From Robiginitomaculum antarcticum DSM 21748 (GTDB lineage: Bacteria; Pseudomonadota; Alphaproteobacteria; Caulobacterales; Maricaulaceae): a DNA stretch of 64,000 nucleotides. Under the pieces are notes generated by a model. The model saw only the letters and a list, made by a program, of their open reading frames with translations, searched no databases and was not told the DNA's origin. This document shows, in pieces, positions 1 through 64,000 of this stretch; within the stretch, counting starts at the first letter, position 1; each line of letters begins with the position of its first letter. The stretch lies in assembly GCF_000365025.1 (NCBI RefSeq), contig NZ_KB823011.1, positions 950,621-1,014,620 of the forward strand, in the 5' to 3' direction. Both the position numbers and the translations under genes were made by a program.

Positions 1-726
1 CTTACGCCGGGCCTGCCGCGCGACATCTCCTGCAATATAGAGCCGCTTGGACTTCGGCACATCATAGCCGCGCATCAGCATGGGCAGGACAGGTCTAAGA
101 CTGACGGTTGCTTCATGCTGCCGCGCGAGATCATAAATCTTCATGGCGGCGAGATAGCTATAAGGACTGCGAAGCGACAGGAACGCCTTGATGGAGCGGT
201 CAGTTTTGCGCGTATCGTTGCGATCCCAATCCACAGGCGGGGTGATCGGCGCGCCCTCACCCCGCCCTATATCCTGCAGCCGCTCTTCGAGGAAATGCAA
301 GCGATCCAATCCCCAATACCATTCACCTGCATAGTAAATCATGCCGCCCTGATAATGGCCGAGCTTTAAGAGCTGCGCCGTACCCTCCGGAGCGTCCGCA
401 ATCTCGCCGGGAACATGGCCGGGAAATTTAATACCCAGCCGTGCGGACAGCCAGCGCGCATCTTCTTTGGCCCAAGCCCTAAGAGCGTCCAGTTCAGGTG
501 CATATTTTGGCGGCATATCGGTAATCGTAAACGCGCGCAGGGTCAGGCCGTACCAATCGAGCAGCGCCGGGATTTGCGAAGCCAATAAAACGCTATGAGC
601 ATCTTTGGGGTCATGGAAAAAGACGATCTCGCGTGAGGTCATCTTACTTTCATAGAAAACCCGCTTGCGCAGCATGCGGCCTTCCGACAGCAGATAACGA
701 ATAATGTAGGATTTTAGCGCGGCCAT
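1..726 (-). CDS. DsbA-family / 2-hydroxychromene-2-carboxylate isomerase-like protein (3' part outside window)
   Basis: The minus-strand frame is open from an ATG at 726 to the window edge, giving 242 residues without a stop, so the gene is partial at its C-terminus. Residues about 31-60 (REIVFFHDPKDAHSV) look like the start of a thioredoxin-fold domain. A second thioredoxin-like segment begins near residue 195 with LSLRSPYSYLAAMKIYDLA, followed by RPVLPMLMRGYDVPKSKRLY; both are typical of the HCCA isomerase/DsbA-like (thioredoxin-fold) family. The usual CxxC is absent, as expected for the glutathione-dependent isomerase branch. The substrate cannot be inferred. It is divergent from the MaoC gene, with 35 bp between the two starts. 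Confidence 0.8.
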   Translation of the reverse strand, partial: MAALKSYIIRYLLSEGRMLRKRVFYESKMTSREIVFFHDPKDAHSVLLASQIPALLDWYGLTLRAFTITDMPPKYAPELDALRAWAKEDARWLSARLGIKFPGHVPGEIADAPEGTAQLLKLGHYQGGMIYYAGEWYWGLDRLHFLEERLQDIGRGEGAPITPPVDWDRNDTRKTDRSIKAFLSLRSPYSYLAAMKIYDLARQHEATVSLRPVLPMLMRGYDVPKSKRLYIAGDVARQARRK

Positions 727-761
727 GTTATGACCCTATCGCAATATAATGGAGTTACAAT

Positions 762-1217
762 ATGGCGGGCAAGTGGTTTGATGAATTATCGGTGGGCGAT
801 GTCTTTGATCATGCCCTGCGCCGCACCATTACCGAAGCCGATAATGTGCTGTTTTCGGCTATGACACATAATCCGGCGCAGCTGCATCTCGACGCGGATT
901 ATTGCGAAAAAGAAACCGAGTTCGGCCAGCGTCTGGTCAATAGTTATTTCACCCTTGGCCTTATGGTTGGCATATCCGTCGGCGACACAACGATGGGGAC
1001 AGCCGTGGCTAATTTGGGCATGACGGATGTCAAATTTCCAAAGCCGCTTTTTCACGGTGATACCGTGCATATTCAGACAGAGGTCGTCGGTTTGCGCGAG
1101 AGCAAATCACGGCCTGACCAGGGCCTAGTCACATTTGAGCACCGCGCTTTTAATCAACATGATGAGCTCTGCGCTGTGGCCACGCGCACCGGATTACAAC
1201 GCAAAAAGCCGATCTAA
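762..1217 (+). CDS. MaoC-family hotdog dehydratase
   Basis: The 151-residue single-hotdog protein matches the MaoC/(R)-specific enoyl-CoA hydratase family. The characteristic block is NPAQLHLDADYC near residues 38-49, followed by EFGQRLVNSYFTLGL and the later FPKPLFHGDTVH. In the family, an Asp and a His in the hydratase-2 motif activate water for addition to a 2-enoyl-CoA. Here the residue before NP is H (MTHNP) rather than the usual D of GDxNP, as in the mesaconyl-CoA-hydratase-like branch, so the exact substrate is open. The length is normal for stand-alone MaoC domains. It is a single cytoplasmic gene with no obvious operon partner. Confidence 0.85.
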   Translation: MAGKWFDELSVGDVFDHALRRTITEADNVLFSAMTHNPAQLHLDADYCEKETEFGQRLVNSYFTLGLMVGISVGDTTMGTAVANLGMTDVKFPKPLFHGDTVHIQTEVVGLRESKSRPDQGLVTFEHRAFNQHDELCAVATRTGLQRKKPI

Positions 1218-1292
1218 AATCTCTTTATGCGACAATTGGAATACGAGATAGTCAGGCCGGATTAATCGCGTCAGTTAGTCTTGCGCAAATGG

Positions 1293-1851
1293 TCATAAAT
1301 CTTCTGTCAGAATATACATCATCTCTTGCGCAAATATTGCAGCGGAAGTGTCAATGGCGCCGCGATCCGTTTCATCACCGACTTCATAAGTAATTGCCGG
1401 AATATTGTAGCGCGTATGCATATAATTTTTCGATGTAGGCAGATCAGAATTATGACGTTGTGCCCGCTCAAACGGATAGGATTGTGTGTCAATTTTCTGG
1501 GCGCTTCGCGCCATCCAGTCTTGCGTAAATCCGGCTGCAAAGCCGGCATCTTCATCCGTCTGTGTGTAAAAAACATTGCGCCGCGTCGAGTGAAAATCCA
1601 AAAACAGGCGCGGGCCGTTACCGCCGATCCCGTCAAGCCATGTTTTAATACTGCGCGTTTCGGGTTGTTCAAAAGGCCCCCAATCACGGTTTAAATCTGT
1701 TCCGTCAACATTATGCCGCCAATGGCCGCGCGACTCCGTCAGGATTTATGAGCGGTATAATCACAACATTATAAACACTGCGAAAGGCGGGCGCCTTTGG
1801 CGTGTCAGCCATTACGGTTTCAGCGAAGCTTTGCAGGTCCTATGCGCCTGT
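1293..1851 (-). pseudogene. Remnant of M14-family zinc carboxypeptidase
   Basis: Reading the minus strand across frames recovers an M14 peptidase C-terminal half. One frame gives VTGA-stop-DLQSFAETV, then FRSVYNVVIIPLINPDGVAR. A one-base loss near 1726 moves the frame to GHWRHNVDGTDLNRDWGPF, then FLDFHSTRRNVFYTQ and finally YNIPAITYEVGDETDR. The NPDG...DLNRDW and DFHSTRR blocks are diagnostic of the family, and the late TYEVGDET supplies the catalytic Glu region. An in-frame TAG near 1840-1842 and the frameshift disable it. The N-terminal half, with the first zinc ligands, is missing: homology stops where the insertion-sequence end begins. No other piece was found beyond the element, so the insertion came with a deletion. 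Confidence 0.8.
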
Positions 1852-2651
1852 TACTTCGTCACGTTAATGGCCGTTTTCAGACAATTCGCTAAGGTATTGC
1901 GATGCAAACCTCAATTTACACCCGTCATCGCTTCGATCCCGATGTAATCAAAGGTGCCGTTTGGATGTATTTTCGTTTCCATCTAAGCTTTCGTGATGTC
2001 GAAGAGCTCATGATAGAACGCGGCGTCAATGTTTCCTATGAAACATTCCGGAGATGGGTTGAGAAATTCGGGTCGACCTTTGCAAAGCGAATAAGTTGTA
2101 GATCTGAAAGTCCCTCTCCTGTTTGGCATTTGGATGAAGTCTACACGAAGGTTAACGGTCGAATGGTTTACCTCTGGCGTGCCGTTGATGACGAAGGAAC
2201 GGTACTTGATGTCGTTGTTCAGCAACGCCGCAATACTAAGGCAGCCACGCGATTACTGCGTAAACTCCTTAGAAACCAGGGCATCAAGCCCACTCGTATC
2301 GTGACAGATCGACTTGGGTCGTACGGAGCCGCTCTCAAGTGTTTAGGCCTACAACACCTTCAAGATGTCGGCGGAAGAAAAAACAATAGAGCTGAATGCT
2401 CTCACGTTCCCATACGAAGACGAGAGCGAAAAGTACAAAAATTCAGATCTGTGGGGAACGCTCAAAACTACTTTCAGCCTATGGTCAAATCTACAATCTG
2501 TTCAATCACCGACGCATCTCAATTCAAGAAACACGCTACGAAAATTCAGAACTAAATCTCAATGCGAATGGAGCATCGTGACGGCAGCGGCTTGCGCCTA
2601 AAGCGCCAGTTAGCAAAAAATAACGGCTAGATTAGTTAACGTGACAAAGCC
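1852..2651. mobile_element. Degraded IS6-type insertion sequence
   Basis: An approximately 800-bp element carries one IS6-like transposase gene. Its ends show an imperfect inverted repeat. The right end, read inward on the minus strand, is GGCTTTGTCACGTTAA (2636-2651). The left end, 1852-1867, matches it at 13 of 16 positions, including an exact GTCACGTTAA at 1858-1867. The 8-bp flanks differ, so there is no target duplication; this fits an old or rearranged copy. The left end abuts a truncated M14 peptidase and the right end lies 36 bp from a tRNA 3' end. The exact left boundary is uncertain by a few bases. Confidence 0.7.
1902..2581 (+). pseudogene. Frameshifted IS6-family transposase
   Basis: The frame from ATG 1902 encodes a DDE transposase of IS6 type. 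It opens TRHRFDPDVIKGAVWMYFRF, then has LSFRDVEELMIERGVNVSYET (helix-turn-helix region), the first catalytic Asp in WHLDEVYTKVNGRMVYLWRAVD, the second in IVTDRLGSYG, and the NRAECSHVPIRRRER block that carries the last acidic residue. After FRSVGNAQNYF (about 2473) the expected C-terminus continues in another frame as SAYGQIYNLFNHRRISIQETRYENSELN, ending at 2581. A single-base change therefore splits the gene. Programmed slippage is possible at the short TTT run but unusual for IS6, so a dead copy is more likely. Confidence 0.75.
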
Positions 2652-2687
2652 GTCACTACCTATACGTGGTAAAAAGCACTTAGTGCG

Positions 2688-2764
2688 TGGTAGGTCCGGA
2701 GGGACTCGAACCCCCAACCAGACGGGTATGAACCGTCGGCTCTAACCAATTGAGCTACAGACCC
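2688..2764 (-). tRNA. tRNA with CAU anticodon (tRNA-Met, or tRNA-Ile2)
   Basis: The minus strand folds as a full cloverleaf: acceptor GGGTCTG/CGGACCT (with a G1-U72 wobble), TA at positions 8-9, D arm GCTC...GAGC, anticodon stem GACGG/CCGTC around loop TTCATAC, variable TGGTT, T arm GGGGG/CCCTC with TTCGAGT loop, discriminator A and encoded CCA. The anticodon CAT is read by elongator Met tRNA or, if C34 is lysidinylated, by Ile2. The lack of three G-C pairs at the base of the anticodon loop and of a mismatched first pair argues against the initiator. Which of the two it is cannot be settled by eye. Confidence 0.93.
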
Positions 2765-2905
2765 CTATTCACGCCAAGTTCACGCATTGCCGCGTAGAAA
2801 ACTCATAGAGCGCCGCCCTATAGCGCGGCTTTGGCCAGAGTAAAACCCTCTTGTTAGTCCGTGTGCATCTATGGCATATCTGGCTCTCAAAATTGGAGAC
2901 TAACT

Positions 2906-3619
2906 ATGCGCAATATTTTGATCACATTAGCCGCCGCCGCCGCGATCGCGGCCTGCACCCCGACTTCGCCCACTTACGTACAGCCGCAGGAGCAGACGAT
3001 GGCCGTTATCAACGTCTCGGCCAGCGCTGACGTCAAAATCGCGCCGGATCAAGCCATGGTCTCGGCCGGGGTCGTCAGCCAGTCCGCAGATGCCGGACAG
3101 GCTATGCGTGATAATGCGGCCAAAATGACCAAAGTTTTTGAAGCTTTGGATGCCGCCGGTATCCCGCGCGAGAATGTACAAACCTCACAGATCAGCCTGC
3201 AACCGCGATATAATTATGAGGAGCGTAAAGCGCCGCGCATTACGGGCTATGAAGCGCGCAATATAATTACCGTGACGACAGACGATCTGGCTAAGACCGG
3301 GGCTATGGTCGACGCCCTGGTTAAAGCCGGCATCAATAATATCGATCAGGTTCAGATGACGGTTAAAAATCCTGAAGAGGCTGAGAATACAGCCCGCACA
3401 AATGCGATTGCCAAGGCTAAAGCTAAAGCCCAATCCATGGCTGAAGCGGCCGGAGTGGAGCTGGGTAAATTGACGAATCTGAGCGAATCCAGCGGCGGTG
3501 GGCGCCCGGTCATGTACCGTCAAACGGCAGCTATGGACGTTATGGAATCTACGCCTGTCGCGCCGGGCGAGCAAACCATCAGTGTCACTGTAAATCTCAG
3601 CTACGGCATTGTCGAATAG
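2906..3619 (+). CDS. SIMPL-domain (DUF541) lipoprotein
   Basis: The protein starts at ATG 2906, preceded by GGAG seven bases upstream; a longer in-frame start at 2861 lacks this. Residues 1-17 form a lipoprotein signal (MRNILITLAAAAAIAAC) ending in an AAC lipobox, so the mature protein is probably anchored in the envelope. Residues about 32-237 are a SIMPL domain: INVSASADVKIAPDQAMVSAG, a central GYEARNIITVTTDDL, and AKAKAKAQSMAEAAGVELGKL. SIMPL proteins are periplasmic or outer-membrane proteins of poorly known function, one of which (BP26/Omp28) is a Brucella antigen. It is followed by a bidirectional terminator shared with panD. Confidence 0.85.
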   Translation: MRNILITLAAAAAIAACTPTSPTYVQPQEQTMAVINVSASADVKIAPDQAMVSAGVVSQSADAGQAMRDNAAKMTKVFEALDAAGIPRENVQTSQISLQPRYNYEERKAPRITGYEARNIITVTTDDLAKTGAMVDALVKAGINNIDQVQMTVKNPEEAENTARTNAIAKAKAKAQSMAEAAGVELGKLTNLSESSGGGRPVMYRQTAAMDVMESTPVAPGEQTISVTVNLSYGIVE

Positions 3620-3650
3620 CCTGTCCAGAATGGCACCGTATTGAGCTAAT

Positions 3651-3680
3651 AAAAAAGCCGCCTGCAAGGGCGGCTTTTTC
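3651..3680. terminator. Bidirectional rho-independent terminator
   Basis: AAAAAAGCCGCC, a TGCAAG loop and GGCGGCTTTTT form a G+C-rich hairpin flanked by A-run and T-run on both strands. It lies between the convergent SIMPL lipoprotein gene and panD and can end both transcripts. Confidence 0.85.
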
Positions 3681-3700
3681 AATATTGATATTAAAATGAT

Positions 3701-4063
3701 CTAGCTGACCGGAGGAATATAGACCTCGTTATTTTCGTCTAAAAGCACGACATTGGGCGCGTAATTGCGCGCCTCTCCCGCATCCATTTGGCAATATGTA
3801 ATGATGATAATTTTGTCACCAACCTGTACCCGGCGCGCCGCAGCGCCGTTCAAACCAAATGTTTTGGACCCGCGCGGAGCGTCAATGGCATAAGTCGTAA
3901 ACCGTTCGCCATTTGTGATGTTGAGGATATCGACCTGTTCATTAGGTAGAATTCCGGCGCGTTCGAGCAAATCCTGATCAATAGAGATTGAGCCTTCGTA
4001 GTGCAGGTCAGCCTGAGTCACCGTCGCGCGGTGTATTTTGCCCTTCATCATGGTCACAATCAT
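3701..4063 (-). CDS. panD: Aspartate 1-decarboxylase
   Basis: PanD makes beta-alanine from L-aspartate for pantothenate and coenzyme A synthesis. The 120-residue protein carries the self-cleavage site HYEG|S with Gly24-Ser25, where Ser25 becomes the pyruvoyl cofactor, and Tyr58 in RFTTYAI, which assists catalysis. [14 protein letters not shown] at the start and [16 protein letters not shown] in the second half are standard. Length matches the family (about 115-130). The chosen ATG gives the usual N-terminus [11 protein letters not shown]. It is monocistronic and divergent from the asparaginase-domain gene across a 166-bp promoter region. Confidence 0.96.
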
Positions 4064-4229
4064 CTGGATCTCCTCGTCTACGCCGCTCTTAGCGCGGGCT
4101 ACGCTATATATCTAGGTAAGACATTGGCCTTTAAGAACCTCTGCTGACGCATATCACATCCGATATGCTATGCAAATTCGCATGGCTATTCCGATTGCAG
4201 GCCACGGCGGCGATGGATAAGACCCCCAC

Positions 4230-4721
4230 ATGAAAGATGTCCTTATCATAACCACCGGCGGCACGCTGGACAAAGACCACGACACCTATACCGAAGGTTT
4301 GGTCTTGTCCGGCACGGATGCCTCGCATCTCGGCGAGCTCTTGGCGCGCGGCCGGTGCTATTACCCGCGCGAAATTGCCCTGATGAGCAAGGACAGCCTG
4401 GAGATTAATGATGATGACCGGGCGTCAATTTTAGGCGCGCTGTCAAGCGCAGAAGAGACTGCCGTCGTCATCACACACGGCACCAGTACAATGGATAAAA
4501 CGGCCGCATTCCTGTCAGGGAAAACGGGCGAGAAAACAGTCATTTTAACGGGGGCCATGCGCCCCTTCGCGATCGGAAAATCCGACGCCGGATTTAATGT
4601 CGGCGGCGCCGTAATCGCCGCGCAGCTTCTGCCCGCTGGTGTTTACGCGGTCATGAATGGCCGTATATTCGCCGCGAAAGATATTCACAAAAATGAAAAA
4701 CAAGGACGCTTTGATGTCTAA
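4230..4721 (+). CDS. Short asparaginase-domain protein (N-terminal domain only)
   Basis: The 163-residue protein corresponds only to the N-terminal half of L-asparaginases (usually about 330 aa). The nucleophile Thr12 sits in ITTGGTLD, with a Tyr at residue 20 in the flexible loop region. The second catalytic motif is HGTSTMDKT (83-91): Thr85 is kept but the Asp that normally follows it (HGTDT) is Ser86. The lysine before LTGAMRP is conserved. Stand-alone asparaginase-N proteins occur in proteobacteria but are uncharacterised, so activity is unproven. Its stop overlaps the start of the Old Yellow Enzyme gene by 8 bases, implying translational coupling. Confidence 0.8.
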   Translation: MKDVLIITTGGTLDKDHDTYTEGLVLSGTDASHLGELLARGRCYYPREIALMSKDSLEINDDDRASILGALSSAEETAVVITHGTSTMDKTAAFLSGKTGEKTVILTGAMRPFAIGKSDAGFNVGGAVIAAQLLPAGVYAVMNGRIFAAKDIHKNEKQGRFDV

Positions 4722-5805
4722 CACGTTATTTACGCCATTTTCCTGCCGCGGGCTGGACCTGCCAAACCGTATTGTCATGGCGCCGATGACGCGCAGTCAT
4801 TCGCCCGCCGGCATACCCGGCACAGATGTGGCAGAGTATTATGGCCGCCGCGCCGGGGCCGATGTCGGCCTGATTGTCACCGAAGGCACAGTCGTTGACC
4901 GGCCCGGCGCAGGCAATGATCCCAAAGTGCCGTTATTTTACGGTGACGCCCTGCCCGGCTGGAGCAATGTTGTGAAATCCGTTCACGCGCAAGGCGGCAA
5001 AATCGCGCCGCAGCTTTGGCACACAGGCATGGCAAAAAAACCGGGCGCAGGTCATTTTCCTGAAGCCGACGCAGACAGCCCGTCCGGCCTGACGCATACC
5101 GGCAAACTGGTCGCGCCTGTATTATCAGAGTCCGAAGTCGCCGATATTGTTGCCAGCTTCGCCCGATCCGCCGCCCACGCCAAAGATATGGGCATGGACG
5201 CAATCGAAATTCACGGCGCGCATGGCTATCTCATCGACGAGTTTTTCTGGGCGGTTATGAACCAGCGCGACGATAAATATGGTGGCGATCTCAAAGACCG
5301 CGCCACATTCGCCGCTGAGATTATTTCCGAATGCCGCAAGGCTATTGGTGAGGATATGCCGATCATCCTTCGCTTCTCGCAATGGAAGCAGCAGGATTAT
5401 GGCGCGCGTCTGGCGGAAACGCCCGAAGCTTTGGGCGAATTTCTAGGCGTTTTCGTCGATGCGGGTGTGGATATATTGCACTGTTCGCAGCGTCGCTATT
5501 GGGAGCCCGAATTTGAAGGCTCCACCCTAAACCTTGCCGGATGGGCGAAGAAGCTGACCGGACTGCCGACCATTACCGTCGGGTCAGTCGGGCTGGATGG
5601 GGATTTCTTTGACGCCTTCCAAGGCAAAGGCAGCGGGACGCGCGGTCTTGACGATCTCTATGAACGCTTAGACGCTGGTGAATTTGATCTGGTCGCGGTG
5701 GGCCGCGCCCTGCTTCAGGATCCGCAATGGGCCAGCAAAGTCAAAGACGGCAAGCTCGACGCGCTCGGCGACTATGACGCCGCCTCGCTGCAAACTCTAT
5801 ATTAG
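4714..5805 (+). CDS. Old Yellow Enzyme-family NADH:flavin oxidoreductase
   Basis: This 363-residue FMN-dependent TIM-barrel enzyme reduces activated C=C bonds in unsaturated carbonyl compounds using NAD(P)H. Visible motifs are LFTPF...LPNRIVMAPMTRS at the start, TEGTVVDRPG, QLWHTGM, the substrate-binding His pair in EIHGAHGYLIDEFFW, the GGDLKDRA loop, and near the end TVGSVGLDG and LVAVGRALLQDP for the FMN phosphate. The start at 4714 begins LFTPF at residue 4, the family norm; an upstream ATG at 4657 would add a non-homologous leader inside the previous gene. Its 3' end overlaps the convergent exbD-like gene by four bases. Confidence 0.92.
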   Translation: MSNTLFTPFSCRGLDLPNRIVMAPMTRSHSPAGIPGTDVAEYYGRRAGADVGLIVTEGTVVDRPGAGNDPKVPLFYGDALPGWSNVVKSVHAQGGKIAPQLWHTGMAKKPGAGHFPEADADSPSGLTHTGKLVAPVLSESEVADIVASFARSAAHAKDMGMDAIEIHGAHGYLIDEFFWAVMNQRDDKYGGDLKDRATFAAEIISECRKAIGEDMPIILRFSQWKQQDYGARLAETPEALGEFLGVFVDAGVDILHCSQRRYWEPEFEGSTLNLAGWAKKLTGLPTITVGSVGLDGDFFDAFQGKGSGTRGLDDLYERLDAGEFDLVAVGRALLQDPQWASKVKDGKLDALGDYDAASLQTLY

Positions 5806-6200
5806 GGTCTGTCAATCTTCAGTCTCGTCGTAATCTGACGCACGGCAAATTCATCACGCAAAGTAACGACCCCGTCCAGATCGGCAGCGCTATGTGCGCG
5901 CAACAGAACCGCCGTTTGAGGTTTGCTGGACAGAAAGGTCACGACCCGGTCCGGCGCGGTCTCTATCGACAAAAGCCTGCCATCGACGATTACATCGTTT
6001 TGAGCTGTGATATAGACATCCAGAACAGGAACCGAATGGGTCGGGGTCTCACTTGGCGCAGGCTTAGCTAACGCCGTGCCGTGCTCGTCCAGAAATGTCG
6101 CGGTAACAATAAAAAATATCAGCAAAATAAACACGATATCCAGCATGGGCGTCATATCGACTCCGGCCTCATCTGCGTAATGGCGGCGTAATGTTTTCAT
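5802..6200 (-). CDS. ExbD/TolR-family biopolymer transport protein
   Basis: The 132-residue protein has the ExbD architecture: a short cytoplasmic N-terminus, VDMTPMLDIVFILLIFFIVTATF (about 14-36) with the proton-carrying Asp in the membrane segment, then a periplasmic domain ending FAVRQITTRLKI. Family members use the proton motive force with ExbB and TonB (or TolQ and TolA) to energise outer-membrane processes. No exbB or canonical tonB lies next to it, so it is an orphan that must work with a partner encoded elsewhere. Convergent with and overlapping the Old Yellow Enzyme gene. Confidence 0.9.
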   Translation of the reverse strand: MKTLRRHYADEAGVDMTPMLDIVFILLIFFIVTATFLDEHGTALAKPAPSETPTHSVPVLDVYITAQNDVIVDGRLLSIETAPDRVVTFLSSKPQTAVLLRAHSAADLDGVVTLRDEFAVRQITTRLKIDRP

Positions 6201-6276
6201 CTTATCCTCCCATATTTATAGATATGCAATAACATAACAATTGAGATATTACAATATTCATAATAAAGATGCGGTC

Positions 6277-7053
6277 TTAGTCCCCAAAAAAGCCTTTTAA
6301 AACCGCCGGAACTTCCCCCGGCAGATCACTGGCGATCAACCCCCGTCCCAAGCGCGCGCCGCATTCGCTGTGTGTCCACACCCCCGCGCAAGCCGCCTCA
6401 AAGGCCGCCATATGCTGCGCCATCAGCCCGGCGATAAATCCCGCCAGCACGTCGCCCGTCCCGCCTTTGGCCAGAGCGGCATCGGGATGGTTATTGATAA
6501 CGCAGCGGCCATCGGGATGGGCAATATATGTCACGGGGCCCTTTAAGACGATAATCGCGCCGCAATAGGCCGCCGCCCGGCGCGCCATGTCTTCACGCGA
6601 GCCTTTCATATCCGGAAACATCCTCGCAAATTCGCCGTCATGCGAGGTGAGCACAGTACAAGGCGGGAACTGCGCCTCTCCGGCGGGCGCGGGAAAAGCG
6701 CTACTGTCAATCACGCGCGGCATATCCCCGGGCAAATCATCCAGTGCGGCATGATGGGCGGGCGCAATCCCGCCCGGCCCGGCAAGCACAGCCGATACCT
6801 TATTCAAACCACCCAGAGCATCTTGCGTCACCATGATATCAGGCGGGAGGCTGGCGCGGTAAACATCGCCCCGTGACATAGCCAGCACGCTGACCAATCC
6901 TGCGCCAATACGCAGAGCGGCCTGCGCCGATAATCGAGTCGCGCCTGTTAGATCAGGCGCTGCGAATATCGCCAGATGCCCATTATCATATTTATGAGCG
7001 TCATCAGCGGCGTGCGGGAGAGCATGTTTAAAAATATCAGGGCCATTGGGCAT
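6277..7053 (-). CDS. nnrD: ADP/ATP-dependent NAD(P)H-hydrate dehydratase
   Basis: This repair enzyme converts the damaged hydrated cofactor NAD(P)HX back to NAD(P)H. The 258-residue protein is the ribokinase-like YjeF C-terminal domain alone. Seen are GHLAIFAAPDLTGATRLSAQAALRIGAG, VLAGPGG, VLTSHDGEFARMF, IIVLKGPVTYI and the signature ALAKGGTGDVLAGFIAGLMAQ that binds ATP and NADHX. The epimerase (YjeF N-terminal) domain, often fused, is absent here. The ATG at 7053 is chosen because GGAGG lies nine bases upstream; two earlier in-frame ATGs at 7071 and 7062 have no usable spacing. Conserved positions vary slightly (VIDSSAF for VIDADAL). Confidence 0.88.
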   Translation of the reverse strand: MPNGPDIFKHALPHAADDAHKYDNGHLAIFAAPDLTGATRLSAQAALRIGAGLVSVLAMSRGDVYRASLPPDIMVTQDALGGLNKVSAVLAGPGGIAPAHHAALDDLPGDMPRVIDSSAFPAPAGEAQFPPCTVLTSHDGEFARMFPDMKGSREDMARRAAAYCGAIIVLKGPVTYIAHPDGRCVINNHPDAALAKGGTGDVLAGFIAGLMAQHMAAFEAACAGVWTHSECGARLGRGLIASDLPGEVPAVLKGFFGD

Positions 7054-7086
7054 AGCGGGCATCCTCCTCATTTGTGGTCGATAAAT

Positions 7087-7467
7087 CTACCAATGACCTT
7101 TCGCTTTATTCCACCGATATAAAAGCTTAGCCAAAATATGATAGCAGGCACGGGTCAACGGCATGATGACGGGGTTGCCGAAAATGGCCGCCAGCCAAGC
7201 TTGACCGCTTGACCGCCGCCAGATTTCGACCGCAACAACCGCGCCGACCAAGAGCTCCCCGCCGTCCAGAGCGTGGAGCTTCATGCGGATATCCTCAAGA
7301 CTCGCTCCGAATTGTGACAGGCGCTGCGGTTCTTTGTTAATGTCGCGAAATTCAATCCCGCCGCGGCGTAGCAGCTCGATCATCCGTCTGCGCTGCCAGC
7401 TTATGCCCGCATCACAGACGGGGCACAGCGTATTAGAGTAGATGATAAGCGGTGCGCCCTCGGTCAT
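7087..7467 (-). CDS. DUF393 (DCC-family) thiol-disulfide oxidoreductase-like protein
   Basis: A 126-residue protein of the DUF393 family, named DCC for the Asp-Cys-Cys pattern near its start. Here the N-terminus reads IIYSNTLCPVCDAGISWQRR, giving a CxxC at about residues 16-19 in a thioredoxin-like beginning, then IEFRDINKEP, LHALDGGELLVGAVVAVEIW and the C-terminal PLTRACYHILAKLLYRWN. A redox role is predicted for the family, but no substrate is known. It follows the M19 dipeptidase by six bases on the same strand and probably shares its transcript. Confidence 0.82.
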   Translation of the reverse strand: MTEGAPLIIYSNTLCPVCDAGISWQRRRMIELLRRGGIEFRDINKEPQRLSQFGASLEDIRMKLHALDGGELLVGAVVAVEIWRRSSGQAWLAAIFGNPVIMPLTRACYHILAKLLYRWNKAKGHW

Positions 7468-7473
7468 ATTAGC

Positions 7474-8709
7474 CTATTTCGCGTCCGCCTCAACGATGCT
7501 CAAGACGCGCAGCAAATTACCGCCCCAAATTTTAGCAATGTCTTGCTCACTATAATCGCGGCGCAACAGCTCTGCCGTGACATTGGCGGTCTGCGAGGCA
7601 TCTTTCCATCCGATGATCCCGCCTCCGCCATCAAAATCCGACGCAATGCCGACATGATCAATGCCGGCAATTTTAACGGCGTGGTCGATATGATCGACAA
7701 AGTCGGAGACCGTCGCCAAAGGCTCTGTTGCGATTATTCTATCGCGTTCTTGGTCGACAACCAGTTTGTCTTCTTCGCTTAGCGCCTCATAATCCGGGCG
7801 TGACGAAATTCCAAACCGCTGTCCTAATGCGTCCAATGCGGCCAACTGCTCCGGTGTTTGGACTTTAACATAGACGCCGAGCGCCACCATCTGCGCGACG
7901 CCGCCGACGTCTCTGATCTTGCGAAGCTGTTCATCATCAAGATTGCGCAGGCTGTCGGAAACGGCTTTAGCCCCGCTATGTGACGCAATAATAGGCGTGC
8001 GCGATATTTCGGCGGCCTGCATCATTGTGGCTTTGCCCGCATGGCTGACATCGACCATAATACCGTTATCATTGAGCGCTGCGACAAGGTCACGGCCCAG
8101 TGGCGACAAACCATTCCATTTCGGGCCCTCATCACGCACAGGGTCGGCGTTAGAGCTATCACCAAACTGGTTATGCCCGAAATGAGTGACCCCCATATAG
8201 CGCACGCCGCGCGCCGCCATTACCGGGACGTCAGCGACGCTATCACCCAGCGGATAAGCGTTTTCCATCCCGATCAGAACGGCATGTTTGCCGCCGCTGA
8301 CAATACGGCGAACATCATCAGCTGTGCGCGCCAGCTCAAAATCAGCTCCGTGCACCTGCGTCAGCTGCTCTATGGCCGTGAGCCGTGTTTGCGCAATCGC
8401 TCCAGCCGCCGCATAGCCCTCAGGCGTCAGCTCACCTTGCGGCGTATAAACAATCCAGAACCCGCTATCGAGCCGTCCTTCGGTCAATTTTGGTAAATCA
8501 ACCTGCAGCTCGGTTGGGCCGCTTGGGTCAATCTCTGTCATATAAGTGAGCGGGATATCGATATGCGTGTCCAGCGTCAGAATTTGATCGTGAATTTGCG
8601 CAGGCGTCAGCGGCGTAGGCGCTGCTGTGTCTGCGGGCGGCGTATCCGATGCGCCACAACCCGCCATTAGTAAGGCTGCAGTGGCCAGTAATGTTGTTTT
8701 GAATGTCAT
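7474..8709 (-). CDS. Membrane dipeptidase (M19/renal dipeptidase family), lipoprotein
   Basis: A zinc-dependent dipeptidase, 411 residues. The start at 8709 follows a GAAAGGGGAAA ribosome site and opens with lipoprotein signal MTFKTTLLATAALLMAGC (lipobox MAGC); an upstream in-frame start at 8757 would bury it. Metal-binding motifs seen in order: LDTHIDIPL (His-x-Asp), IGMENAYPLGD (bridging Glu), MVDVSHAGKATM, IASHSGAK and HVGIASDFDGGGG. GVRYMGVTHFGHNQFGDS is also family-typical. Probably an envelope-anchored enzyme hydrolysing dipeptides. First gene of a likely two-gene unit with the DUF393 gene. Confidence 0.93.
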   Translation of the reverse strand: MTFKTTLLATAALLMAGCGASDTPPADTAAPTPLTPAQIHDQILTLDTHIDIPLTYMTEIDPSGPTELQVDLPKLTEGRLDSGFWIVYTPQGELTPEGYAAAGAIAQTRLTAIEQLTQVHGADFELARTADDVRRIVSGGKHAVLIGMENAYPLGDSVADVPVMAARGVRYMGVTHFGHNQFGDSSNADPVRDEGPKWNGLSPLGRDLVAALNDNGIMVDVSHAGKATMMQAAEISRTPIIASHSGAKAVSDSLRNLDDEQLRKIRDVGGVAQMVALGVYVKVQTPEQLAALDALGQRFGISSRPDYEALSEEDKLVVDQERDRIIATEPLATVSDFVDHIDHAVKIAGIDHVGIASDFDGGGGIIGWKDASQTANVTAELLRRDYSEQDIAKIWGGNLLRVLSIVEADAK

Positions 8710-9012
8710 GTAAATTTCCCCTTTCTCAAACCATAAGCCGAAAGCACGTTTTGGCAATGTAAAAGCGGTAGCCGTCAGGGCGGAATATGTCCCGTGACTA
8801 TCGGGTGAAGCGCCGCGTCACTGAAATCTGCCCTCCCCCGCAATTTACTCCAACAGCGTAAGATAAACTAAGTAGACATTCAGTAGCGCCAGCCAGCAAG
8901 CCGGTAAACTTTAAAAAAGTTCTTTAGACAGTGAATAGGCTGCAACCAGAAATCTGCCATGTGTCCAGACCAAGTCGAAAGGGGAAGGAAATTCGTCTGC
9001 AGTAACCATAAG
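8710..9012. other. Intergenic region between rpoD end and dipeptidase start
   Basis: About 300 bp with no convincing gene. It contains the dipeptidase ribosome site near 8712-8725 and a C-rich run at 8831-8841 (CCCTCCCCCGC). A 24-codon frame at 8788 has no good start context. I see no clear terminator for dipeptidase upstream transcription or for rpoD's far side. Confidence 0.5.
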
Positions 9013-11166
9013 CTACTGATCCAAGAAAGACCTTAGCTTGCGGCTGCGGCTTGGATGTTTCAGCTTGCGTAGGGCTTTAGCTTCGATCTGGCGGATGCGT
9101 TCACGGGTGACGCTGAACTGTTGCCCGACTTCTTCGAGCGTATGGTCGGTGTTCATACCGATCCCAAAGCGCATGCGCAAAACGCGTTCCTCGCGCGGGG
9201 TAAGCGACGCCAGAACGCGGGTCGTAGTCTCGCGCAGATTGGACTGAATGGCAGCATCGATGGGCAGCTGCGCATTTTCGTCCTGGATAAAATCGCCAAG
9301 CTGGCTATCTTCTTCATCGCCGATTGGCGTTTCCAGAGAGATCGGCTCTTTGGCGATTTTCATCACTTTGCGCACTTTTTCAAGCGGCATAGCGAGTTTA
9401 GAGGACAGCTCTTCGGGCGTCGGTTCGCGGCCGATTTCATGCAAAATTTGGCGTGACGTGCGGACAATTTTGTTGATCGTTTCAATCATATGCACCGGAA
9501 TACGGATGGTCCGGGCCTGATCGGCAATCGACCGCGTAATGGCCTGACGGATCCACCATGTGGCATATGTCGAGAACTTATAGCCGCGGCGATATTCGAA
9601 TTTATCGACTGCTTTCATCAAACCGATATTGCCTTCCTGAATTAAATCAAGGAATTGAAGGCCACGGTTTGTGTACTTTTTCGCAATCGAAATAACCAAA
9701 CGCAGATTGGCTTCGACCATTTCTTTTTTCGCCTGACGCGCTTCGCGCTCGCCTTTTTGCACAGTCTGAACAATACGGCGAAATTCATCAACCGGCACGC
9801 CGGTCTCTTGCGCCTGTATACCAATCTCATTTCTGATCTTCTCTATCGAGCGGCGTTCGCGCTTAATGAAACGGTCCCACGCTTCACTGCGCCCTTCCAT
9901 TTGCTCAACCCATGTCGGGTTCAACTCGCTGCCTAAATAGCACTCAAGAAAGTCCTGACGCGGAACGCCGTTACCATCGGCGAGGCGCATCAATTTACCT
10001 TCAAGGCCGATCAGGCGTTTGTTGATCGCGTAGAGCTGCTCGATCAGCGCATCAATCCGCGCATTGTTTAGATGCAGGGATTTGAGCGCATCAATGATGC
10101 GGTCTTGGATTTGGTCATATTCTTCGGCTTGCGGCTTGCGCAGTTTCTTGCCGGACAGACGCGCGCGGATAAGCATGTCTTGCAGCTTTTGGAAGCGCGC
10201 AAAATCAAGCGAAATATCATTTAAAAGCTGAAAGACGGACTCGCGCAGCTCTCCTTCCATGGACGCCATGGACAGATTGGCTTTTTCGTCTTCGTCAATC
10301 TCATCATCATCATCGAGGGTTTTCTGGCCCTCTTCATAATCTTTGTCGCGCTTAATGACTTCGGGGCGGGTCGGCAGAAGGACTTCACCTTCCTCGGCTT
10401 CGATCTCGCCTTTTTCGATTTTCTCTTTACGCACAGCGGCGGCAGAGTTGTCGATCTGTATCTTGCCAATAAATTTATTATAAGTGCTGTCCAGATCGAT
10501 AATATCGCGCAGAAGGATACGCCCTTCTTCCAGCTCTTCACGCCAGACCATGATCGCTTCAAATGTCAGCGCGCTTTCGCACAAACCTTTGATCATTGTG
10601 TCGCGGCCGGCCTCAATACGTTTGGCAATGGCGATCTCGCCTTCGCGTGAGAGCAACTCGACCGTACCCATTTCGCGAAGATACATGCGAACGGGATCAT
10701 CCGTGCGGTCGAGATCCGCTTTGGCATTGCCGCCCTGAATGGAGCGGTTCTCATTACGAACCAAAAGATTGTTCGGGTTTTTCGCATTGGGGTCTTCGTC
10801 GACCACGCTAATGCCCTGATCAGACAAAATCGCCAAAACGGCTTCAATCTCATCGGGCGTTACATCATCGGTGCGGATATGCTTGTTCAACTCGGCGGTT
10901 GACAGCAGGCCGGATTTTTTGGCCAGGGTGATCATCCGCTTCACTTCGGATTTTTTCATATCCAGAAGCGGAGCCTTCTCGCCGGTATCCGTCAAAGGCG
11001 GCGTATCGGGCGCAACCGCAACCGCAGTCTCTTTGACTTTGGATAGTTTGGCTTTGGACTTTGCCGCAATCTTTGTTTTAGACTTTATTGGTGTCTTTGC
11101 TTTGGACGCTGTTTTTTTAGGGGCCGCAGGTTTTTTGGCTGCGGCTTTAGGTGGCGTTTTCGCCAT
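9013..11166 (-). CDS. rpoD: RNA polymerase primary sigma factor
   Basis: Primary sigma-70, 717 residues. The first 60 residues are a Lys/Ala/Pro-rich extension, then region 1.1 ([19 protein letters not shown]), region 1.2 ([22 protein letters not shown]), an acidic non-conserved region near 230-300 ([10 protein letters not shown]), and the core region 2 with [20 protein letters not shown] and [21 protein letters not shown], which melts and contacts the -10 element. Region 4 ends with [20 protein letters not shown], the -35-binding helix-turn-helix. Length and order are normal for alphaproteobacterial RpoD. It lies 77 bp downstream of dnaG on the same strand. Confidence 0.97.
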
Positions 11167-11243
11167 AAAATGCTCCGTTCATACAGATAACTGTATGCAT
11201 GAGAGGCCCGAAGCGTTCCATTGGCTGGCAGCCATGGACAGCC

Positions 11244-13112
11244 TCAAGCCGAGGTTTGCCGTTTCGTCGCCGCTGCGGCCCGCATGAGTTTCTTCATCGC
11301 TTCACGGTCATTTGCCTGAAGCACCGCATTCATGCGGTCTCTAAACTCTGCGCGCTGCGCGTCTGCAACGTCTAATTCTTGATGAGCTGCCGCCTCTTTA
11401 AGCCATTCCGCCTCGCGAAAATCCTGGTCTGCATCCGGCCCGGTCATCGCGAGCGCGGAAGGATTTCTGCCAAACGCAGTGAATAGCTTTAAGTGAGCCG
11501 CATACCCTTGCTGCTCTATATGGGCACGAATCGCATGTTTATCAACAGCTATTGCGCTGCGCCAAAAGCTAAATATGCATTTTTGCAGCTCCGTCAGAGC
11601 CGGTGTGTCAAATTTCAGCTCAAAAAAGATCTCATCGACCCGCTCAAGCAGTGCCGGATTATGCAAAACCGCCTGCACCAGACGCTTCTCACGGGGCGCG
11701 CGGCCCATCCCGATATCATCATACCGTCCCATTCGGGCTTTCAGCGCTGAGGTCGGCGGCGGATTGCCTTTATTACGGCCCCAGCTTGATTTGCCGCGAC
11801 CGGGTTTAAAGGCCGGCCGGCCATAGGCTTTATCGAAGCGCTCCAACAGCGCCGTTTTATACTGATCGCGCACGCCGTCATGGGCGATTTCGCGAAGCGC
11901 GGCGTAAATACGGTCTTTAAGCCCCGCTTTAGACTCAGGCGTGTCCAGCGGTTCTCTGTCCACTTCGCGACGCCACAGCATATCGACCAATGGCAAAGCG
12001 TCTTCGAGGGCCTTGCGCATGGCTGATGCGCCGCGTTCGCGGATGAGATCATCGGGATCCAGTCCCTCGGGCATCAGGGCAAAGCGCAAGGTCTGCCCCG
12101 GCTTGATCAGCGGCAGGGCGCGCTCAATAGATCGAAACGCCGCGCGCAGCCCGGCTTTATCACCGTCAAAACACAAAATTGGTTCCGGGCCGGCCCGCCA
12201 TAACAGACTCATCTGGTCCTCGGTCAACGCTGTGCCGAGCGGCGCAACGGCGTGCTCAAATCCCGCGCGGGCCAGCGCAATGACGTCCATATAGCCTTCA
12301 GCCACGATCAGTCCGCGCGCCGGATTTTTCGGATCGGACAGCGCTTTTCGCGCTTGGGGATAGTGGTAAAGAACGCTGCCTTTATGGAAAAGCTGCGTCT
12401 CCGGTGAGTTCAGATATTTCGCTTTGGCATCGGCGGCCATAGCGCGGCCGCCAAAAGCAATAAGCCGCCCGCGACTATCCGTGATCGGAAACATGATACG
12501 GTTACGAAACCTGTCCCACGGTTGCCTATTGGACTGTCGGTCACGGTCTTCGGGCTCAATCACCAGACCGGTCTCGACAAGCGCGCCCATCGGCGCACCT
12601 TTATTAACCAGTTCATCACGCAGCGCGTCAAAGCTATCGGGGGCAAATCCGATACCAAAGCGCTTCCAATCGGCCTCGCTCAGGCCGCGGCCCTCAAGAT
12701 AAACACGGGCCTGCGCGCCTAAATTGCGGCGCAGGGATTTCTCAAAAAAACGCTGGGCTTCTTCGGTCCAATTGATCAGCTTTTTACTTTGCGCGGCTTT
12801 GGCGGCAGCTTGCGGATCTTCGGCCGGCATCGATACGCCCGCCATGCCCGCAAGGCGCTCAACGGATTCAGGGAAAGACAAGCCTTCAACCTCCATCATG
12901 AAATTGATGGCATCACCATGCTTTCCGGAAGAAAAACAGTGATAAAACCCCTTCTCGTCATTGACGAAAAAGCTGGGCGATTTTTCATTGGTAAAGGGCG
13001 ATAATCCGGCAAATTCACGGCCCTGCCGTTTAAGCTTTACGTGACGGCCGACAATGTCGGACACGCGGGTCCGCGCCTTGATCTCGTCCATAAAATCATC
13101 GGTAAATCGCAT
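11244..13112 (-). CDS. dnaG: DNA primase
   Basis: DnaG makes RNA primers at the fork. The 622-residue protein has the N-terminal primase fold (1-100), the catalytic core with TOPRIM motifs (IVAEGYMDVIALA with the essential Glu; LCFDGDKAGLRA with the Asp pair), and a C-terminal DnaB-interacting helical domain. The CHC2 zinc finger is degenerate: the four ligand positions are Ser38, Thr41, Cys59 and Ser62 (GLSPFTNEK and FYHCFSSGKHG), so zinc binding by the usual residues is not expected. RNA polymerase-fold core motifs are otherwise intact. A long structured leader lies upstream; rpoD follows 77 bp downstream. Confidence 0.96.
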   Translation of the reverse strand: MRFTDDFMDEIKARTRVSDIVGRHVKLKRQGREFAGLSPFTNEKSPSFFVNDEKGFYHCFSSGKHGDAINFMMEVEGLSFPESVERLAGMAGVSMPAEDPQAAAKAAQSKKLINWTEEAQRFFEKSLRRNLGAQARVYLEGRGLSEADWKRFGIGFAPDSFDALRDELVNKGAPMGALVETGLVIEPEDRDRQSNRQPWDRFRNRIMFPITDSRGRLIAFGGRAMAADAKAKYLNSPETQLFHKGSVLYHYPQARKALSDPKNPARGLIVAEGYMDVIALARAGFEHAVAPLGTALTEDQMSLLWRAGPEPILCFDGDKAGLRAAFRSIERALPLIKPGQTLRFALMPEGLDPDDLIRERGASAMRKALEDALPLVDMLWRREVDREPLDTPESKAGLKDRIYAALREIAHDGVRDQYKTALLERFDKAYGRPAFKPGRGKSSWGRNKGNPPPTSALKARMGRYDDIGMGRAPREKRLVQAVLHNPALLERVDEIFFELKFDTPALTELQKCIFSFWRSAIAVDKHAIRAHIEQQGYAAHLKLFTAFGRNPSALAMTGPDADQDFREAEWLKEAAAHQELDVADAQRAEFRDRMNAVLQANDREAMKKLMRAAAATKRQTSA

Positions 13113-13566
13113 GTATTACATCTAAGGGCTGGGGCAGATGATTGCGAGTCCTATTCACCGCGCTCAGCGTCAGTGTGGCCCCATATAATCCGACACCGCA
13201 ATGCAATGATGGAGGGTTTAGCAAATCAATATTCCGCTATCCCCAGGTCAGGCGTGGATAAATTACCGCTAACATTGCGCGAGAACGGCCCCGTTCGCAG
13301 GGGTCAGCGGAGCGGGAGATGTTTCAAAACCGTGGATATATATTTATTCATCCCCACCTCTCCTTTTGCCCCTATCTTCAAACTGTTCTTATCTCACAGG
13401 GCAGGCAAGCGGACGTTGGCTGGTCGGAGGGTAAGACGGTGTTGGGTGTAGGTTCCGATGGTAACGCAAAGGAGGCCGGCCCGCTAAGCGTGAGCTGTCT
13501 AGCGCCTCGACTGGCTAATTCGGCCGCTTAGCAAAGACATTGCTGTGCTGATGTTCAAACAGAGTT

Positions 13567-13688
13567 TGGGCGTCATGTCGGATATGCGGCGCGATCCGTA
13601 TTTCCGGCAGGGACTTTAAGAAGCGAAATTACATTTACGCGTACCCAAACAGGTAGCCCCTGTTTTTTAAAGTCCCGCACAGACGCCC
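13567..13688. other. Nested inverted-repeat element, possible structured RNA
   Basis: GGGCGTC (13567-13573) pairs with GACGCCC (13682-13688). Inside it GGGACTTTAA (13611-13620) pairs perfectly with TTAAAGTCCC (13667-13676). Between these are hairpins CGGAT/ATCCG, GCGAAAT/ATTTACGC and the terminator-like AAACAGG/CCTGTTT. The nesting looks like a multi-stem RNA or a small palindromic mobile element. No known RNA family could be recognised by eye. Confidence 0.45.
13647..13668 (+). terminator. Plus-strand terminator-like hairpin without an upstream plus-strand gene
   Basis: AAACAGG, loop TAGCC, CCTGTTT and a following T-run make a rho-independent-type hairpin in plus orientation. dnaG and the YqeY gene on either side are both minus-strand, so if it functions it ends a non-coding plus transcript starting inside this gap. 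Confidence 0.45.
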
Positions 13689-13749
13689 TACTTTAAACCG
13701 AAACAAATGAAGAGATAAATTATTGAAATAGACATACCACACTCACCAC

Positions 13750-13889
13750 CCCGTCATCCAGAGCGCAGCGAAGGATCCAAGCCTAGGAGTATCAACTTAG
13801 TATATAAATCGAAATCCAGATATGGAGTCTTCGGGGCATTTTAATTTTCTAATCGTCAAGCGATTTGAAATGCTCCTCTGAATGACGGG
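13750..13889. repeat. Palindromic intergenic repeat (MITE-like)
   Basis: CCCGTCATCCAGAG (13750-13763) and CTCTGAATGACGGG (13876-13889) are inverted copies with one mismatch, enclosing an AT-rich core. The left arm continues CGCAGCGAAGGATCC, wording common in scattered alphaproteobacterial palindromes. It lacks a gene and lies just beyond the YqeY stop codon. Confidence 0.55.
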
Positions 13890-13927
13890 CTGTTATTTTA
13901 GCTTACGCCATTCATATTCGCCCCGGA

Positions 13928-14389
13928 TTAGCTACACAAATGCCCGCGAACCAATTTACCCGCTTTACCCATGTCCATACGTCCGGCGTAGTTCTGTTTG
14001 AGCTCGCCCATGATTTTGCCCATATCTTTAAGGCAGGTCGCGCCGTTTTTCTCAATGGCAGCAGACACAGCGGACTTCATTTGCGCATCAGTCAACGGCT
14101 TAGGCATAAAATGACGGATGATTTCGATCTCAGAGCGTTCCTGCTCAGCCAGCTCCGGACGGTTGTTTTCGTCATAGATTTTAGCGCTTTCTTCGCGCTG
14201 TTTGACCATCTTTGACAACAAAGACATGATCTCCGTTTCGTCAATGCCGCCGCAGCGGTCATCCGCGCGCGCGGCAATATCGCGGTCTTTAATCGCTGCC
14301 GTGATAAGGCGCAATGTCGCCAAACGGGTCGCGTCCTTACTCTTCATCGCGTCCTTTGTGGAGGATGAAATCTCGTCACGAAGTGCCAT
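13928..14389 (-). CDS. GatB/YqeY domain protein
   Basis: The 153-residue protein is the stand-alone YqeY domain, related to the tRNA-binding tail of the GatB amidotransferase subunit. Typical features are MALRDEISSSTKDAMKSKDATRLATLRLI at the start, IKDRD, MVKQREESAKIYDENNRPELAEQERSE and the C-terminal GKIMGELKQNYAGRMDMGKAGKLV. Its biochemical role is unclear, though a link with tRNA is inferred from GatB. In many alphaproteobacteria it lies between carA and dnaG/rpoD, as here, divergent from carA across 162 bp. Confidence 0.93.
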   Translation of the reverse strand: MALRDEISSSTKDAMKSKDATRLATLRLITAAIKDRDIAARADDRCGGIDETEIMSLLSKMVKQREESAKIYDENNRPELAEQERSEIEIIRHFMPKPLTDAQMKSAVSAAIEKNGATCLKDMGKIMGELKQNYAGRMDMGKAGKLVRGHLCS

Positions 14390-14551
14390 GTCGGCTCCTG
14401 TATAATTACCCCGAATTTACGGTTCCCACAAAACCGTCTTCGCTATCGCAGCCCACCCGACGCAGCCAAGTCTTGACCTCTTAGCGACCCGTGATAGGTA
14501 CAACTCCGCACGCGCAAAAGCGAGTCACTTCTTAGGCAAGGGCGGTCATGT

Positions 14552-15760
14552 ATGTCTCTATTTAATAAAAATCAAGCACAGCCGACAGAAGACGGCGTTC
14601 ACAATCCCTATGAGGATTTGACCAAAGCACCGACCGGGGTACTGGTCTTGGCGGACGGAACGGTGTTTTACGGGCGCGGCGCAGGCTATCAAGGCGAGGC
14701 CACCGGCGAGGTCTGCTTCAATACGGCCATGACAGGATATCAGGAAATTCTAACCGATCCCTCCTATTCAGATCAAATTGTCTGCTTCACATTTCCCCAT
14801 ATCGGCAATGTCGGCACGAATGACGCCGATGATGAGAGCTTTTCCGTGCCCGCCCGCCGCGCTGCCGTCGGCGCCATCTTCAAAGCGCCGATCACTGTCC
14901 CGTCCAATTACCGCAATGAAATGGCGCTGCCCGAATGGATGGCCGCGCGTAAGATCATCGGTTTGTCGGGCATTGATACACGCGCGCTGACAGCTCATAT
15001 TCGCGATCATGGTATGCCCAATGGCGTGATTGCGCATCATGTCGACGGGCAATTTGATCTGGGCGCGCTTAAGTCTAAAGCCGCGGACTGGCAAGGTCTG
15101 GTCGGCGCGGAGCTGGCCGAAGGCCGATCTACGCCCGCGCAGCACACTTCACATGTGCAAGGCTGGAGCTGGGATGAGGGTCACAGCGACAATACCGGCA
15201 AGGGTAAACATGTCGTCGTCATTGATTATGGCGTGAAGGGCAATATTGTCCGCCGCCTAGGCAGCGTGGGTCTGCGCTGCACGATTGTTCCGGCGCGCAC
15301 ATTAGCCGCCGATATTTTGGCGCTTAATCCGGACGGCGTTGTTCTATCCAACGGTCCAGGCGATCCGGTGGCCACGGGGGAATATGCCCTGCCGGTCATT
15401 CGTGATCTGGTCGCATCCGACACACCTCTTTTAGGCATATGTCTTGGCCATCAATTACTGGCTCTGGCGATGGGCGCAAAGACGGTCAAAATGGCGCAGG
15501 GTCACCACGGCGCCAACCATCCGGTCAAGGATTTCACCACCGGCAAGGTCGAGATTGTGTCGATGAACCACGGGTTTGCGGTCGATAAAGACAGCCTGCC
15601 CGACACGGTCGAGGAGACTCATGTCAGCCTCTTTGACGGCACCAATTGCGGTATTAAGGTCAAAGGCAAACCGGTATTTAGCGTCCAGCATCACCCCGAA
15701 GCCAGCCCCGGCCCGCAGGACAGTTTTTATCTGTTCCAGCGCTTTGCGGACACGCTTTAA
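14552..15760 (+). CDS. carA: Carbamoyl-phosphate synthase small subunit
   Basis: The glutaminase subunit supplies ammonia to CarB for carbamoyl phosphate, used in pyrimidine and arginine synthesis. The 402-residue protein has the N-terminal CarA domain ([34 protein letters not shown]) and a class I amidotransferase domain with nucleophile Cys in [14 protein letters not shown] and the His-Glu of [11 protein letters not shown]. The first 28 residues are an extension relative to E. coli. carB lies 1.9 kb downstream, not adjacent: the gap is filled by minus-strand genes. Confidence 0.97.
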
Positions 15761-15842
15761 GATATTTCATCCACGCCTTGCGCATATAGTTTATGCTATA
15801 AGCCTAGCCTTCAAGTCTGTCTTGATATTGTAAATATAAGAC

Positions 15843-16220
15843 CTAAAGCGCGGCAATATTTGCGCGCAGCCATGCATCTAAACTTTGGAAATTAAAATCA
15901 CTTTGCTCAAATAAACCGAGCATAAATTTCCACACATCATCATCGGGACAATTTATGTACGACCCATTGAGCTGTAAAAAGATATCCGTCACGATCAGAG
16001 ACGTACGCTTATTTCCATCAACAAACGGATGATTATTCGCCAGACTTTCCCAGAGCGCCGCAGCCTCTTCGATTAAATCTTTATAGTAACCCGATTGCGG
16101 ACGAAACATAGCGGATGCAAGCTGTCCCAGATCGCGAACGCCATCCGCGCCGCCAAACCTGACGAGTTGATCATCGTGAAAAGCAATAGCATCCTCTATG
16201 GACAAATACCGCAGCGTCAC
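15843..16220 (-). CDS. Doc-type Fic toxin
   Basis: The 125-residue protein is a death-on-curing (Doc) family toxin with the Fic motif complete: HPFVDGNKR at residues 64-72 (His64, Asp68, Asn70, Lys71, Arg72). In the P1 Doc enzyme this fold phosphorylates EF-Tu and stops translation; whether this homologue does so is inferred. N-terminal LRYLSIEDAIAFHDDQL and FRPQSGYYKDL are family-typical. The start overlaps the antitoxin stop by four bases, the standard coupled order antitoxin-toxin. It sits between carA and carB on the opposite strand. Confidence 0.88.
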   Translation of the reverse strand: MTLRYLSIEDAIAFHDDQLVRFGGADGVRDLGQLASAMFRPQSGYYKDLIEEAAALWESLANNHPFVDGNKRTSLIVTDIFLQLNGSYINCPDDDVWKFMLGLFEQSDFNFQSLDAWLRANIAAL

Positions 16221-16492
16221 TTCGCCAGAATTTCAAGCGTTTTAGGAAAGCGCCGCAGAGTATTTTCATACGCTGTCCGGACATCATCAGCCATACGATA
16301 AGTCGTTTGATCTTTCAGATAAGCCTCAACCGCGTCTTCGAGCACGGCTTGGAGCTGACGCCCCTCTTTTTTGGCAAATGCGCGAATGTCTTCGAGCAAT
16401 TGCTCGTCCATTTGTGTAGCAAATTTCTTACGCACCTTTGTGCCACGCAGGTGATTATCATAAGACGTTGGCTTTTCACGAAATTCAGGCAT
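16217..16492 (-). CDS. Antitoxin partner of the Doc toxin
   Basis: A 91-residue protein directly upstream of doc with a four-base overlap. The centre, KKFATQMDEQLLEDIRAFAKKEGRQLQAVLEDAVEAYLKD, reads as a beta strand plus two helices of a ribbon-helix-helix DNA-binding fold. The C-terminus (RMADDVRTAYENTLRRF) is charged and could be the toxin-neutralising tail. The start ATG at 16492 has GGAG five bases upstream. Two inverted repeats in its promoter fit autoregulation. It is not clearly a Phd homologue; assignment rests on context and fold. Confidence 0.75.
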   Translation of the reverse strand: MPEFREKPTSYDNHLRGTKVRKKFATQMDEQLLEDIRAFAKKEGRQLQAVLEDAVEAYLKDQTTYRMADDVRTAYENTLRRFPKTLEILAK

Positions 16493-16501
16493 ATCAGCTC
16501 C

Positions 16502-16519
16502 ATCAAGATATTTCTTGAT
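16502..16519. promoter_or_regulatory. Inverted repeat at the antitoxin start region
   Basis: ATCAAG-ATATTT-CTTGAT, with 6-bp arms and a 6-bp spacer, lies just upstream of the antitoxin ribosome site. It is well placed to be an autorepression operator, possibly together with the stronger palindrome at 16547. Confidence 0.55.
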
Positions 16520-16546
16520 AAACCATTATGAGCTTTTGTCAAGTTC

Positions 16547-16566
16547 CATCATGATAAATCATGATG
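16547..16566. promoter_or_regulatory. Perfect palindrome, likely operator of the toxin-antitoxin promoter
   Basis: CATCATGAT-AA-ATCATGATG is a perfect inverted repeat with 9-bp arms, 55 bp upstream of the antitoxin start and between it and the M48 stop codon. Palindromes here are typical operators of antitoxin or toxin-antitoxin repressors. Confidence 0.65.
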
Positions 16567-16572
16567 CTCCAG

Positions 16573-17406
16573 TTACTGACAATAGCGCGCATAAACTTCC
16601 AGCGCTTCGGGCATCCATTCTTCGAACTGGCGAATGCGGGTTTCTGACGCCGGATGAGTTGAGGCAAATTCGGGCGGCGCGCCTGCGCTATTGGCCCCCA
16701 TACGCGCCCAGAGCTGCGGCGCTTCGCGCGGATCGTAACAGGCGCGCGCCATGAGAATAAGCCCGATATAGTCAGCCTCTGATTCATGATTGCGCGAAAA
16801 TGGCAGAGCGAAGCCATATTGCGCGCCCGCGCCGAACAGGCCGATCACAGTGCGCTGCGCGCCGGCGTCCATACCGCCTGCGCCCATCATTACGCCTGCG
16901 CCGACAATTTGCTGCATGTTTTGCTGCGCCATACGCTCCGCGCCGTGATGGGCAAGCGCGTGGCCGATTTCATGGCCCATAATGACGGCCAGACCGTCTT
17001 CATTTTCAGCAATTGGGATAAGGCCTGTATAGACTGCCGTATAGCCGCCGGGCAGAGCGAAAGCATTGGCCTGCTCAGATTTTATTACGTTGAACGTCCA
17101 GTCATATCCGGTCTGCTCTCCGGTTTCTTCGACCATATACTGCTCTGCAACGCGGGCCAGACGTACGCCCATAGCATTGACCGTGTTCACTGTTGAGCCG
17201 GATTGGACAACATTTCCACGATTGTCAGCCAGAATCTGACGGTAAGATTGCAGCCCAAGCGCCATTTCCTGTTGCGGCTCTAATGTTCGCACTTGTGTAC
17301 GACCTGTCAGAGGCACAGTCTCTTGGTTCATGAAATAATAAACCGCCGCGCCAATGATCGCCAGCACAGCAAATTGCCATTTGAATCCACCACTGCGTCT
17401 ACCCAT
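16573..17406 (-). CDS. M48-family zinc metalloprotease, membrane-anchored
   Basis: A 277-residue peptidase of the Ste24/Oma1-like M48 family. One N-terminal membrane anchor lies at about residues 8-26 (FKWQFAVLAIIGAAVYYFM), placing the catalytic domain in the periplasm. The active site is MGHEIGHALAHH with His145, Glu146 and His149; the third zinc ligand is the Glu of FSRNHESEADYIGL. THPASETRI near the C-terminus is typical. Likely role is quality control of membrane or periplasmic proteins. Same strand as the downstream toxin-antitoxin pair, divergent from carB. Confidence 0.92.
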   Translation of the reverse strand: MGRRSGGFKWQFAVLAIIGAAVYYFMNQETVPLTGRTQVRTLEPQQEMALGLQSYRQILADNRGNVVQSGSTVNTVNAMGVRLARVAEQYMVEETGEQTGYDWTFNVIKSEQANAFALPGGYTAVYTGLIPIAENEDGLAVIMGHEIGHALAHHGAERMAQQNMQQIVGAGVMMGAGGMDAGAQRTVIGLFGAGAQYGFALPFSRNHESEADYIGLILMARACYDPREAPQLWARMGANSAGAPPEFASTHPASETRIRQFEEWMPEALEVYARYCQ

Positions 17407-17638
17407 AATATCCTCCGTTAGTTTTAGACATTACGCGACAGAGCGCAAAAGGTCACAGAAAAAATCAATCCGCACTGAAATAGGGCGCTATATAATGTCC
17501 GTACAGTAAGTGCATCATAGAAATTACCATGATTTACCATCAAATACGTAAGTCTGTATTGAAAGTGTAGCCCCAAAACTATAGAAGAACGAAATTTTGC
17601 CCGCATCGCAGTGATTCTGCGCATATGATAGGATGACC

Positions 17639-20600
17639 ATGCCCAAACGCACCGATATTGAGAGCATTCTAATCATCGGCGCGGGGCCTATCATTATCGG
17701 ACAGGCTTGCGAATTTGATTACTCCGGTGTTCAGGCCTGCAAGGCGCTCAAGGAAGAGGGTTACCGGGTCATTCTGGTTAACTCTAATCCGGCAACAATT
17801 ATGACGGATCCCGACATGGCGGACGCGACCTATGTCGAGCCGATTACGCCCGAAATTGTCGAAAAGATCATCGCTAAGGAGCGCCCGGACGCCTTGCTCC
17901 CGACGATGGGCGGGCAGACTGCGCTCAACACCGCGCTGGCGCTGGAAGATATGGGCGTGCTTGAAAAATACGGCGTCGAAATGATCGGCGCAAAAGCTGA
18001 CGTCATCGACAAGGCCGAGAACCGCGAGCGGTTCGCCCAAGCCATGACTAAGATCGGTTTAGAAAATCCGCGCGCCACAATCATCACGGCGCCCAAAGAC
18101 GACAACGGCAAGGCCGATATCACAGCCGGCGTCGCCGAGGCCGTTCGGAAACTCGACTATACGGGCCTGCCTGCCATTATCCGGCCCGCTTTTACAATGG
18201 GCGGTACAGGCGGCGGCGTGGCCTATAATATCGAAGAATATGAAGAAATTATCCGCAGCGGTCTGTCCGCCTCTCCGACCAACCAAGTTCTCGTCGATGA
18301 GAGCCTGCTCGGCTGGAAGGAATATGAAATGGAAGTCGTCCGCGACAAGGACGATAATTGTATCATCATCTGCGCGATTGAAAATATCGACCCGATGGGC
18401 GTTCACACCGGCGATTCTATCACAGTCGCCCCTGCCCTGACCCTGACGGATAAAGAATATCAGATTATGCGCGACGCCTCGATTGCCGTGCTGCGCGAAA
18501 TCGGCGTCGAGACGGGCGGGTCAAATGTCCAGTTCGGCGTCAATCCCGCTGACGGGCGCATGGTTGTCATTGAAATGAATCCGCGCGTATCGCGATCCTC
18601 CGCATTAGCCTCCAAAGCGACGGGGTTCCCGATTGCTCGCATTGCGGCCAAATTGGCCGTCGGCTATACTCTGGACGAACTGGACAACGATATTACCGGT
18701 GCAACTCCGGCAAGCTTTGAGCCGTCAATTGATTATGTCGTGACAAAGATACCGCGTTTCGCTTTTGAGAAATTCCCCGGCGCAGAACCTATTCTGACCA
18801 CGTCCATGAAATCGGTCGGCGAGGCTATGGCGATTGGCCGGACGTTCAAGGAAAGCTTCCAAAAAGCCCTTCGTTCGCTGGAAACAGGTCTAACCGGATT
18901 AAATGAGCTCGATATCAGGGGTGAAGACGGCGTCACGGCGGATAAAGCGCTTCGCGCACGCCTCGCCATTCAAGCCCCGGATCGCCTGCAGGTCGTCGCG
19001 CAGGCCTTTCGCCAAGGGCTGAGCTTGGAAAAAATCAACCAAATCACGTCTATTGATCCATGGTTTTTAGGTCAAATTGAAGAAATCGTCGCCAGCGAAG
19101 ACTGGCTCCGCCAAGAAGGCCTGCCCAAAGACGCAGATGTGCTGCGCGCTGTTAAAGCCGACGGATTTTCCGATGCCCGTCTTGCAGAGCTGACCGGAAA
19201 CAAAGAGTCTAAAGTGCGCAAAGCGCGCCACAAGGCCGGAGTCCGGCCCGTTTATAAGCGCGTTGATACCTGTGCAGCGGAATTTAAGGCCAAGACGCCT
19301 TATATGTATTCCACCTATGAAACGCCCGGTTTTGGCGGTGAGGTCGATGATGAGAGCCGCCCGAGCGGCCGCGACAAAGTCATCATTTTAGGCGGCGGTC
19401 CAAACCGCATCGGCCAAGGCATTGAATTTGATTATTGCTGCTGCCACGCCGCCTATGCGCTCGCGGACATCAATATCGAATCCATTATGGTCAATTGTAA
19501 CCCTGAGACTGTATCGACCGATTACGATACCTCTGACCGCCTCTATTTTGAGCCGCTAACGACCGAAGATGTTCTAGAGCTGATTGAAACAGAGCAGCAA
19601 AACGGCAAATTACTTGGCGTCATCGTGCAATTTGGCGGACAAACCCCGCTCAAACTCGCCGAAGATTTAGAAGATGCGGGCATACCTCTGCTCGGCACCA
19701 AGCTGGATGCGCTGGACCGCGCTGAAGACCGCGAACGGTTTAAAGAGCTGGTTCAAAAGCTTGGCTTACACCAGCCCAAAAACGATATTGTTCGCGACGC
19801 CAAAGCCGCTGAAGAGGCCGCCGAGCGTGTCGGCTATCCCGTAGTACTTCGTCCGTCCAATGTACTGGGCGGACGCGGCATGGAAATCGTCGAAGATACG
19901 GGTCATTTGCGCCGCTATATTAGCGAGGCCGTCAAAGTCTCCGGCAAATCCCCCTTGTTGATCGACCAATATTTACGTGACGCCATTGAAGTTGATGTTG
20001 ACGCCATTTGTGACGGGCAGCATGTCTATGTGGCCGGTATATTAGAGCATATCGAAGAAGCCGGCGTGCATAGTGGTGACAGCGCCTGCTCATTGCCGCC
20101 CAACACCTTACCGGACGCTGTCATTGACGAAATGGAGCGCCAAGCGGGACTGCTCGCGCTGGAGCTTGGCGTTGTCGGGCTGATGAACATACAATTCGCG
20201 GTCAAAGACGGCACTGTTTACTTGATCGAAGTCAATCCGAGGGCCTCCCGCACTGTGCCTTTCGTGGCCAAAGCTGTCGGCACCCCTGTGGCGGCAATCG
20301 CGGCCAAAGTCATGGCGGGCATGAAATTGTCTGAATTTGATCTAGACCGCCGTAAGTTTTCCGAGCGCACGTTTAAGACCATCGCGGTCAAAGAAGCCGT
20401 CTTCCCCTTTGCGCGTTTTCCGGGCGTCGACACAGTATTGGGGCCGGAGATGCGCTCAACAGGGGAAGTCATGGGCATGGCAACCTCATTTGGCATGGCC
20501 TTTGCCAAAAGCCAGCTGGGCGGCGGCGTCACCCTGCCAAGCAAAGGCTGCGTCTTTATCAGTGTGCGCGAAGGCCATAAATCACTCATGGCCGATCTGT

Positions 20601-20941
20601 CACGCGAGCTGATCCGTCTTGGGTTCACCATCATGGCCACAGGCGGCACGACCAAATATCTCCGCCGCCACGGCATCAAAGTGGACTATGTGAAAAAAGT
20701 TCACGAAGGCCGACCGCATATTGTCGACGCGATGAAAAACGGACAGGTGCAGCTGGTCTTCAACACCACTGAAGGCAAGCAAGCGCTGGACGATAGTTAT
20801 TCACTGCGCCGCACAGCCCTGACACAGAAAATCCCATATTTCACGACCGCCACCGCGGCCAAAGCCGCCGTCGCCGCAATCAGGGATCTGTCGGAAAAGG
20901 ATTATGAAGTGCTGAGTTTGCAGAATTTGTTTGGGGATTAG
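17639..20941 (+). CDS. carB: Carbamoyl-phosphate synthase large subunit
   Basis: CarB uses ammonia from CarA, bicarbonate and two ATP to make carbamoyl phosphate. The roughly 1100-residue protein has two ATP-grasp halves: [26 protein letters not shown] opens the first, and [21 protein letters not shown] the second. ATP-grasp signatures include [12 protein letters not shown] and [11 protein letters not shown], and [19 protein letters not shown] / [16 protein letters not shown]. The C-terminal allosteric MGS-like domain contains [15 protein letters not shown]. The start 17639 is preferred over GTG/ATG at 17633 because it gives the conserved MPKRTDI and has AGGA five bases upstream. Confidence 0.97.
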
Positions 20942-20966
20942 CCAAATTTCCTTTAGCCTAAGAAAT

Positions 20967-21764
20967 ATGAGATCGTCTTATTGTGCAGTTTCAATGCTCT
21001 GCGTAGCACTTTTGCTAGTCGCCTGCGCATCGACCGGCGCAACCTTCACGCGGAATATAGAATTCGATATACATCCGGCGGGTACAAAAGTCGCATTAAC
21101 ATATGAAGGCGAAAATACGCCATTTGCGACTTGCTTAACACCTTGCACTTTAACGCATGATGTCACAAAAAATATGACATATGAAATGACGTTGGACGGC
21201 AAGCTCGACAAAACAGGGCCCCTAAAGAAAATCTTTGAGGTCGGGGGCCAAGCGGTGTCTTACGTAAAGCCCGGCACAAATACGATTCCCGGTACTGTTA
21301 TTAATGGCCATATGGAGTCGGCCGGGGAGAAAGACGAACGGCTAGCTAACTTACCTGAAATGCAAAGACGTCAAGAACAAGTACTTGATATGGTCTATAA
21401 TGGCGGTGTTGACGCTATGATTGCAGACCGCACATCAGGTAAATCTGGCTGCAGGGCTGGAAGCTCACTCGACTCTAGCGTTGATCCGAAACCAACAATT
21501 CGCATACCGCCTGTTTTTCCGTTTCAAGCAACGAGAAGCGGGCATTGCAAAATGCGTTTTAATGTCGACCCCGATGGAGATCCTGTCGACATACAAGTCG
21601 TGTCTTGCTCAGATGATGTCTTTGAAGAAAACTCAAAAATTTCGCTTCTTTATTGGAAATACGCCCCTGCACTAATGGACGGGTCTCCGGTTTATGCCTG
21701 CGGCATTGAAACTAAGATATCTTATCAGTTATCAGATGAACGCGGTAAGATTGTTCCGGAATAG
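20967..21764 (+). CDS. Lipoprotein with TonB C-terminal-like domain
   Basis: A 265-residue protein beginning 26 bp after carB. A signal ending VALLLVACAS gives a lipobox VAC at residue about 19. The middle (FDIHPAGTKVALTYEGENTPFATCLTPCTL) has a paired Cys and resembles PEGA-like beta domains. The C-terminal third (PVFPFQATRSGHCKMRFNVDPDGDPVDIQVVSC...FEENSKISLLYWKYAPA) matches the TonB C-terminal fold that contacts outer-membrane receptors. Tethering by a lipid rather than a transmembrane helix means it is not a standard TonB. Function unknown; a start at 20931 inside carB is less likely. Confidence 0.7.
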   Translation: MRSSYCAVSMLCVALLLVACASTGATFTRNIEFDIHPAGTKVALTYEGENTPFATCLTPCTLTHDVTKNMTYEMTLDGKLDKTGPLKKIFEVGGQAVSYVKPGTNTIPGTVINGHMESAGEKDERLANLPEMQRRQEQVLDMVYNGGVDAMIADRTSGKSGCRAGSSLDSSVDPKPTIRIPPVFPFQATRSGHCKMRFNVDPDGDPVDIQVVSCSDDVFEENSKISLLYWKYAPALMDGSPVYACGIETKISYQLSDERGKIVPE

Positions 21765-21987
21765 CGAAAAGAATTTGTACTCGGATTTAGTCACGAGAGC
21801 CTGACTGTATTTATAATTTATAAAATTATTTTAATTTAAGCTCCCTGTCTATGACGTTGATTTAATTAAGTGTGATAATTTTACAACGGCAGAATCCTCT
21901 CTACATATTCCTACGAAACCGTAACTGGAATGCTGCGTTATTGGCATTATGTAAATACGCATAAGCGATCAATAAAAGGAGTTTCGC

Positions 21988-22524
21988 ATGACTAAAACAT
22001 TTAAATTTGCTTCCGCCGCTGCAATCGCAGCTCTGGCTTTCGCCCCCTTAGCCTCCGCACAGGATGCCGGGTGGAGCATAGATGGCGGTCTGGGCTATCT
22101 GGACTATGACGGTGCCGATATTGTGACGGCGCAAGGCCATCTTGGCTATGACTTTAACGACTATTTTGGCGTTGAGGGCGAGCTTGCAACAGGCTTAACC
22201 GAAGAAGATGCAGGCGGTATAGAGACCAGCTTGAATTATAACGCAGCTGCATTTGCGACTGTATCGACGCTGCGTACCAATGGCTGGGAACTGTTTGGCC
22301 GTCTCGGCTATGGTAAAGCCGAAGTTGAAGGCTCAGCGGGCGGCGCATCTGCCAAAGTCGACGTTGACGGCCCCGCCTATGGCGTCGGCGCGAAGTATTT
22401 CTTCAATGCCAATCAAGGCCTTCGTGTTGATCTGACACAATATGACTATGAAGGTGAGGCTTTTGGTGCAGATTTCGATGCCGAAGCCACCTCTGCACAA
22501 GTCGGATATCTGTATAAATTCTAG
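21988..22524 (+). CDS. Outer-membrane beta-barrel protein
   Basis: A 178-residue protein with signal peptide ending SASA|QDAG (LAFAPLASAQ) and a barrel of about eight alternating strands, e.g. WSIDGGLGYLDYDG, GHLGYDFNDYFGVEGELATG, WELFGRLGYGKAEVEG, YGVGAKYFFN, LRVDLTQYDYEG, and terminal AQVGYLYKF ending in Phe, the BAM recognition signature. It matches the OmpA-like/porin-family small barrels. Strong ribosome site AAAGGAG before the ATG suggests high expression. A rho-independent terminator follows. Confidence 0.88.
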   Translation: MTKTFKFASAAAIAALAFAPLASAQDAGWSIDGGLGYLDYDGADIVTAQGHLGYDFNDYFGVEGELATGLTEEDAGGIETSLNYNAAAFATVSTLRTNGWELFGRLGYGKAEVEGSAGGASAKVDVDGPAYGVGAKYFFNANQGLRVDLTQYDYEGEAFGADFDAEATSAQVGYLYKF

Positions 22525-22544
22525 ACATAAGCTATAAATATAGA

Positions 22545-22572
22545 AGCCCCGCCTTGTGCGGGGCTTTTTTTG
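22545..22572 (+). terminator. Rho-independent terminator of the barrel gene
   Basis: AGCCCCGC, loop CTTGT, GCGGGGCT then a long T-run. Placed 20 bp after the barrel stop codon and before greA. Confidence 0.92.
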
Positions 22573-22671
22573 TCCACTGCTCGCTTGCAAATCACGGTTA
22601 GGCTTCCTAGATTTAATGCCTTGGCGCTGCGGCGCTCACCAAATTTCAAGGCCGAAGAGGCAGGATCAAAT

Positions 22672-23145
22672 ATGCAAAAATACCCCATGACCGTAGCAGG
22701 CCACGCCTCGCTGGAAACCGAGCTTAAACAGCTTAAAACCGTAGAGCGCCCGGAGATTATTCAGGCTATCGCGGTGGCCCGCGAGCATGGTGATTTAAAG
22801 GAAAATGCCGAATATCATGCGGCTAAAGAAAAGCAGGGTTTTGTTGAAGGCCGGATCAAGGAAATTGAGAGCAAGCTCGCCTTGTCGCAGATCATTGATG
22901 TGGATAAAATGAATGGCGATACCGTCAAATTCGGCGCGACTGTAACTGTGGTCAACGAAGATACTGATGAAGAGTCGACCTATCAAATCGTCGGTGAGGA
23001 TGAAGCCAATGTGAAGCTGGGCAAAATTTCGAACACGTCTCCGATTTCACGCGGCATGATGGGCAAAGAGGTCGGTGACGTTTTTGAAATTATGGCGCCG
23101 GGCGGCGCGCGCGGCTTTGAAATCACCGGGATCAAATACGGTTAG
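22672..23145 (+). CDS. greA: Transcription elongation factor GreA
   Basis: GreA rescues backtracked RNA polymerase by inserting its coiled coil in the secondary channel and stimulating transcript cleavage. The 157-residue protein shows the coiled-coil N-terminal domain with the acidic tip in [19 protein letters not shown] (the key Asp and Glu), followed by the FKBP-like domain ([37 protein letters not shown]). The ATG at 22672, with a purine-rich AGAGGCAGGA upstream, gives the usual N-terminus; an in-frame start at 22570 would overlap the terminator. Confidence 0.96.
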
Positions 23146-23156
23146 AGCTTTCCAAT

Positions 23157-24143
23157 ATGACTGATAGCTTCCCGCATGCCCTTGTCATCTCCGACGGGCG
23201 GCGGGGCATCGAAAATCAAGCCCTCGGCTTAGCTGAGGCCGCAGCCCATATTCGATCTCTCACGATTTCAACCCATCATATCCAAAATGACAAGACTTTT
23301 GCCGCACTGCCTCCTGCTTTACAATTTGCTCTGCGCCGCTCTCCGCATGACTATGGCCTAACAGGCCTAAAGCCCGACATCGCGATTGGATGCGGGCGGC
23401 AAGCCATTGCGCCTCTTCGCGCACTGAAACGTGCCCATGGCGCGGATGTCTTCACCGTCTATGTCCAAGACCCGCAGACGTCATTATCGCACTTCGATCT
23501 TGTTATTGCGCCGCAGCATGATGGCGTGAACGGTGACAACATATTTGCTATTGTCGGTAGTCCGAACCGCATCACAGCGCCTCGCCTGACCCACGAGACA
23601 GAGATATTTGCCCCGAGACTGGCGCAATACCCTGCCCCTTATGCCGCCATTCTCATCGGCGGAGCGTCTAAACGCTGGAGCGTCAAACAGGAGGATATGG
23701 CTGCGTGGCATGACGCCATGCGCGATCTGCATGTCAAAGGATATTCCCTGCTTGTTACGCCGTCGCGGCGTACGCCGGACTTTGCCCGTAAAATGCTGGC
23801 CCAATTTGCATATGAGCACGGGCGAGTCTGGCTGCATGACGATGCAGAGGATAATCCCTATTTTGCATTTTTGAATGCGGCGGACATTATTTTGGTCACC
23901 GAAGACAGTACCAATATGATGACCGAGGCCTGCGTGACAGGCAAACCGGTTTACCGCCTGCCTGTCTCCGGCGATCCCGGAAAATTCGCGATACTTTTCG
24001 ACTCGCTGCAGACTCGGTGCGGCGTGACTCGGTATGAGCCCGCGAGCTCACCTCAATCTTATGAGGCGCTGTCAGAGACACGGCGCGCGGCTGACTATTT
24101 ATGGAAGCGTTTTGACCAAGTCAGAGCTAGCCGCCCGCATTAA
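23157..24143 (+). CDS. ELM1/DUF1022-family glycosyltransferase-like protein
   Basis: A 328-residue protein of the ELM1 (GtrOC1) family. In bacteria these belong to the GT-B-like fold, while the plant homologue acts in mitochondrial fission. Seen are ALVISDGRRGIENQALGLAEA, PDIAIGCGRQAIAPLRALKR, VYVQDPQTSLSHFDLVIAPQHDG, ILIGGASKRW, LVTPSRRTP and ILVTEDSTNMMTEACVTGKPV, which resembles a nucleotide-sugar binding loop. The substrate is unknown. It starts 11 bp after greA and may be co-transcribed; its 3' end overlaps the convergent ThuA gene. Confidence 0.85.
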   Translation: MTDSFPHALVISDGRRGIENQALGLAEAAAHIRSLTISTHHIQNDKTFAALPPALQFALRRSPHDYGLTGLKPDIAIGCGRQAIAPLRALKRAHGADVFTVYVQDPQTSLSHFDLVIAPQHDGVNGDNIFAIVGSPNRITAPRLTHETEIFAPRLAQYPAPYAAILIGGASKRWSVKQEDMAAWHDAMRDLHVKGYSLLVTPSRRTPDFARKMLAQFAYEHGRVWLHDDAEDNPYFAFLNAADIILVTEDSTNMMTEACVTGKPVYRLPVSGDPGKFAILFDSLQTRCGVTRYEPASSPQSYEALSETRRAADYLWKRFDQVRASRPH

Positions 24144-25014
24144 AGCAGCCCTGACCGTCAGGATCGGTTTTTTTATCTGTCCATAGAATCGCATTTGCAA
24201 TCAGTTTGCGCACATAGGGCATATCATAGGCCGTATCTTGGTGGCCAAGAGCGGAATAAACAGCCCGGCCAGCCCGGACGCATCGCGCCCATGCGACGGG
24301 ATGGGCGATCGGGCCTTTACCGTCTTTATCCATAATGAGGTTAGAATTGCCATATGACCTGTTCACGGGACTATATGTGCTCTCGTCAACGCCGAGAAGG
24401 ACAATTTGGCCGAAATTCTGCGCGGGCGCGTCAAATGAATACCATTCTTCATTATGCACCCATTCTGACGGAAGGCCGTCCATAACGGGATGTTGGGGGT
24501 TCAAATTTTCAAGCCGCGCATCTTGGAATTGGGGATCTGCGGGATGGTTGGTGAATGTACTGCCCAGCAAAGTCTGAGAATACCATGGCCAGTCCGTGTG
24601 GCTGCTATCCCCGGCGCCGTGCAGCCCAACCCAAGCTCCGCCCGCCTCCAGCCAGTTTTTAAAGGCCGCCTCCTCATCCGGTGTCAGAGCATCCCCTGTG
24701 ACATTATTGAAGACAACAACGTTAAAACGCGACAGGCTTTGGGCGTTAAATACGGCGCTGTTTTCCGTCGTGAATACGCCGTAACCCAGCTCCCGCCCGG
24801 TCTCGATCATATAGAGGTCAGCGCCCGCAATACCTTCTTCGTGACGCCACTGCTGTGTCTCGGAGAAAACGAGTATAGACGGCTCAGCCATATATTCGCT
24901 GATTTTAGGCGGTGGCGTGTCAAAGGCGACAATATCGCGATCAATGACCGTTACGGCGCAGGCGCCAAGAGACAGAGCGAGTACGGAGCAAATCAGAAAT
25001 GTTTTCATTCCCAT
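24127..25014 (-). CDS. ThuA-domain lipoprotein
   Basis: A 295-residue protein of the ThuA-like family, with a class I amidotransferase-like fold. A signal MGMKTFLICSVLALSLGACAV gives a lipobox GAC, so it is probably a periplasmic-facing lipoprotein. Domain motifs: ILVFSETQQWRHE, AVFNAQSLSRFNVVVFNNVTGDALTPDEEAAFKNWLEAGGAWVGLHGAGDSSH, LNPQHPVMDGLPSEWVHNEEWY and PVAWARCVRAGRAVYSALGHQ. ThuA domains are linked with sugar metabolism in rhizobia; the function here is unknown. The start 25014 is supported by GGGG seven bases upstream. Confidence 0.85.
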   Translation of the reverse strand: MGMKTFLICSVLALSLGACAVTVIDRDIVAFDTPPPKISEYMAEPSILVFSETQQWRHEEGIAGADLYMIETGRELGYGVFTTENSAVFNAQSLSRFNVVVFNNVTGDALTPDEEAAFKNWLEAGGAWVGLHGAGDSSHTDWPWYSQTLLGSTFTNHPADPQFQDARLENLNPQHPVMDGLPSEWVHNEEWYSFDAPAQNFGQIVLLGVDESTYSPVNRSYGNSNLIMDKDGKGPIAHPVAWARCVRAGRAVYSALGHQDTAYDMPYVRKLIANAILWTDKKTDPDGQGCFNAGG

Positions 25015-25162
25015 TCTGTGCCCCAAATATTGCAGCATGCCAAGACGCTCAATTCATTCATTTGGCCTGTATTTTTTAGGGGATAACCTACCCGCATGCT
25101 TGCAGAGAGGGCGAGGCCCCCTTACCTATGCAAAAACGCAATTGCTAAATGAGACTGTTTCT

Positions 25163-26128
25163 ATGCCCGCGACCCACCACCACAAAGTTATTGTTATCGG
25201 CTCCGGCCCCGCCGGATATACTGCGGCAGTATATGCCGCGCGCGCTATGCTTGAGCCGGCCATTATCGCCGGCCTGCAGCCCGGGGGGCAGCTGACCATC
25301 ACAACCGATGTTGAAAACTATCCTGGTTTTCCTGAAATATTAGGCCCCGAGCTGATGGACAAGTTCAAAGAACACGCCCTAAAATTTGGCACAAAGTTCT
25401 ACGAAGACGTCATTATCGACGTCGATTTCTCTGTCCGTCCTTTTAAGATGACGGGCGATAGCGGCGACACCTATACCGCTGATTCCGTCATCATCGCCAC
25501 CGGGGCGCAGGCCAAATGGCTCGGCCTGCCGTCCGAGGACTATTTCCAGGGCTTTGGCGTATCGGCGTGCGCGACATGTGATGGTTTTTTCTATCGCGGC
25601 AAAGAGGTCTTTGTTATTGGCGGCGGCAATACGGCTGTTGAAGAGGCCCTCTTTCTAACTAACTTTGCATCCAAAGTGACGCTTGTGCATCGCCGCGATA
25701 GCCTGCGCGCAGAGAAAATCCTGCAAAACCGTTTGTTTGATAATCCCAAAGTTGAAATCTTATGGGATACAACACTGGAAGAAATTCTGGGCGACACGGA
25801 TCCCAAAGGCGTCACAGGCGTACGCCTTAAAAACGCCCATACCGGCGAAGAATTTACCCGCGATACACATGGGGTTTTCATTGCCATCGGCCATAAGCCA
25901 TCGACCGAAGTCTTTAAAGGCCACGTCAAAATGAATGATGGCGGATACATCACCACGGCTCCCGACAGTACCCGGACCAATATTCCCGGCGTCTTTGCCG
26001 CGGGAGATGTATCCGATGAGGAATGGCGGCAAGCCGTAACAGCGGCCGGACTTGGGTGCATGGGCGCGCTGGAAGCGGAACGCTATCTGGCGGAAAAAGA
26101 GGCGGGGCATAAAGCCGCCGCCGAATAA
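25163..26128 (+). CDS. trxB: Thioredoxin-disulfide reductase
   Basis: TrxB reduces thioredoxin with NADPH through FAD and a redox-active disulfide. The 321-residue protein has the FAD-binding KVIVIGSGPAGYTAAVYAARA, LQPGGQLTITTDVENYPGF, the active-site Cys136-Ala-Thr-Cys139 in SACATCDGFFYRG, the NADPH-binding VFVIGGGNTAVEEA and HRRDSLRAE, and the C-terminal FAAGDVSDEEWRQAVTAAGLGCMGA. The ATG at 25163 gives the standard N-terminus; upstream in-frame ATGs would run back through the ThuA promoter. A LysR gene follows 14 bp downstream. Confidence 0.96.
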   Translation: MPATHHHKVIVIGSGPAGYTAAVYAARAMLEPAIIAGLQPGGQLTITTDVENYPGFPEILGPELMDKFKEHALKFGTKFYEDVIIDVDFSVRPFKMTGDSGDTYTADSVIIATGAQAKWLGLPSEDYFQGFGVSACATCDGFFYRGKEVFVIGGGNTAVEEALFLTNFASKVTLVHRRDSLRAEKILQNRLFDNPKVEILWDTTLEEILGDTDPKGVTGVRLKNAHTGEEFTRDTHGVFIAIGHKPSTEVFKGHVKMNDGGYITTAPDSTRTNIPGVFAAGDVSDEEWRQAVTAAGLGCMGALEAERYLAEKEAGHKAAAE

Positions 26129-26142
26129 ATTAAAGGCCGATT

Positions 26143-27057
26143 ATGCCGCTAACGCTAGATTGGGACAAGCTGAAAACCTTTCACGCTGCGGCGGAGGCAG
26201 GATCGCTCACCGGCGCGGCAGAGCGGCTGGAGATTTCTCAGTCCGCCGTTAGCCGCCAGATAAGCGCGCTGGAACACAGCCTAGCAACGCCTGTTTTTCA
26301 CCGTCATGCACGAGGCCTAACGCTTACGGAGCAAGGCCGTATTCTTTATGCGGCAGCCGACGAAATGGCCCACCGCGCGGCGCTCGCTGTGGCCACTGTC
26401 AAAGATAGCCGCGATAAACCTCAAGGCACATTGCGCGTTTCGACTCCCATTTCACTTGGTGCAAACTGGCTGACGTCGGTCTTACCGGAATTTTTAAAAG
26501 CTTATCCTTTGATCAATGTCGAGCTGTACCTTGAAGATGAAGAACATGACCTCGCGGCATTTGATGTCGATTGCGCGCTGCGGCCGTGGCCAAGCACGCA
26601 GGGCGATGTCATAGAGCGCCGTCTCGGTACGATTTCGCAGAGCCTGTATGCGTCCCAGACCTATCTTGCGCAGCGCGGCGCACCCCGAACTGTCGAAGAT
26701 CTTGATAATCATGATCTGGTCGCCTTTGGTAAATTAATGCCTTCGCGGCTAAACAGTGCAAACTGGATTTTGAGTTTGGGACGCGAAGAGGGAGAGACTG
26801 CGCGCCAACCTATTCTCGCCGTGAACAATCTTCACGGCATTATGCGTGCGGCCGAGGCCGGAATGGGGATAGTGGGTATTCCCGATTATATGACGGCTAT
26901 GAGCCGCAGACTCGTCCGCGTTTTGCCGCAAATTTCCGGTACACCCTTTGATGTCTTCTTTGTCTACCCCGCCGAGCTTCGCGGATCCGTCAGAGCAAAA
27001 GTGTTTCGCGATTTTCTGGTGCGGGTCAGTAAAGGCTGGCGGCAATCCCCGATATAA
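26143..27057 (+). CDS. LysR-family transcriptional regulator
   Basis: A 304-residue LysR protein. The N-terminal helix-turn-helix is LDWDKLKTFHAAAEAGSLTGAAERLEISQSAVSRQISALEH, and the effector domain starts near residue 92 with GTLRVSTPISLGANWLTSVLPEF. It follows trxB by 14 bp on the same strand, a pairing frequent in alphaproteobacteria, so it is probably co-transcribed; its target is not obvious. Regulators normally sit divergent from their targets, so here trxB itself is not a clear target. Confidence 0.92.
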   Translation: MPLTLDWDKLKTFHAAAEAGSLTGAAERLEISQSAVSRQISALEHSLATPVFHRHARGLTLTEQGRILYAAADEMAHRAALAVATVKDSRDKPQGTLRVSTPISLGANWLTSVLPEFLKAYPLINVELYLEDEEHDLAAFDVDCALRPWPSTQGDVIERRLGTISQSLYASQTYLAQRGAPRTVEDLDNHDLVAFGKLMPSRLNSANWILSLGREEGETARQPILAVNNLHGIMRAAEAGMGIVGIPDYMTAMSRRLVRVLPQISGTPFDVFFVYPAELRGSVRAKVFRDFLVRVSKGWRQSPI

Positions 27058-27060
27058 GCC

Positions 27061-27082
27061 CGAGCTATGCGTAAGTGCATAG
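27061..27082. repeat. Intergenic palindromic motif, copy 1
   Basis: The palindrome CTATGC-GTAAGT-GCATAG (27065-27082) with 5' flank CGAG lies directly after the LysR stop. A 22-bp window matches a second copy at 49762-49783 in 19 of 22 positions. Both sit in gene-free DNA, so a shared protein-binding site is plausible. Confidence 0.4.
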
Positions 27083-27130
27083 GAGCCGTGAAGCTATAGG
27101 CCTGCACTTCTACGGCGAGCGCGCTATATA

Positions 27131-27248
27131 GAGAGGGTCAACACAAGAGATATCCCCCTTAAGTGTTTGAGTACCGCATACATATTCCTCCCCGAATGGT
27201 ATAGCGAAGACTAGGCCCGGCTTCTTAGGAAGACCGGGCTTTTTTTTG
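27131..27248 (+). ncRNA. Candidate trans-acting sRNA or leader RNA with two C-rich hairpin loops
   Basis: Between lysR and the hybrid kinase lies a compact non-coding unit. A -10-like TATATA (27125-27130) precedes it. Stem 1 pairs TCAACAC (27138-27144) with GTGTTTGA (27163-27170) and exposes CCCCC in its loop. Stem 2 pairs GCATAC and ATTC (27176-27187) with GAAT and GTATAGC (27194-27205), with loop CTCCCC. It ends in the terminator at 27215-27247. Stem-loops exposing C-rich loops followed by a terminator are typical of alphaproteobacterial sRNAs that pair with ribosome binding sites. The exact 5' end is unknown, and an attenuating leader of the kinase gene is an alternative. Confidence 0.6.
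27215..27247 (+). terminator. Strong rho-independent terminator
   Basis: GCCCGG (27215-27220) pairs with CCGGGC (27234-27239), extended by an inner TCTT/AAGA stem, and is followed by eight Ts. It ends the candidate sRNA and lies about 57 bases before the kinase GTG start. Confidence 0.92.
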
Positions 27249-27304
27249 GCAAATTCTTAACACTGTATGTGCCACATTGGCTTACCTATGCTCCCGGGGG
27301 TCGC

Positions 27305-29920
27305 GTGAAAAACTCGAAATACAAACAAGAACTTGCCGCTGAGTATCTTGATATACTTGATAATTATCTCACGTTCGGAGTCAGCATTATTGACCCTGAT
27401 ATGAATTATGAATTTATCAGCCGAAAAACTTATGATAATCTCGGGATAACCCCTGAACAGCTTAAAGCCGGAGATCCGCTGTCTCGGTGTCATGAGCTTA
27501 TGGTCGCAAACGGTCTGCTGACGCCTGACATGATCGCCCAACAGAGATTATCGGACGAACACCAAAAGCAACGCGCTCAAACAGGACGTGATATGGCATC
27601 CAATATCGTTCGACTGGGCAATGGTACAGCGCATCGGTTTACCCGAAAGGCCCTGCCGGATGGCCGCACCGTCTCCATCAGTGATGATGTGACTGAACTC
27701 GTCACTGTCAACGAAATGCTCCATCAAGCCCTTGCACTCGGAAATGCCGGCTATTGGGTTTATGATATCGCCAATAAGACATATGAGCTCAGTGATACAT
27801 TGCAGTATTATTTTTCAAAAGAAGATCAAGAACTGATCCACAGCAAGGGTATTATCGCAATCGTTCACCCGGATGACCGTCCGGCAATGCGCGAGGCGCT
27901 CAAAAATATATCCAAAACAGATGACAGATTTTCAGTCACTTGTCGGTCAAACACTTACAAAGGCAATCAGCGTTGGAGTGACACAACGGGACAAATCATC
28001 CGAAATGCTGAAGGTAAACCCGTCAAAATTAGAGCTTTTGTGCAGGACATTACCCGCGACCGGCGTCAGTCAGTTGAACTTGAGCGCGCCAAAGATGAAG
28101 CTATTGCCGCCTCTAAAGCTAAGTCAGAATTTTTAGCCAATATGAGCCATGAAATCCGTACGCCTATGAACGGTGTCCTTGGTATGGCGGAGCTGCTTGC
28201 ACAGACGGAAATCAATGACCGGCAGCGTGAATATATCAATGTCATAACCAATTCCAGTCAAGCGCTTCTGACAATTATAAACGATATTTTGGATTTTTCG
28301 AAAATTGAAGCCGGGGCATTTCAACTTGACCCCACAGCTTTCAACCTGCGCGAAGCGATAGATGATGTCATGTCACTGGTCTCCAGCCGCGCTGTTGAAA
28401 AAAATCTTGAATTAATTGTTAATTATTCACCTTCGCTGCCCCGAAACTTTCTCGGTGATCCGGGACGGATACGTCAGGTTATGATCAATCTTCTAGGCAA
28501 CGCCATTAAGTTTACCCAAGAAGGCCATGTTTTATTAAATGTCTCAGTTTTTCAAGGAAAAGACGGCATTGCCAATATCCGTATTGAAGTAAAAGATACC
28601 GGTATTGGCATTGAACGCGACAAGATTGAAACTGTCTTTCAAAAATTCACGCAGGCCGACAATAGCACCACACGTCTATATGGCGGCACAGGACTTGGTC
28701 TGTCCATCTCGCGCCGTATAGTAGAATTGATGAACGGTAAAATGTGGGTCGAATCCACATTTGGGCAAGGCTCAACATTTTATTTTGATATGCATTTGCC
28801 GATTGATACGCAGGCCCGCACCGGACCGCGTAATGCTGATCCTGTAATGGGCAAACGGGCGCTTATAATTGATGACATTGAAGTAAATAGAAAAATTTTG
28901 CTGGAGCGCTGCGCGAGTTGGAAAATGCAAAGCTGCGCCGTTAAAGACGGAATTGATGCTGTAACCGAGCTTGAACGCGCGATAGATGCCGGACACCCCT
29001 ATGACATCATTATTTCGGACTATTTAATGCCCGGAATGAATGGTCAGGAAATGGCGACCGTGATTGCCGCGAACAATAAAATCGCAGGAACACCAATTAT
29101 TATGCTCTCATCTTGTGACCAGCCGGTAAGCAGTCAGGAATTATCAACAATTGGCATTACCCAATATCTTGTAAAACCTGTGCGGGAACAGCGTTTGCTT
29201 GACGCACTTTGCCAAAATATTCTTGAAGTTAGTCAGAATGTTTCCGAGCAAAAACCTGAGCCGGAACCCTCTTCACTGCCTACCGCTAAAGAGCCCTCTG
29301 CGCCGTCAGAAGCTAAAACGATGGCGACAAATATTCAGCAGCGGGACGACATACAAAGTACATTAAAAGAAATTGAAGCTGTGCTCGACGCTGTTAAAAC
29401 ACACAGCACTACCTCTGTTGATGAGGCCTCAGACTCGCAGCTCATTGTGCCTCAGCCTGTCTCTCTTGAGATGAGTTCAAATCCGATTAAAGCGTCCCCG
29501 CGCGTTTCGGGTCGCAAAATTTCGATATTGGTCGCCGAAGACTTCCCGCTCAATCAGGACGTGGTACGCTTGATGTTGCAGGACACAAAATATGCTCCCA
29601 CATTTGCGAATAATGGCCAAGACGCTGTCAGGGAGTTCAAAGACGACCCTGATAAATACCGTGCGATTTTAATGGATATCTCCATGCCTGTTATGGACGG
29701 ATACGAAGCCGCAGAAACAATCCATGCCTATCAAAAATTAATCGGCCAAGAGCCTATTCCGATTGTCGCGCTGACTGGACATGCTTTGAAACATGACCGC
29801 GAAAAGTGTCTGGATTCATCTATGTGCGACTACCTCACCAAACCGGTAAAGCAAGAAAAGCTCATCGCAACTCTCGATCATTGGATCATGGGCACGCCGA
29901 TGCAACAGAAACGTGCATAG
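27305..29920 (+). CDS. Hybrid sensor histidine kinase with two receiver domains
   Basis: An 871-residue two-component hybrid. The N-terminus holds two PAS-like domains: residues about 12-130 ([20 protein letters not shown]) and about 140-260 ([14 protein letters not shown]...[23 protein letters not shown]). The HisKA domain has phospho-acceptor His282 in [19 protein letters not shown]. The ATPase domain has [21 protein letters not shown] and [14 protein letters not shown]. Two receivers follow: phospho-Asp572 ([13 protein letters not shown]) and Asp791 ([15 protein letters not shown]). No Hpt domain is present, so phosphorelay needs a separate Hpt protein. No transmembrane segment is seen. 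The GTG start at 27305 is preferred for its GGGGG upstream, over GTG 27269; start confidence is modest. Confidence 0.93.
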
Positions 29921-30121
29921 TTTTCACATTGCGGTTTCATAGAAAGCCTTGTGACGCGCCACCGCATATTTTAACCCTTAAAGGATAGAGTTAGGGAGCG
30001 ACCAACACGTCCGTTTTAAAGAGATATATAGTACCATTCATATTGTGTATATGGGGGTTCTGGGTAGGTAATCGCTGGAAGCCGGACGCCGCAATGTACC
30101 GCAAAGTCTGGTTAGTAACCT
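29921..30121. other. Intergenic region after the hybrid kinase
   Basis: About 200 bp that are AT-rich in part (for example TATATAGTACCATTCATATTG near 30025-30045). I see no gene, no clear terminator for the kinase and no recognisable RNA. It runs into the C-terminal gene fragment at 30122. Confidence 0.5.
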
Positions 30122-30325
30122 AATGCAATAGCGTGGCACGATACCGTTTACACAACATTCTGGACAAATGAAATCGTTTTTACGGATGACGTCTTAAGCG
30201 CTGCGATATGCGGATTTTACGGCAGTTACGACATTATTGTCACTGCGCCGGATGGACGCAAAACCCAGATTAAATCGCGCATCGAAAATGACGCGGATAA
30301 TATCGTCACTATTATTTTAGACTAA
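30122..30325 (+). pseudogene. C-terminal fragment, carbohydrate-enzyme-like tail
   Basis: An open stretch without a start codon encodes WHDTVYTTFWTNEIVFTDD, then ICGFYGSYDIIVTAPDGRK and IENDADNIVTIILD with a stop at 30323-30325. Upstream frames are closed by stops, so only the tail remains. GFYGxY...V..PDG resembles the terminal beta module seen after some GH10-like glycoside hydrolases, but I cannot confirm this. It overlaps the aminotransferase 3' end by nine bases on the other strand. Treat as a decayed gene end. Confidence 0.4.
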
Positions 30326-31528
30326 GTCTGCACAAAATTTGCCAAGACGCGTCAGGGCTTTATCCAGTTCTTCGCGCGAGGAGGCGTAAGACAGGCGGAA
30401 ATGGCCCGGCGCGTGAAAGGCGCTTCCCGGCACGAGCGCCACCAAGGCCTCATCTAATACGGCATTACAAAAATCCAAATCGTCAGATATGAGCGCGCCG
30501 CCCGCGCTGGTCATCCCAAATGTCTGACTACAATCGGCGAAAATATAAAATGCGCCGCCCGGCACCATGCAAGACAGTCGATCTGTATGATTAATGGCCG
30601 ATGCAACCACGTCACGGCGCGCGCGAAAGTTCTCCCGCCGGTCCACAAGATACTCCTGCACTCCGGACAGCGCCGCAACAGAGGCCCACTGGCTAATAGA
30701 GCAGGCATTTGAAGTCGTTTGAGAAATCACCTTGCCCATCGCGGCAATAAGCGGCCTGGGCCCCGCGGCCACGCCAATGCGCCACCCTGTCATAGCATAG
30801 GCTTTCGATACGCCGTTCACGATCAAAGTGCGGTCGGCCAAATCCGGCGCGGCGTTGAGCAATGTTGCAAAACCGCCTGGCTCGTAAATGATATGTTCGT
30901 AGATATCGTCCGTCATGACCATGACGTGAGTTTTCGCGCGCAAAACCTCCGCCAGCGCGCCATATTCTGCATTGTTAATTACAGCTCCGGTCGGATTATT
31001 AGGTGAATTCAAACACAGCCATTTCGTGTTTGGCGTAATGGCAGATGAGAGCTGCTCCTGGGTAATCTTGAAGTCCGACGCTGCAGTGGTGGGGACAATA
31101 ACGGGTTTAGCTCCGCATAACTTTACCATTTCCGGGTATGAGACCCAGCAGGGCGCAGGAATAATTACTTCATCATCCGGATTTAAGGTCGCCATAAAGG
31201 CATTGAAAATTGAAGCCTTACCGCCCGGCGAAATATGTATTTGGTCCGTTGTAAAAGCCAAATCATTATCACGGGCAAATTTGCTGACCGCCGCCTGTTT
31301 AAGCTCCGTAATTCCGTCGACAACCGTATAGCCCGTCTTGCCCGCCGCGATGGCGTCGCGCGCCGCCGCGCAAATATGCTCCGGCGTTGCAAAATCCGGC
31401 TCACCGGCGGACAGGTTAATCACATCCAGACCACATGCGGCCTTGTCCTTGGCGCGGCGTGACATGGCGATGGTGGCCGACGGCGCAACGCGCGACAGAT
31501 TTTCAGACGGTTTGAATGTGAAACTCAT
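30317..31528 (-). CDS. PLP-dependent aminotransferase, aspartate aminotransferase family
   Basis: A 403-residue fold-type I class I/II aminotransferase. Motifs: DVINLSAGEPDFATPEHI, YTVVDGITELKQAA, WLCLNSPNNPTGAV (substrate carboxylate site), VMTDDIYEHIIYE (PLP contacts with Asp and Tyr), and VNGVSKAYAMTGWRIGVAAG where the Lys forms the PLP aldimine, plus FRLSYASS with an Arg for carboxylate binding. It closely matches Ib-type aspartate aminotransferases of alphaproteobacteria (AatA), which can also accept prephenate. Monocistronic, divergent from the EamA gene. Confidence 0.93.
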   Translation of the reverse strand: MSFTFKPSENLSRVAPSATIAMSRRAKDKAACGLDVINLSAGEPDFATPEHICAAARDAIAAGKTGYTVVDGITELKQAAVSKFARDNDLAFTTDQIHISPGGKASIFNAFMATLNPDDEVIIPAPCWVSYPEMVKLCGAKPVIVPTTAASDFKITQEQLSSAITPNTKWLCLNSPNNPTGAVINNAEYGALAEVLRAKTHVMVMTDDIYEHIIYEPGGFATLLNAAPDLADRTLIVNGVSKAYAMTGWRIGVAAGPRPLIAAMGKVISQTTSNACSISQWASVAALSGVQEYLVDRRENFRARRDVVASAINHTDRLSCMVPGGAFYIFADCSQTFGMTSAGGALISDDLDFCNAVLDEALVALVPGSAFHAPGHFRLSYASSREELDKALTRLGKFCADLV

Positions 31529-31593
31529 ATAAATCCTTCACCAACGATAATTCAGACTCTAGCGCGCCGCGCCGCGCGGTGATAGGGCGCGTC

Positions 31594-32496
31594 ATGACTT
31601 TACGCGAATTTCTAGTTCTACTTTTGGTGTGCTTCATTTGGGGCATGCATTTCGTTGTCATGAAGGTGACGATTTCCAATACATCTCCGCCGCTGTTTTA
31701 TGCCGCCACACGCATGACCATCGTCGCGATCCTTCTGCTACCGTTTTTGCGCATCCATAGAGGCCAGATGAAATATGTCATCGGCGCAGGGCTGGGCTTT
31801 GGCGCGCTGAATTACGCCTTTATGTTTCCGGCCCTTCAATTTGTGACCGCGTCCGCCGCCGCTGTAATGATTGAGCTTTATGTGCCGTTTTCGATTATTT
31901 TGTCCGTGATGTTTTTAGGTGAAACCGTCGGCGCAAAACGCATATCAGGAATTGTCGTCGCCTTTGTCGGAGCGGTAATTATCGCCACGGCTAAGCCGGA
32001 TGAAGCCGCAGGGCCTTATTTCCTTTTTGGCATCGGGCTGATGGTCTGCGGCGCATTTTCCGAAGCGATGGGCGCGTTTTTTGTTAAAAAGGTCAAAGGC
32101 GTAAAACCCATGGAGCTGCTGGCTTGGTGCGCTGTTATGGGCGTCGTCGTACTCTGGCCGCTGACCCTCGCCATAGAATCGAACCAAATCGATGCGATAT
32201 CGCCGGATAACCGCCTCAATTTCGGTATGGCGCTTCTCTATTCATCGCTGCTTGTTTCCCTTGTCGCGCATGGCAGTTATTACTGGCTACTCCAGCGTTT
32301 ACCGCTTTCTATTGTCGCCGGGACGGGGCTGATGACAACCCTGATTGCCGTGGCGGCTTCGACGATTATTTTACGCGAAACGATGAGCGTGCCCTTTATT
32401 ATCGGCGGAGTGATGATCCTGTTCGGCGTCACCTTGATACTGCTTCGCACCAAGCGAAAGGGCGTAGCGGCAATTACGCCCGAAACAATCACATAG
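31594..32496 (+). CDS. EamA/DMT-family transporter
   Basis: A 300-residue integral membrane protein with ten predicted helices in two EamA repeats: FLVLLLVCFIWGMHFVVMKV opens the first, and GLMVCGAFSEAMGAFFVKKVKG the second. LQFVTASAAAVMIELYVPFSIILS and IAGTGLMTTLIAVAASTIILRETMS match the paired helices around the conserved ExxxP region. Such proteins export metabolites or drugs; the substrate is not predictable. Start 31594 is chosen for an AGGG upstream rather than GTG 31579. Confidence 0.88.
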   Translation: MTLREFLVLLLVCFIWGMHFVVMKVTISNTSPPLFYAATRMTIVAILLLPFLRIHRGQMKYVIGAGLGFGALNYAFMFPALQFVTASAAAVMIELYVPFSIILSVMFLGETVGAKRISGIVVAFVGAVIIATAKPDEAAGPYFLFGIGLMVCGAFSEAMGAFFVKKVKGVKPMELLAWCAVMGVVVLWPLTLAIESNQIDAISPDNRLNFGMALLYSSLLVSLVAHGSYYWLLQRLPLSIVAGTGLMTTLIAVAASTIILRETMSVPFIIGGVMILFGVTLILLRTKRKGVAAITPETIT

Positions 32497-32565
32497 TGGC
32501 CACAATCACGCCCTTATTGCACCAAATTATCACGTCATTAACCCTGAAACATTCAGGAGTCCCTC

Positions 32566-32745
32566 ATGCGTACATCACCCGCCCGCCGCAAACCCGCTTA
32601 TGAAAAATGGGCGATCGGTTTCGCCTGTTCAATCGGGCTGCTTTTAATGGCCATTGGTACCACGGCGTCACCGGTGAATAGCGCAATGACAGATAACGCA
32701 GCGCATGGAACCGTTCTACCTGCCGCAATTTCGCCGCCGCCATAG
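32566..32745 (+). CDS. Small membrane protein, unrecognised
   Basis: A 59-codon frame with CAGGAG eight bases before its ATG and a TAG at 32743-32745. The N-terminus is basic (MRTSPARRKPAYEKW), followed by one hydrophobic segment AIGFACSIGLLLMAIGTTA (about 16-34) and a short Pro-rich end. This fits a single-pass small membrane protein. I do not recognise it. Its neighbours are the EamA gene 70 bp upstream and the proline-rich membrane gene downstream. Confidence 0.6.
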   Translation: MRTSPARRKPAYEKWAIGFACSIGLLLMAIGTTASPVNSAMTDNAAHGTVLPAAISPPP

Positions 32746-32882
32746 GATTACCCGACTGACCAAATCGTAATGCGGTGCGCCCTTATCGCCGCGCCTGCGC
32801 CGCGCTATAGCCTTGGATTGCGCGGCGACTCTTTATAGTCTTTGCGTATCTGCGCGCCCCGCGCTCTACCAAGGTCAGTCTA

Positions 32883-34496
32883 TTGCGCATACCGGCGAAA
32901 ATCGCAGATACATTCTCGCCCTATTTGGATGCCTATGCCGTCGTTGATTTTGTTGATGACCTTGAAAAACGGACCTTCATTGCGGTATTAGCGACGATTG
33001 CGCTTAACTCTGCATTCTTTGCTGCCTTAACAATGTCATCGCATTATATTGTCATCCCGCCACTCATACCCGACATTATTCCGATCCGGATCGTTGCCTC
33101 TGTAGGCGAGACCGAAGAGCCGCCCGAACCCGTACAGGAAGCATTGCCGACGCCCGCTATACCCACGCCGTCTCCGACGCCCGCTCCGCGTCCAAGACCG
33201 CAGCCCGCCGCGCCGCAACCCGCAACTATAGAGCCAACACCTGCGCCGGAGATCGAGATAGAGCCGATCATTCAGCCCGTTATGCCTACGCCGGAAATTA
33301 TATCCAGACCTGAGCCCGAACCGGATGAAACCGCCCTTCCCAAACCCCCTGAAATTATAGAGACGATAGAGCCCGAAATCACAATGGAGCCGCCTGAGCC
33401 CGAAATCGTTTTAGACGACGCGCCAGCGCTGATCACGCCTCCTGACATTACCGCAGTGGATATCGCTGAGCCTATATTGGCACCGGAGCCAATCATAGAG
33501 CCGCCACTTGATCAATTAGAACCGGACATTGCGACGGAGATCATCGAGCCTCCCGTCACGCCGGGGCCGATTTTTGAGAACGCACCGCTAGTACCGCCTG
33601 AGGACATTATCGAGACGCCTGAAAGTCCTGAACTGCCAGTCCTTGAAGCTACGCCGGGGATTATAGAGCCGCTTTCCGGTATAGTAGTGCCGACAGAGCC
33701 CGACGCGGCTGTCACACCGCAAACACCTGTCGAGGCACAGGACAATCCGGTGACTCCTGACGCGCCTGCAAAGGACGCACCGATTATAACAAATGCCCCA
33801 ATGGTTTTGGCTGATGACGATGCTGCGCAAAGCGAGCGGGAACGCGACCGCGCCGTGCCGCAATCCCAAGCCGATACCGGCCCAAGCGGCGGTTACCGGA
33901 CGCCCACAATTGGCGGCGGCGGGATATCGCCTCTTGATCCTAATGCCGGCGGCGGCGGACGGTCGACCGGACCCGTGGCGGGAACGGGGCGCGCGGCCCC
34001 GGGGGCTGGAGGCTGGTCACTGGGCGAAGGTGCGCAGGGTGATTATGACGGTGAAGGCGGCATGCGCGGCGTACTATATGATACGCGGTGCCGCGATAAA
34101 ACACGTATGCACGAAGATTGCCCTGAATATGTTGCCAAACCGAAGGGCCGCGATGTTGATGGCTATGAGACGCCGCGTATTAACCGTGGCTCAGTCGGGC
34201 GCGGCACACGCGGTCTCGGCTCAATTGGCCGGGACACCAGCACATCCGGAGGAAATTTCCCCGCGACGTCTAACGGTATGCCCAGCACGACGGTGCTCGA
34301 TGACACCGATTTCGGCGTTCTTTATGGCCGTACGCCGCAAGTGGATATCGAAAATGCTCAGCCGCGTCTTCGCGATTTATTTGACGAAGATCAGGATTTT
34401 GTAAACGACACGCAGCCCCTACCCGATCTAGGTGAGGCTCCGCCGATAGTCGACGAAAACGAAGACCCGTGGGCCTTGGATAAGCTTCCGGAGTAA
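32883..34496 (+). CDS. Proline-rich, single-pass membrane protein (TonB-like topology)
   Basis: A 537-residue protein beginning at a TTG with AAGG upstream; no ATG precedes the membrane segment. It has a cytoplasmic N-terminus, one transmembrane stretch at about residues 32-50 (FIAVLATIALNSAFFAALTM), a Pro/Glu-rich region to about 310 full of EPxP and PTPxP repeats, and a Gly-rich stretch near 340-400. Then comes VLYDTRCRDKTRMHEDCPEY, with two Cys, at about 400. The rest is disordered. The layout recalls TonB, but no TonB C-terminal domain is seen. I cannot name it; the ExbD gene and the TonB-like lipoprotein lie elsewhere in the window. Confidence 0.65.
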   Translation: MRIPAKIADTFSPYLDAYAVVDFVDDLEKRTFIAVLATIALNSAFFAALTMSSHYIVIPPLIPDIIPIRIVASVGETEEPPEPVQEALPTPAIPTPSPTPAPRPRPQPAAPQPATIEPTPAPEIEIEPIIQPVMPTPEIISRPEPEPDETALPKPPEIIETIEPEITMEPPEPEIVLDDAPALITPPDITAVDIAEPILAPEPIIEPPLDQLEPDIATEIIEPPVTPGPIFENAPLVPPEDIIETPESPELPVLEATPGIIEPLSGIVVPTEPDAAVTPQTPVEAQDNPVTPDAPAKDAPIITNAPMVLADDDAAQSERERDRAVPQSQADTGPSGGYRTPTIGGGGISPLDPNAGGGGRSTGPVAGTGRAAPGAGGWSLGEGAQGDYDGEGGMRGVLYDTRCRDKTRMHEDCPEYVAKPKGRDVDGYETPRINRGSVGRGTRGLGSIGRDTSTSGGNFPATSNGMPSTTVLDDTDFGVLYGRTPQVDIENAQPRLRDLFDEDQDFVNDTQPLPDLGEAPPIVDENEDPWALDKLPE

Positions 34497-34567
34497 AAGG
34501 AACGAAGCTTCTCCCCGCTTGCAACTCATGGACACGCGGCGCATTATATTTTCAACAGGAAGATACA

Positions 34568-36133
34568 ATGATACATATTTTTGCCCAAACGGATAATGGC
34601 GGCTCCGGCGTCATGGAATTTTTAACCAGCACGGCTGTGCAGGGATTGAATATTCTCGGCAATTTGTTTTTGTTCGTCATAGGCGTGACGCTTGCGTTAT
34701 TTGTCATTTTCTTTCTGATAGATATTTTACAAACCAAAGATGCCATACGCCGGAATTTTCCGGTTATTGGCCGGTTTCGCAGCCTGTTCAGTAATTTAGG
34801 TGAATTTTTCCGTCAGTATTTCTTTGCGCTGGATCGAGAGGAAATGCCGTTTAATCGCGCCGAACGGGACTGGATTAATGATGTGTCAAAAGACGGCAGC
34901 AACACGGAGCCTTTCGGATCAACGCGCCGTCTGACCCCTGGCGCGGCAATATTTGCAAATGGTATGTTTCCCAAATTGGAAGAAGAATACGGCCCCGATG
35001 ATCCGCTCATCATCGGTCCGGATTGCAAACGGCCTTATGCGCCATATAGCTTTTTTAATGTCAGCGCGATGAGTTACGGCTCACTATCCCAGCCTGCTGT
35101 GCGCGCGCTCTCATTAGGCGCAAACCTCGCAGGATGCTGGCTCAATACAGGTGAAGGCGGGTTGTCACCCTACCACTTGGAGGGCAATTGCGATATCGTC
35201 TTTCAACTCGGAACAGCTAAATTCGGCGCGCGCAATCATGACGGCTCGCTCAATGTAGAAAAGCTGGTCAAGCTCACCAGCGAAAACCCGAATGTACGTA
35301 TGTTGGAACTCAAACTCTCCCAAGGCGCAAAACCCGGTAAAGGCGGCATATTGCCGGCTGAGAAGGTGACTGCGGAGATTGCTGAAATCCGCGGTATTCC
35401 TGAAGGCGAGGCCGCGATCAGCCCGAATCGTCATGTCGATGCCGGAACGCCCGAAGAGCTACTTAATCTGGTCCATACTATGCGCGAAGCCACAGGCTTA
35501 CCGGTAGGGATAAAATTTGTCGTCGGGAACATCTCCCATGTCGAGCAGTTGCTCATCGCGATAAAGGCCCGCGGCATGAAAAGCGCGCCGGATTTCTTTA
35601 CCATTGACGGTGGCGATGGCGGCACGGGCGCTGCGCCTATGCCGCTTATGGATAATGTCGGTCTAACCATCCGCGAAGGCCTGCCCGCCGTCGATGATCT
35701 GTTGAGAACCTACAAACTTCATGAGCGCATCCGCATCATTGCCTCCGGCAAGCTGATAACACCTGCCGAAGTCGCATGGGCCTTTGCGGCAGGCGCGGAT
35801 TTCGTTAATTCAGCACGCGGTTTCATGTTCGCCTTAGGCTGCATTCAAGCCATGAAGTGTAATGAAAATACCTGCCCTACCGGCGTGACCACGCATAATA
35901 AACGCCTGCAACGCGGCTTAAATCCCGAAAACAAAGCCGTCCGCGTTATGAATTATTGCAAAAATATCCGCAAAGAAGTCGAAATGATTGCCCATAGCTG
36001 CGGTGTTGATCACCCGCGGGATTTGCGCCGCAAACATGTATTAATTGTTCAGGATAGCGGGCGGTCTTTGCCTTTCTCGCAGGTTTGGGGCGAACGCCCG
36101 CGCCTAACAGGCCAATCAAAAGAAGACGCTTAA
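34568..36133 (+). CDS. FMN-binding glutamate synthase-family protein
   Basis: A 521-residue relative of the glutamate synthase large subunit. Two N-terminal membrane helices (about 17-55) precede the TIM-barrel domain: NVSAMSYGSLSQPAVRALSLGA, LNTGEGGLSPYH, FGARNHDG, LELKLSQGAKPGKGG, ISPNRHVDAGTPEELLNLV, GIKFVVGNISH and the FMN loop FTIDGGDGGTGAAPMPL. CNENTCPTGVTTHN resembles the Cys cluster that binds 3Fe-4S in GOGAT. The amidotransferase domain is absent, so it is a stand-alone membrane protein of unknown role. The four-base overlap with the ParB-domain gene is convergent. Confidence 0.88.
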   Translation: MIHIFAQTDNGGSGVMEFLTSTAVQGLNILGNLFLFVIGVTLALFVIFFLIDILQTKDAIRRNFPVIGRFRSLFSNLGEFFRQYFFALDREEMPFNRAERDWINDVSKDGSNTEPFGSTRRLTPGAAIFANGMFPKLEEEYGPDDPLIIGPDCKRPYAPYSFFNVSAMSYGSLSQPAVRALSLGANLAGCWLNTGEGGLSPYHLEGNCDIVFQLGTAKFGARNHDGSLNVEKLVKLTSENPNVRMLELKLSQGAKPGKGGILPAEKVTAEIAEIRGIPEGEAAISPNRHVDAGTPEELLNLVHTMREATGLPVGIKFVVGNISHVEQLLIAIKARGMKSAPDFFTIDGGDGGTGAAPMPLMDNVGLTIREGLPAVDDLLRTYKLHERIRIIASGKLITPAEVAWAFAAGADFVNSARGFMFALGCIQAMKCNENTCPTGVTTHNKRLQRGLNPENKAVRVMNYCKNIRKEVEMIAHSCGVDHPRDLRRKHVLIVQDSGRSLPFSQVWGERPRLTGQSKEDA

Positions 36134-36372
36134 GACTTGCGCGCCTGCACGATTTTGGCCGCGATATAAGTCTCACCGAGGAGTTTGAGAGCAGCAAGAC
36201 GGTGCGCGCCTTCCTGCAGAACATAGCGGCCCTTACCTTCCCTTACATAAATCGGGTTTTGCAGTCCGTTTTCTAAGATATCTTCGGCGAGTGGTTCAAC
36301 ATCATCCTCGCGAATGCTCTTCTTTGCGGCGGGAATATAGACGTCTTGTATTTTTATGTCGACAATACGCAT
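36130..36372 (-). CDS. Stand-alone ParB N-terminal (ParB/sulfiredoxin-like) domain protein
   Basis: An 80-residue protein comprising just a ParB N-terminal domain: IKIQDVYIPAAKKSI, EDDVEPLAEDILENGLQNPIYVREGKGRYVLQEGAHRLAALKLLG. The EGxHRLAA box is the nucleotide-binding motif that in ParB binds CTP and in sulfiredoxins or nuclease-like relatives binds ATP. The helix-turn-helix that binds parS is missing, so it is not a partition protein. It overlaps the glutamate-synthase-like gene tail-to-tail by four bases. Function unknown. Confidence 0.8.
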   Translation of the reverse strand: MRIVDIKIQDVYIPAAKKSIREDDVEPLAEDILENGLQNPIYVREGKGRYVLQEGAHRLAALKLLGETYIAAKIVQARKS

Positions 36373-36432
36373 TGGCGATCCTTATCAGTTTCGCTAAAGA
36401 TAGCGTGACAACCCTCCAGCGCAAAGTGATTT

Positions 36433-37083
36433 ATGACCTCGTGCCCCTCCAGCCCCGACCCTGTTTTCATTCCCATTGCCGGAGACGGAAAATTCCCCGT
36501 GCGGCGGATATATTGTGTCGGGCGCAATTATGCCGATCATGTGACAGAAATGGGCGGCGACCCTAAAAGCTCTGCGCCGCTCTTCTTCACCAAAAGCCGA
36601 GAGACTGTGGTTAAAAATGGCCGCGAAATCCCCTTTCCGACAATGACGAACAATCTGCATTATGAAGGCGAGCTGGTCGCCGCAATCGGCGCTGATGGCG
36701 GCGTCTTCGGTTACGCTTGCGGCCTTGATATGACGCGGCGCGATCTGCAAGCCGCCGCCAAGGCCAAAGGTAAGGCGTGGGATATGGCCAAGAACTTTGA
36801 CCATAGCGCCCCGATTGGCGCGCTGACGCGGGTGAGCGATTTTAGCCTGAGGGACGCGAAACTACAAACCATGTTAAATGGCGAAACGGTTCAGGAGGCC
36901 CCCCTCGCCGATATGATCTGGAGTGTGGCCGAGATAATCCAAACCCTGTCCGACTATGTCACGCTGTATCCCGGCGATATTATTATGACCGGAACACCCG
37001 CCGGCGTGGGCCGCGTCAAGTCCGGTGATACGGTCAAGATCGCCATCACCGGACTTGAAACATTAACTATCCGCTACGCCTGA
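36433..37083 (+). CDS. Fumarylacetoacetate hydrolase-family enzyme
   Basis: A 216-residue member of the FAH superfamily. Visible: RRIYCVGRNYADHVTEMGG, the metal ligands in LHYEGELVAAIG (Glu pair) and the Asp of YACGLDMTRRDLQ, KNFDHSAPIGAL, LMLNGETVQEA-like MLNGETVQEAPL and IMTGTPAGVGRVKSGD. Length and motifs fit the small FAH enzymes that hydrolyse or decarboxylate acylpyruvates such as 2-oxo acids; the substrate is not assignable. Its stop overlaps the convergent dienelactone hydrolase gene by ten bases. Confidence 0.9.
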   Translation: MTSCPSSPDPVFIPIAGDGKFPVRRIYCVGRNYADHVTEMGGDPKSSAPLFFTKSRETVVKNGREIPFPTMTNNLHYEGELVAAIGADGGVFGYACGLDMTRRDLQAAAKAKGKAWDMAKNFDHSAPIGALTRVSDFSLRDAKLQTMLNGETVQEAPLADMIWSVAEIIQTLSDYVTLYPGDIIMTGTPAGVGRVKSGDTVKIAITGLETLTIRYA

Positions 37084-37811
37084 TCCGTGCCGTGCAGCGC
37101 GAAAACTTCGCTTAGCAAATCCGTGGCCGCCGCCCAGCTGCGGCGGTCAGCATCGGCGTTATAATCCAGGCCGAGTTTCTTATCATTTGCGCCCGGCACA
37201 GTGAAGGCGTGAGAGGTTTGGCCGTAGGCGTGAAGCTGCCAGTCCATACCCAAACCGTTTAGCTCTTCGCCTAATTTGACGATGGATTCATGATCGCTCA
37301 TCGGATCATCCCATCCGTGCAGGACAAGAACCTTAGCGGTGCTCTTTTTGCGTTTATAGTCAGGATCATCAATGACGCCGTGAAAACTGATCGCGGCTTT
37401 TAGATCCGCGCCACGCCGCGCCATATCCAGCGTGCACATGCCGCCAAAGCAAAAGCCCATCATCGCCATATGACCGCCGTCAATCTCGTCTAGCGCCTGC
37501 GCGGCGGCCATGCCGGCCTTAACGCGCGTTAAGAGCTTGTCGCGATCATCAGCTATGGCGCCCATAGCCGCCATTTTCTCGTCTGTCGTTTCAGGCTGCG
37601 CGGCATCACCGTAGACATCGATGGCAAATCCAACATAGCCGAGGCCCGCCATTTGCACGGCTTTCTGATCCGCAAAGCTGTCGCGCCCGCCCCAAGCCGG
37701 ACTAATCAGAACGCCGGGACGCGGGCTGACCACGCTATTGTCCCAAGCCAGATAGCCGACGCAGCGCTGCTTACCGTCAAAATACTCTACTTCACGCGTC
37801 ATAATATCCAT
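37074..37811 (-). CDS. Dienelactone hydrolase-family protein
   Basis: A 245-residue alpha/beta hydrolase of the dienelactone hydrolase family. The nucleophile is Cys in MMGFCFGGMCTLDM (the GxCxGG elbow), with the Asp of HGWDDPMSDH and His of TSHAFTVPGAN completing the triad. PGVLISPAWGGRDSFADQKAVQMAGLGYVGFAIDVYG is typical. A real substrate may be a lactone or ester from aromatic breakdown, but no linked pathway genes are seen. Convergent with the FAH gene; divergent from the LysM lipoprotein. Confidence 0.9.
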   Translation of the reverse strand: MDIMTREVEYFDGKQRCVGYLAWDNSVVSPRPGVLISPAWGGRDSFADQKAVQMAGLGYVGFAIDVYGDAAQPETTDEKMAAMGAIADDRDKLLTRVKAGMAAAQALDEIDGGHMAMMGFCFGGMCTLDMARRGADLKAAISFHGVIDDPDYKRKKSTAKVLVLHGWDDPMSDHESIVKLGEELNGLGMDWQLHAYGQTSHAFTVPGANDKKLGLDYNADADRRSWAAATDLLSEVFALHGTDQA

Positions 37812-37831
37812 AAATTGTCTCCGGTTCTGCG

Positions 37832-37852
37832 GGGCGGCATAAAACGCCGCCC
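37832..37852. other. Perfect G+C-rich hairpin in a divergent promoter region
   Basis: GGGCGGC, loop ATAAAAC, GCCGCCC lies 21 bp upstream of the dienelactone hydrolase start and 64 bp upstream of the LysM gene. It has no T-run, so it is not an obvious terminator; it could be part of the leader of the hydrolase mRNA. Confidence 0.4.
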
Positions 37853-37915
37853 TCTTAAGATAATGTTATCCCTAACATAGCATGATTGCGGCGTTACAAA
37901 ACAAGGGAGGACGAC

Positions 37916-38590
37916 ATGTCCCAGCGCCTATATTTTACCGGCTTAACCTGCGCTGCATTAGCCGTGCTTGCTCTGGGCAGCTGTGCAACGGCACAGGAAA
38001 ACCCACAATATAAATTTAGTTCGAGAGTGGACGGCACTCAAACGTCCAACGTACAACTTGCCAATACTGCGCCGAGCGCAACCGCGCCTTCTACGCAGCG
38101 CCAGATTGGCACAGCGCCCGCCCATACATCCGCGCAAAATACGGGCACGATGCCCACGCCATCGCAACAGGGTCAGTGGGCCCCGCAGAGCTACGATAAT
38201 AGGCTTGCAGGCGGCTATAATAGCGGCGCGGCGGCAACGGCCATGGTCGAGACAGGCGGGCAAAATGGCGGACAGAATGGCGCGTTATTGGAAGTCATTG
38301 TGCCGCAATCGGCGGCCGTGCAAGCGCCGCAAACTATAGGAATGACATCGCAACCGACCAAAATATATATGGCGAATTCGCAGGCTGCACAGCCTGGCTA
38401 TGTCACAACGCAGATGGGCGTGCCGGTCACCGGTCTGATGAGCTATATCGTGCAGGAAGACGATACGGTCTATAACCTGTCCAAGCGCACATGTTCGACG
38501 CCGGATCAGATTAAAACCATGAACAACCTGGACGCCGCCTATACCATTCGCGCAGGGTCAGCGATTACGCTGCCCGCCCCGCGCTGCTAG
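37916..38590 (+). CDS. LysM-domain lipoprotein
   Basis: A 224-residue envelope protein. The ATG at 37916 follows GGGAGGACGAC and starts a signal MSQRLYFTGLTCAALAVLALGSC with lipobox GSC. Residues about 30-175 are low-complexity, rich in Gln, Ala, Thr and Ser. The C-terminus carries a single LysM domain (about 180-220: MSYIVQEDDTVYNLSKRTCSTPDQIKTMN...IRAGSAITLP), which binds peptidoglycan glycan strands. A Cys pair in the LysM could form a disulfide. Its 3' end overlaps the convergent alkane-monooxygenase gene by 26 bases. Confidence 0.87.
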   Translation: MSQRLYFTGLTCAALAVLALGSCATAQENPQYKFSSRVDGTQTSNVQLANTAPSATAPSTQRQIGTAPAHTSAQNTGTMPTPSQQGQWAPQSYDNRLAGGYNSGAAATAMVETGGQNGGQNGALLEVIVPQSAAVQAPQTIGMTSQPTKIYMANSQAAQPGYVTTQMGVPVTGLMSYIVQEDDTVYNLSKRTCSTPDQIKTMNNLDAAYTIRAGSAITLPAPRC

Positions 38591-39788
38591 AGCCTACCTC
38601 TTTATTCGCCAGGGATAACTCCGGCGAATATTTGCGGTAAAGCCGCGCTTTGGCTTTGGGGTCGATATTAACTTTGGTGATATCGCCGCCCGCCCAATCC
38701 ATGACTTTTTTATCCATAATTCTATACCACAGCGGCGGAATGGCCGCGAGGCTGTAACAGCCTAGATAGCCATTGGGCAGGCTGGGCAGATCATCAAAAT
38801 TGCGCAGCACTTGGTAAGGACGCAGCGGATTGGCATGGTGATCACTGTGCCGCTGCAGATGAAACAGCTGCATATTCGAGAACAGATGATTGGTGTTCCA
38901 GCTATGGCGCGGCTGCGTACGCTCATATTTCCCATTGGCCTTTTTAGCCCTCAGCAATCCATAATGCTCAATATAATTGGCTTGTGTCAGCGTATACCAT
39001 CCGATAATGTGATGCGGCACAATGAAGGCCAGAATGAGCGGGCCAAAGACGGCCACACAGATCGCGATAATCACAAAGCTCAGCGCGTAGCTCTGCAGGA
39101 CATCATTTTTATAATGCCAGAACCCGTGTCCTAATTTAGCCAAACGCTCACGCTCGTGATGCCATCCACGGGCAAATGTCCCGCCGATTTCACGAAAAGC
39201 AAAACGGTAAATGCTCTCGCCCATGCGCGCGCTGGCAGGGTCTTCGGGCGTGCTGACCATGACGTGATGGCCGCGATTATGCTCAATACAGAAATGACCA
39301 TAGCCGACTAGGGCATTGCCGATTTTGGCCATAAATTGATCGAGCTTATTGGTTTTGTGACCCAGTTCATGGGTAAGGGTCAGGATGCCGCCGCTGCCAA
39401 TACCAGATGATATCACCAATGCCAGATAGGCCCACCACGGCAAAGCAAAGCTGCCCACGATAAATATCGTGAACGCGAACATAGCAAAGGCAATGACGAA
39501 ATGCGGGTAAATTGAAAAGCGGTAAAAATCATCTTTGATCATGGCAGGCATAACGGCTTCGGGCGGGTTATGCGTATCTTCACCGACCAGCAAGTCAATC
39601 GTAGGAACGATTCCAAAAATCCAAATGACCGGCATAACCAGCCACAAAGCCGCACCGGTTATTAAAAATGCGGCGTAAAAGGATGCGACAATAATGGAAT
39701 GCGTATAGGCTAAAAGATACCAATAGCGTTTATGATCATTATAGCTGACCGTTTGGCCTTGCTCATCTGTTCCGGTGAAAACTGTCAT
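38565..39788 (-). CDS. AlkB-type alkane 1-monooxygenase (membrane di-iron enzyme)
   Basis: A 407-residue integral membrane hydroxylase. Histidine boxes of the AlkB family are complete: HELGHKTNKLDQF, EHNRGHHVMVSTPEDPASARMGES, NYIEHYGLLR and LQRHSDHHANPLRPYQ. Several transmembrane helices lie between (SIIVASFYAAFLITGAALWLV; FVIAFAMFAFTIFIVG; YALSFVIIAICVAVFG). The family oxidises medium-chain alkanes to primary alcohols with rubredoxin as electron donor; no rubredoxin gene is nearby. Its ATG overlaps the ArsR stop as ATGA, so the two are translationally coupled and the regulator is in the same mRNA. Fatty acids or terpenes could be alternative substrates. Confidence 0.88.
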   Translation of the reverse strand: MTVFTGTDEQGQTVSYNDHKRYWYLLAYTHSIIVASFYAAFLITGAALWLVMPVIWIFGIVPTIDLLVGEDTHNPPEAVMPAMIKDDFYRFSIYPHFVIAFAMFAFTIFIVGSFALPWWAYLALVISSGIGSGGILTLTHELGHKTNKLDQFMAKIGNALVGYGHFCIEHNRGHHVMVSTPEDPASARMGESIYRFAFREIGGTFARGWHHERERLAKLGHGFWHYKNDVLQSYALSFVIIAICVAVFGPLILAFIVPHHIIGWYTLTQANYIEHYGLLRAKKANGKYERTQPRHSWNTNHLFSNMQLFHLQRHSDHHANPLRPYQVLRNFDDLPSLPNGYLGCYSLAAIPPLWYRIMDKKVMDWAGGDITKVNIDPKAKARLYRKYSPELSLANKEVGSSSAGRAA

Positions 39789-40192
39789 GCTGCGGCCCTT
39801 CCACATTCACATTTGCCTGCGCAGTTGCATTCGCGTCCGCCAAAGGGAACACACAGCTCCCGCATAGGCGATACGGCCGCCAGAATATCTTCGAGCTTGG
39901 TCACAATATCCGGGCCCGCCATATCATAAAGCCTGCGGCGGCCATCTTTGCGGCTCATCAGAATTTCCGCGCGCTCCAGCTGCGCCAGATGACGCGATAT
40001 TACGCTGCGGTCCTGCGTCATTGTCTTGGCGATTGTGCCGACATCCGCTGCGCCGATTGTCACGAGGCGGCGGATAATCTCCGCGCGCACCGGATCGCAC
40101 AAGGCTTTGAAAAATTTAGTATCCAAAACCGCGCTGACGGTTTTGGCGATGTCCCTGCGGGCGCGCGAGCCCGGTGCATTATCATTAATCAT
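39785..40192 (-). CDS. ArsR-family regulator with cysteine-rich C-terminal tail
   Basis: A 135-residue winged-helix repressor. FFKALCDPVRAEIIRRLV and VISRHLAQLERAEILMSRKDGRRRLYDMAG are the ArsR helix-turn-helix and wing. The C-terminus ends CVPFGGRECNCAGKCECG, five Cys in CxC-type spacing, resembling a metal-binding tail; the family's alpha-3 Cys site is absent. The start ATG at 40192 is chosen because an upstream frame start at 40210 would lie inside the palindromic operator at 40201-40220. It is the first gene of an operon with the AlkB gene. Metal or arsenic sensing is inferred from the Cys tail, not shown. Confidence 0.85.
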   Translation of the reverse strand: MINDNAPGSRARRDIAKTVSAVLDTKFFKALCDPVRAEIIRRLVTIGAADVGTIAKTMTQDRSVISRHLAQLERAEILMSRKDGRRRLYDMAGPDIVTKLEDILAAVSPMRELCVPFGGRECNCAGKCECGRAAA

Positions 40193-40200
40193 AGATGTAT

Positions 40201-40220
40201 ATGTGCACATATATGCACAT
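40201..40220. promoter_or_regulatory. Palindromic operator of the ArsR-AlkB operon
   Basis: ATGTGCACATATATGCACAT, read as ATGTGCA-CATATA-TGCACAT, is a perfect 7-6-7 inverted repeat nine bases upstream of the ArsR start. Its form and place resemble ArsR/SmtB-type operators, implying autorepression relieved by the effector. Confidence 0.7.
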
Positions 40221-40371
40221 GAGTCAAATATACTAAAATAAGCGCCCGCAGGGTAAGTATCTTTGCCGGAGACGCAGCGTGCATATTGCTCTGGGAGAAA
40301 CTGTAAGCAAATCTGCGAGGATGAATATCCAAGCGCTATAACTTTATGCGCGTTTTGAGATACCCTGCCGC

Positions 40372-41721
40372 TTAGACTCTATTCAATCTAGCTTTAATCC
40401 CGCCTTCGGGACGCAAGGTCACGGTCATTAATGGGCGCGGAAAACAGTCATCAGCTACAGTAATATCATATTCTGCCATCAAGCTGGCTAGTCCCATAAC
40501 GGATTCCATCAGCGCGAAGCTGGCGCCCACGCAAACCCTCGGGCCGGCGCCAAAAGGCATGAAAGGCGCAGCTTTGCTTCGCAGGTCGGGATTGCGAATG
40601 AAGCGGTCAGGATCAAAGGCCAGCGCATTCTCCCACAAGGCGTCGCGCCGGTGCATAATATAGGGACAGAGCAGCAAGATATCGCCCGGATTAATCGCCC
40701 GCCCCAAAACCTCACAGGCTTCATGGCATTCCCGGTTAATGATCGGCGCGGGCGGGAATAGCCGCATGGTTTCGTCAATCACGGCGCGCGTAAAGGGAAG
40801 CTGATCCAGAGTCTCGAAGCTGATTTTGTCTATCCCAACCGCGCGGGCCTCCGCGCGGACGCGGGTTTGCGCGCCTTTATCCATAGCCATCAAATAGAGC
40901 GCCCATGTTAAGGTCAGCGCGGTCGTCTCATGCCCCGCAATGAAAAACCCGATCAGATTATCGCGCTGCTCGCGGCGAGACAGGCGCTGCCCCGTTTTGG
41001 GGTCCTGCGCGCCGATTAACAGTCCGACCAGATCATCACCGGCGTCACTCTGCCGCGAATTGATCAGGTGGTCAGCAGCAGATTTCAAGCGCCGCAAAGC
41101 CGCATATCCGCGCGGCCCGATAGGGCGCGGCGTGCCGCGTGGCCATGGGATCAAGTCATCAGGCCGCAATGTTCCTGCACTGGTCACGACGCGCCGCGTC
41201 GCTTTTTTCAAACGATCCCGATCTAATCCTTTGGGATCACCAAGCAAAGCTTTGGCCAGAATGTCAAAGGTCAAATCGGCCATAGCGCCGTTCAGTTCAA
41301 CATCGCGCCCCGCCCCGAGTCTGGACTTAAATCCGTCAACAACGGTGTGAACGAGCGGGGAGAGGTCCGCCATGTGACGGGCGCGAAATATTGGCGCAAC
41401 GGCGCGGCGCTGCATCTTCCACTGCTTTCCATGCACTGAGAGCAGGCCTTCTTTAGTGGCGGGGCCAAGGATGCGCGCATCGATCGGGCTTTTGGTAAAT
41501 TTAGCCGTATGTTTGACCAGAATATCATTCATGCCTTCGGGTGCGGTCACGATATGCATTTGTGTGCCCAGATGTTTTACGCTGGTTATACCCTGTCGGT
41601 AAGATAAGGGCCCGAAACCTTCCAGAGGATTACGCATGAACTTCCATGTGGCGTAGGCCAGATTTTCAGTGCCCTTTAAAGGCTGTGCATGCGGAGCAAT
41701 GAAAAGATCGGTCATAGACAC
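40372..41721 (-). CDS. Cytochrome P450
   Basis: A 449-residue class I-like P450. The I-helix oxygen-activation motif is FFIAGHETTALTLTWAL, the K-helix ExxR is DETMRLFPPAP, and the heme-thiolate loop is FMPFGAGPRVCVGASFALME with the axial Cys. Length and the lack of a reductase domain mean it needs separate ferredoxin and reductase; none are adjacent. It resembles broad bacterial P450 groups rather than the alkane-specific CYP153 group, so the substrate is not assignable. On the same strand just upstream of the ArsR-AlkB operon, separated by about 150 bp with its own operator. Confidence 0.92.
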   Translation of the reverse strand: MSMTDLFIAPHAQPLKGTENLAYATWKFMRNPLEGFGPLSYRQGITSVKHLGTQMHIVTAPEGMNDILVKHTAKFTKSPIDARILGPATKEGLLSVHGKQWKMQRRAVAPIFRARHMADLSPLVHTVVDGFKSRLGAGRDVELNGAMADLTFDILAKALLGDPKGLDRDRLKKATRRVVTSAGTLRPDDLIPWPRGTPRPIGPRGYAALRRLKSAADHLINSRQSDAGDDLVGLLIGAQDPKTGQRLSRREQRDNLIGFFIAGHETTALTLTWALYLMAMDKGAQTRVRAEARAVGIDKISFETLDQLPFTRAVIDETMRLFPPAPIINRECHEACEVLGRAINPGDILLLCPYIMHRRDALWENALAFDPDRFIRNPDLRSKAAPFMPFGAGPRVCVGASFALMESVMGLASLMAEYDITVADDCFPRPLMTVTLRPEGGIKARLNRV

Positions 41722-41743
41722 CCAGCGAGAATAGCGTTGAAAA

Positions 41744-41766
41744 AAAGCAGGCCCGAAAGCCTGCTT
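41744..41766 (-). terminator. Rho-independent terminator of the sugar dehydrogenase gene
   Basis: On the minus strand AAGCAGGC, loop TTTCGG, GCCTGCTT, followed by a T-run. It sits just past the stop codon at 41775 and upstream of the P450 start. Confidence 0.85.
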
Positions 41767-41774
41767 ATCAATCT

Positions 41775-42911
41775 TTACTGTTTCGGGGTCAAACGGAGCA
41801 GCCGCCCTTCGTCATCTTCGAGCACATAGAGCGCGCCGTCCGGTCCGGTTTCCACTTCGCGTATACGCGTGTCCCACTCATAGCGTGCGGCCTCGACAGG
41901 GCCGTCTTCGGCGTCCATGTCAACACGAATCAATGCTGTGGAGCTCAGCCCGCCAATAAAGCCGTCCCCCATCCAGTCAGTGAACAGCGCGCCGTCATAG
42001 AGGGTGAATCCGGCCGGACTGATCGCGGGAACCCAGGAAACAGCGGGAGCCTCATAAATCGGAATGTCTTTGTGATCGGGAATATCGACGCCCGAATAAT
42101 GCTTGCCTTCAGAGACATTCGGGTAGCCATAGTTTTCCGAACGCACGATTTTATTAAGCTCGTCGCCTCCGCGCGGGCCCATTTCATGCACCCAGAGCTG
42201 TCCGGCCGCATCGAAATCAATGCCGAGCGGATTGCGGTGCCCTAATGTCCAGACCTGAGCCGCCATTCCGCCATTGTCATAAAAGGGGTTGTCTTCCGGA
42301 ATGCTGCCATCTTGGTGAATACGGATCACCTTGCCGAGATTCATGCTCATATTTTGCGCAGGTGAGAATTTCTGACGCTCTCCGCTTGTGATAAAGAGAT
42401 GTCCATTAGGCGAGATGGCGAGGCGGTGTCCATAATGGCCGTTTCCGGTCACTTTTGGATATTGCCGCCAGATGGTTTCGCGTCCGCTCAGCGTTCCGCC
42501 GGTCTGCGTTAAGGTCAGCGTCGCGCGCTCAACGGCGGCGCCGGACAGGGCGTCATTACCGCTATCGCGTTCGACATAAGAGATAAAGACTGTGCCATTA
42601 GTGGCAAAATCCGGATGAGCAATGATATCGCCCAACCCGCCCTGCCCGCGCGCATCCACGCTTGGGGCATTATCAATTGTGCCCAGCTTCGCGCCATTCG
42701 CGCCGAGCAGCCATAAATTACCAGATTTTTCTGTCACAAGCATATGACCGTCGGGCAAAAAGGTCATGGCCCACGCATCGTTGAATTCTGCCAAAGTTTG
42801 CGCGTTCAGGCTAACGCCGTCAGAGCCGCGTATCGTCTCGTCCGCCATGGCCGCAGGCGTTACAGCCGCTGCAAAAAAACCCGCCAGAAGCGCTCTTGAA
42901 ATTTTGGTCAT
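41775..42911 (-). CDS. PQQ-dependent sugar dehydrogenase (sorbosone/glucose dehydrogenase family)
   Basis: A 378-residue secreted beta-propeller. Signal MTKISRALLAGFFAAAVTPAAMA|DE is cleaved. Repeats include AWAMTFLPDGHMLVTEKSGNLWLL, GGLGDIIAHPDF, GHYGHRLAISPNGHLFITSGERQK, IPEDNPFY and VWTLGHRNPLGIDF, a typical signature, then LWVHEMGPRGGDELN. These match the Asd/YliI-like soluble PQQ aldose dehydrogenases that oxidise sugars in the periplasm. No PQQ biosynthesis genes are in the window. Divergent from sspB. Confidence 0.9.
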   Translation of the reverse strand: MTKISRALLAGFFAAAVTPAAMADETIRGSDGVSLNAQTLAEFNDAWAMTFLPDGHMLVTEKSGNLWLLGANGAKLGTIDNAPSVDARGQGGLGDIIAHPDFATNGTVFISYVERDSGNDALSGAAVERATLTLTQTGGTLSGRETIWRQYPKVTGNGHYGHRLAISPNGHLFITSGERQKFSPAQNMSMNLGKVIRIHQDGSIPEDNPFYDNGGMAAQVWTLGHRNPLGIDFDAAGQLWVHEMGPRGGDELNKIVRSENYGYPNVSEGKHYSGVDIPDHKDIPIYEAPAVSWVPAISPAGFTLYDGALFTDWMGDGFIGGLSSTALIRVDMDAEDGPVEAARYEWDTRIREVETGPDGALYVLEDDEGRLLRLTPKQ

Positions 42912-43060
42912 AATCTATCCTTAAATTTATCTATATTTATTATACGGATGGGACGTAAGCAGAGTTCCTATACACTGAAATTTACAGGCAAAACGCAAAA
43001 TCTTAGGGTTGGGCTTCGCAAGAGTATTGACCCCCGCGCGCCATGGCTTAGGGTAAGGAT

Positions 43061-43663
43061 ATGAGTCAAGACTTGATGAAATACGACCAGATGACACAAC
43101 TCGCGCTTCGCGGCGTTGTCCGCGATGCGATTCGCCGCGTTATCCGTGAGGACGGCCTTCCGGGGGCGCATCACTTTTATATTACCTTCCTGACCCGCTA
43201 TCCGGGCGTGGATATTGATGAGAGTTTGGCCGGTAAATATGCGGACGAGATTACGATTGTGCTTGAGCATCAATATTGGGACCTCAAAGCGCATGACGAA
43301 ACATTCGAAGTTACGTTAAAATTTGCGGGCGTGCCGAAATATCTTTCCGTCCCTTATACGGCCATTACACGCTTTCATGACCCTTCTGTCGGCTTTGCCC
43401 TACAATTTGACCCGCCGGAGCACATGCAGGAACGTCCACCCACACTCGCGCAGATCAAACCACAGACAAAAGACACCGCGCCGGCTCTGAGACCTGCAGG
43501 AAATGCCCCAGCTGCGCCAAAATTGCAGCCTAAACCAAAATCTGTCAAAACTGATCCAGTCAAGGCTGGTGCTAAGGCCCCGCCGTCAAAATCAACTGAT
43601 AAGGTGTCTGACAAATCAGATGAGAGCAAAGTCGTCAGTTTGGATAGCTTTCGCAAGAAATAA
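43061..43663 (+). CDS. sspB: SspB-type ClpXP adaptor
   Basis: SspB delivers ssrA-tagged and other substrates to the ClpXP protease. The 200-residue protein has the SspB fold (LRGVVRDAIRRVIREDGLPGAHHFYITFLTRYPGVDI...ITIVLEHQYWDL...FEVTLKFAGVPKYLSVPYTAITRFHDPSVGFALQF) and a long Lys/Pro/Ala linker. It ends in VVSLDSFRKK, the ClpX-binding motif at the extreme C-terminus. The N-terminal sequence is the alphaproteobacterial type (SspB-alpha). It is followed by a small membrane gene with a one-base overlap and then fumC. Confidence 0.93.
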   Translation: MSQDLMKYDQMTQLALRGVVRDAIRRVIREDGLPGAHHFYITFLTRYPGVDIDESLAGKYADEITIVLEHQYWDLKAHDETFEVTLKFAGVPKYLSVPYTAITRFHDPSVGFALQFDPPEHMQERPPTLAQIKPQTKDTAPALRPAGNAPAAPKLQPKPKSVKTDPVKAGAKAPPSKSTDKVSDKSDESKVVSLDSFRKK

Positions 43664-43917
43664 TGCGGCACTTGCTAACCCGCTCTAAAAACGCGCATAT
43701 GACGCTTGTACCGTTAGGCGCGCTGGGCATTTTCATATTTCTATCGCAGATGGGATGTATTTTGCTGGGCACAATTATGCTGATGACCCAAAGTAGACCT
43801 GATGAATTTCCCGCTGCGCTTAATTCACCCCGAACAGGCATCATGCTGATCGCTGTAGGTATAGCGCATATTTTTTACTCTTTAATTTTCAAAACGGACT
43901 ACGCTTATCATGACTAA
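43663..43917 (+). CDS. Small two-helix membrane protein, unrecognised
   Basis: An 84-residue protein with two hydrophobic stretches, [22 protein letters not shown] (about 20-41) and [18 protein letters not shown] (about 58-76), so a likely inner-membrane protein. Its ATG shares the final A of the sspB stop, and its end overlaps the fumC start by eight bases; coupling to both genes is likely. I do not recognise a family. The position in an sspB-fumC unit may be conserved but gives no function. Confidence 0.72.
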
Positions 43918-45301
43918 AATGAGAACTGAAACCGACAGCTTTGGCCCTCTAGACGTGCCCAGCGATAAATATTACGGCGCGCAGACAGCGCGCAGTCTGA
44001 TCAATTTTCCGATCGGCAATGAGATCATGCCCGCGCCGCTTATCCGCGCGCTGGGCATTATTAAAATGTGCGCGGCTATCACAAATGAAAAACTGGACAA
44101 TCTTGATAGCGCGCGCGCAGACGCGATTGTTGCGGCTGCAAAAGATGTCGCCGAGGGTAAGCTGGATGATCACTTCCCGCTTTCTGTCTGGCAGACCGGC
44201 AGCGGTACACAATCCAATATGAACGCTAATGAAGTTGTTTCCAACCGCGCGATTGAAATCATGGGCGGCAAAATTGGCTCAAAAGATCCGGTTCATCCCA
44301 ATGATCATGTCAATCGCAGCCAGTCTTCAAACGACACTTTTCCAACCGCCATGCATATTGCGGCCGCCGAAGAAATGCATCACAGCCTGCTCCCCGCTCT
44401 GCAATATTTGCGCAATGCGCTCAATGATAAAGCGGAGCAATTCTCCGCCATTATTAAAATCGGACGCACACATACCCAAGACGCGACGCCGGTCACATTA
44501 GGACAGGAGTTCTCAGGCTATACTGCGCAAATAAGCAATGGTATCAAACGTGTAGAAGACGGACTTCAAGAACTCCTTCCGCTCGCGCAAGGCGGCACCG
44601 CTGTCGGTACAGGCCTGAATGCTAAACCGGAATTTGCCCAAAGCTTTGCCGATGAAGTGGCTAATTACACCCGCCTTGCCTTCACCACAGCAGAGAATAA
44701 GTTTGAGGCATTAGCGGCGCATGACGCCTATGTCTCCGCTCACGGCGCGATTAATACGGTTGCTGCCAGCCTTTTCAAAATTGCTAATGATATCCGTTTT
44801 CTGGCGTCCGGCCCGCGCTCCGGCCTCGGTGAAATTAGTCTGCCTGAAAACGAACCGGGCAGTTCTATCATGCCTGGCAAGGTCAATCCGACCCAGTGCG
44901 AAGCGCTAACTATGGTTTGCACACAAGTAATGGGCAATCAGACGACAATCACCATTGCCGGCAGTCAGGGGCATTTCGAGCTTAATGTCTACAAGCCTGT
45001 CATGGCGTATAATATGCTACAATCCATCCGGATAATGGCTGATAGCTGTATGGCGTTTGCCAATCGGTGCGTCATTGGCATTACCGCTAATGAGGATCGC
45101 ATTGCCGATCTTTTGTCGCGCTCGTTGATGCTGGTTACGGCGCTGGCGCCCACAATCGGCTATGACAACGCCACGAAAGTCGCCAAGACGGCCCATAAAA
45201 ACGGTACAACGTTGAGAGAAGAAGCGGTTAAACTTGGCTTCGTCACCGAAGCTGAATTTGACGAAGTCGTGCGCCCCGAACTCATGATAAGCCCGCGGTA
45301 A
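43910..45301 (+). CDS. fumC: Fumarate hydratase class II
   Basis: FumC interconverts fumarate and malate in the TCA cycle without an iron-sulfur cluster. The 463-residue protein shows the class II boxes: [56 protein letters not shown] (active-site His), and [16 protein letters not shown] (superfamily signature and catalytic Ser loop). Length matches FumC. Upstream overlap with the small membrane gene suggests shared expression, and DUF4169 and RHH genes follow with 1-bp and 14-bp overlaps. Confidence 0.97.
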
Positions 45302-45302
45302 A

Positions 45303-45491
45303 ATGAGCGGCGCGCCTATCAATCTGAACAAAGCCCGTAAGGCTAAAGCAAAAGTGGATAAAACCGTCTCGGCCAGTGCTAACCGGGCGAAATTCGGACG
45401 GAGCAAAGCACAGAAGGTTTTGGACAAGACGCGGGCTGAGAAGGCCGCATCTAAAATGGACGGCCATAGACGCAATAATGACCCGCATTAA
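45303..45491 (+). CDS. DUF4169-family small protein
   Basis: A 62-residue basic protein that matches DUF4169: INLNKARKAKAKVDKT, ANRAKFGRSKAQKVLDKTRAEKAASKMDGHR. The family is found in alphaproteobacteria and is usually next to the RHH-4 gene, as here. No function is known. Its last 14 bases overlap the start of the RHH gene. It begins one base after the fumC stop. Confidence 0.85.
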   Translation: MSGAPINLNKARKAKAKVDKTVSASANRAKFGRSKAQKVLDKTRAEKAASKMDGHRRNNDPH

Positions 45492-45699
45492 ACGCTCCGT
45501 TAGCCTGCACGGCCATGCCACATCCGTGGCGCTGGAACGCGAATTCTGGCTGATCATAGACGACCATATCGCGTCATCAGACAAATCGCTCGCGGGGTTT
45601 TTAGCGCAGATGGACGATGCACGGGTTGCGGAAAAATATGATGGCGGGCTGGCCGGATATTTGCGGGTCTGGGCTGTGCGCCGGATTATGACGGATTAA
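45478..45699 (+). CDS. Ribbon-helix-helix (RHH_4-type) protein
   Basis: A 73-residue protein with IKRSVSLHGHATSVALEREFWLIIDDHIASSDKSLAGFLAQMD, matching the RHH_4 domain: a strand-forming SVSLHGHATSVALE followed by two helices. Such proteins are predicted DNA binders but their targets are unknown. The ATG at 45478 gives the usual MxxIKRSV start; the longer frame from 45376 overlaps DUF4169 almost fully and is not supported. Confidence 0.83.
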   Translation: MTRIKRSVSLHGHATSVALEREFWLIIDDHIASSDKSLAGFLAQMDDARVAEKYDGGLAGYLRVWAVRRIMTD

Positions 45700-45779
45700 A
45701 AGCTGTGCGGGTTTTGCAGTTTAGATACGTATGAGCCGTGACGGCTTGCACCATACATCCTTTGGTCTTACACGATGAT

Positions 45780-46172
45780 ATGGCTTTAAAGTACCGCACC
45801 CGTAAAGTTGTGAAACCCGCAGATCTGAACTCCCGCAATACGCTGTTCGGGGGCCGCTTGCTTGAATGGATAGACGAGGAATGCGGTGTCTATGCCGGAT
45901 GCCAGATGAGCAGCCGCACGCTTGTGACAAAATATATGTCAGAGCTCAACTTTCTCTCCGCCGCCTATCAAGGCGATGTCGTTGAAATCGGCGTAGACAC
46001 AGTAGACGTTACCCGCACGACGATTGCTGTGACATGCCATGTTCGCAATAAGGAAACGAAAGAAGAGATTGTTTCTATTGATAAAATTGTTTTTGTGAAT
46101 GTCGATGAAAAGGGACGCCCCGTGCGCCACGGTAATTTCCCCTATACCCCTGCACAGTCTAACGACAGATAA
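45780..46172 (+). CDS. Acyl-CoA thioesterase, hotdog YciA-type
   Basis: A 130-residue hotdog protein hydrolysing acyl-CoA esters. Signature: VKPADLNSRNTLFGGRLLEWIDEECGVYA, in which the NxxxTLFGGxLLxWID box carries the active-site Asn and Asp of the family. Then comes TKYMSELNFLSAAYQGDVVEIGVDTVDVTRTTIAV, with KIVFVNVDEKGRPV near the end. Substrate length preference is unknown. The start 45780 follows the family; a GTG at 45738 would add a non-homologous leader. Confidence 0.88.
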   Translation: MALKYRTRKVVKPADLNSRNTLFGGRLLEWIDEECGVYAGCQMSSRTLVTKYMSELNFLSAAYQGDVVEIGVDTVDVTRTTIAVTCHVRNKETKEEIVSIDKIVFVNVDEKGRPVRHGNFPYTPAQSNDR

Positions 46173-46294
46173 AAGCCTACTATTTTAAAGCCTTATAGGG
46201 GCGGGCAAAGCCGCTATAGGCCTTCGTCAATAACATCATATCTAAATTCACCTCGCCCCTAGCAAGGCCGGAATGTTTTGCCTATGTTCCGGTC

Positions 46295-48667
46295 ATGACT
46301 CCGCCCGATTCCGCACGTAATTTATCGATTTCTCAGCAGGCCATGGTAAATATGGCGCGCCCCGCTGAAGGCGGAACACTGTCTTTACTTGATGGCCTGA
46401 ACCCCGAACAGCGCCGCGCTGTTGAGACGATTGACGGGCCGGTTCTCGTGCTCGCAGGAGCCGGCACAGGCAAAACCCGCGTTCTGACCCATCGCCTCGC
46501 TCATATTTTGCGCCTCGGCCGCGCCTACCCGTCGCAAATATTATGCGTGACCTTTACCAACAAAGCCGCGCGCGAAATGCGCGCACGGGCCACCAAATTA
46601 ATTGGACAGGTCGAAGGCCTGCCATGGCTGGGCACGTTCCATTCTATTAGCGCGAAAATACTGCGTATCCATGCCGAGCTTGTCGGCTTGAAATCGTCGT
46701 TTACAATTCTGGATACGGACGATCAGCTCCGCTTAATGAAACAGATCATCCAAGCCTCGGGGCTTGACCCGAAACGCTGGACCGCGCGCCATTTGGCGAC
46801 CCTTATCGATGGATGGAAAAATAAAGGCCTGACTCCGGACCGTCTGTCTGCCAATGACGGATTTAGCTTTGGTGACGGCAAAGGCCGTGAGCTTTATAAG
46901 GTTTACCAAAACCGCCTGAAACAGCTCAATGCTGTCGATTTCGGCGACTTACTTCTGCATTGCGTGACAATCTTTAAGAATAATCCTGAAGTTCTCGCCA
47001 AATATCACGCCAAGTTTAAATATCTGCTGGTTGACGAGTACCAAGATACCAATGTGGCGCAATATTTGTGGCTCCGTCTGCTTGCCCAGAATACCGGAAA
47101 TACGGGGTCTCAAAATCTCTGTGTGGTCGGTGATGATGACCAATCCATCTATGGCTGGCGCGGCGCAGAAGTTGATAATATTCTGCGTTTCGAGTCTGAC
47201 TTTCCCGGCGCTGCAGTGATTAAATTGGAACGCAATTACCGCTCCACCGAACATATTCTAGCCGCGGCTTCCGGCCTTATATCGGCTAACCAAGGCCGTC
47301 TGGGCAAGACATTGTGGACCGAAGACGCCGGCGGTGAGAAAGTCGTCGTGGCCGGCGTGTGGGACGGACAAGCCGAAGCGCGGGCCATATCGACTGAGAT
47401 TGAGACCTGGAAGAGCAAGAACGGCCACAAAAACGGGGGCCAATATAATGATATTGCGGTGCTCGTCCGCGCCTCTCGCCAGATGCGCGCCTTTGAGGAA
47501 CGTTTCATCATGCTGGGCCTGCCCTACCGCGTAATTGGCGGGCCGCGTTTCTTCGAGCGTATGGAAATTCGTGATGCCCACGCTTATTTACGTCTGATCG
47601 TTTCGGAAACCGATGATCTGGCGTTTGAGCGTGTTATCAACAAACCCAAGCGCGGCATTGGCGACACCAGCGTGCAAAAGCTGCAACGCGCCGCCCGGGC
47701 TATGCGCATTCCGCTGGAGGCCGCAGCGCGCGAAGTTGTTAAGACCGACGAAATTCGCGGGCGTGCACGCACCGGTATTGCCGCTTTTATCCGTGACCTT
47801 GACCGCTGGCGGGCTGAGGTCGGGGACATTAAACATACAGAACTGGCCGAGCGCATTTTAGACGAGAGCGGCTATACCCAGATGCTCAAGGACGAGAAAG
47901 ATGCCAAATCGGCGGGGCGTCTGGAGAACCTTAAAGAACTGGTTCAGGCTATGGGCGAGTTCGACACTCTGCCCGCCTATCTGGAGCATGTCAGCCTCGT
48001 CATGGATATCGAGACCGAGGAAACCGATGACAAAGTCAGCCTTATGACATTGCATTCAGCTAAAGGTCTGGAATTTCCGCTGGTGTTTTTACCCGGCTGG
48101 GAAGACGGCAGTTTCCCGTCACAAAAAAGCATGGATGAGTCGGGTCTGGCCGGTCTCGAAGAAGAGCGCCGTCTGGCCTATGTCGGCATTACGCGGGCGC
48201 GTGAAAAATGCATGATATATTTCGCCGCCAACCGGCAAATTTACGGTAGTTGGCAGAGCAGCCTGCCATCGCGTTTTATTGATGAACTACCACCGGATCA
48301 TGTCACGGCGCGCGCCGAAACCGGATATTATGATAGTGGATCAACTATACAAAGCGATGTTGCCGAGCGGTTTGCGCAAAGCTTTGACAGCGCGCAATCA
48401 TCTCGGACCAGTCCGGGTTGGGAGCGCTATCAATCCAATAAAAACAAAGTCTTCGGGCGGGAACCTAAAGATATTGAAGGCCACGCTATTCGCCGTCCTG
48501 TTAAAAATAAAAATGGGAAAGAGGGCAAGTTTAAAATTGGCGAACGGGTCTTTCATCAAAAATTCGGTTATGGCGCAGTCAAGGCGTCTGATGGCACAAA
48601 ACTGACTGTCGCTTTTGAAAAAGCCGGAGAGAAAAAAGTGCTTGATAGTTTTGTGGAGCGGCCATGA
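46295..48667 (+). CDS. ATP-dependent DNA helicase, UvrD/PcrA type
   Basis: A 790-residue superfamily 1A 3'-5' helicase acting in nucleotide excision and mismatch repair or plasmid and fork maintenance. Motifs in order: VLAGAGTGKTRVLTHR (Walker A), VTFTNKAAREMRARA, GLPWLGTFHSISAKIL, LLVDEYQDTN (Walker B), VVGDDDQSIYGWRGAEVDNIL, KLERNYRSTEHIL, MTLHSAKGLEFPLVFLPG and ERRLAYVGITRAREK. The C-terminus KFKIGERVFHQKFGYGAVKASDG is the Tudor-like domain that binds RNA polymerase in PcrA/UvrD. The start codon choice among early Mets is uncertain. Confidence 0.95.
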   Translation: MTPPDSARNLSISQQAMVNMARPAEGGTLSLLDGLNPEQRRAVETIDGPVLVLAGAGTGKTRVLTHRLAHILRLGRAYPSQILCVTFTNKAAREMRARATKLIGQVEGLPWLGTFHSISAKILRIHAELVGLKSSFTILDTDDQLRLMKQIIQASGLDPKRWTARHLATLIDGWKNKGLTPDRLSANDGFSFGDGKGRELYKVYQNRLKQLNAVDFGDLLLHCVTIFKNNPEVLAKYHAKFKYLLVDEYQDTNVAQYLWLRLLAQNTGNTGSQNLCVVGDDDQSIYGWRGAEVDNILRFESDFPGAAVIKLERNYRSTEHILAAASGLISANQGRLGKTLWTEDAGGEKVVVAGVWDGQAEARAISTEIETWKSKNGHKNGGQYNDIAVLVRASRQMRAFEERFIMLGLPYRVIGGPRFFERMEIRDAHAYLRLIVSETDDLAFERVINKPKRGIGDTSVQKLQRAARAMRIPLEAAAREVVKTDEIRGRARTGIAAFIRDLDRWRAEVGDIKHTELAERILDESGYTQMLKDEKDAKSAGRLENLKELVQAMGEFDTLPAYLEHVSLVMDIETEETDDKVSLMTLHSAKGLEFPLVFLPGWEDGSFPSQKSMDESGLAGLEEERRLAYVGITRAREKCMIYFAANRQIYGSWQSSLPSRFIDELPPDHVTARAETGYYDSGSTIQSDVAERFAQSFDSAQSSRTSPGWERYQSNKNKVFGREPKDIEGHAIRRPVKNKNGKEGKFKIGERVFHQKFGYGAVKASDGTKLTVAFEKAGEKKVLDSFVERP

Positions 48668-49536
48668 CCTCTGATACACCATTTGCCCTGACTTTAACGA
48701 CTAATCATGACCATGCCTTCGCGTTGTCCGATGCGCTGGGGTTTGAGGCTCCGATGGAAGCCTTGTCCGTTTCCATATACGATATGCCGGATGGCCAAAT
48801 GTCAGTTCAGGCGCTTTATAATAGCAAAGCTGAGGCCGAAGCGGCGCTCCAAGCGCTGTCCCTATCCGGCGATATTGACGCACAGGTCGCGCAATTGCCG
48901 GACGAGGATTGGGTCTCGCTCTCGCAATCAGGATTGGATCCCGTAGAGGCCGGACCGTTTTTCATCTATGGCAGCCATGATGCGCACCGGATCCCCGAAG
49001 GCTGCGCCTTTCCGATTCAGATCGAAGCGGGACTGGCTTTCGGCACCGGGCATCACGGCACGACCAAGGGCTGCCTGCTCGCCTTTGACAGATTAACGTC
49101 CCTTGGGTTTGACCCAAAGACGGTTTTAGATCTGGGGACAGGCGCGGGCGTTCTCGCCATCGCCGCAGCGATGAAGTTAAACCGGACAATACTCGCCAGC
49201 GATATCGATCAAGATTCCGTCGATGTCACATTAGACAATGCGGGCGTAAACAATGTAGCGGAACATATTGAGGCCATTCGCGCCGACGGATTTGACCACG
49301 CCGCCCTTAAAGGCCAAAAATTTGACCTGATTTTTGCTAATATATTGGCCGGGCCGCTCCTGGCCATGGCCGGCGATATAGCCGGCGCGCTGGACGCAAA
49401 AGGCCGCCTGATCTTATCCGGCATTCTTGTGGAGCAGGCCGGCGAAATGAGTGACGGTTTCGCCGCCGCAGGCCTGATATGCGAAACCCAGCCTTCGTTA
49501 GAAGGCTGGGTCACAATCATCGGACAACACGCCTAA
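48664..49536 (+). CDS. prmA: Ribosomal protein L11 methyltransferase-like protein
   Basis: A 290-residue SAM-dependent methyltransferase. SAM motif I is VLDLGTGAGVLAIAAAMKLN, with FGTGHHGTTKGCLLAFDRL before it, the acidic GVNNVAEHIEAIRAD, and FDLIFANILAGPLL, the family's NIL(A)GPL box near the catalytic site. PrmA trimethylates ribosomal protein L11. The start ATG overlaps the helicase stop by four bases, so translation is coupled. Confidence 0.93.
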   Translation: MTSDTPFALTLTTNHDHAFALSDALGFEAPMEALSVSIYDMPDGQMSVQALYNSKAEAEAALQALSLSGDIDAQVAQLPDEDWVSLSQSGLDPVEAGPFFIYGSHDAHRIPEGCAFPIQIEAGLAFGTGHHGTTKGCLLAFDRLTSLGFDPKTVLDLGTGAGVLAIAAAMKLNRTILASDIDQDSVDVTLDNAGVNNVAEHIEAIRADGFDHAALKGQKFDLIFANILAGPLLAMAGDIAGALDAKGRLILSGILVEQAGEMSDGFAAAGLICETQPSLEGWVTIIGQHA

Positions 49537-49551
49537 GCGTATTGGTTTCAA

Positions 49552-49677
49552 TTATATCGCGCGGTAAGCTCGGCGGCGCGCGCGTTCACTGCGGCGTGCG
49601 ATCAAGCTTGTGCGAAATTCTCCGCCATTACGGCGTTGCGCGGTTCCGCGCGGTTGAGTGCGAGTTGCATCAGTCAT
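49552..49677 (-). CDS. Small Arg-rich protein, unrecognised
   Basis: A 41-codon minus-strand frame with AGGA six bases before the ATG. The product is strongly basic: MTDATRTQPRGTAQRRNGG, then EFRTSLIARRSERARRRAYRAI, with eleven Arg. It is too short for a domain call. A functional small nucleic acid-binding protein is possible, but chance cannot be excluded in GC-rich DNA. It ends 15 bp after the prmA stop on the other strand. Confidence 0.45.
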   Translation of the reverse strand: MTDATRTQPRGTAQRRNGGEFRTSLIARRSERARRRAYRAI

Positions 49678-49761
49678 AGTCATTCCTGTTCATATCATCT
49701 TCGTTCGATTGAGCTTTAGATAGGGTATGAAAACGAATTTTAGAACCGACAGCACGCGGCA

Positions 49762-49783
49762 CGAGCTATGCATAAATGCATAT
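49762..49783. repeat. Intergenic palindromic motif, copy 2
   Basis: CTATGC-ATAAAT-GCATAT with upstream CGAG matches copy 1 at 27061-27082 in 19 of 22 positions. Within it TATGCAT-AA-ATGCATA is a perfect inverted repeat. It sits in a gene-free stretch between the two small minus-strand genes. Confidence 0.4.
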
Positions 49784-49817
49784 GTCAGGTAATAAAGTGT
49801 AAACCTTTAGCCCGGGC

Positions 49818-50000
49818 TTAGCGCCAAGTGCCGTAACGGGGGATATCAAAATCCTCAGGCTTGGCCGCTGTGGAGTCTTCAATATCGACTTTTGCCTTAC
49901 GATAAGGCGTCACACGAATGTCCTGCTCGACGCGCGCAAGCTTTACACCCTGCACAAGGCGATAACTGTCGTTTGAACGTGACATATTATGATTTGACAT
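49818..50000 (-). CDS. Small hypothetical protein
   Basis: A 60-residue protein, MSNHNMSRSNDSYRLVQGV then KLARVEQDIRVTPYRKAKVDI and EDSTAAKPEDFDIPRYGTWR. A longer frame from 50048 exists, but the ATG at 50000 begins the more protein-like part. The ribosome site is weak. Composition is soluble and mildly charged. I do not recognise a family; the 108 bp between it and aminopeptidase P is a divergent promoter region. Confidence 0.5.
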   Translation of the reverse strand: MSNHNMSRSNDSYRLVQGVKLARVEQDIRVTPYRKAKVDIEDSTAAKPEDFDIPRYGTWR

Positions 50001-50107
50001 GTGAGTGTCTCTGCAAAGAGGCGCGTAAGATGTCAAATTGAAACGCATATTGTCACGTAAAAATACACATATATGCTTAGCATCGCTTTAATACATGGAG
50101 AGTGCAC

Positions 50108-53997
<3,890 letters not shown>

Positions 53998-55683
53998 TCA
54001 GCCCCCTTGTGTACCTATGAGCTGCTTAGCCGCTTCGCGCGCAGCGTCATTAACGCTAGCGCCGGAGAGCATACGCGCAATCTCTTCAAGACGTGTCTCG
54101 CCGCTGACTGGTGTAACCTGTGTGTGGGTGCGATCCCCGATGATAGATTTTGAGATCAGCAATTGCTGGTTTGCTTTCGCGGCGACTTGCGGGCTGTGGG
54201 TGACCACCAAAACCTGCGCGGCGCCAGAGAGATGAGCCAAACGCTGCCCGACCGCATCGGCCACCGCGCCGCCAACACCGGCATCAACCTCATCAAAAAT
54301 CAGGGTCAAATCGCCGTCCCCCGCCAGAGCGACTTTGATCGCGAGAGCAAAACGAGACAGCTCCCCGCCAGACGCCACTTTATCCAACGCGCCCAAAGCC
54401 GAGCCCGGATTGGTTGCCACAACAAATCCAACCTTGTCTCGTCCAGTAGCGCTGTCGCGGGCGGGCTGGAGATCGGTTTCAAAGCGCGCCCCGCCCATTT
54501 TAAGCGGCCCGAGTTCGGCTTTCACCGCAGCGTCTAGCTTTTTTGAGGCATTTTTACGTTTCATCGTGAGGTCGCGCGCCGACGTATCATATTCTGCTGC
54601 AGCGCGGGACAGCGACGATTTAGCCTGCGCAATGGCTTCGTCAGCATTATCAATATCGAACAAATCCTGCGCAAACTTAGCGCGAATATCAATTAGCCCG
54701 TTAATTGTGGTGTTGAATTTGCGGGCCGCTGCACGCAAGGAAAATAGCCGTTCCTCTACATCATTGAGCTCGTTAGGATCAATATCAAAGCCATAGCTGG
54801 CCTCGCTTACAGCCGCGCGCGCTTCGCCCGTTTCAATTAGGGCTTTTTCGAGAGCGTCCACGGCCTTTGTGAGGTTGAGATGCACTTGACTGTCACCAGC
54901 GCCAATGCGTGATTGAACACGCTCTAGCCCCCGCAATGCGGCGGCCAAACGGTCTTCATATTCCCCGTCCTCGCCCATCGCATCTTGCGCCGCAGTCAGT
55001 TCAGTGAGCGCCCCTTGTGCGTTTTGCAAAAACCGTCGCCGGTCCGCCAGCCCCTCATCCTCGTCCGGTTTAGGCGCCAGACGGTCAATCTCCGCTATTC
55101 CGGCTTCGAAAAATTCGCGGTCATCGCTCGCTTGCTGCTGCGTGGACATCAGCGCATCAAGGCGATCCTGCGCGGCTTTTTTTGCTGCATATGCCGATGA
55201 CACGTTTTGTAAGACGGATTTATACCCGCCAAAGCGGTCTAAAAGCGAGATATGGGTGCGCGGATCTAAAAGGCCGCGCCCGTCATGTTGTCCATGCACT
55301 TCCAAAAGCGCGTTGCCGACAGCAGAGAGAAGCGAAACCGAAACCGGCTGATCATTGATGAAAGCACGGCTACGTCCGTCCTCCCCGATAACGCGGCGCA
55401 GCAGAATGTCTTCGCCCAGCGGCGCATCGACATCGGCATCTTCGATCAAACGACGCGCCATATGAGAGGCCGGAACATCGAAACTGGCTGTGACTTGAGC
55501 CTTATTGCTGCCCGTACGGATCAAGCCTTTATCAGAGCGCGCGCCTGTCGCCATGCCGAGCGAGTCGAGAATGATCGATTTACCTGCGCCCGTTTCTCCG
55601 GTCAGAGCCGTCAGTCCCCCGGACAGGGACATATCCAGCGCCTGTATAAGAACCACATCGCGAATAGACAGACCTCTAAGCAT
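53998..55683 (-). CDS. recN: DNA repair protein RecN
   Basis: RecN is an SMC-like ATPase that acts at double-strand breaks. The 561-residue protein has the N-terminal Walker A GETGAGKSIILDSLGMATG, a coiled-coil middle (about 160-360), and the C-terminal signature SGGELSRFALAIKVAL with Walker B LTLIFDEVDAGVGGAVADAVG. Q-loop FINDQPVS and D/H-loop VTHSPQVAAKA are present. It lies between bamD and ligA, the usual dcw-downstream order in this lineage. Confidence 0.96.
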   Translation of the reverse strand: MLRGLSIRDVVLIQALDMSLSGGLTALTGETGAGKSIILDSLGMATGARSDKGLIRTGSNKAQVTASFDVPASHMARRLIEDADVDAPLGEDILLRRVIGEDGRSRAFINDQPVSVSLLSAVGNALLEVHGQHDGRGLLDPRTHISLLDRFGGYKSVLQNVSSAYAAKKAAQDRLDALMSTQQQASDDREFFEAGIAEIDRLAPKPDEDEGLADRRRFLQNAQGALTELTAAQDAMGEDGEYEDRLAAALRGLERVQSRIGAGDSQVHLNLTKAVDALEKALIETGEARAAVSEASYGFDIDPNELNDVEERLFSLRAAARKFNTTINGLIDIRAKFAQDLFDIDNADEAIAQAKSSLSRAAAEYDTSARDLTMKRKNASKKLDAAVKAELGPLKMGGARFETDLQPARDSATGRDKVGFVVATNPGSALGALDKVASGGELSRFALAIKVALAGDGDLTLIFDEVDAGVGGAVADAVGQRLAHLSGAAQVLVVTHSPQVAAKANQQLLISKSIIGDRTHTQVTPVSGETRLEEIARMLSGASVNDAAREAAKQLIGTQGG

Positions 55684-55703
55684 ATAGCGTCCGGCCCGCC
55701 GCG

Positions 55704-56555
55704 TTAAAACAGACGGTTACGCAGCCTGCGCCAGTATCCGTTCTCACGCGGTTTTTTAATTTCGCTATCCAGATCAACATCATAACGGGCGAGCAATTTA
55801 TAACTGTCCTGATACCATCGGCTTTGCGGATAATTATAGCCTAGAACCGATCCCACCTGCTTAGCTTCTTCGATCAGGCCGATAGATACATAGGCCTCTA
55901 CCAGTCGGTGAAGCGCTTCTTCGGTATGAGAGGTTGTCTCATATTGTTTTACCACATTCTGAAAACGGCCAATCGCGGCCAGACTTTGGCCCTCACGTAA
56001 ATAATAGCGGCCAATGCTCATTTCTTTTCCGGCCAAATGATCATGCGTCAGCTCGAGTTTAAGCCGTGCATCGGCTGCATATTCGCTCTCGGGATAGCGG
56101 CGTATGACCTGACGCAGCGCGTTCTCCGCGCTAACGGTCGTGCCCTGATCTCGCCCGACGTCATAGATCTGGTCATAATAATTTATGCCAATCAGATAAT
56201 AGGCATAGGGCGCGGAATTATTCCCAGGATGCAGGGAAATGAAACGCTCGGATGCCGCTATACTTTCCTCGTAATCGGCGCTCCGGTATTTCGCATATGC
56301 GCTCATTAACATAGAGCGGCGAGCCCATTCGCTATAAGGATGCTGGCGCTCAACTTCATCAAACAATAATACCGCATCTGTCCAGTTGCGTTGATCCAGC
56401 TTCTCGAAAGCGGCATTATAAAGCGTTTCCGCAGGCCGCTCGACATAGTTCAGCTTAGCGGCGCGCTCTTCACGAAAAGAGGCGCAGCCGCTAACTGTAA
56501 TGCCGACAAGGACAGCAGCGAGTACGGAGCGAAATACGGATTTTGACAAATTCAT
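55704..56555 (-). CDS. bamD: Outer membrane assembly lipoprotein BamD
   Basis: BamD is the essential lipoprotein of the BAM complex that folds outer-membrane proteins. The 283-residue protein has signal MNLSKSVFRSVLAAVLVGITVSGC with lipobox SGC, then TPR-like repeats: AETLYNAAFEKLDQRNWTDAVLLFDEVERQHPYSEWARRS, DYEESIAASERFISLHPGNNSAPYAYYLIGINYYDQI and SAENALRQVIRRYPESEYAADARLKLELT. Length and motifs are standard (ComL family). Next upstream is lpxC, 68 bp away; downstream is recN. Confidence 0.95.
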   Translation of the reverse strand: MNLSKSVFRSVLAAVLVGITVSGCASFREERAAKLNYVERPAETLYNAAFEKLDQRNWTDAVLLFDEVERQHPYSEWARRSMLMSAYAKYRSADYEESIAASERFISLHPGNNSAPYAYYLIGINYYDQIYDVGRDQGTTVSAENALRQVIRRYPESEYAADARLKLELTHDHLAGKEMSIGRYYLREGQSLAAIGRFQNVVKQYETTSHTEEALHRLVEAYVSIGLIEEAKQVGSVLGYNYPQSRWYQDSYKLLARYDVDLDSEIKKPRENGYWRRLRNRLF

Positions 56556-56623
56556 GAGTTAACCTAACGCAAATGCAGGCGTCCGAGTCACGAGCGCCTT
56601 GAAATTCTCTGCACGGTTTACTG

Positions 56624-57580
56624 TTAAGCGCTGGCCTCTTCAAGCACAGATGACGGCGCAACTGTGACCATTTCGTCAGAAATCGTCACGCGGTTATTGG
56701 TAAAGCGCCATGCTGTAGGGTCTGCAAAGAGCGCAATCAACAATGCGTGGTTTATGGCATGACCGCCGCGATGGGTCGTCACCTGTCCTAAAATTGGTCC
56801 TGCTATGTAAAGATCACCCAGTAAATCCAGCGCTTTATGACGTACAAATTCATCATCGAAACGCAGGCCTTCGGGATTTAAAACTCTGTCCTCGTCAACA
56901 ACAACCGCATTATCAAGCGATCCGCCAAGTCCGAGGCCTGCATCTTGCAGGGCGGCAACTTCATGTTGGCGGGCAAAGGTACGCGCGCTGGCCAGACGGT
57001 CACGGAAAGAGCGCGTATCCGGCTCAATAACAACACGTTGTTTGCCAATAGCCGCTTCGGCGTATTCAATCGCCACGTCCAAACGTAAACGGGAATGCGG
57101 CGCAATCGATGCCGTGGCGTCGCCTAATTGCACAAAAACAGGTTTGAGCACTTCGACATAACGCCGCGGTGCGTTTTGGCGCTCTATCTGTGCAGCTTCG
57201 ATTAGTTTTAGATAAGGTTCGGAGCTTCCGTCCATCGCGGGAAGCTCGGGCCCGTCGACTTCAATGATCAGATTGTCAACGCCGGATGCCGCCAGCGCCG
57301 CCATTAAATGCTCAATAGTTCCTACGGTTACGCCCGCCGCATTGGAAATTTTAGTGCAATTGCGTACATCACAGACTGCGTCAGGACGCGCCATGATGCG
57401 GTTGTCTCTGTCTGTCACATCTGACCGCACAAATATAATGCCTGTTCCAATAGGCGCAGGCTTTAAAGTGAGTTTGACATGTTCGCCCATATGTAGCGCA
57501 ATGCCGCCGCAAAGCGCGGGGGATTTTAATGTCGCTTGTCTGTTAATCGGGCGCATAAGGTATCTTGTTTGCGGGCGCAT
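56624..57580 (-). CDS. lpxC: UDP-3-O-acyl-N-acetylglucosamine deacetylase
   Basis: LpxC carries out the committed zinc-dependent step of lipid A synthesis. Motifs: TLKSPALCGGIALHMGEHVKLTLKPA, VGTIEHLMAALAASGVDN (zinc His), LPAMDGSSEPY, ARTFARQHEVAALQ, FVRHKALDLLGDLYIAGP (zinc His and Asp, catalytic) and HRGGHAINHALL. About 318 residues. The ATG at 57580 has AGGG four bases upstream; the next in-frame ATG at 57556 gives an N-terminus nearer the family norm, so the start is uncertain. Downstream of ftsZ and upstream of bamD. Confidence 0.95.
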   Translation of the reverse strand: MRPQTRYLMRPINRQATLKSPALCGGIALHMGEHVKLTLKPAPIGTGIIFVRSDVTDRDNRIMARPDAVCDVRNCTKISNAAGVTVGTIEHLMAALAASGVDNLIIEVDGPELPAMDGSSEPYLKLIEAAQIERQNAPRRYVEVLKPVFVQLGDATASIAPHSRLRLDVAIEYAEAAIGKQRVVIEPDTRSFRDRLASARTFARQHEVAALQDAGLGLGGSLDNAVVVDEDRVLNPEGLRFDDEFVRHKALDLLGDLYIAGPILGQVTTHRGGHAINHALLIALFADPTAWRFTNNRVTISDEMVTVAPSSVLEEASA

Positions 57581-57673
57581 TTGCCCTGTGGTTAATATGG
57601 TATAACCGCATCTGCACCAATCGCCGCACAACGCTTTGTTTCAGACTGTTACTATTGGTGACGAAATCTTAAT

Positions 57674-57699
57674 AAAAAAGGCGCCCCAAAGGACGCCTA
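57674..57699 (-). terminator. Rho-independent terminator after ftsZ
   Basis: On the minus strand AGGCG-TCC, loop TTTG, GGG-CGCCT followed by a T-run, 23 bp after the ftsZ stop codon. It separates ftsZ from lpxC. Confidence 0.85.
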
Positions 57700-57721
57700 T
57701 TTAAAAGAATTGCAGAGAAGA

Positions 57722-59248
57722 CTACCGGTTTTGGCGGCGCAGAAAACTCGGAATCTCAAGTTCTGCATCGTCCGAGCCAGGAAATAAGTCGCCATTGCCC
57801 TGCGTGCTTGTAGACGGGCGGGACTGAAACTCTGATTTCGGAGCCGGTTTCGGCGTAGACGTCTCAGCATTTTTCCTGCGGCCAAATATTGCACCAAAAG
57901 GGCCACGTATGACGCTGGATGACGGCTGTCCGTCCGCATCGCGGCGCACAGGCGCCGGAGCCGGCGCGGATGGCGGCTTGATCGCCTGTGGTCTTGATGA
58001 TGATGCAGGTTTTGCGGTGTAAACTGGAGCCGCAGCGACTGGTGTTGGGTTTGCTAAAGGCGCAATTTCAGGCTCTGCTGTATGAGCGGCTGGCGTGCTT
58101 TGATAACGGTCTTCAATCTGGCGGATCTGTTGATGCACAGGTGATTGCGCAGCGGCAGGCATAATTGTTTCTTCGTCTTTATCTTCTGTAGATTTGCCTT
58201 CGCCGACACCTACGCTGGTGGTGACCGTACCGCGTGATGTCTTTACATCATAGCGCGATGTTTGCGCCGTTTTTGCATCAAAATCTTCGCTCTCGACGCC
58301 CGTGGCAACCACGGAAACGCGGACAATCCCTTGTAAATCATTATCTAATGCGGAGCCGACAATAATATTGGCATGTTCGTCGACTTGGCCGCGGATTAAA
58401 CTGGCGGCTTCTTCGACTTCAAAGAGCGTTAGATCGCTACCGCCAGTGATATTAATCAGTACGCCTTGCGCGCCGCGCAAGGATACATCGTCCAAAAGCG
58501 GGTTAGAGATGGCGGCTTCGGCGGCTTCAACCGCGCGGCGATCGCCGGTGGCCTCGCCCGTCCCCATCATGGCTTTACCCATACGCGCCATAATTGTACG
58601 AACGTCGGCAAAGTCGAGATTAATAATGCCGGGAACAACCATCAAATCTGTAACGGAACGTACACCTGAATAAAGCACTTCATCAGCCATACCAAAGGCA
58701 TCGGTCATAGTTGTCGTTTCCGTCGCAATGCGGAACAGGTTCTGGTTTGGAATTGTAATTAGCGTATCGACATTAGGCTGAAGGTTGGCAATCCCGTCTT
58801 CGGCAATGGCCATACGGTTTGTGCCTTCGAACATGAACGGCTTGGTGACAATTGCAACTGTCAAAATGCCGCGTTCACGAGCCGCGCGCGCAATAACGGG
58901 CGCTGCGCCTGTGCCTGTGCCTCCGCCCATTCCGGCCGCGATGAACAGCATATGCGCGCCGTCTAGTTGTTCCATAATCTCGGTCAGGCTGTCTTCGGCT
59001 GATTCTTGACCAACTTCAGGCCGCATGCCTGCGCCTAGGCCTTGGGTAATATCCGCGCCAAGCTGGATACGGCGATCTGCGCTGGACAGCGCTAAAGCCT
59101 GTGCATCTGTATTCGCGACAACGAATTCCACACCGTTCAGTCCGGAATGGATCATATTATTGACCGCATTACCGCCGGCTCCGCCAACGCCGAAAACGAC
59201 GATGCGGGGTTTAAGTTCGACTGATTTGGGAATTGAGAGTGAAATCAT
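57722..59248 (-). CDS. ftsZ: Cell division protein FtsZ
   Basis: FtsZ is the tubulin homologue forming the Z-ring. The 508-residue protein has the GTPase core: [44 protein letters not shown], the tubulin signature [17 protein letters not shown], and [30 protein letters not shown] long Pro/Ala/Thr-rich linker (about 330-490) follows, typical of alphaproteobacteria. The tail [12 protein letters not shown] is the conserved partner-binding peptide. Start 59248 has GGGCGATCAC upstream; an ATG at 59260 is four codons earlier. A 103-bp gap separates it from ftsA. Confidence 0.97.
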
Positions 59249-59351
59249 GTGATCGCCCATAGTAAGAGTTGTTTGCAGGTAAAATGCGCTTGAAACTCTT
59301 TAACAACTGTTAACCTAAACAAGGTTTGCAGAAGATTAATTGCGATTGATG

Positions 59352-60635
59352 CTAAAAATTTTGCTTTAACCAATCCAGCGAGCGCTCTATCGGATTTCCG
59401 GCATATCTGCGGCGGCGATATTTACGCCCCGACAGATCCGGCGTACCGCTTATGGCTTCGGCGCGCGCCGTGAACACATGTTTGATAAGCCCCGCAGCGG
59501 TCGCGAAATCCGATCCAGCCGCATGTTCGGATAAACCCAAAAGGCCGTGCGGACGTCCAATGCGTACACGCTTACCGAAAATGCGTCCGGCCAGCTCTCC
59601 CGCCCCGCATAATTGCGCCGCGCCGCCCGTTAGGACGATGCGCCGCCCCGCAAATTCATCTACCCCGGCGCGGGCCAGACGGTCACGCAGGATTTCAAAT
59701 GTCTCTTCCAGCCGCGATTGGACAATTGAGGTGAGCAAGGCGCGGCTTTCCTGATGCGGCTGCCCATGCTCGACAATCGCCGGGCATGTAATCATCTGGT
59801 AGTCATCTTTGGGACTGCTGAGCGCGGAGCCGTATAGCGATTTTATACGCTCTGCATCTTTTAGATTGGTCGCCAGTCCGCGCGCAATATCGGCAGACAC
59901 ATGATGTCCGCCAATCGGAACCGCATCAACCATAACCAGTGCGCGGTCGCGAAATACACTGGCCGAGGTCACGCCTGCGCCCATGTCAATAACGGTTGCG
60001 CCCAGATCCAGTTCATCATCAACGAGCGCGCCTAGGCCCGCCGCATAAGGCGAGGCTATAATATTATTAATTCTGAGATGGCAGCGCTCAACACAATGCG
60101 CCAGATTGCGCAGTGGTCCAACTGATGCGGTGACAAAATGCATATCGACGCCGAGGCGTTTACCGAACATACCGCGCGGGTCACGAATGCCGCGCGTGTC
60201 ATCTACGCTCCAATTAAGCGGCAAAGCGTGCAGTATGGCGTCTTCCGGCTCGCTGAACTCGCCCAATGCGGTGGAGATAACACGCTTCAAATCGCGCTCG
60301 GCCACATCGCCGCTGGAAAACCCGGTCTCTACGGTGAGGTGCTGCGACGACAAAGAGCGCACCGCAACATTGACGGAGACAGAGCTGATGGTGAAGCCTG
60401 CGGCCCGCTCAGCTTTTTCGACGGCGCAGCGTATAGACAGTTCCGCCGAATCCATATCGACAACGGCGCCGCATTTAATGCCCTGGCTGGCATGGTGGCC
60501 AATGCCCATAAGGCGCACGCCAACATCCGGATCAAAACACCCGATAAAGCAGACAATTTTGCTTGAGCCTATATCCAAAACAGCGGCGACTTCACCGCGC
60601 TTGGCTTGGCTGGACCCCGCAATTCCAAACGCCAT
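59352..60635 (-). CDS. ftsA: Cell division protein FtsA
   Basis: FtsA is the actin-fold protein that tethers FtsZ to the membrane. The 427-residue protein has VAAVLDIGSSKIVCFIG, ALPLNWSVDDTRGIRDPRGMFGKRLGVDMHFVT, ATVIDMGAGVTSASVFRDRALVMVDAVPIGGHHVSADIARGL, and RRIVLTGGAAQLCGAGELAGRIFGKRVRIGRP. The C-terminal GNPIERSLDWLKQNF is the membrane-binding amphipathic helix. It starts on the ftsQ stop codon (one-base overlap). Confidence 0.97.
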   Translation of the reverse strand: MAFGIAGSSQAKRGEVAAVLDIGSSKIVCFIGCFDPDVGVRLMGIGHHASQGIKCGAVVDMDSAELSIRCAVEKAERAAGFTISSVSVNVAVRSLSSQHLTVETGFSSGDVAERDLKRVISTALGEFSEPEDAILHALPLNWSVDDTRGIRDPRGMFGKRLGVDMHFVTASVGPLRNLAHCVERCHLRINNIIASPYAAGLGALVDDELDLGATVIDMGAGVTSASVFRDRALVMVDAVPIGGHHVSADIARGLATNLKDAERIKSLYGSALSSPKDDYQMITCPAIVEHGQPHQESRALLTSIVQSRLEETFEILRDRLARAGVDEFAGRRIVLTGGAAQLCGAGELAGRIFGKRVRIGRPHGLLGLSEHAAGSDFATAAGLIKHVFTARAEAISGTPDLSGRKYRRRRYAGNPIERSLDWLKQNF

Positions 60636-61576
60636 TAGGCTGCCTCGCCTTTACGTTTGACATAGACCGTGGAGCCGGCATCCTGACGCGGGCGCGCAAT
60701 CATGCGGTCCGGTAGTCGTAGATCAATCGTCTCAATATCTAAATCCAAAATCCGGTGGCTATCGTGATATTTGGACAGGCGCAATAAAGCTTTATCTGCG
60801 CCGTTCTCAGGGAGCAAAATGCGTGCGCCACTGTCTTTGAGCTGTAAGTCCCAGCGGCGGTTACCTACGCGAATGATGAGGTCGACCTGTTCAGAAATTA
60901 AAGGCGCACTGGTCATGGAAACCAGAAAGGCTTTTGCGTTTTGCGACGCGCCTGCACCGATAAACCGCGGCAGAGCCGCAAAATCTTCGGGCAAAGCGGC
61001 TTCAATAATGCGCCCGTCTGTATCAATGACGCGGAGCTGCTGCTCGCTTTGCCACATCGCCATAGGTCTACGCTCTATAATATGGACAACATAGCGATCT
61101 GGCCACAAGCGGCGCACCATAGCATCGTTCACCCATGGCAGGCTTTGCACACGCTGCTGCGCTGCGCGCAGATCGGTTTCAAATAGATAATCCCCCGGAC
61201 GAATACCAAGTGCCGCCTGTACTTCATTTTCGAGAATGCGGCCTTCACCAACCACGTCAACATGGTCAACGACAAAGCCCATCGCAATCAAACGCGTGCG
61301 GCTATATTCATCCAGATTGTTACGAATATCAGGTAAGAACCCGCCCAGCCACAGGCCTGAAAACAGAATGAACAATGTAAATGAGGCAATGACGCTAAAC
61401 ATGCGCAGCGCGCCGCGTCTGGAATATGTCGCCGCGCGCATATGGGCGGTGGCCCAATTACGGGCATTGCGAAGCCCCGGCTTAAGGGGGCTCACACGCC
61501 GAACCTGACCTTTGCTCGCGCGCGGAGTAGAACTCTCGCGGCGCGGGGCAGGTTTTCGGCGCATTATCGAGGCCAT
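60635..61576 (-). CDS. ftsQ: Cell division protein FtsQ
   Basis: A 313-residue bitopic division protein. A basic cytoplasmic N-terminus (MASIMRRKPAPRRESSTPR) precedes one membrane helix (about 76-94: ALRMFSVIASFTLFILFSGLWLGGF). The periplasmic POTRA-like and FtsQ domains then show RLIAMGFVVDHVDVVGEGRILENEVQAALGIRPGDYLFETDL and PDRYVVHIIERRPMAMWQ. Start 61576 has AGGA six bases upstream and overlaps the ddl stop by 13 bases. Confidence 0.93.
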   Translation of the reverse strand: MASIMRRKPAPRRESSTPRASKGQVRRVSPLKPGLRNARNWATAHMRAATYSRRGALRMFSVIASFTLFILFSGLWLGGFLPDIRNNLDEYSRTRLIAMGFVVDHVDVVGEGRILENEVQAALGIRPGDYLFETDLRAAQQRVQSLPWVNDAMVRRLWPDRYVVHIIERRPMAMWQSEQQLRVIDTDGRIIEAALPEDFAALPRFIGAGASQNAKAFLVSMTSAPLISEQVDLIIRVGNRRWDLQLKDSGARILLPENGADKALLRLSKYHDSHRILDLDIETIDLRLPDRMIARPRQDAGSTVYVKRKGEAA

Positions 61577-62538
61577 GTGGCATCCTCTACAATCCAGCGG
61601 CATAGCCGGTTAAAACTTAATCCTATGAACGCCGCCTGCTCCGGAGCAAGGGAGGTGGCGGTCATGCCCGGCTGTGTGTTCACTTCAAGCATTACCACCT
61701 TGTTTACGATGTCCGTTAATACCGCGTTTATATCTGCATTTTTTTCTGAGAATTTTGCCGCTGGAGGATAATTTCCGTCAGGTGCGTAGAACAAATCTGC
61801 ACGGCTTAGCCCGCGGCAGCCCAGCGCAATATGGGCTTTCTCTGCCCATCGCATACATATCTGCGTAACATCATCGGGGATGTGGGCAGGCACAACATGA
61901 TGAGAGCCTCCGTCGGCGTATTTGGCTTTATAGTCATACCAGCCTTCGGCGGGAATGATCTCCGTGACAGCCATGGCTTTGCCGTCCATTACTGCCACAG
62001 TCAGCTCGCGGCCTTTAATCAGCGGCTCGATAAGTACATATTCGCCCATTTGCGGCATATCCGCGATCTCATTTGGCGGAGTCTTGGCTCCCGCCTCAAC
62101 CATAAAGACGCCGACGCTGGAGCCTTGGGCATTGGGCTTAATAACATAAGGCAGCGGCATGGGATGCCCGGCGGATAGGCTATCGCGCGCAACAAGCCGC
62201 CCCTGCGGTACAGTAATCCCAGCATCGGACAGAACGGCTTTGGCGCGCTGCTTATCCATCGCCAGAGCCGAGGCCATAACCCCGCTATGGGTGTAAGGTT
62301 TGCCGTAGAGATCAAGCACGCCCTGCACGCGGCCATCTTCGCCCCATTCACCATGCAGCGCGTTAAATATCACATCGGGCGCGGCGTCACGTAGCTGGTT
62401 CATCAGGCTGGTCGTCATATCGATCATGACCACATCATAGCCCTCTTCGCGCAGAGCTTTGCCGCAGGCCGTGCCGGACCTCAGCGAAACTTCGCGTTCA
62501 GCAGACAATCCACCATAAAGAACCGCGACCCGGGTCAT
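61564..62538 (-). CDS. ddl: D-alanine--D-alanine ligase
   Basis: Ddl joins two D-Ala for the peptidoglycan stem peptide. The 324-residue ATP-grasp protein has MTRVAVLYGGLSAEREVSLRSG, VIFNALHGEWGEDGRVQGVLDLYGKPYTHSGVMASALAMDK, YVIKPNAQGSSVGVFMVE, GREL TVAVMDG-type ligand-binding segments and MLEVNTQPGMTATSLAPEQA with the metal and product-binding residues. Between murB (four-base overlap) and ftsQ (13-base overlap) in the dcw order. Confidence 0.96.
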   Translation of the reverse strand: MTRVAVLYGGLSAEREVSLRSGTACGKALREEGYDVVMIDMTTSLMNQLRDAAPDVIFNALHGEWGEDGRVQGVLDLYGKPYTHSGVMASALAMDKQRAKAVLSDAGITVPQGRLVARDSLSAGHPMPLPYVIKPNAQGSSVGVFMVEAGAKTPPNEIADMPQMGEYVLIEPLIKGRELTVAVMDGKAMAVTEIIPAEGWYDYKAKYADGGSHHVVPAHIPDDVTQICMRWAEKAHIALGCRGLSRADLFYAPDGNYPPAAKFSEKNADINAVLTDIVNKVVMLEVNTQPGMTATSLAPEQAAFIGLSFNRLCRWIVEDATWPR

Positions 62539-63455
62539 GACGAAACTCCAATACGCTTAATTTCCCAGTGCAGGTCGACGCCTTCACTGGCTTTGACTTT
62601 GGCGCGTATATCCTCGCCTAGGCTTTCCAAATCGCCCGCCGTGGCGTTATTAGTATTGATCATAAAATTACAATGCAGCTCGCTCATCTGCGCGCCGCCC
62701 ACACGATAGCCGCGTCCGCCCGCAGCGTCGATGACTTGCCATGCCCCCCGGCCGCCGGACTGTTTGGGGTCAGGATTTTTAAATGTCGAGCCGCCGGTTT
62801 TTTCGCGAATGGGCTGGCTCTCCTCGCGCTTCGCTGTGATGTCGTTCATTCGGGCCGTTATAGCGGTGGGATCATCGGCGCCGCCTTCAAATGTCGCTTC
62901 GATAAAGATCAAATCCTCCGGCGCGCCGCAATGACGATAGGCGTAATTCATCTCGGCCACTTCCATAATCTGGCGACGCCCTCGGCGGTCGAGTGCCGTT
63001 ATGGTTTTGACGACGTCTTTAGTTTCCGCCCCGTAGCACCCCGCATTCATGCGCAGCGCCCCGCCGATTGTGCCGGGAATACCAGCGTAAAATTCCAGCC
63101 CTCCAATACCCGCCCTGGCCGCCGCTTTAGCTGCCATATTGTCCAGCGCCGCTGCGCCCGCCGTAACGGTTATCCCGTCACAGGACACTTTTCCAAATGA
63201 CGGGCCAAGACGTATGGTGACGCCTGCCACGCCGCCATCGCGCACTAATGTATTGGACGCGACGCCCATAATGTTGACGGGAATATGCGGCGGCAAAGCA
63301 CCTAGAAACAGCGATAAATCCGCAGCGTTCTTGGGTATGAAAAAGGCCTGCGCAGGTCCGCCGACCCGTAGCCATGTATAAGGCGCAAGCTCCACATTCG
63401 CCTTAAGGCTGCCGCGCACCGGCGGAAGGTTGGATATGATATTAGGGAAAGTCAC
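62535..63455 (-). CDS. murB: UDP-N-acetylenolpyruvoylglucosamine reductase
   Basis: MurB reduces UDP-GlcNAc-enolpyruvate to UDP-MurNAc with FAD and NADPH. The 306-residue type II protein has YTWLRVGGPAQAFFIPKNAADLSLFL, GVASNTLVRDGGVAGVTIRLG (FAD site), GGLEFYAGIPGTIGGALRMNAGCYG, REESQPIREKTGGSTFKNPDP with the proton-donor Ser, and MSELHCNFMINTNNATAGDLESL. A GTG start at 63455 follows the murC stop by one base. Length matches type II MurB. Confidence 0.95.
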   Translation of the reverse strand: MTFPNIISNLPPVRGSLKANVELAPYTWLRVGGPAQAFFIPKNAADLSLFLGALPPHIPVNIMGVASNTLVRDGGVAGVTIRLGPSFGKVSCDGITVTAGAAALDNMAAKAAARAGIGGLEFYAGIPGTIGGALRMNAGCYGAETKDVVKTITALDRRGRRQIMEVAEMNYAYRHCGAPEDLIFIEATFEGGADDPTAITARMNDITAKREESQPIREKTGGSTFKNPDPKQSGGRGAWQVIDAAGGRGYRVGGAQMSELHCNFMINTNNATAGDLESLGEDIRAKVKASEGVDLHWEIKRIGVSS

Positions 63456-63456
63456 G

Positions 63457-64000
63457 CTACCCCATCGCTTTGGTTAACGTCTCAGGGAGCTCATGCGCCC
63501 AAGCGGTAATATCGCCAGCGCCGAGACAGACAACGACATCTCCCGCCTCGACCTTATCCGCCAATATCTCTGCGAGATCATCTCGCGTTACGGCTGTTAC
63601 GTCGCGGTGACCATAGGCGCGAATCCCCTCGACCAGCGAGTTGCGGTCTATTCCTTCTATTGACGCCTCGCCTGCGGCGTAAACATCAGCGACGCAAACC
63701 CCGTCAGCGGCGTTGAAACAGGTGCAAAAGTCCTCAAACAGATCGCGTAGACGCGAATAGCGATGGGGCTGCACGACCGCCCACACCTTACCTTGCGTGA
63801 CTTCGCGGGCCGCTTGCAGCACGGCTTTAATCTCAACAGGATGGTGGCCATAATCATCTATAATGCGCACGCCATGAGCATCTCCGACATGGGTGAAGCG
63901 GCGCTTGACCCCGCCAAAGCTGGCCAGGCCTTCGCGGACCTGCGTCTCGCCTGCTCCCATTTCGCGCACAACGGCAATCGCGGACAGAACATTTTGAGTA
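63457..64000 (-). CDS. murC: UDP-N-acetylmuramate--L-alanine ligase, C-terminal part
   Basis: The gene is partial: the frame runs into the window edge (residues [15 protein letters not shown] precede an internal Met). The C-terminal substrate-binding domain is seen: [36 protein letters not shown], a strong MurC motif, then [42 protein letters not shown] and [19 protein letters not shown]. MurC adds L-Ala to UDP-MurNAc, the first stem-peptide residue. First gene of the visible dcw order on this strand. Confidence 0.95.

Follow-up and report, generated by a model that had tools for sequence, protein, structure and literature searches.

The window analysed here, a stretch of 64,000 nucleotides of Robiginitomaculum antarcticum DNA, contains a run of + strand genes that enclose a non-coding interval. 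The gene trxB, encoding a thioredoxin-disulfide reductase, lies at 24917–26128, where TIGR01292 matches residues 90–391 of the product with 409.2 bits (cut-off 343.45); its start codon is uncertain. It is followed by a gene for a LysR-type regulator (26143–27057) and, after the non-coding interval, by a hybrid histidine kinase (27305–29920) in which Pfam recognises PAS, HisKA and HATPase_c domains and two receiver matches. The interval between the LysR stop codon at 27057 and the GTG start of the kinase at 27305 carries an sRNA-like element on the + strand.

The regulator finds its best PDB match in 9hh1 (9e-80; next PDB protein 2e-30), the LsrB protein of A. tumefaciens deposited with PMC11975290. 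In the reverse direction, A. tumefaciens LsrB used as a query in the R. antarcticum genome returns the window gene at 1.9e-80 and the next LysR protein at 9.2e-27. By these reciprocal best hits the LysR gene is an ortholog of A. tumefaciens lsrB/vtlR. That trxB is followed by an LsrB/VtlR ortholog, an arrangement shared with the rhizobial abcR1 locus, is the main clue to the nature of the element, and it was absent from the first-pass annotation of this DNA. The cysteines of A. tumefaciens LsrB are C144, C236, C244 and C273, and a change of C273 made that bacterium sensitive to H2O2 (PMC11975290), whereas the window protein has a single Cys, C144, and lacks C273. With only one Cys no intra-monomer disulfide can be formed; therefore, the signal may differ, and a disulfide redox switch for the window LsrB, in which C236 and C244 are absent as well, was dropped from consideration.

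The predicted small RNA and its conservation

Positions 27136–27248 read as a small RNA gene with two hairpins bearing C-rich loops and an intrinsic terminator. The 5' end, estimated at 7 bases past the -10 element, likely lies near 27136 rather than at 27131, which gives a predicted length of about 112 nt. Stem-loop 1 (SL1, 27138–27170) is a weak hairpin in the window, and its loop AUAUCCCC (27150–27157) provides the first putative anti-Shine–Dalgarno (anti-SD) motif. Stem-loop 2 (SL2, 27175–27206) displays the second motif, CUCCCC, in its loop at 27188–27193. The sequence GCGAAGACT (27204–27212), made up of the 3' strand of the SL2 base together with the adjoining linker, is invariant across the 14 loci aligned below and is replaced by GCGATGACT at loci L049, L058 and L059. 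The Rho-independent terminator (27215–27247) consists of a 10-bp stem with one bulge (27215–27239) followed by eight T (27240–27247), and its sequence varies from locus to locus. The fold of 27131–27248 reaches -38.5 kcal/mol (z -3.27), a stability equalled by 1 of 200 shuffles, and blastn finds one copy of the element in the genome. The first-pass annotation had described a -10-like box, two stem-loops exposing C-rich sequences, the second of them CTCCCC, and a distance of 57 bases from the terminator end to the kinase start, and all of these are present. It had also called the terminator strong; the hairpin and the T-run are indeed there, although the stem is bulged and a simple consensus promoter/terminator scan of 26900–27500 reported nothing. 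The element itself proved real, and its span is corrected at the 5' end.

Conservation among relatives confirms the earlier observation as a whole. A blastn query with 27100–27310 against 60 relatives recovered the element in 13, namely in 5/5 genomes of the genus, 8/31 of the rest of the family and 0/24 of other families of the order. An alignment of SL2 and the linker behind it from 14 copies (A3) contains 11 SL2 pairs that are standard in 99.3% of cells, with changes on both sides in four pairs. The covariation score of A3 is 0.224 against 0.104 for shuffled alignments, none of 500 shuffles scores as high, and slid controls are at most 44.6% paired. Among 116 family genomes of 80% completeness or more, a covariance model built on the SL2 hairpin (R1) finds SL2 in 45, the own genome included. 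Over the order, R1 matches 37 of 348 genomes at E<=0.05, 30 of them within the family; the seven matches in other families are all weak (20.7–23.5 bits), and four of the 30 family matches are equally weak.

Most comparisons below refer to a set of 45 loci composed of the window, L002–L005 from less complete genomes and L045–L084; four family genomes with an R1 match (G123, G124, G129 and G131) lie outside it. SL2 is paired in 95.2% of cells of this set, with a covariation score of 0.333 against 0.128 and again no shuffle of 500 as high, fractions that are not probabilities because the copies are related. Six pairs are changed on both sides, a count that adds nothing here because 72 of 500 shuffles reach it. 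The SL2 stem covaries, in 14 as in 45 copies, and a lack of compensatory changes across relatives, which the first-pass annotation had named as evidence against the element, is not what was found.

SL1 is more variable. When any TCCC was accepted as a C-rich loop, a stem of 4 bp or longer carrying one was detected in 40/45 loci and in 48 of 900 mononucleotide shuffles; the loci without one are L003, L046, L061, L069 and L084, of which L003 and L069 belong to the window's own genus. The SL1 region contains TCCTCCC or TCCCTCCC in 26/45 loci. RNAalifold returned no structure for 15 SL1 copies picked from these 26 (alignment A5), because alignment gaps shift the 3' arm; therefore, the support for SL1 comes from single-sequence folds compared with mononucleotide shuffles. 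In one genus, g7 (L050, L051, L056 and L061), hairpin 2 takes a variant form containing CTCCTCCTCCCCC; neither trxB nor the kinase was found alongside these copies, nor was lsrB at L051.

A pattern describing SL2 only, of which neither the terminator nor lsrB was a part, matched 55 stretches in a collection of genome contigs. Forty-six of them were assigned to this group, by the titles Robiginitomaculum, Hellea, Litorimonas, Algimonas and uncultured Caulobacterales, together with L089, L099 and L132. Each of the 46 is followed by a T-run no more than 60 bases away and preceded by lsrB at a distance of up to 400 bases, and they are not an independent sample because many of the contigs share genomes with R1 hits; among the nine matches from other phyla or classes, a T-run follows in one and lsrB precedes none. 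NCBI taxonomy places the genus Robiginitomaculum in Robiginitomaculaceae, Maricaulales. The element was not found by blastn against plasmids, and the pattern matched no viral contig.

Promoter region and neighbouring genes

In S. meliloti, the abcR1 promoter has been described as having the sigma-70 core CTTGAC-N17-CTATAT and, between -61 and -49, the LsrB box GCAT-N3-TG-N3-T (PMC8844928, section 5). The window has an exact CTATAT (27124–27129) and, with a spacer of 16, a weak -35-like CTGCAC (27102–27107) that agrees with CTTGAC in 4/6 bases. Upstream lies the palindrome TATGC-N6-GCATA (27066–27081), proposed as the LsrB site, and overlapping it a putative LsrB box, GCAT-N3-(T)G-N3-T (27077–27089), that matches 6/7 bases of the consensus of PMC8844928 (section 5). 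When one mismatch per half and spacings of 4–7 were allowed, and the transcription start of each locus was counted as 7 bases past its best CTATAT match, the palindrome was found in 44/45 loci. It lies at -71/-72 in 32/45, the window included, and its GCAT half at -60/-61 likewise in 32/45. The remaining 13 loci, where the palindrome is missing or away from this spacing, are explained in part by the choice of the -10 as the best match, a pick that is doubtful at, e.g., L068 and L077. The best LsrB-box match has at most one mismatch in 40/45 loci, compared with 114 of 900 shuffles, and this best match is not always the one in register. The intergenic DNA around the palindrome varies, whereas the distance from palindrome to -10 is constant in those 32 loci.

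A positive control was provided by a search for LsrB at E<=1e-125, which selected one of 387 genomes (93% identity; locus L225). Behind this lsrB gene lie two matches to ar15, the Rfam family of AbcR1/AbcR2 (RF02345), with 127 and 119 bits. A palindrome TATGC-N7-GCATA stands at -73 and an LsrB box at -61 from the first of them; neither an exact CTTGAC nor an exact CTATAT was found at this locus.

The gene order upstream is well preserved. Searches with the window proteins (tblastn) placed a LysR gene upstream on the same strand in 44/45 loci, the exception being L051, with the LysR match ending 114–202 bases ahead of the SL2 hairpin. trxB precedes lsrB in 40/45 loci; it was not found at L002, where the contig begins, nor at L050, L051, L056 and L061, and a gap of 853 bases occurs at L057. 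In 12 further family loci (L179–L190), trxB was not seen next to lsrB in the flanks.

Downstream, the kinase was found by tblastn in 37/45 loci, the window included, and a receiver-domain match alone at L048. No kinase match was obtained at L049, L050, L051, L056, L058, L059 and L061; the absence at L049 is not judgeable, as its contig ends 472 bases on, and the other six loci are covered for 2.2–4.0 kb. According to mechanical ORF calls, the next listed ORF lies on the opposite strand at L051, L058, L059 and L061 (401–612 codons) and at L050 (191 codons), and on the same strand at L056 (202 codons). The hybrid kinase is not judged to be part of the sRNA unit. Its persistence behind the sRNA in the window and 36 relatives is an observation in its own right, and a functional link, as a target or a co-regulated gene, is possible.

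Relation to AbcR1 and alternative readings

In A. tumefaciens, vtlR stands between trxB, on its upstream side, and the tandem genes abcR1 and abcR2 on its downstream side (PMC7486931). Both in this species and in S. meliloti, abcR1 comes next after lsrB and is activated by LsrB (PMC7486931, PMC8844928), and AbcR1 has been described as requiring LsrB and its region as syntenic across alphaproteobacteria (PMC8844928, whose supplement compares the promoters of predicted homologs from several of them). The window element occupies the same locus, directly behind lsrB/vtlR as in the 44 loci above and in the control L225, with trxB in front both in the window, by TIGR01292, and in the 40 loci noted. 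It shares with AbcR1 the register of the upstream GCAT half and, with AbcR in general, a 5' hairpin with an anti-SD loop, a second C-rich motif, a terminator and a length of about 112 nt. Unlike the tandem pair, it is present as a single copy. The second anti-SD motif of AbcR lies between the hairpins (PMC5461406, PMC8844928), in a single-stranded linker, whereas the second motif of the window element is predicted to occupy a highly conserved, covarying hairpin loop of its own.

This difference is accompanied by a lack of matches to the ar15 model, for which membership was set at 40 bits or more with RF02345. The first-pass annotation had proposed a covariance search against Rfam, and scans of the window at the gathering thresholds and at E<=10 yielded no convincing family for the element: ar15 was absent at gathering and not listed at E<=10, where a weak match could be hidden under suhB because both belong to the same clan. 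A direct RF02345 search of the genome gave none at E<=0.01. Over 241 genomes of the class, the model produced three sub-threshold matches (G475, G514 and G440), which in G475 and G514 lie on a different contig from the lsrB match, and all three were treated as chance. By locus, regulator and promoter, the element is thus best described as a counterpart of AbcR1, an AbcR-like variant that is not a member of ar15 as modelled.

Taken together, the element is probably a trans-acting and presumably Hfq-dependent sRNA, the counterpart of rhizobial AbcR1 at the trxB–lsrB locus, that would be controlled by LsrB and pair with Shine–Dalgarno regions; this reading is tempered because only 32/45 loci are in exact register and SL1 varies. 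A trans-acting sRNA was one of the two readings offered by the first-pass annotation, and it is supported by the covariation, the conservation and the conserved promoter region. The other, an attenuating leader at which transcription stops at 27247 or continues into the hybrid kinase, with the loops acting as a sensor, fares poorly. In 37/45 loci the kinase lies behind the element on the same strand, and the short distance between terminator end and kinase start in the window would suit such a leader. However, six of the 45 loci have enough DNA and no such kinase, four of these (L051, L058, L059 and L061) continue with a long ORF on the opposite strand, and the kinase-less loci still keep the hairpin and the T-run, which makes a kinase leader highly improbable.

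The element could also be an independent sRNA of ar8/MmgR (SisA) or SorX type that lies at the lsrB locus by chance and is not a counterpart of AbcR. The C-rich anti-SD core and the terminator are common to the element and to SisA-D/MmgR (ar8, RF00519), ar8 and ar15 belong to one Rfam clan (CL00108), other lsrB-downstream regions give sub-threshold SorX and suhB matches with no ar15 listed, and a weak suhB match lies behind the lsrB ortholog of genome G037. Nevertheless, the suhB score of the window element, 14.5 bits, is far below the gathering threshold of 41, no SorX match is listed for the window, and the promoter palindrome is common to the window and the ar15 locus L225. Moreover, published descriptions give ar8 a single-stranded core and place most of its copies beside an FGase gene (PMC12559287, section 7), and SorX of Rhodobacter (RF02784) is processed out of the 3' UTR belonging to an OmpR-like gene (PMC6238624); an origin of this type appears very unlikely. 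A further reading keeps the trans-acting anti-SD sRNA and removes LsrB from its expression, the synteny being inherited and the regulation diverged. Under the conditions of PMC7486931 no LsrB control of abcR was seen in S. meliloti, contrary to the control of AbcR1 found in PMC8844928; the single mismatch of the window box and the single Cys of the regulator, whose signal may differ, point in the same direction. The constant spacing between palindrome and -10, set within variable intergenic DNA, argues against such a loss of control, and we consider it unlikely.

Some observations on other families stand beside this comparison. At lsrB-downstream loci of other alphaproteobacteria (L145, L146, L147, L150, L154, L158 and L167), acgtCTCCCagacgtgaagCCTCCctgt-like or related elements occur together with a terminator, and the SorX model scores 35.0–43.2 bits there (cut-off 46.6). 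At L147 (2815–2904), a long near-perfect inverted repeat, probably a repeat element, attracts sub-threshold microRNA matches that are surely false. The G037 match (G037:C1:1531501-1531594, 26.5 bits) lies 140 bases behind an lsrB ortholog of another family and hints at a possible relationship between ar8 and lsrB-linked RNAs. The R. antarcticum genome has no suhB/ar8 match at E<=0.01, though ar8 has been reported from nearly all members of the class (PMC12559287, section 7). Among the titles and abstracts listed by a literature search, none dealt with an LsrB-linked RNA from outside the rhizobia, and no claim is made that none is published. A C-rich loop also occurs in a relative, in the sRNA GsrN of Caulobacter.

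Candidate targets and distribution in Alphaproteobacteria

By analogy with the rhizobial work, LsrB would bind the palindrome and activate transcription of an RNA of about 112 nt exposing two C-rich loops, and this RNA would be bound by Hfq. The loops could then base-pair at ribosome-binding sites of the GGGGAGG type and reduce translation of the mRNAs concerned, which perhaps encode envelope and uptake proteins. The genome contains hfq, and the stability of AbcR1/2 in S. meliloti requires Hfq (PMC3712013). A genome-wide count gave 21 matches to GGGGAGG-N3-9-ATG and four to the reversed pattern, an excess that is only partly informative because the pattern resembles a Shine–Dalgarno site. Of the 21, two fall at one place on the antisense of the sRNA itself, and eight were judged plausible starts, each leading into an ORF longer than 100 codons with no more than 41 codons open ahead of it. 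These candidates comprise HupE/UreJ, TatD, PepSY_TM, a beta-lactamase-family protein, DUF1761, a CarboxypepD_reg protein with a below-cut-off match to an outer-membrane barrel, and two proteins without a Pfam match. Target prediction, as suggested in the first-pass annotation, thus supplies eight candidate ribosome sites with GGGGAGG, among which no ABC transporter was recognised and transporter-type proteins are few. Duplexes of SL2 with the eight are predicted at -15.5 to -17.8 kcal/mol, whereas 53 ORF starts of the window have a median of -7.1; this strength is to be expected because the candidates were chosen for the motif.

The regulator is widespread. The window LsrB has a match at <=1e-60 in 116 of 193 class genomes (those at least 95% complete, with G440 outside), one each except in G413 (two) and G589 (three), and a match in 60 of 100 genomes of the order; the 40 without one are all 20 of family f3, probably Caulobacteraceae, and all 20 of family f5. 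These counts disagree with PMC11975290 (section 31), where LsrB is called exclusive to Rhizobiales from a comparison of a few named species. The 450 bases downstream of 59 LysR loci were then compared, 29 being the best class matches besides the own one and 30 coming from the order, with the own one included; the loci were ranked by regulator similarity, do not form an even sample and leave family f2 outside. Two C-rich motifs with a terminator occur in 16/29 class and 14/30 order loci and a strict palindrome in 12/29 and 7/30, whereas 177 mononucleotide-shuffled regions contain neither. In the order set, 13/19 loci of the window's family show the RNA signature, compared with 1/11 of family f4, where the one locus, L195, is also the only one of the 11 with trxB beside lsrB. 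An Rfam scan of 17 of these loci at E<=0.5 listed no ar15 and several sub-threshold SorX and suhB matches, with the reservation that suhB, which shares clan CL00108 with ar15, could mask a weaker ar15 match. Behind lsrB in the family members L181, L182 and L187, another CCTCCCC stretch was noted within or beside a terminator-like hairpin.

Tentatively, and with slightly less than even confidence, lsrB followed by an anti-SD sRNA, often with trxB in front, could be an old unit of the class Alphaproteobacteria rather than a rhizobial one. LsrB and the palindrome would have been kept while the RNA was re-folded by lineage, as ar15 in rhizobia, as a short CUCCC hairpin with a linker elsewhere and as the double-loop form here, and two families of the order, one probably Caulobacteraceae, would be without an LsrB ortholog. 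The signature in only 1/11 f4 loci tempers this class-wide reading, and the missing LsrB in those two families would explain why work on Caulobacter overlooked the unit. If the interpretation is correct, the LsrB/VtlR and AbcR circuit of rhizobial virulence and symbiosis would also operate in marine bacteria outside Rhizobiales, and the restriction of LsrB to Rhizobiales stated in PMC11975290 (section 31) would be corrected. A sequence model such as Rfam ar15 could then overlook counterparts that locus and promoter reveal, and the two forms of the RNA would offer a natural comparison between two ways of displaying the second anti-SD motif.
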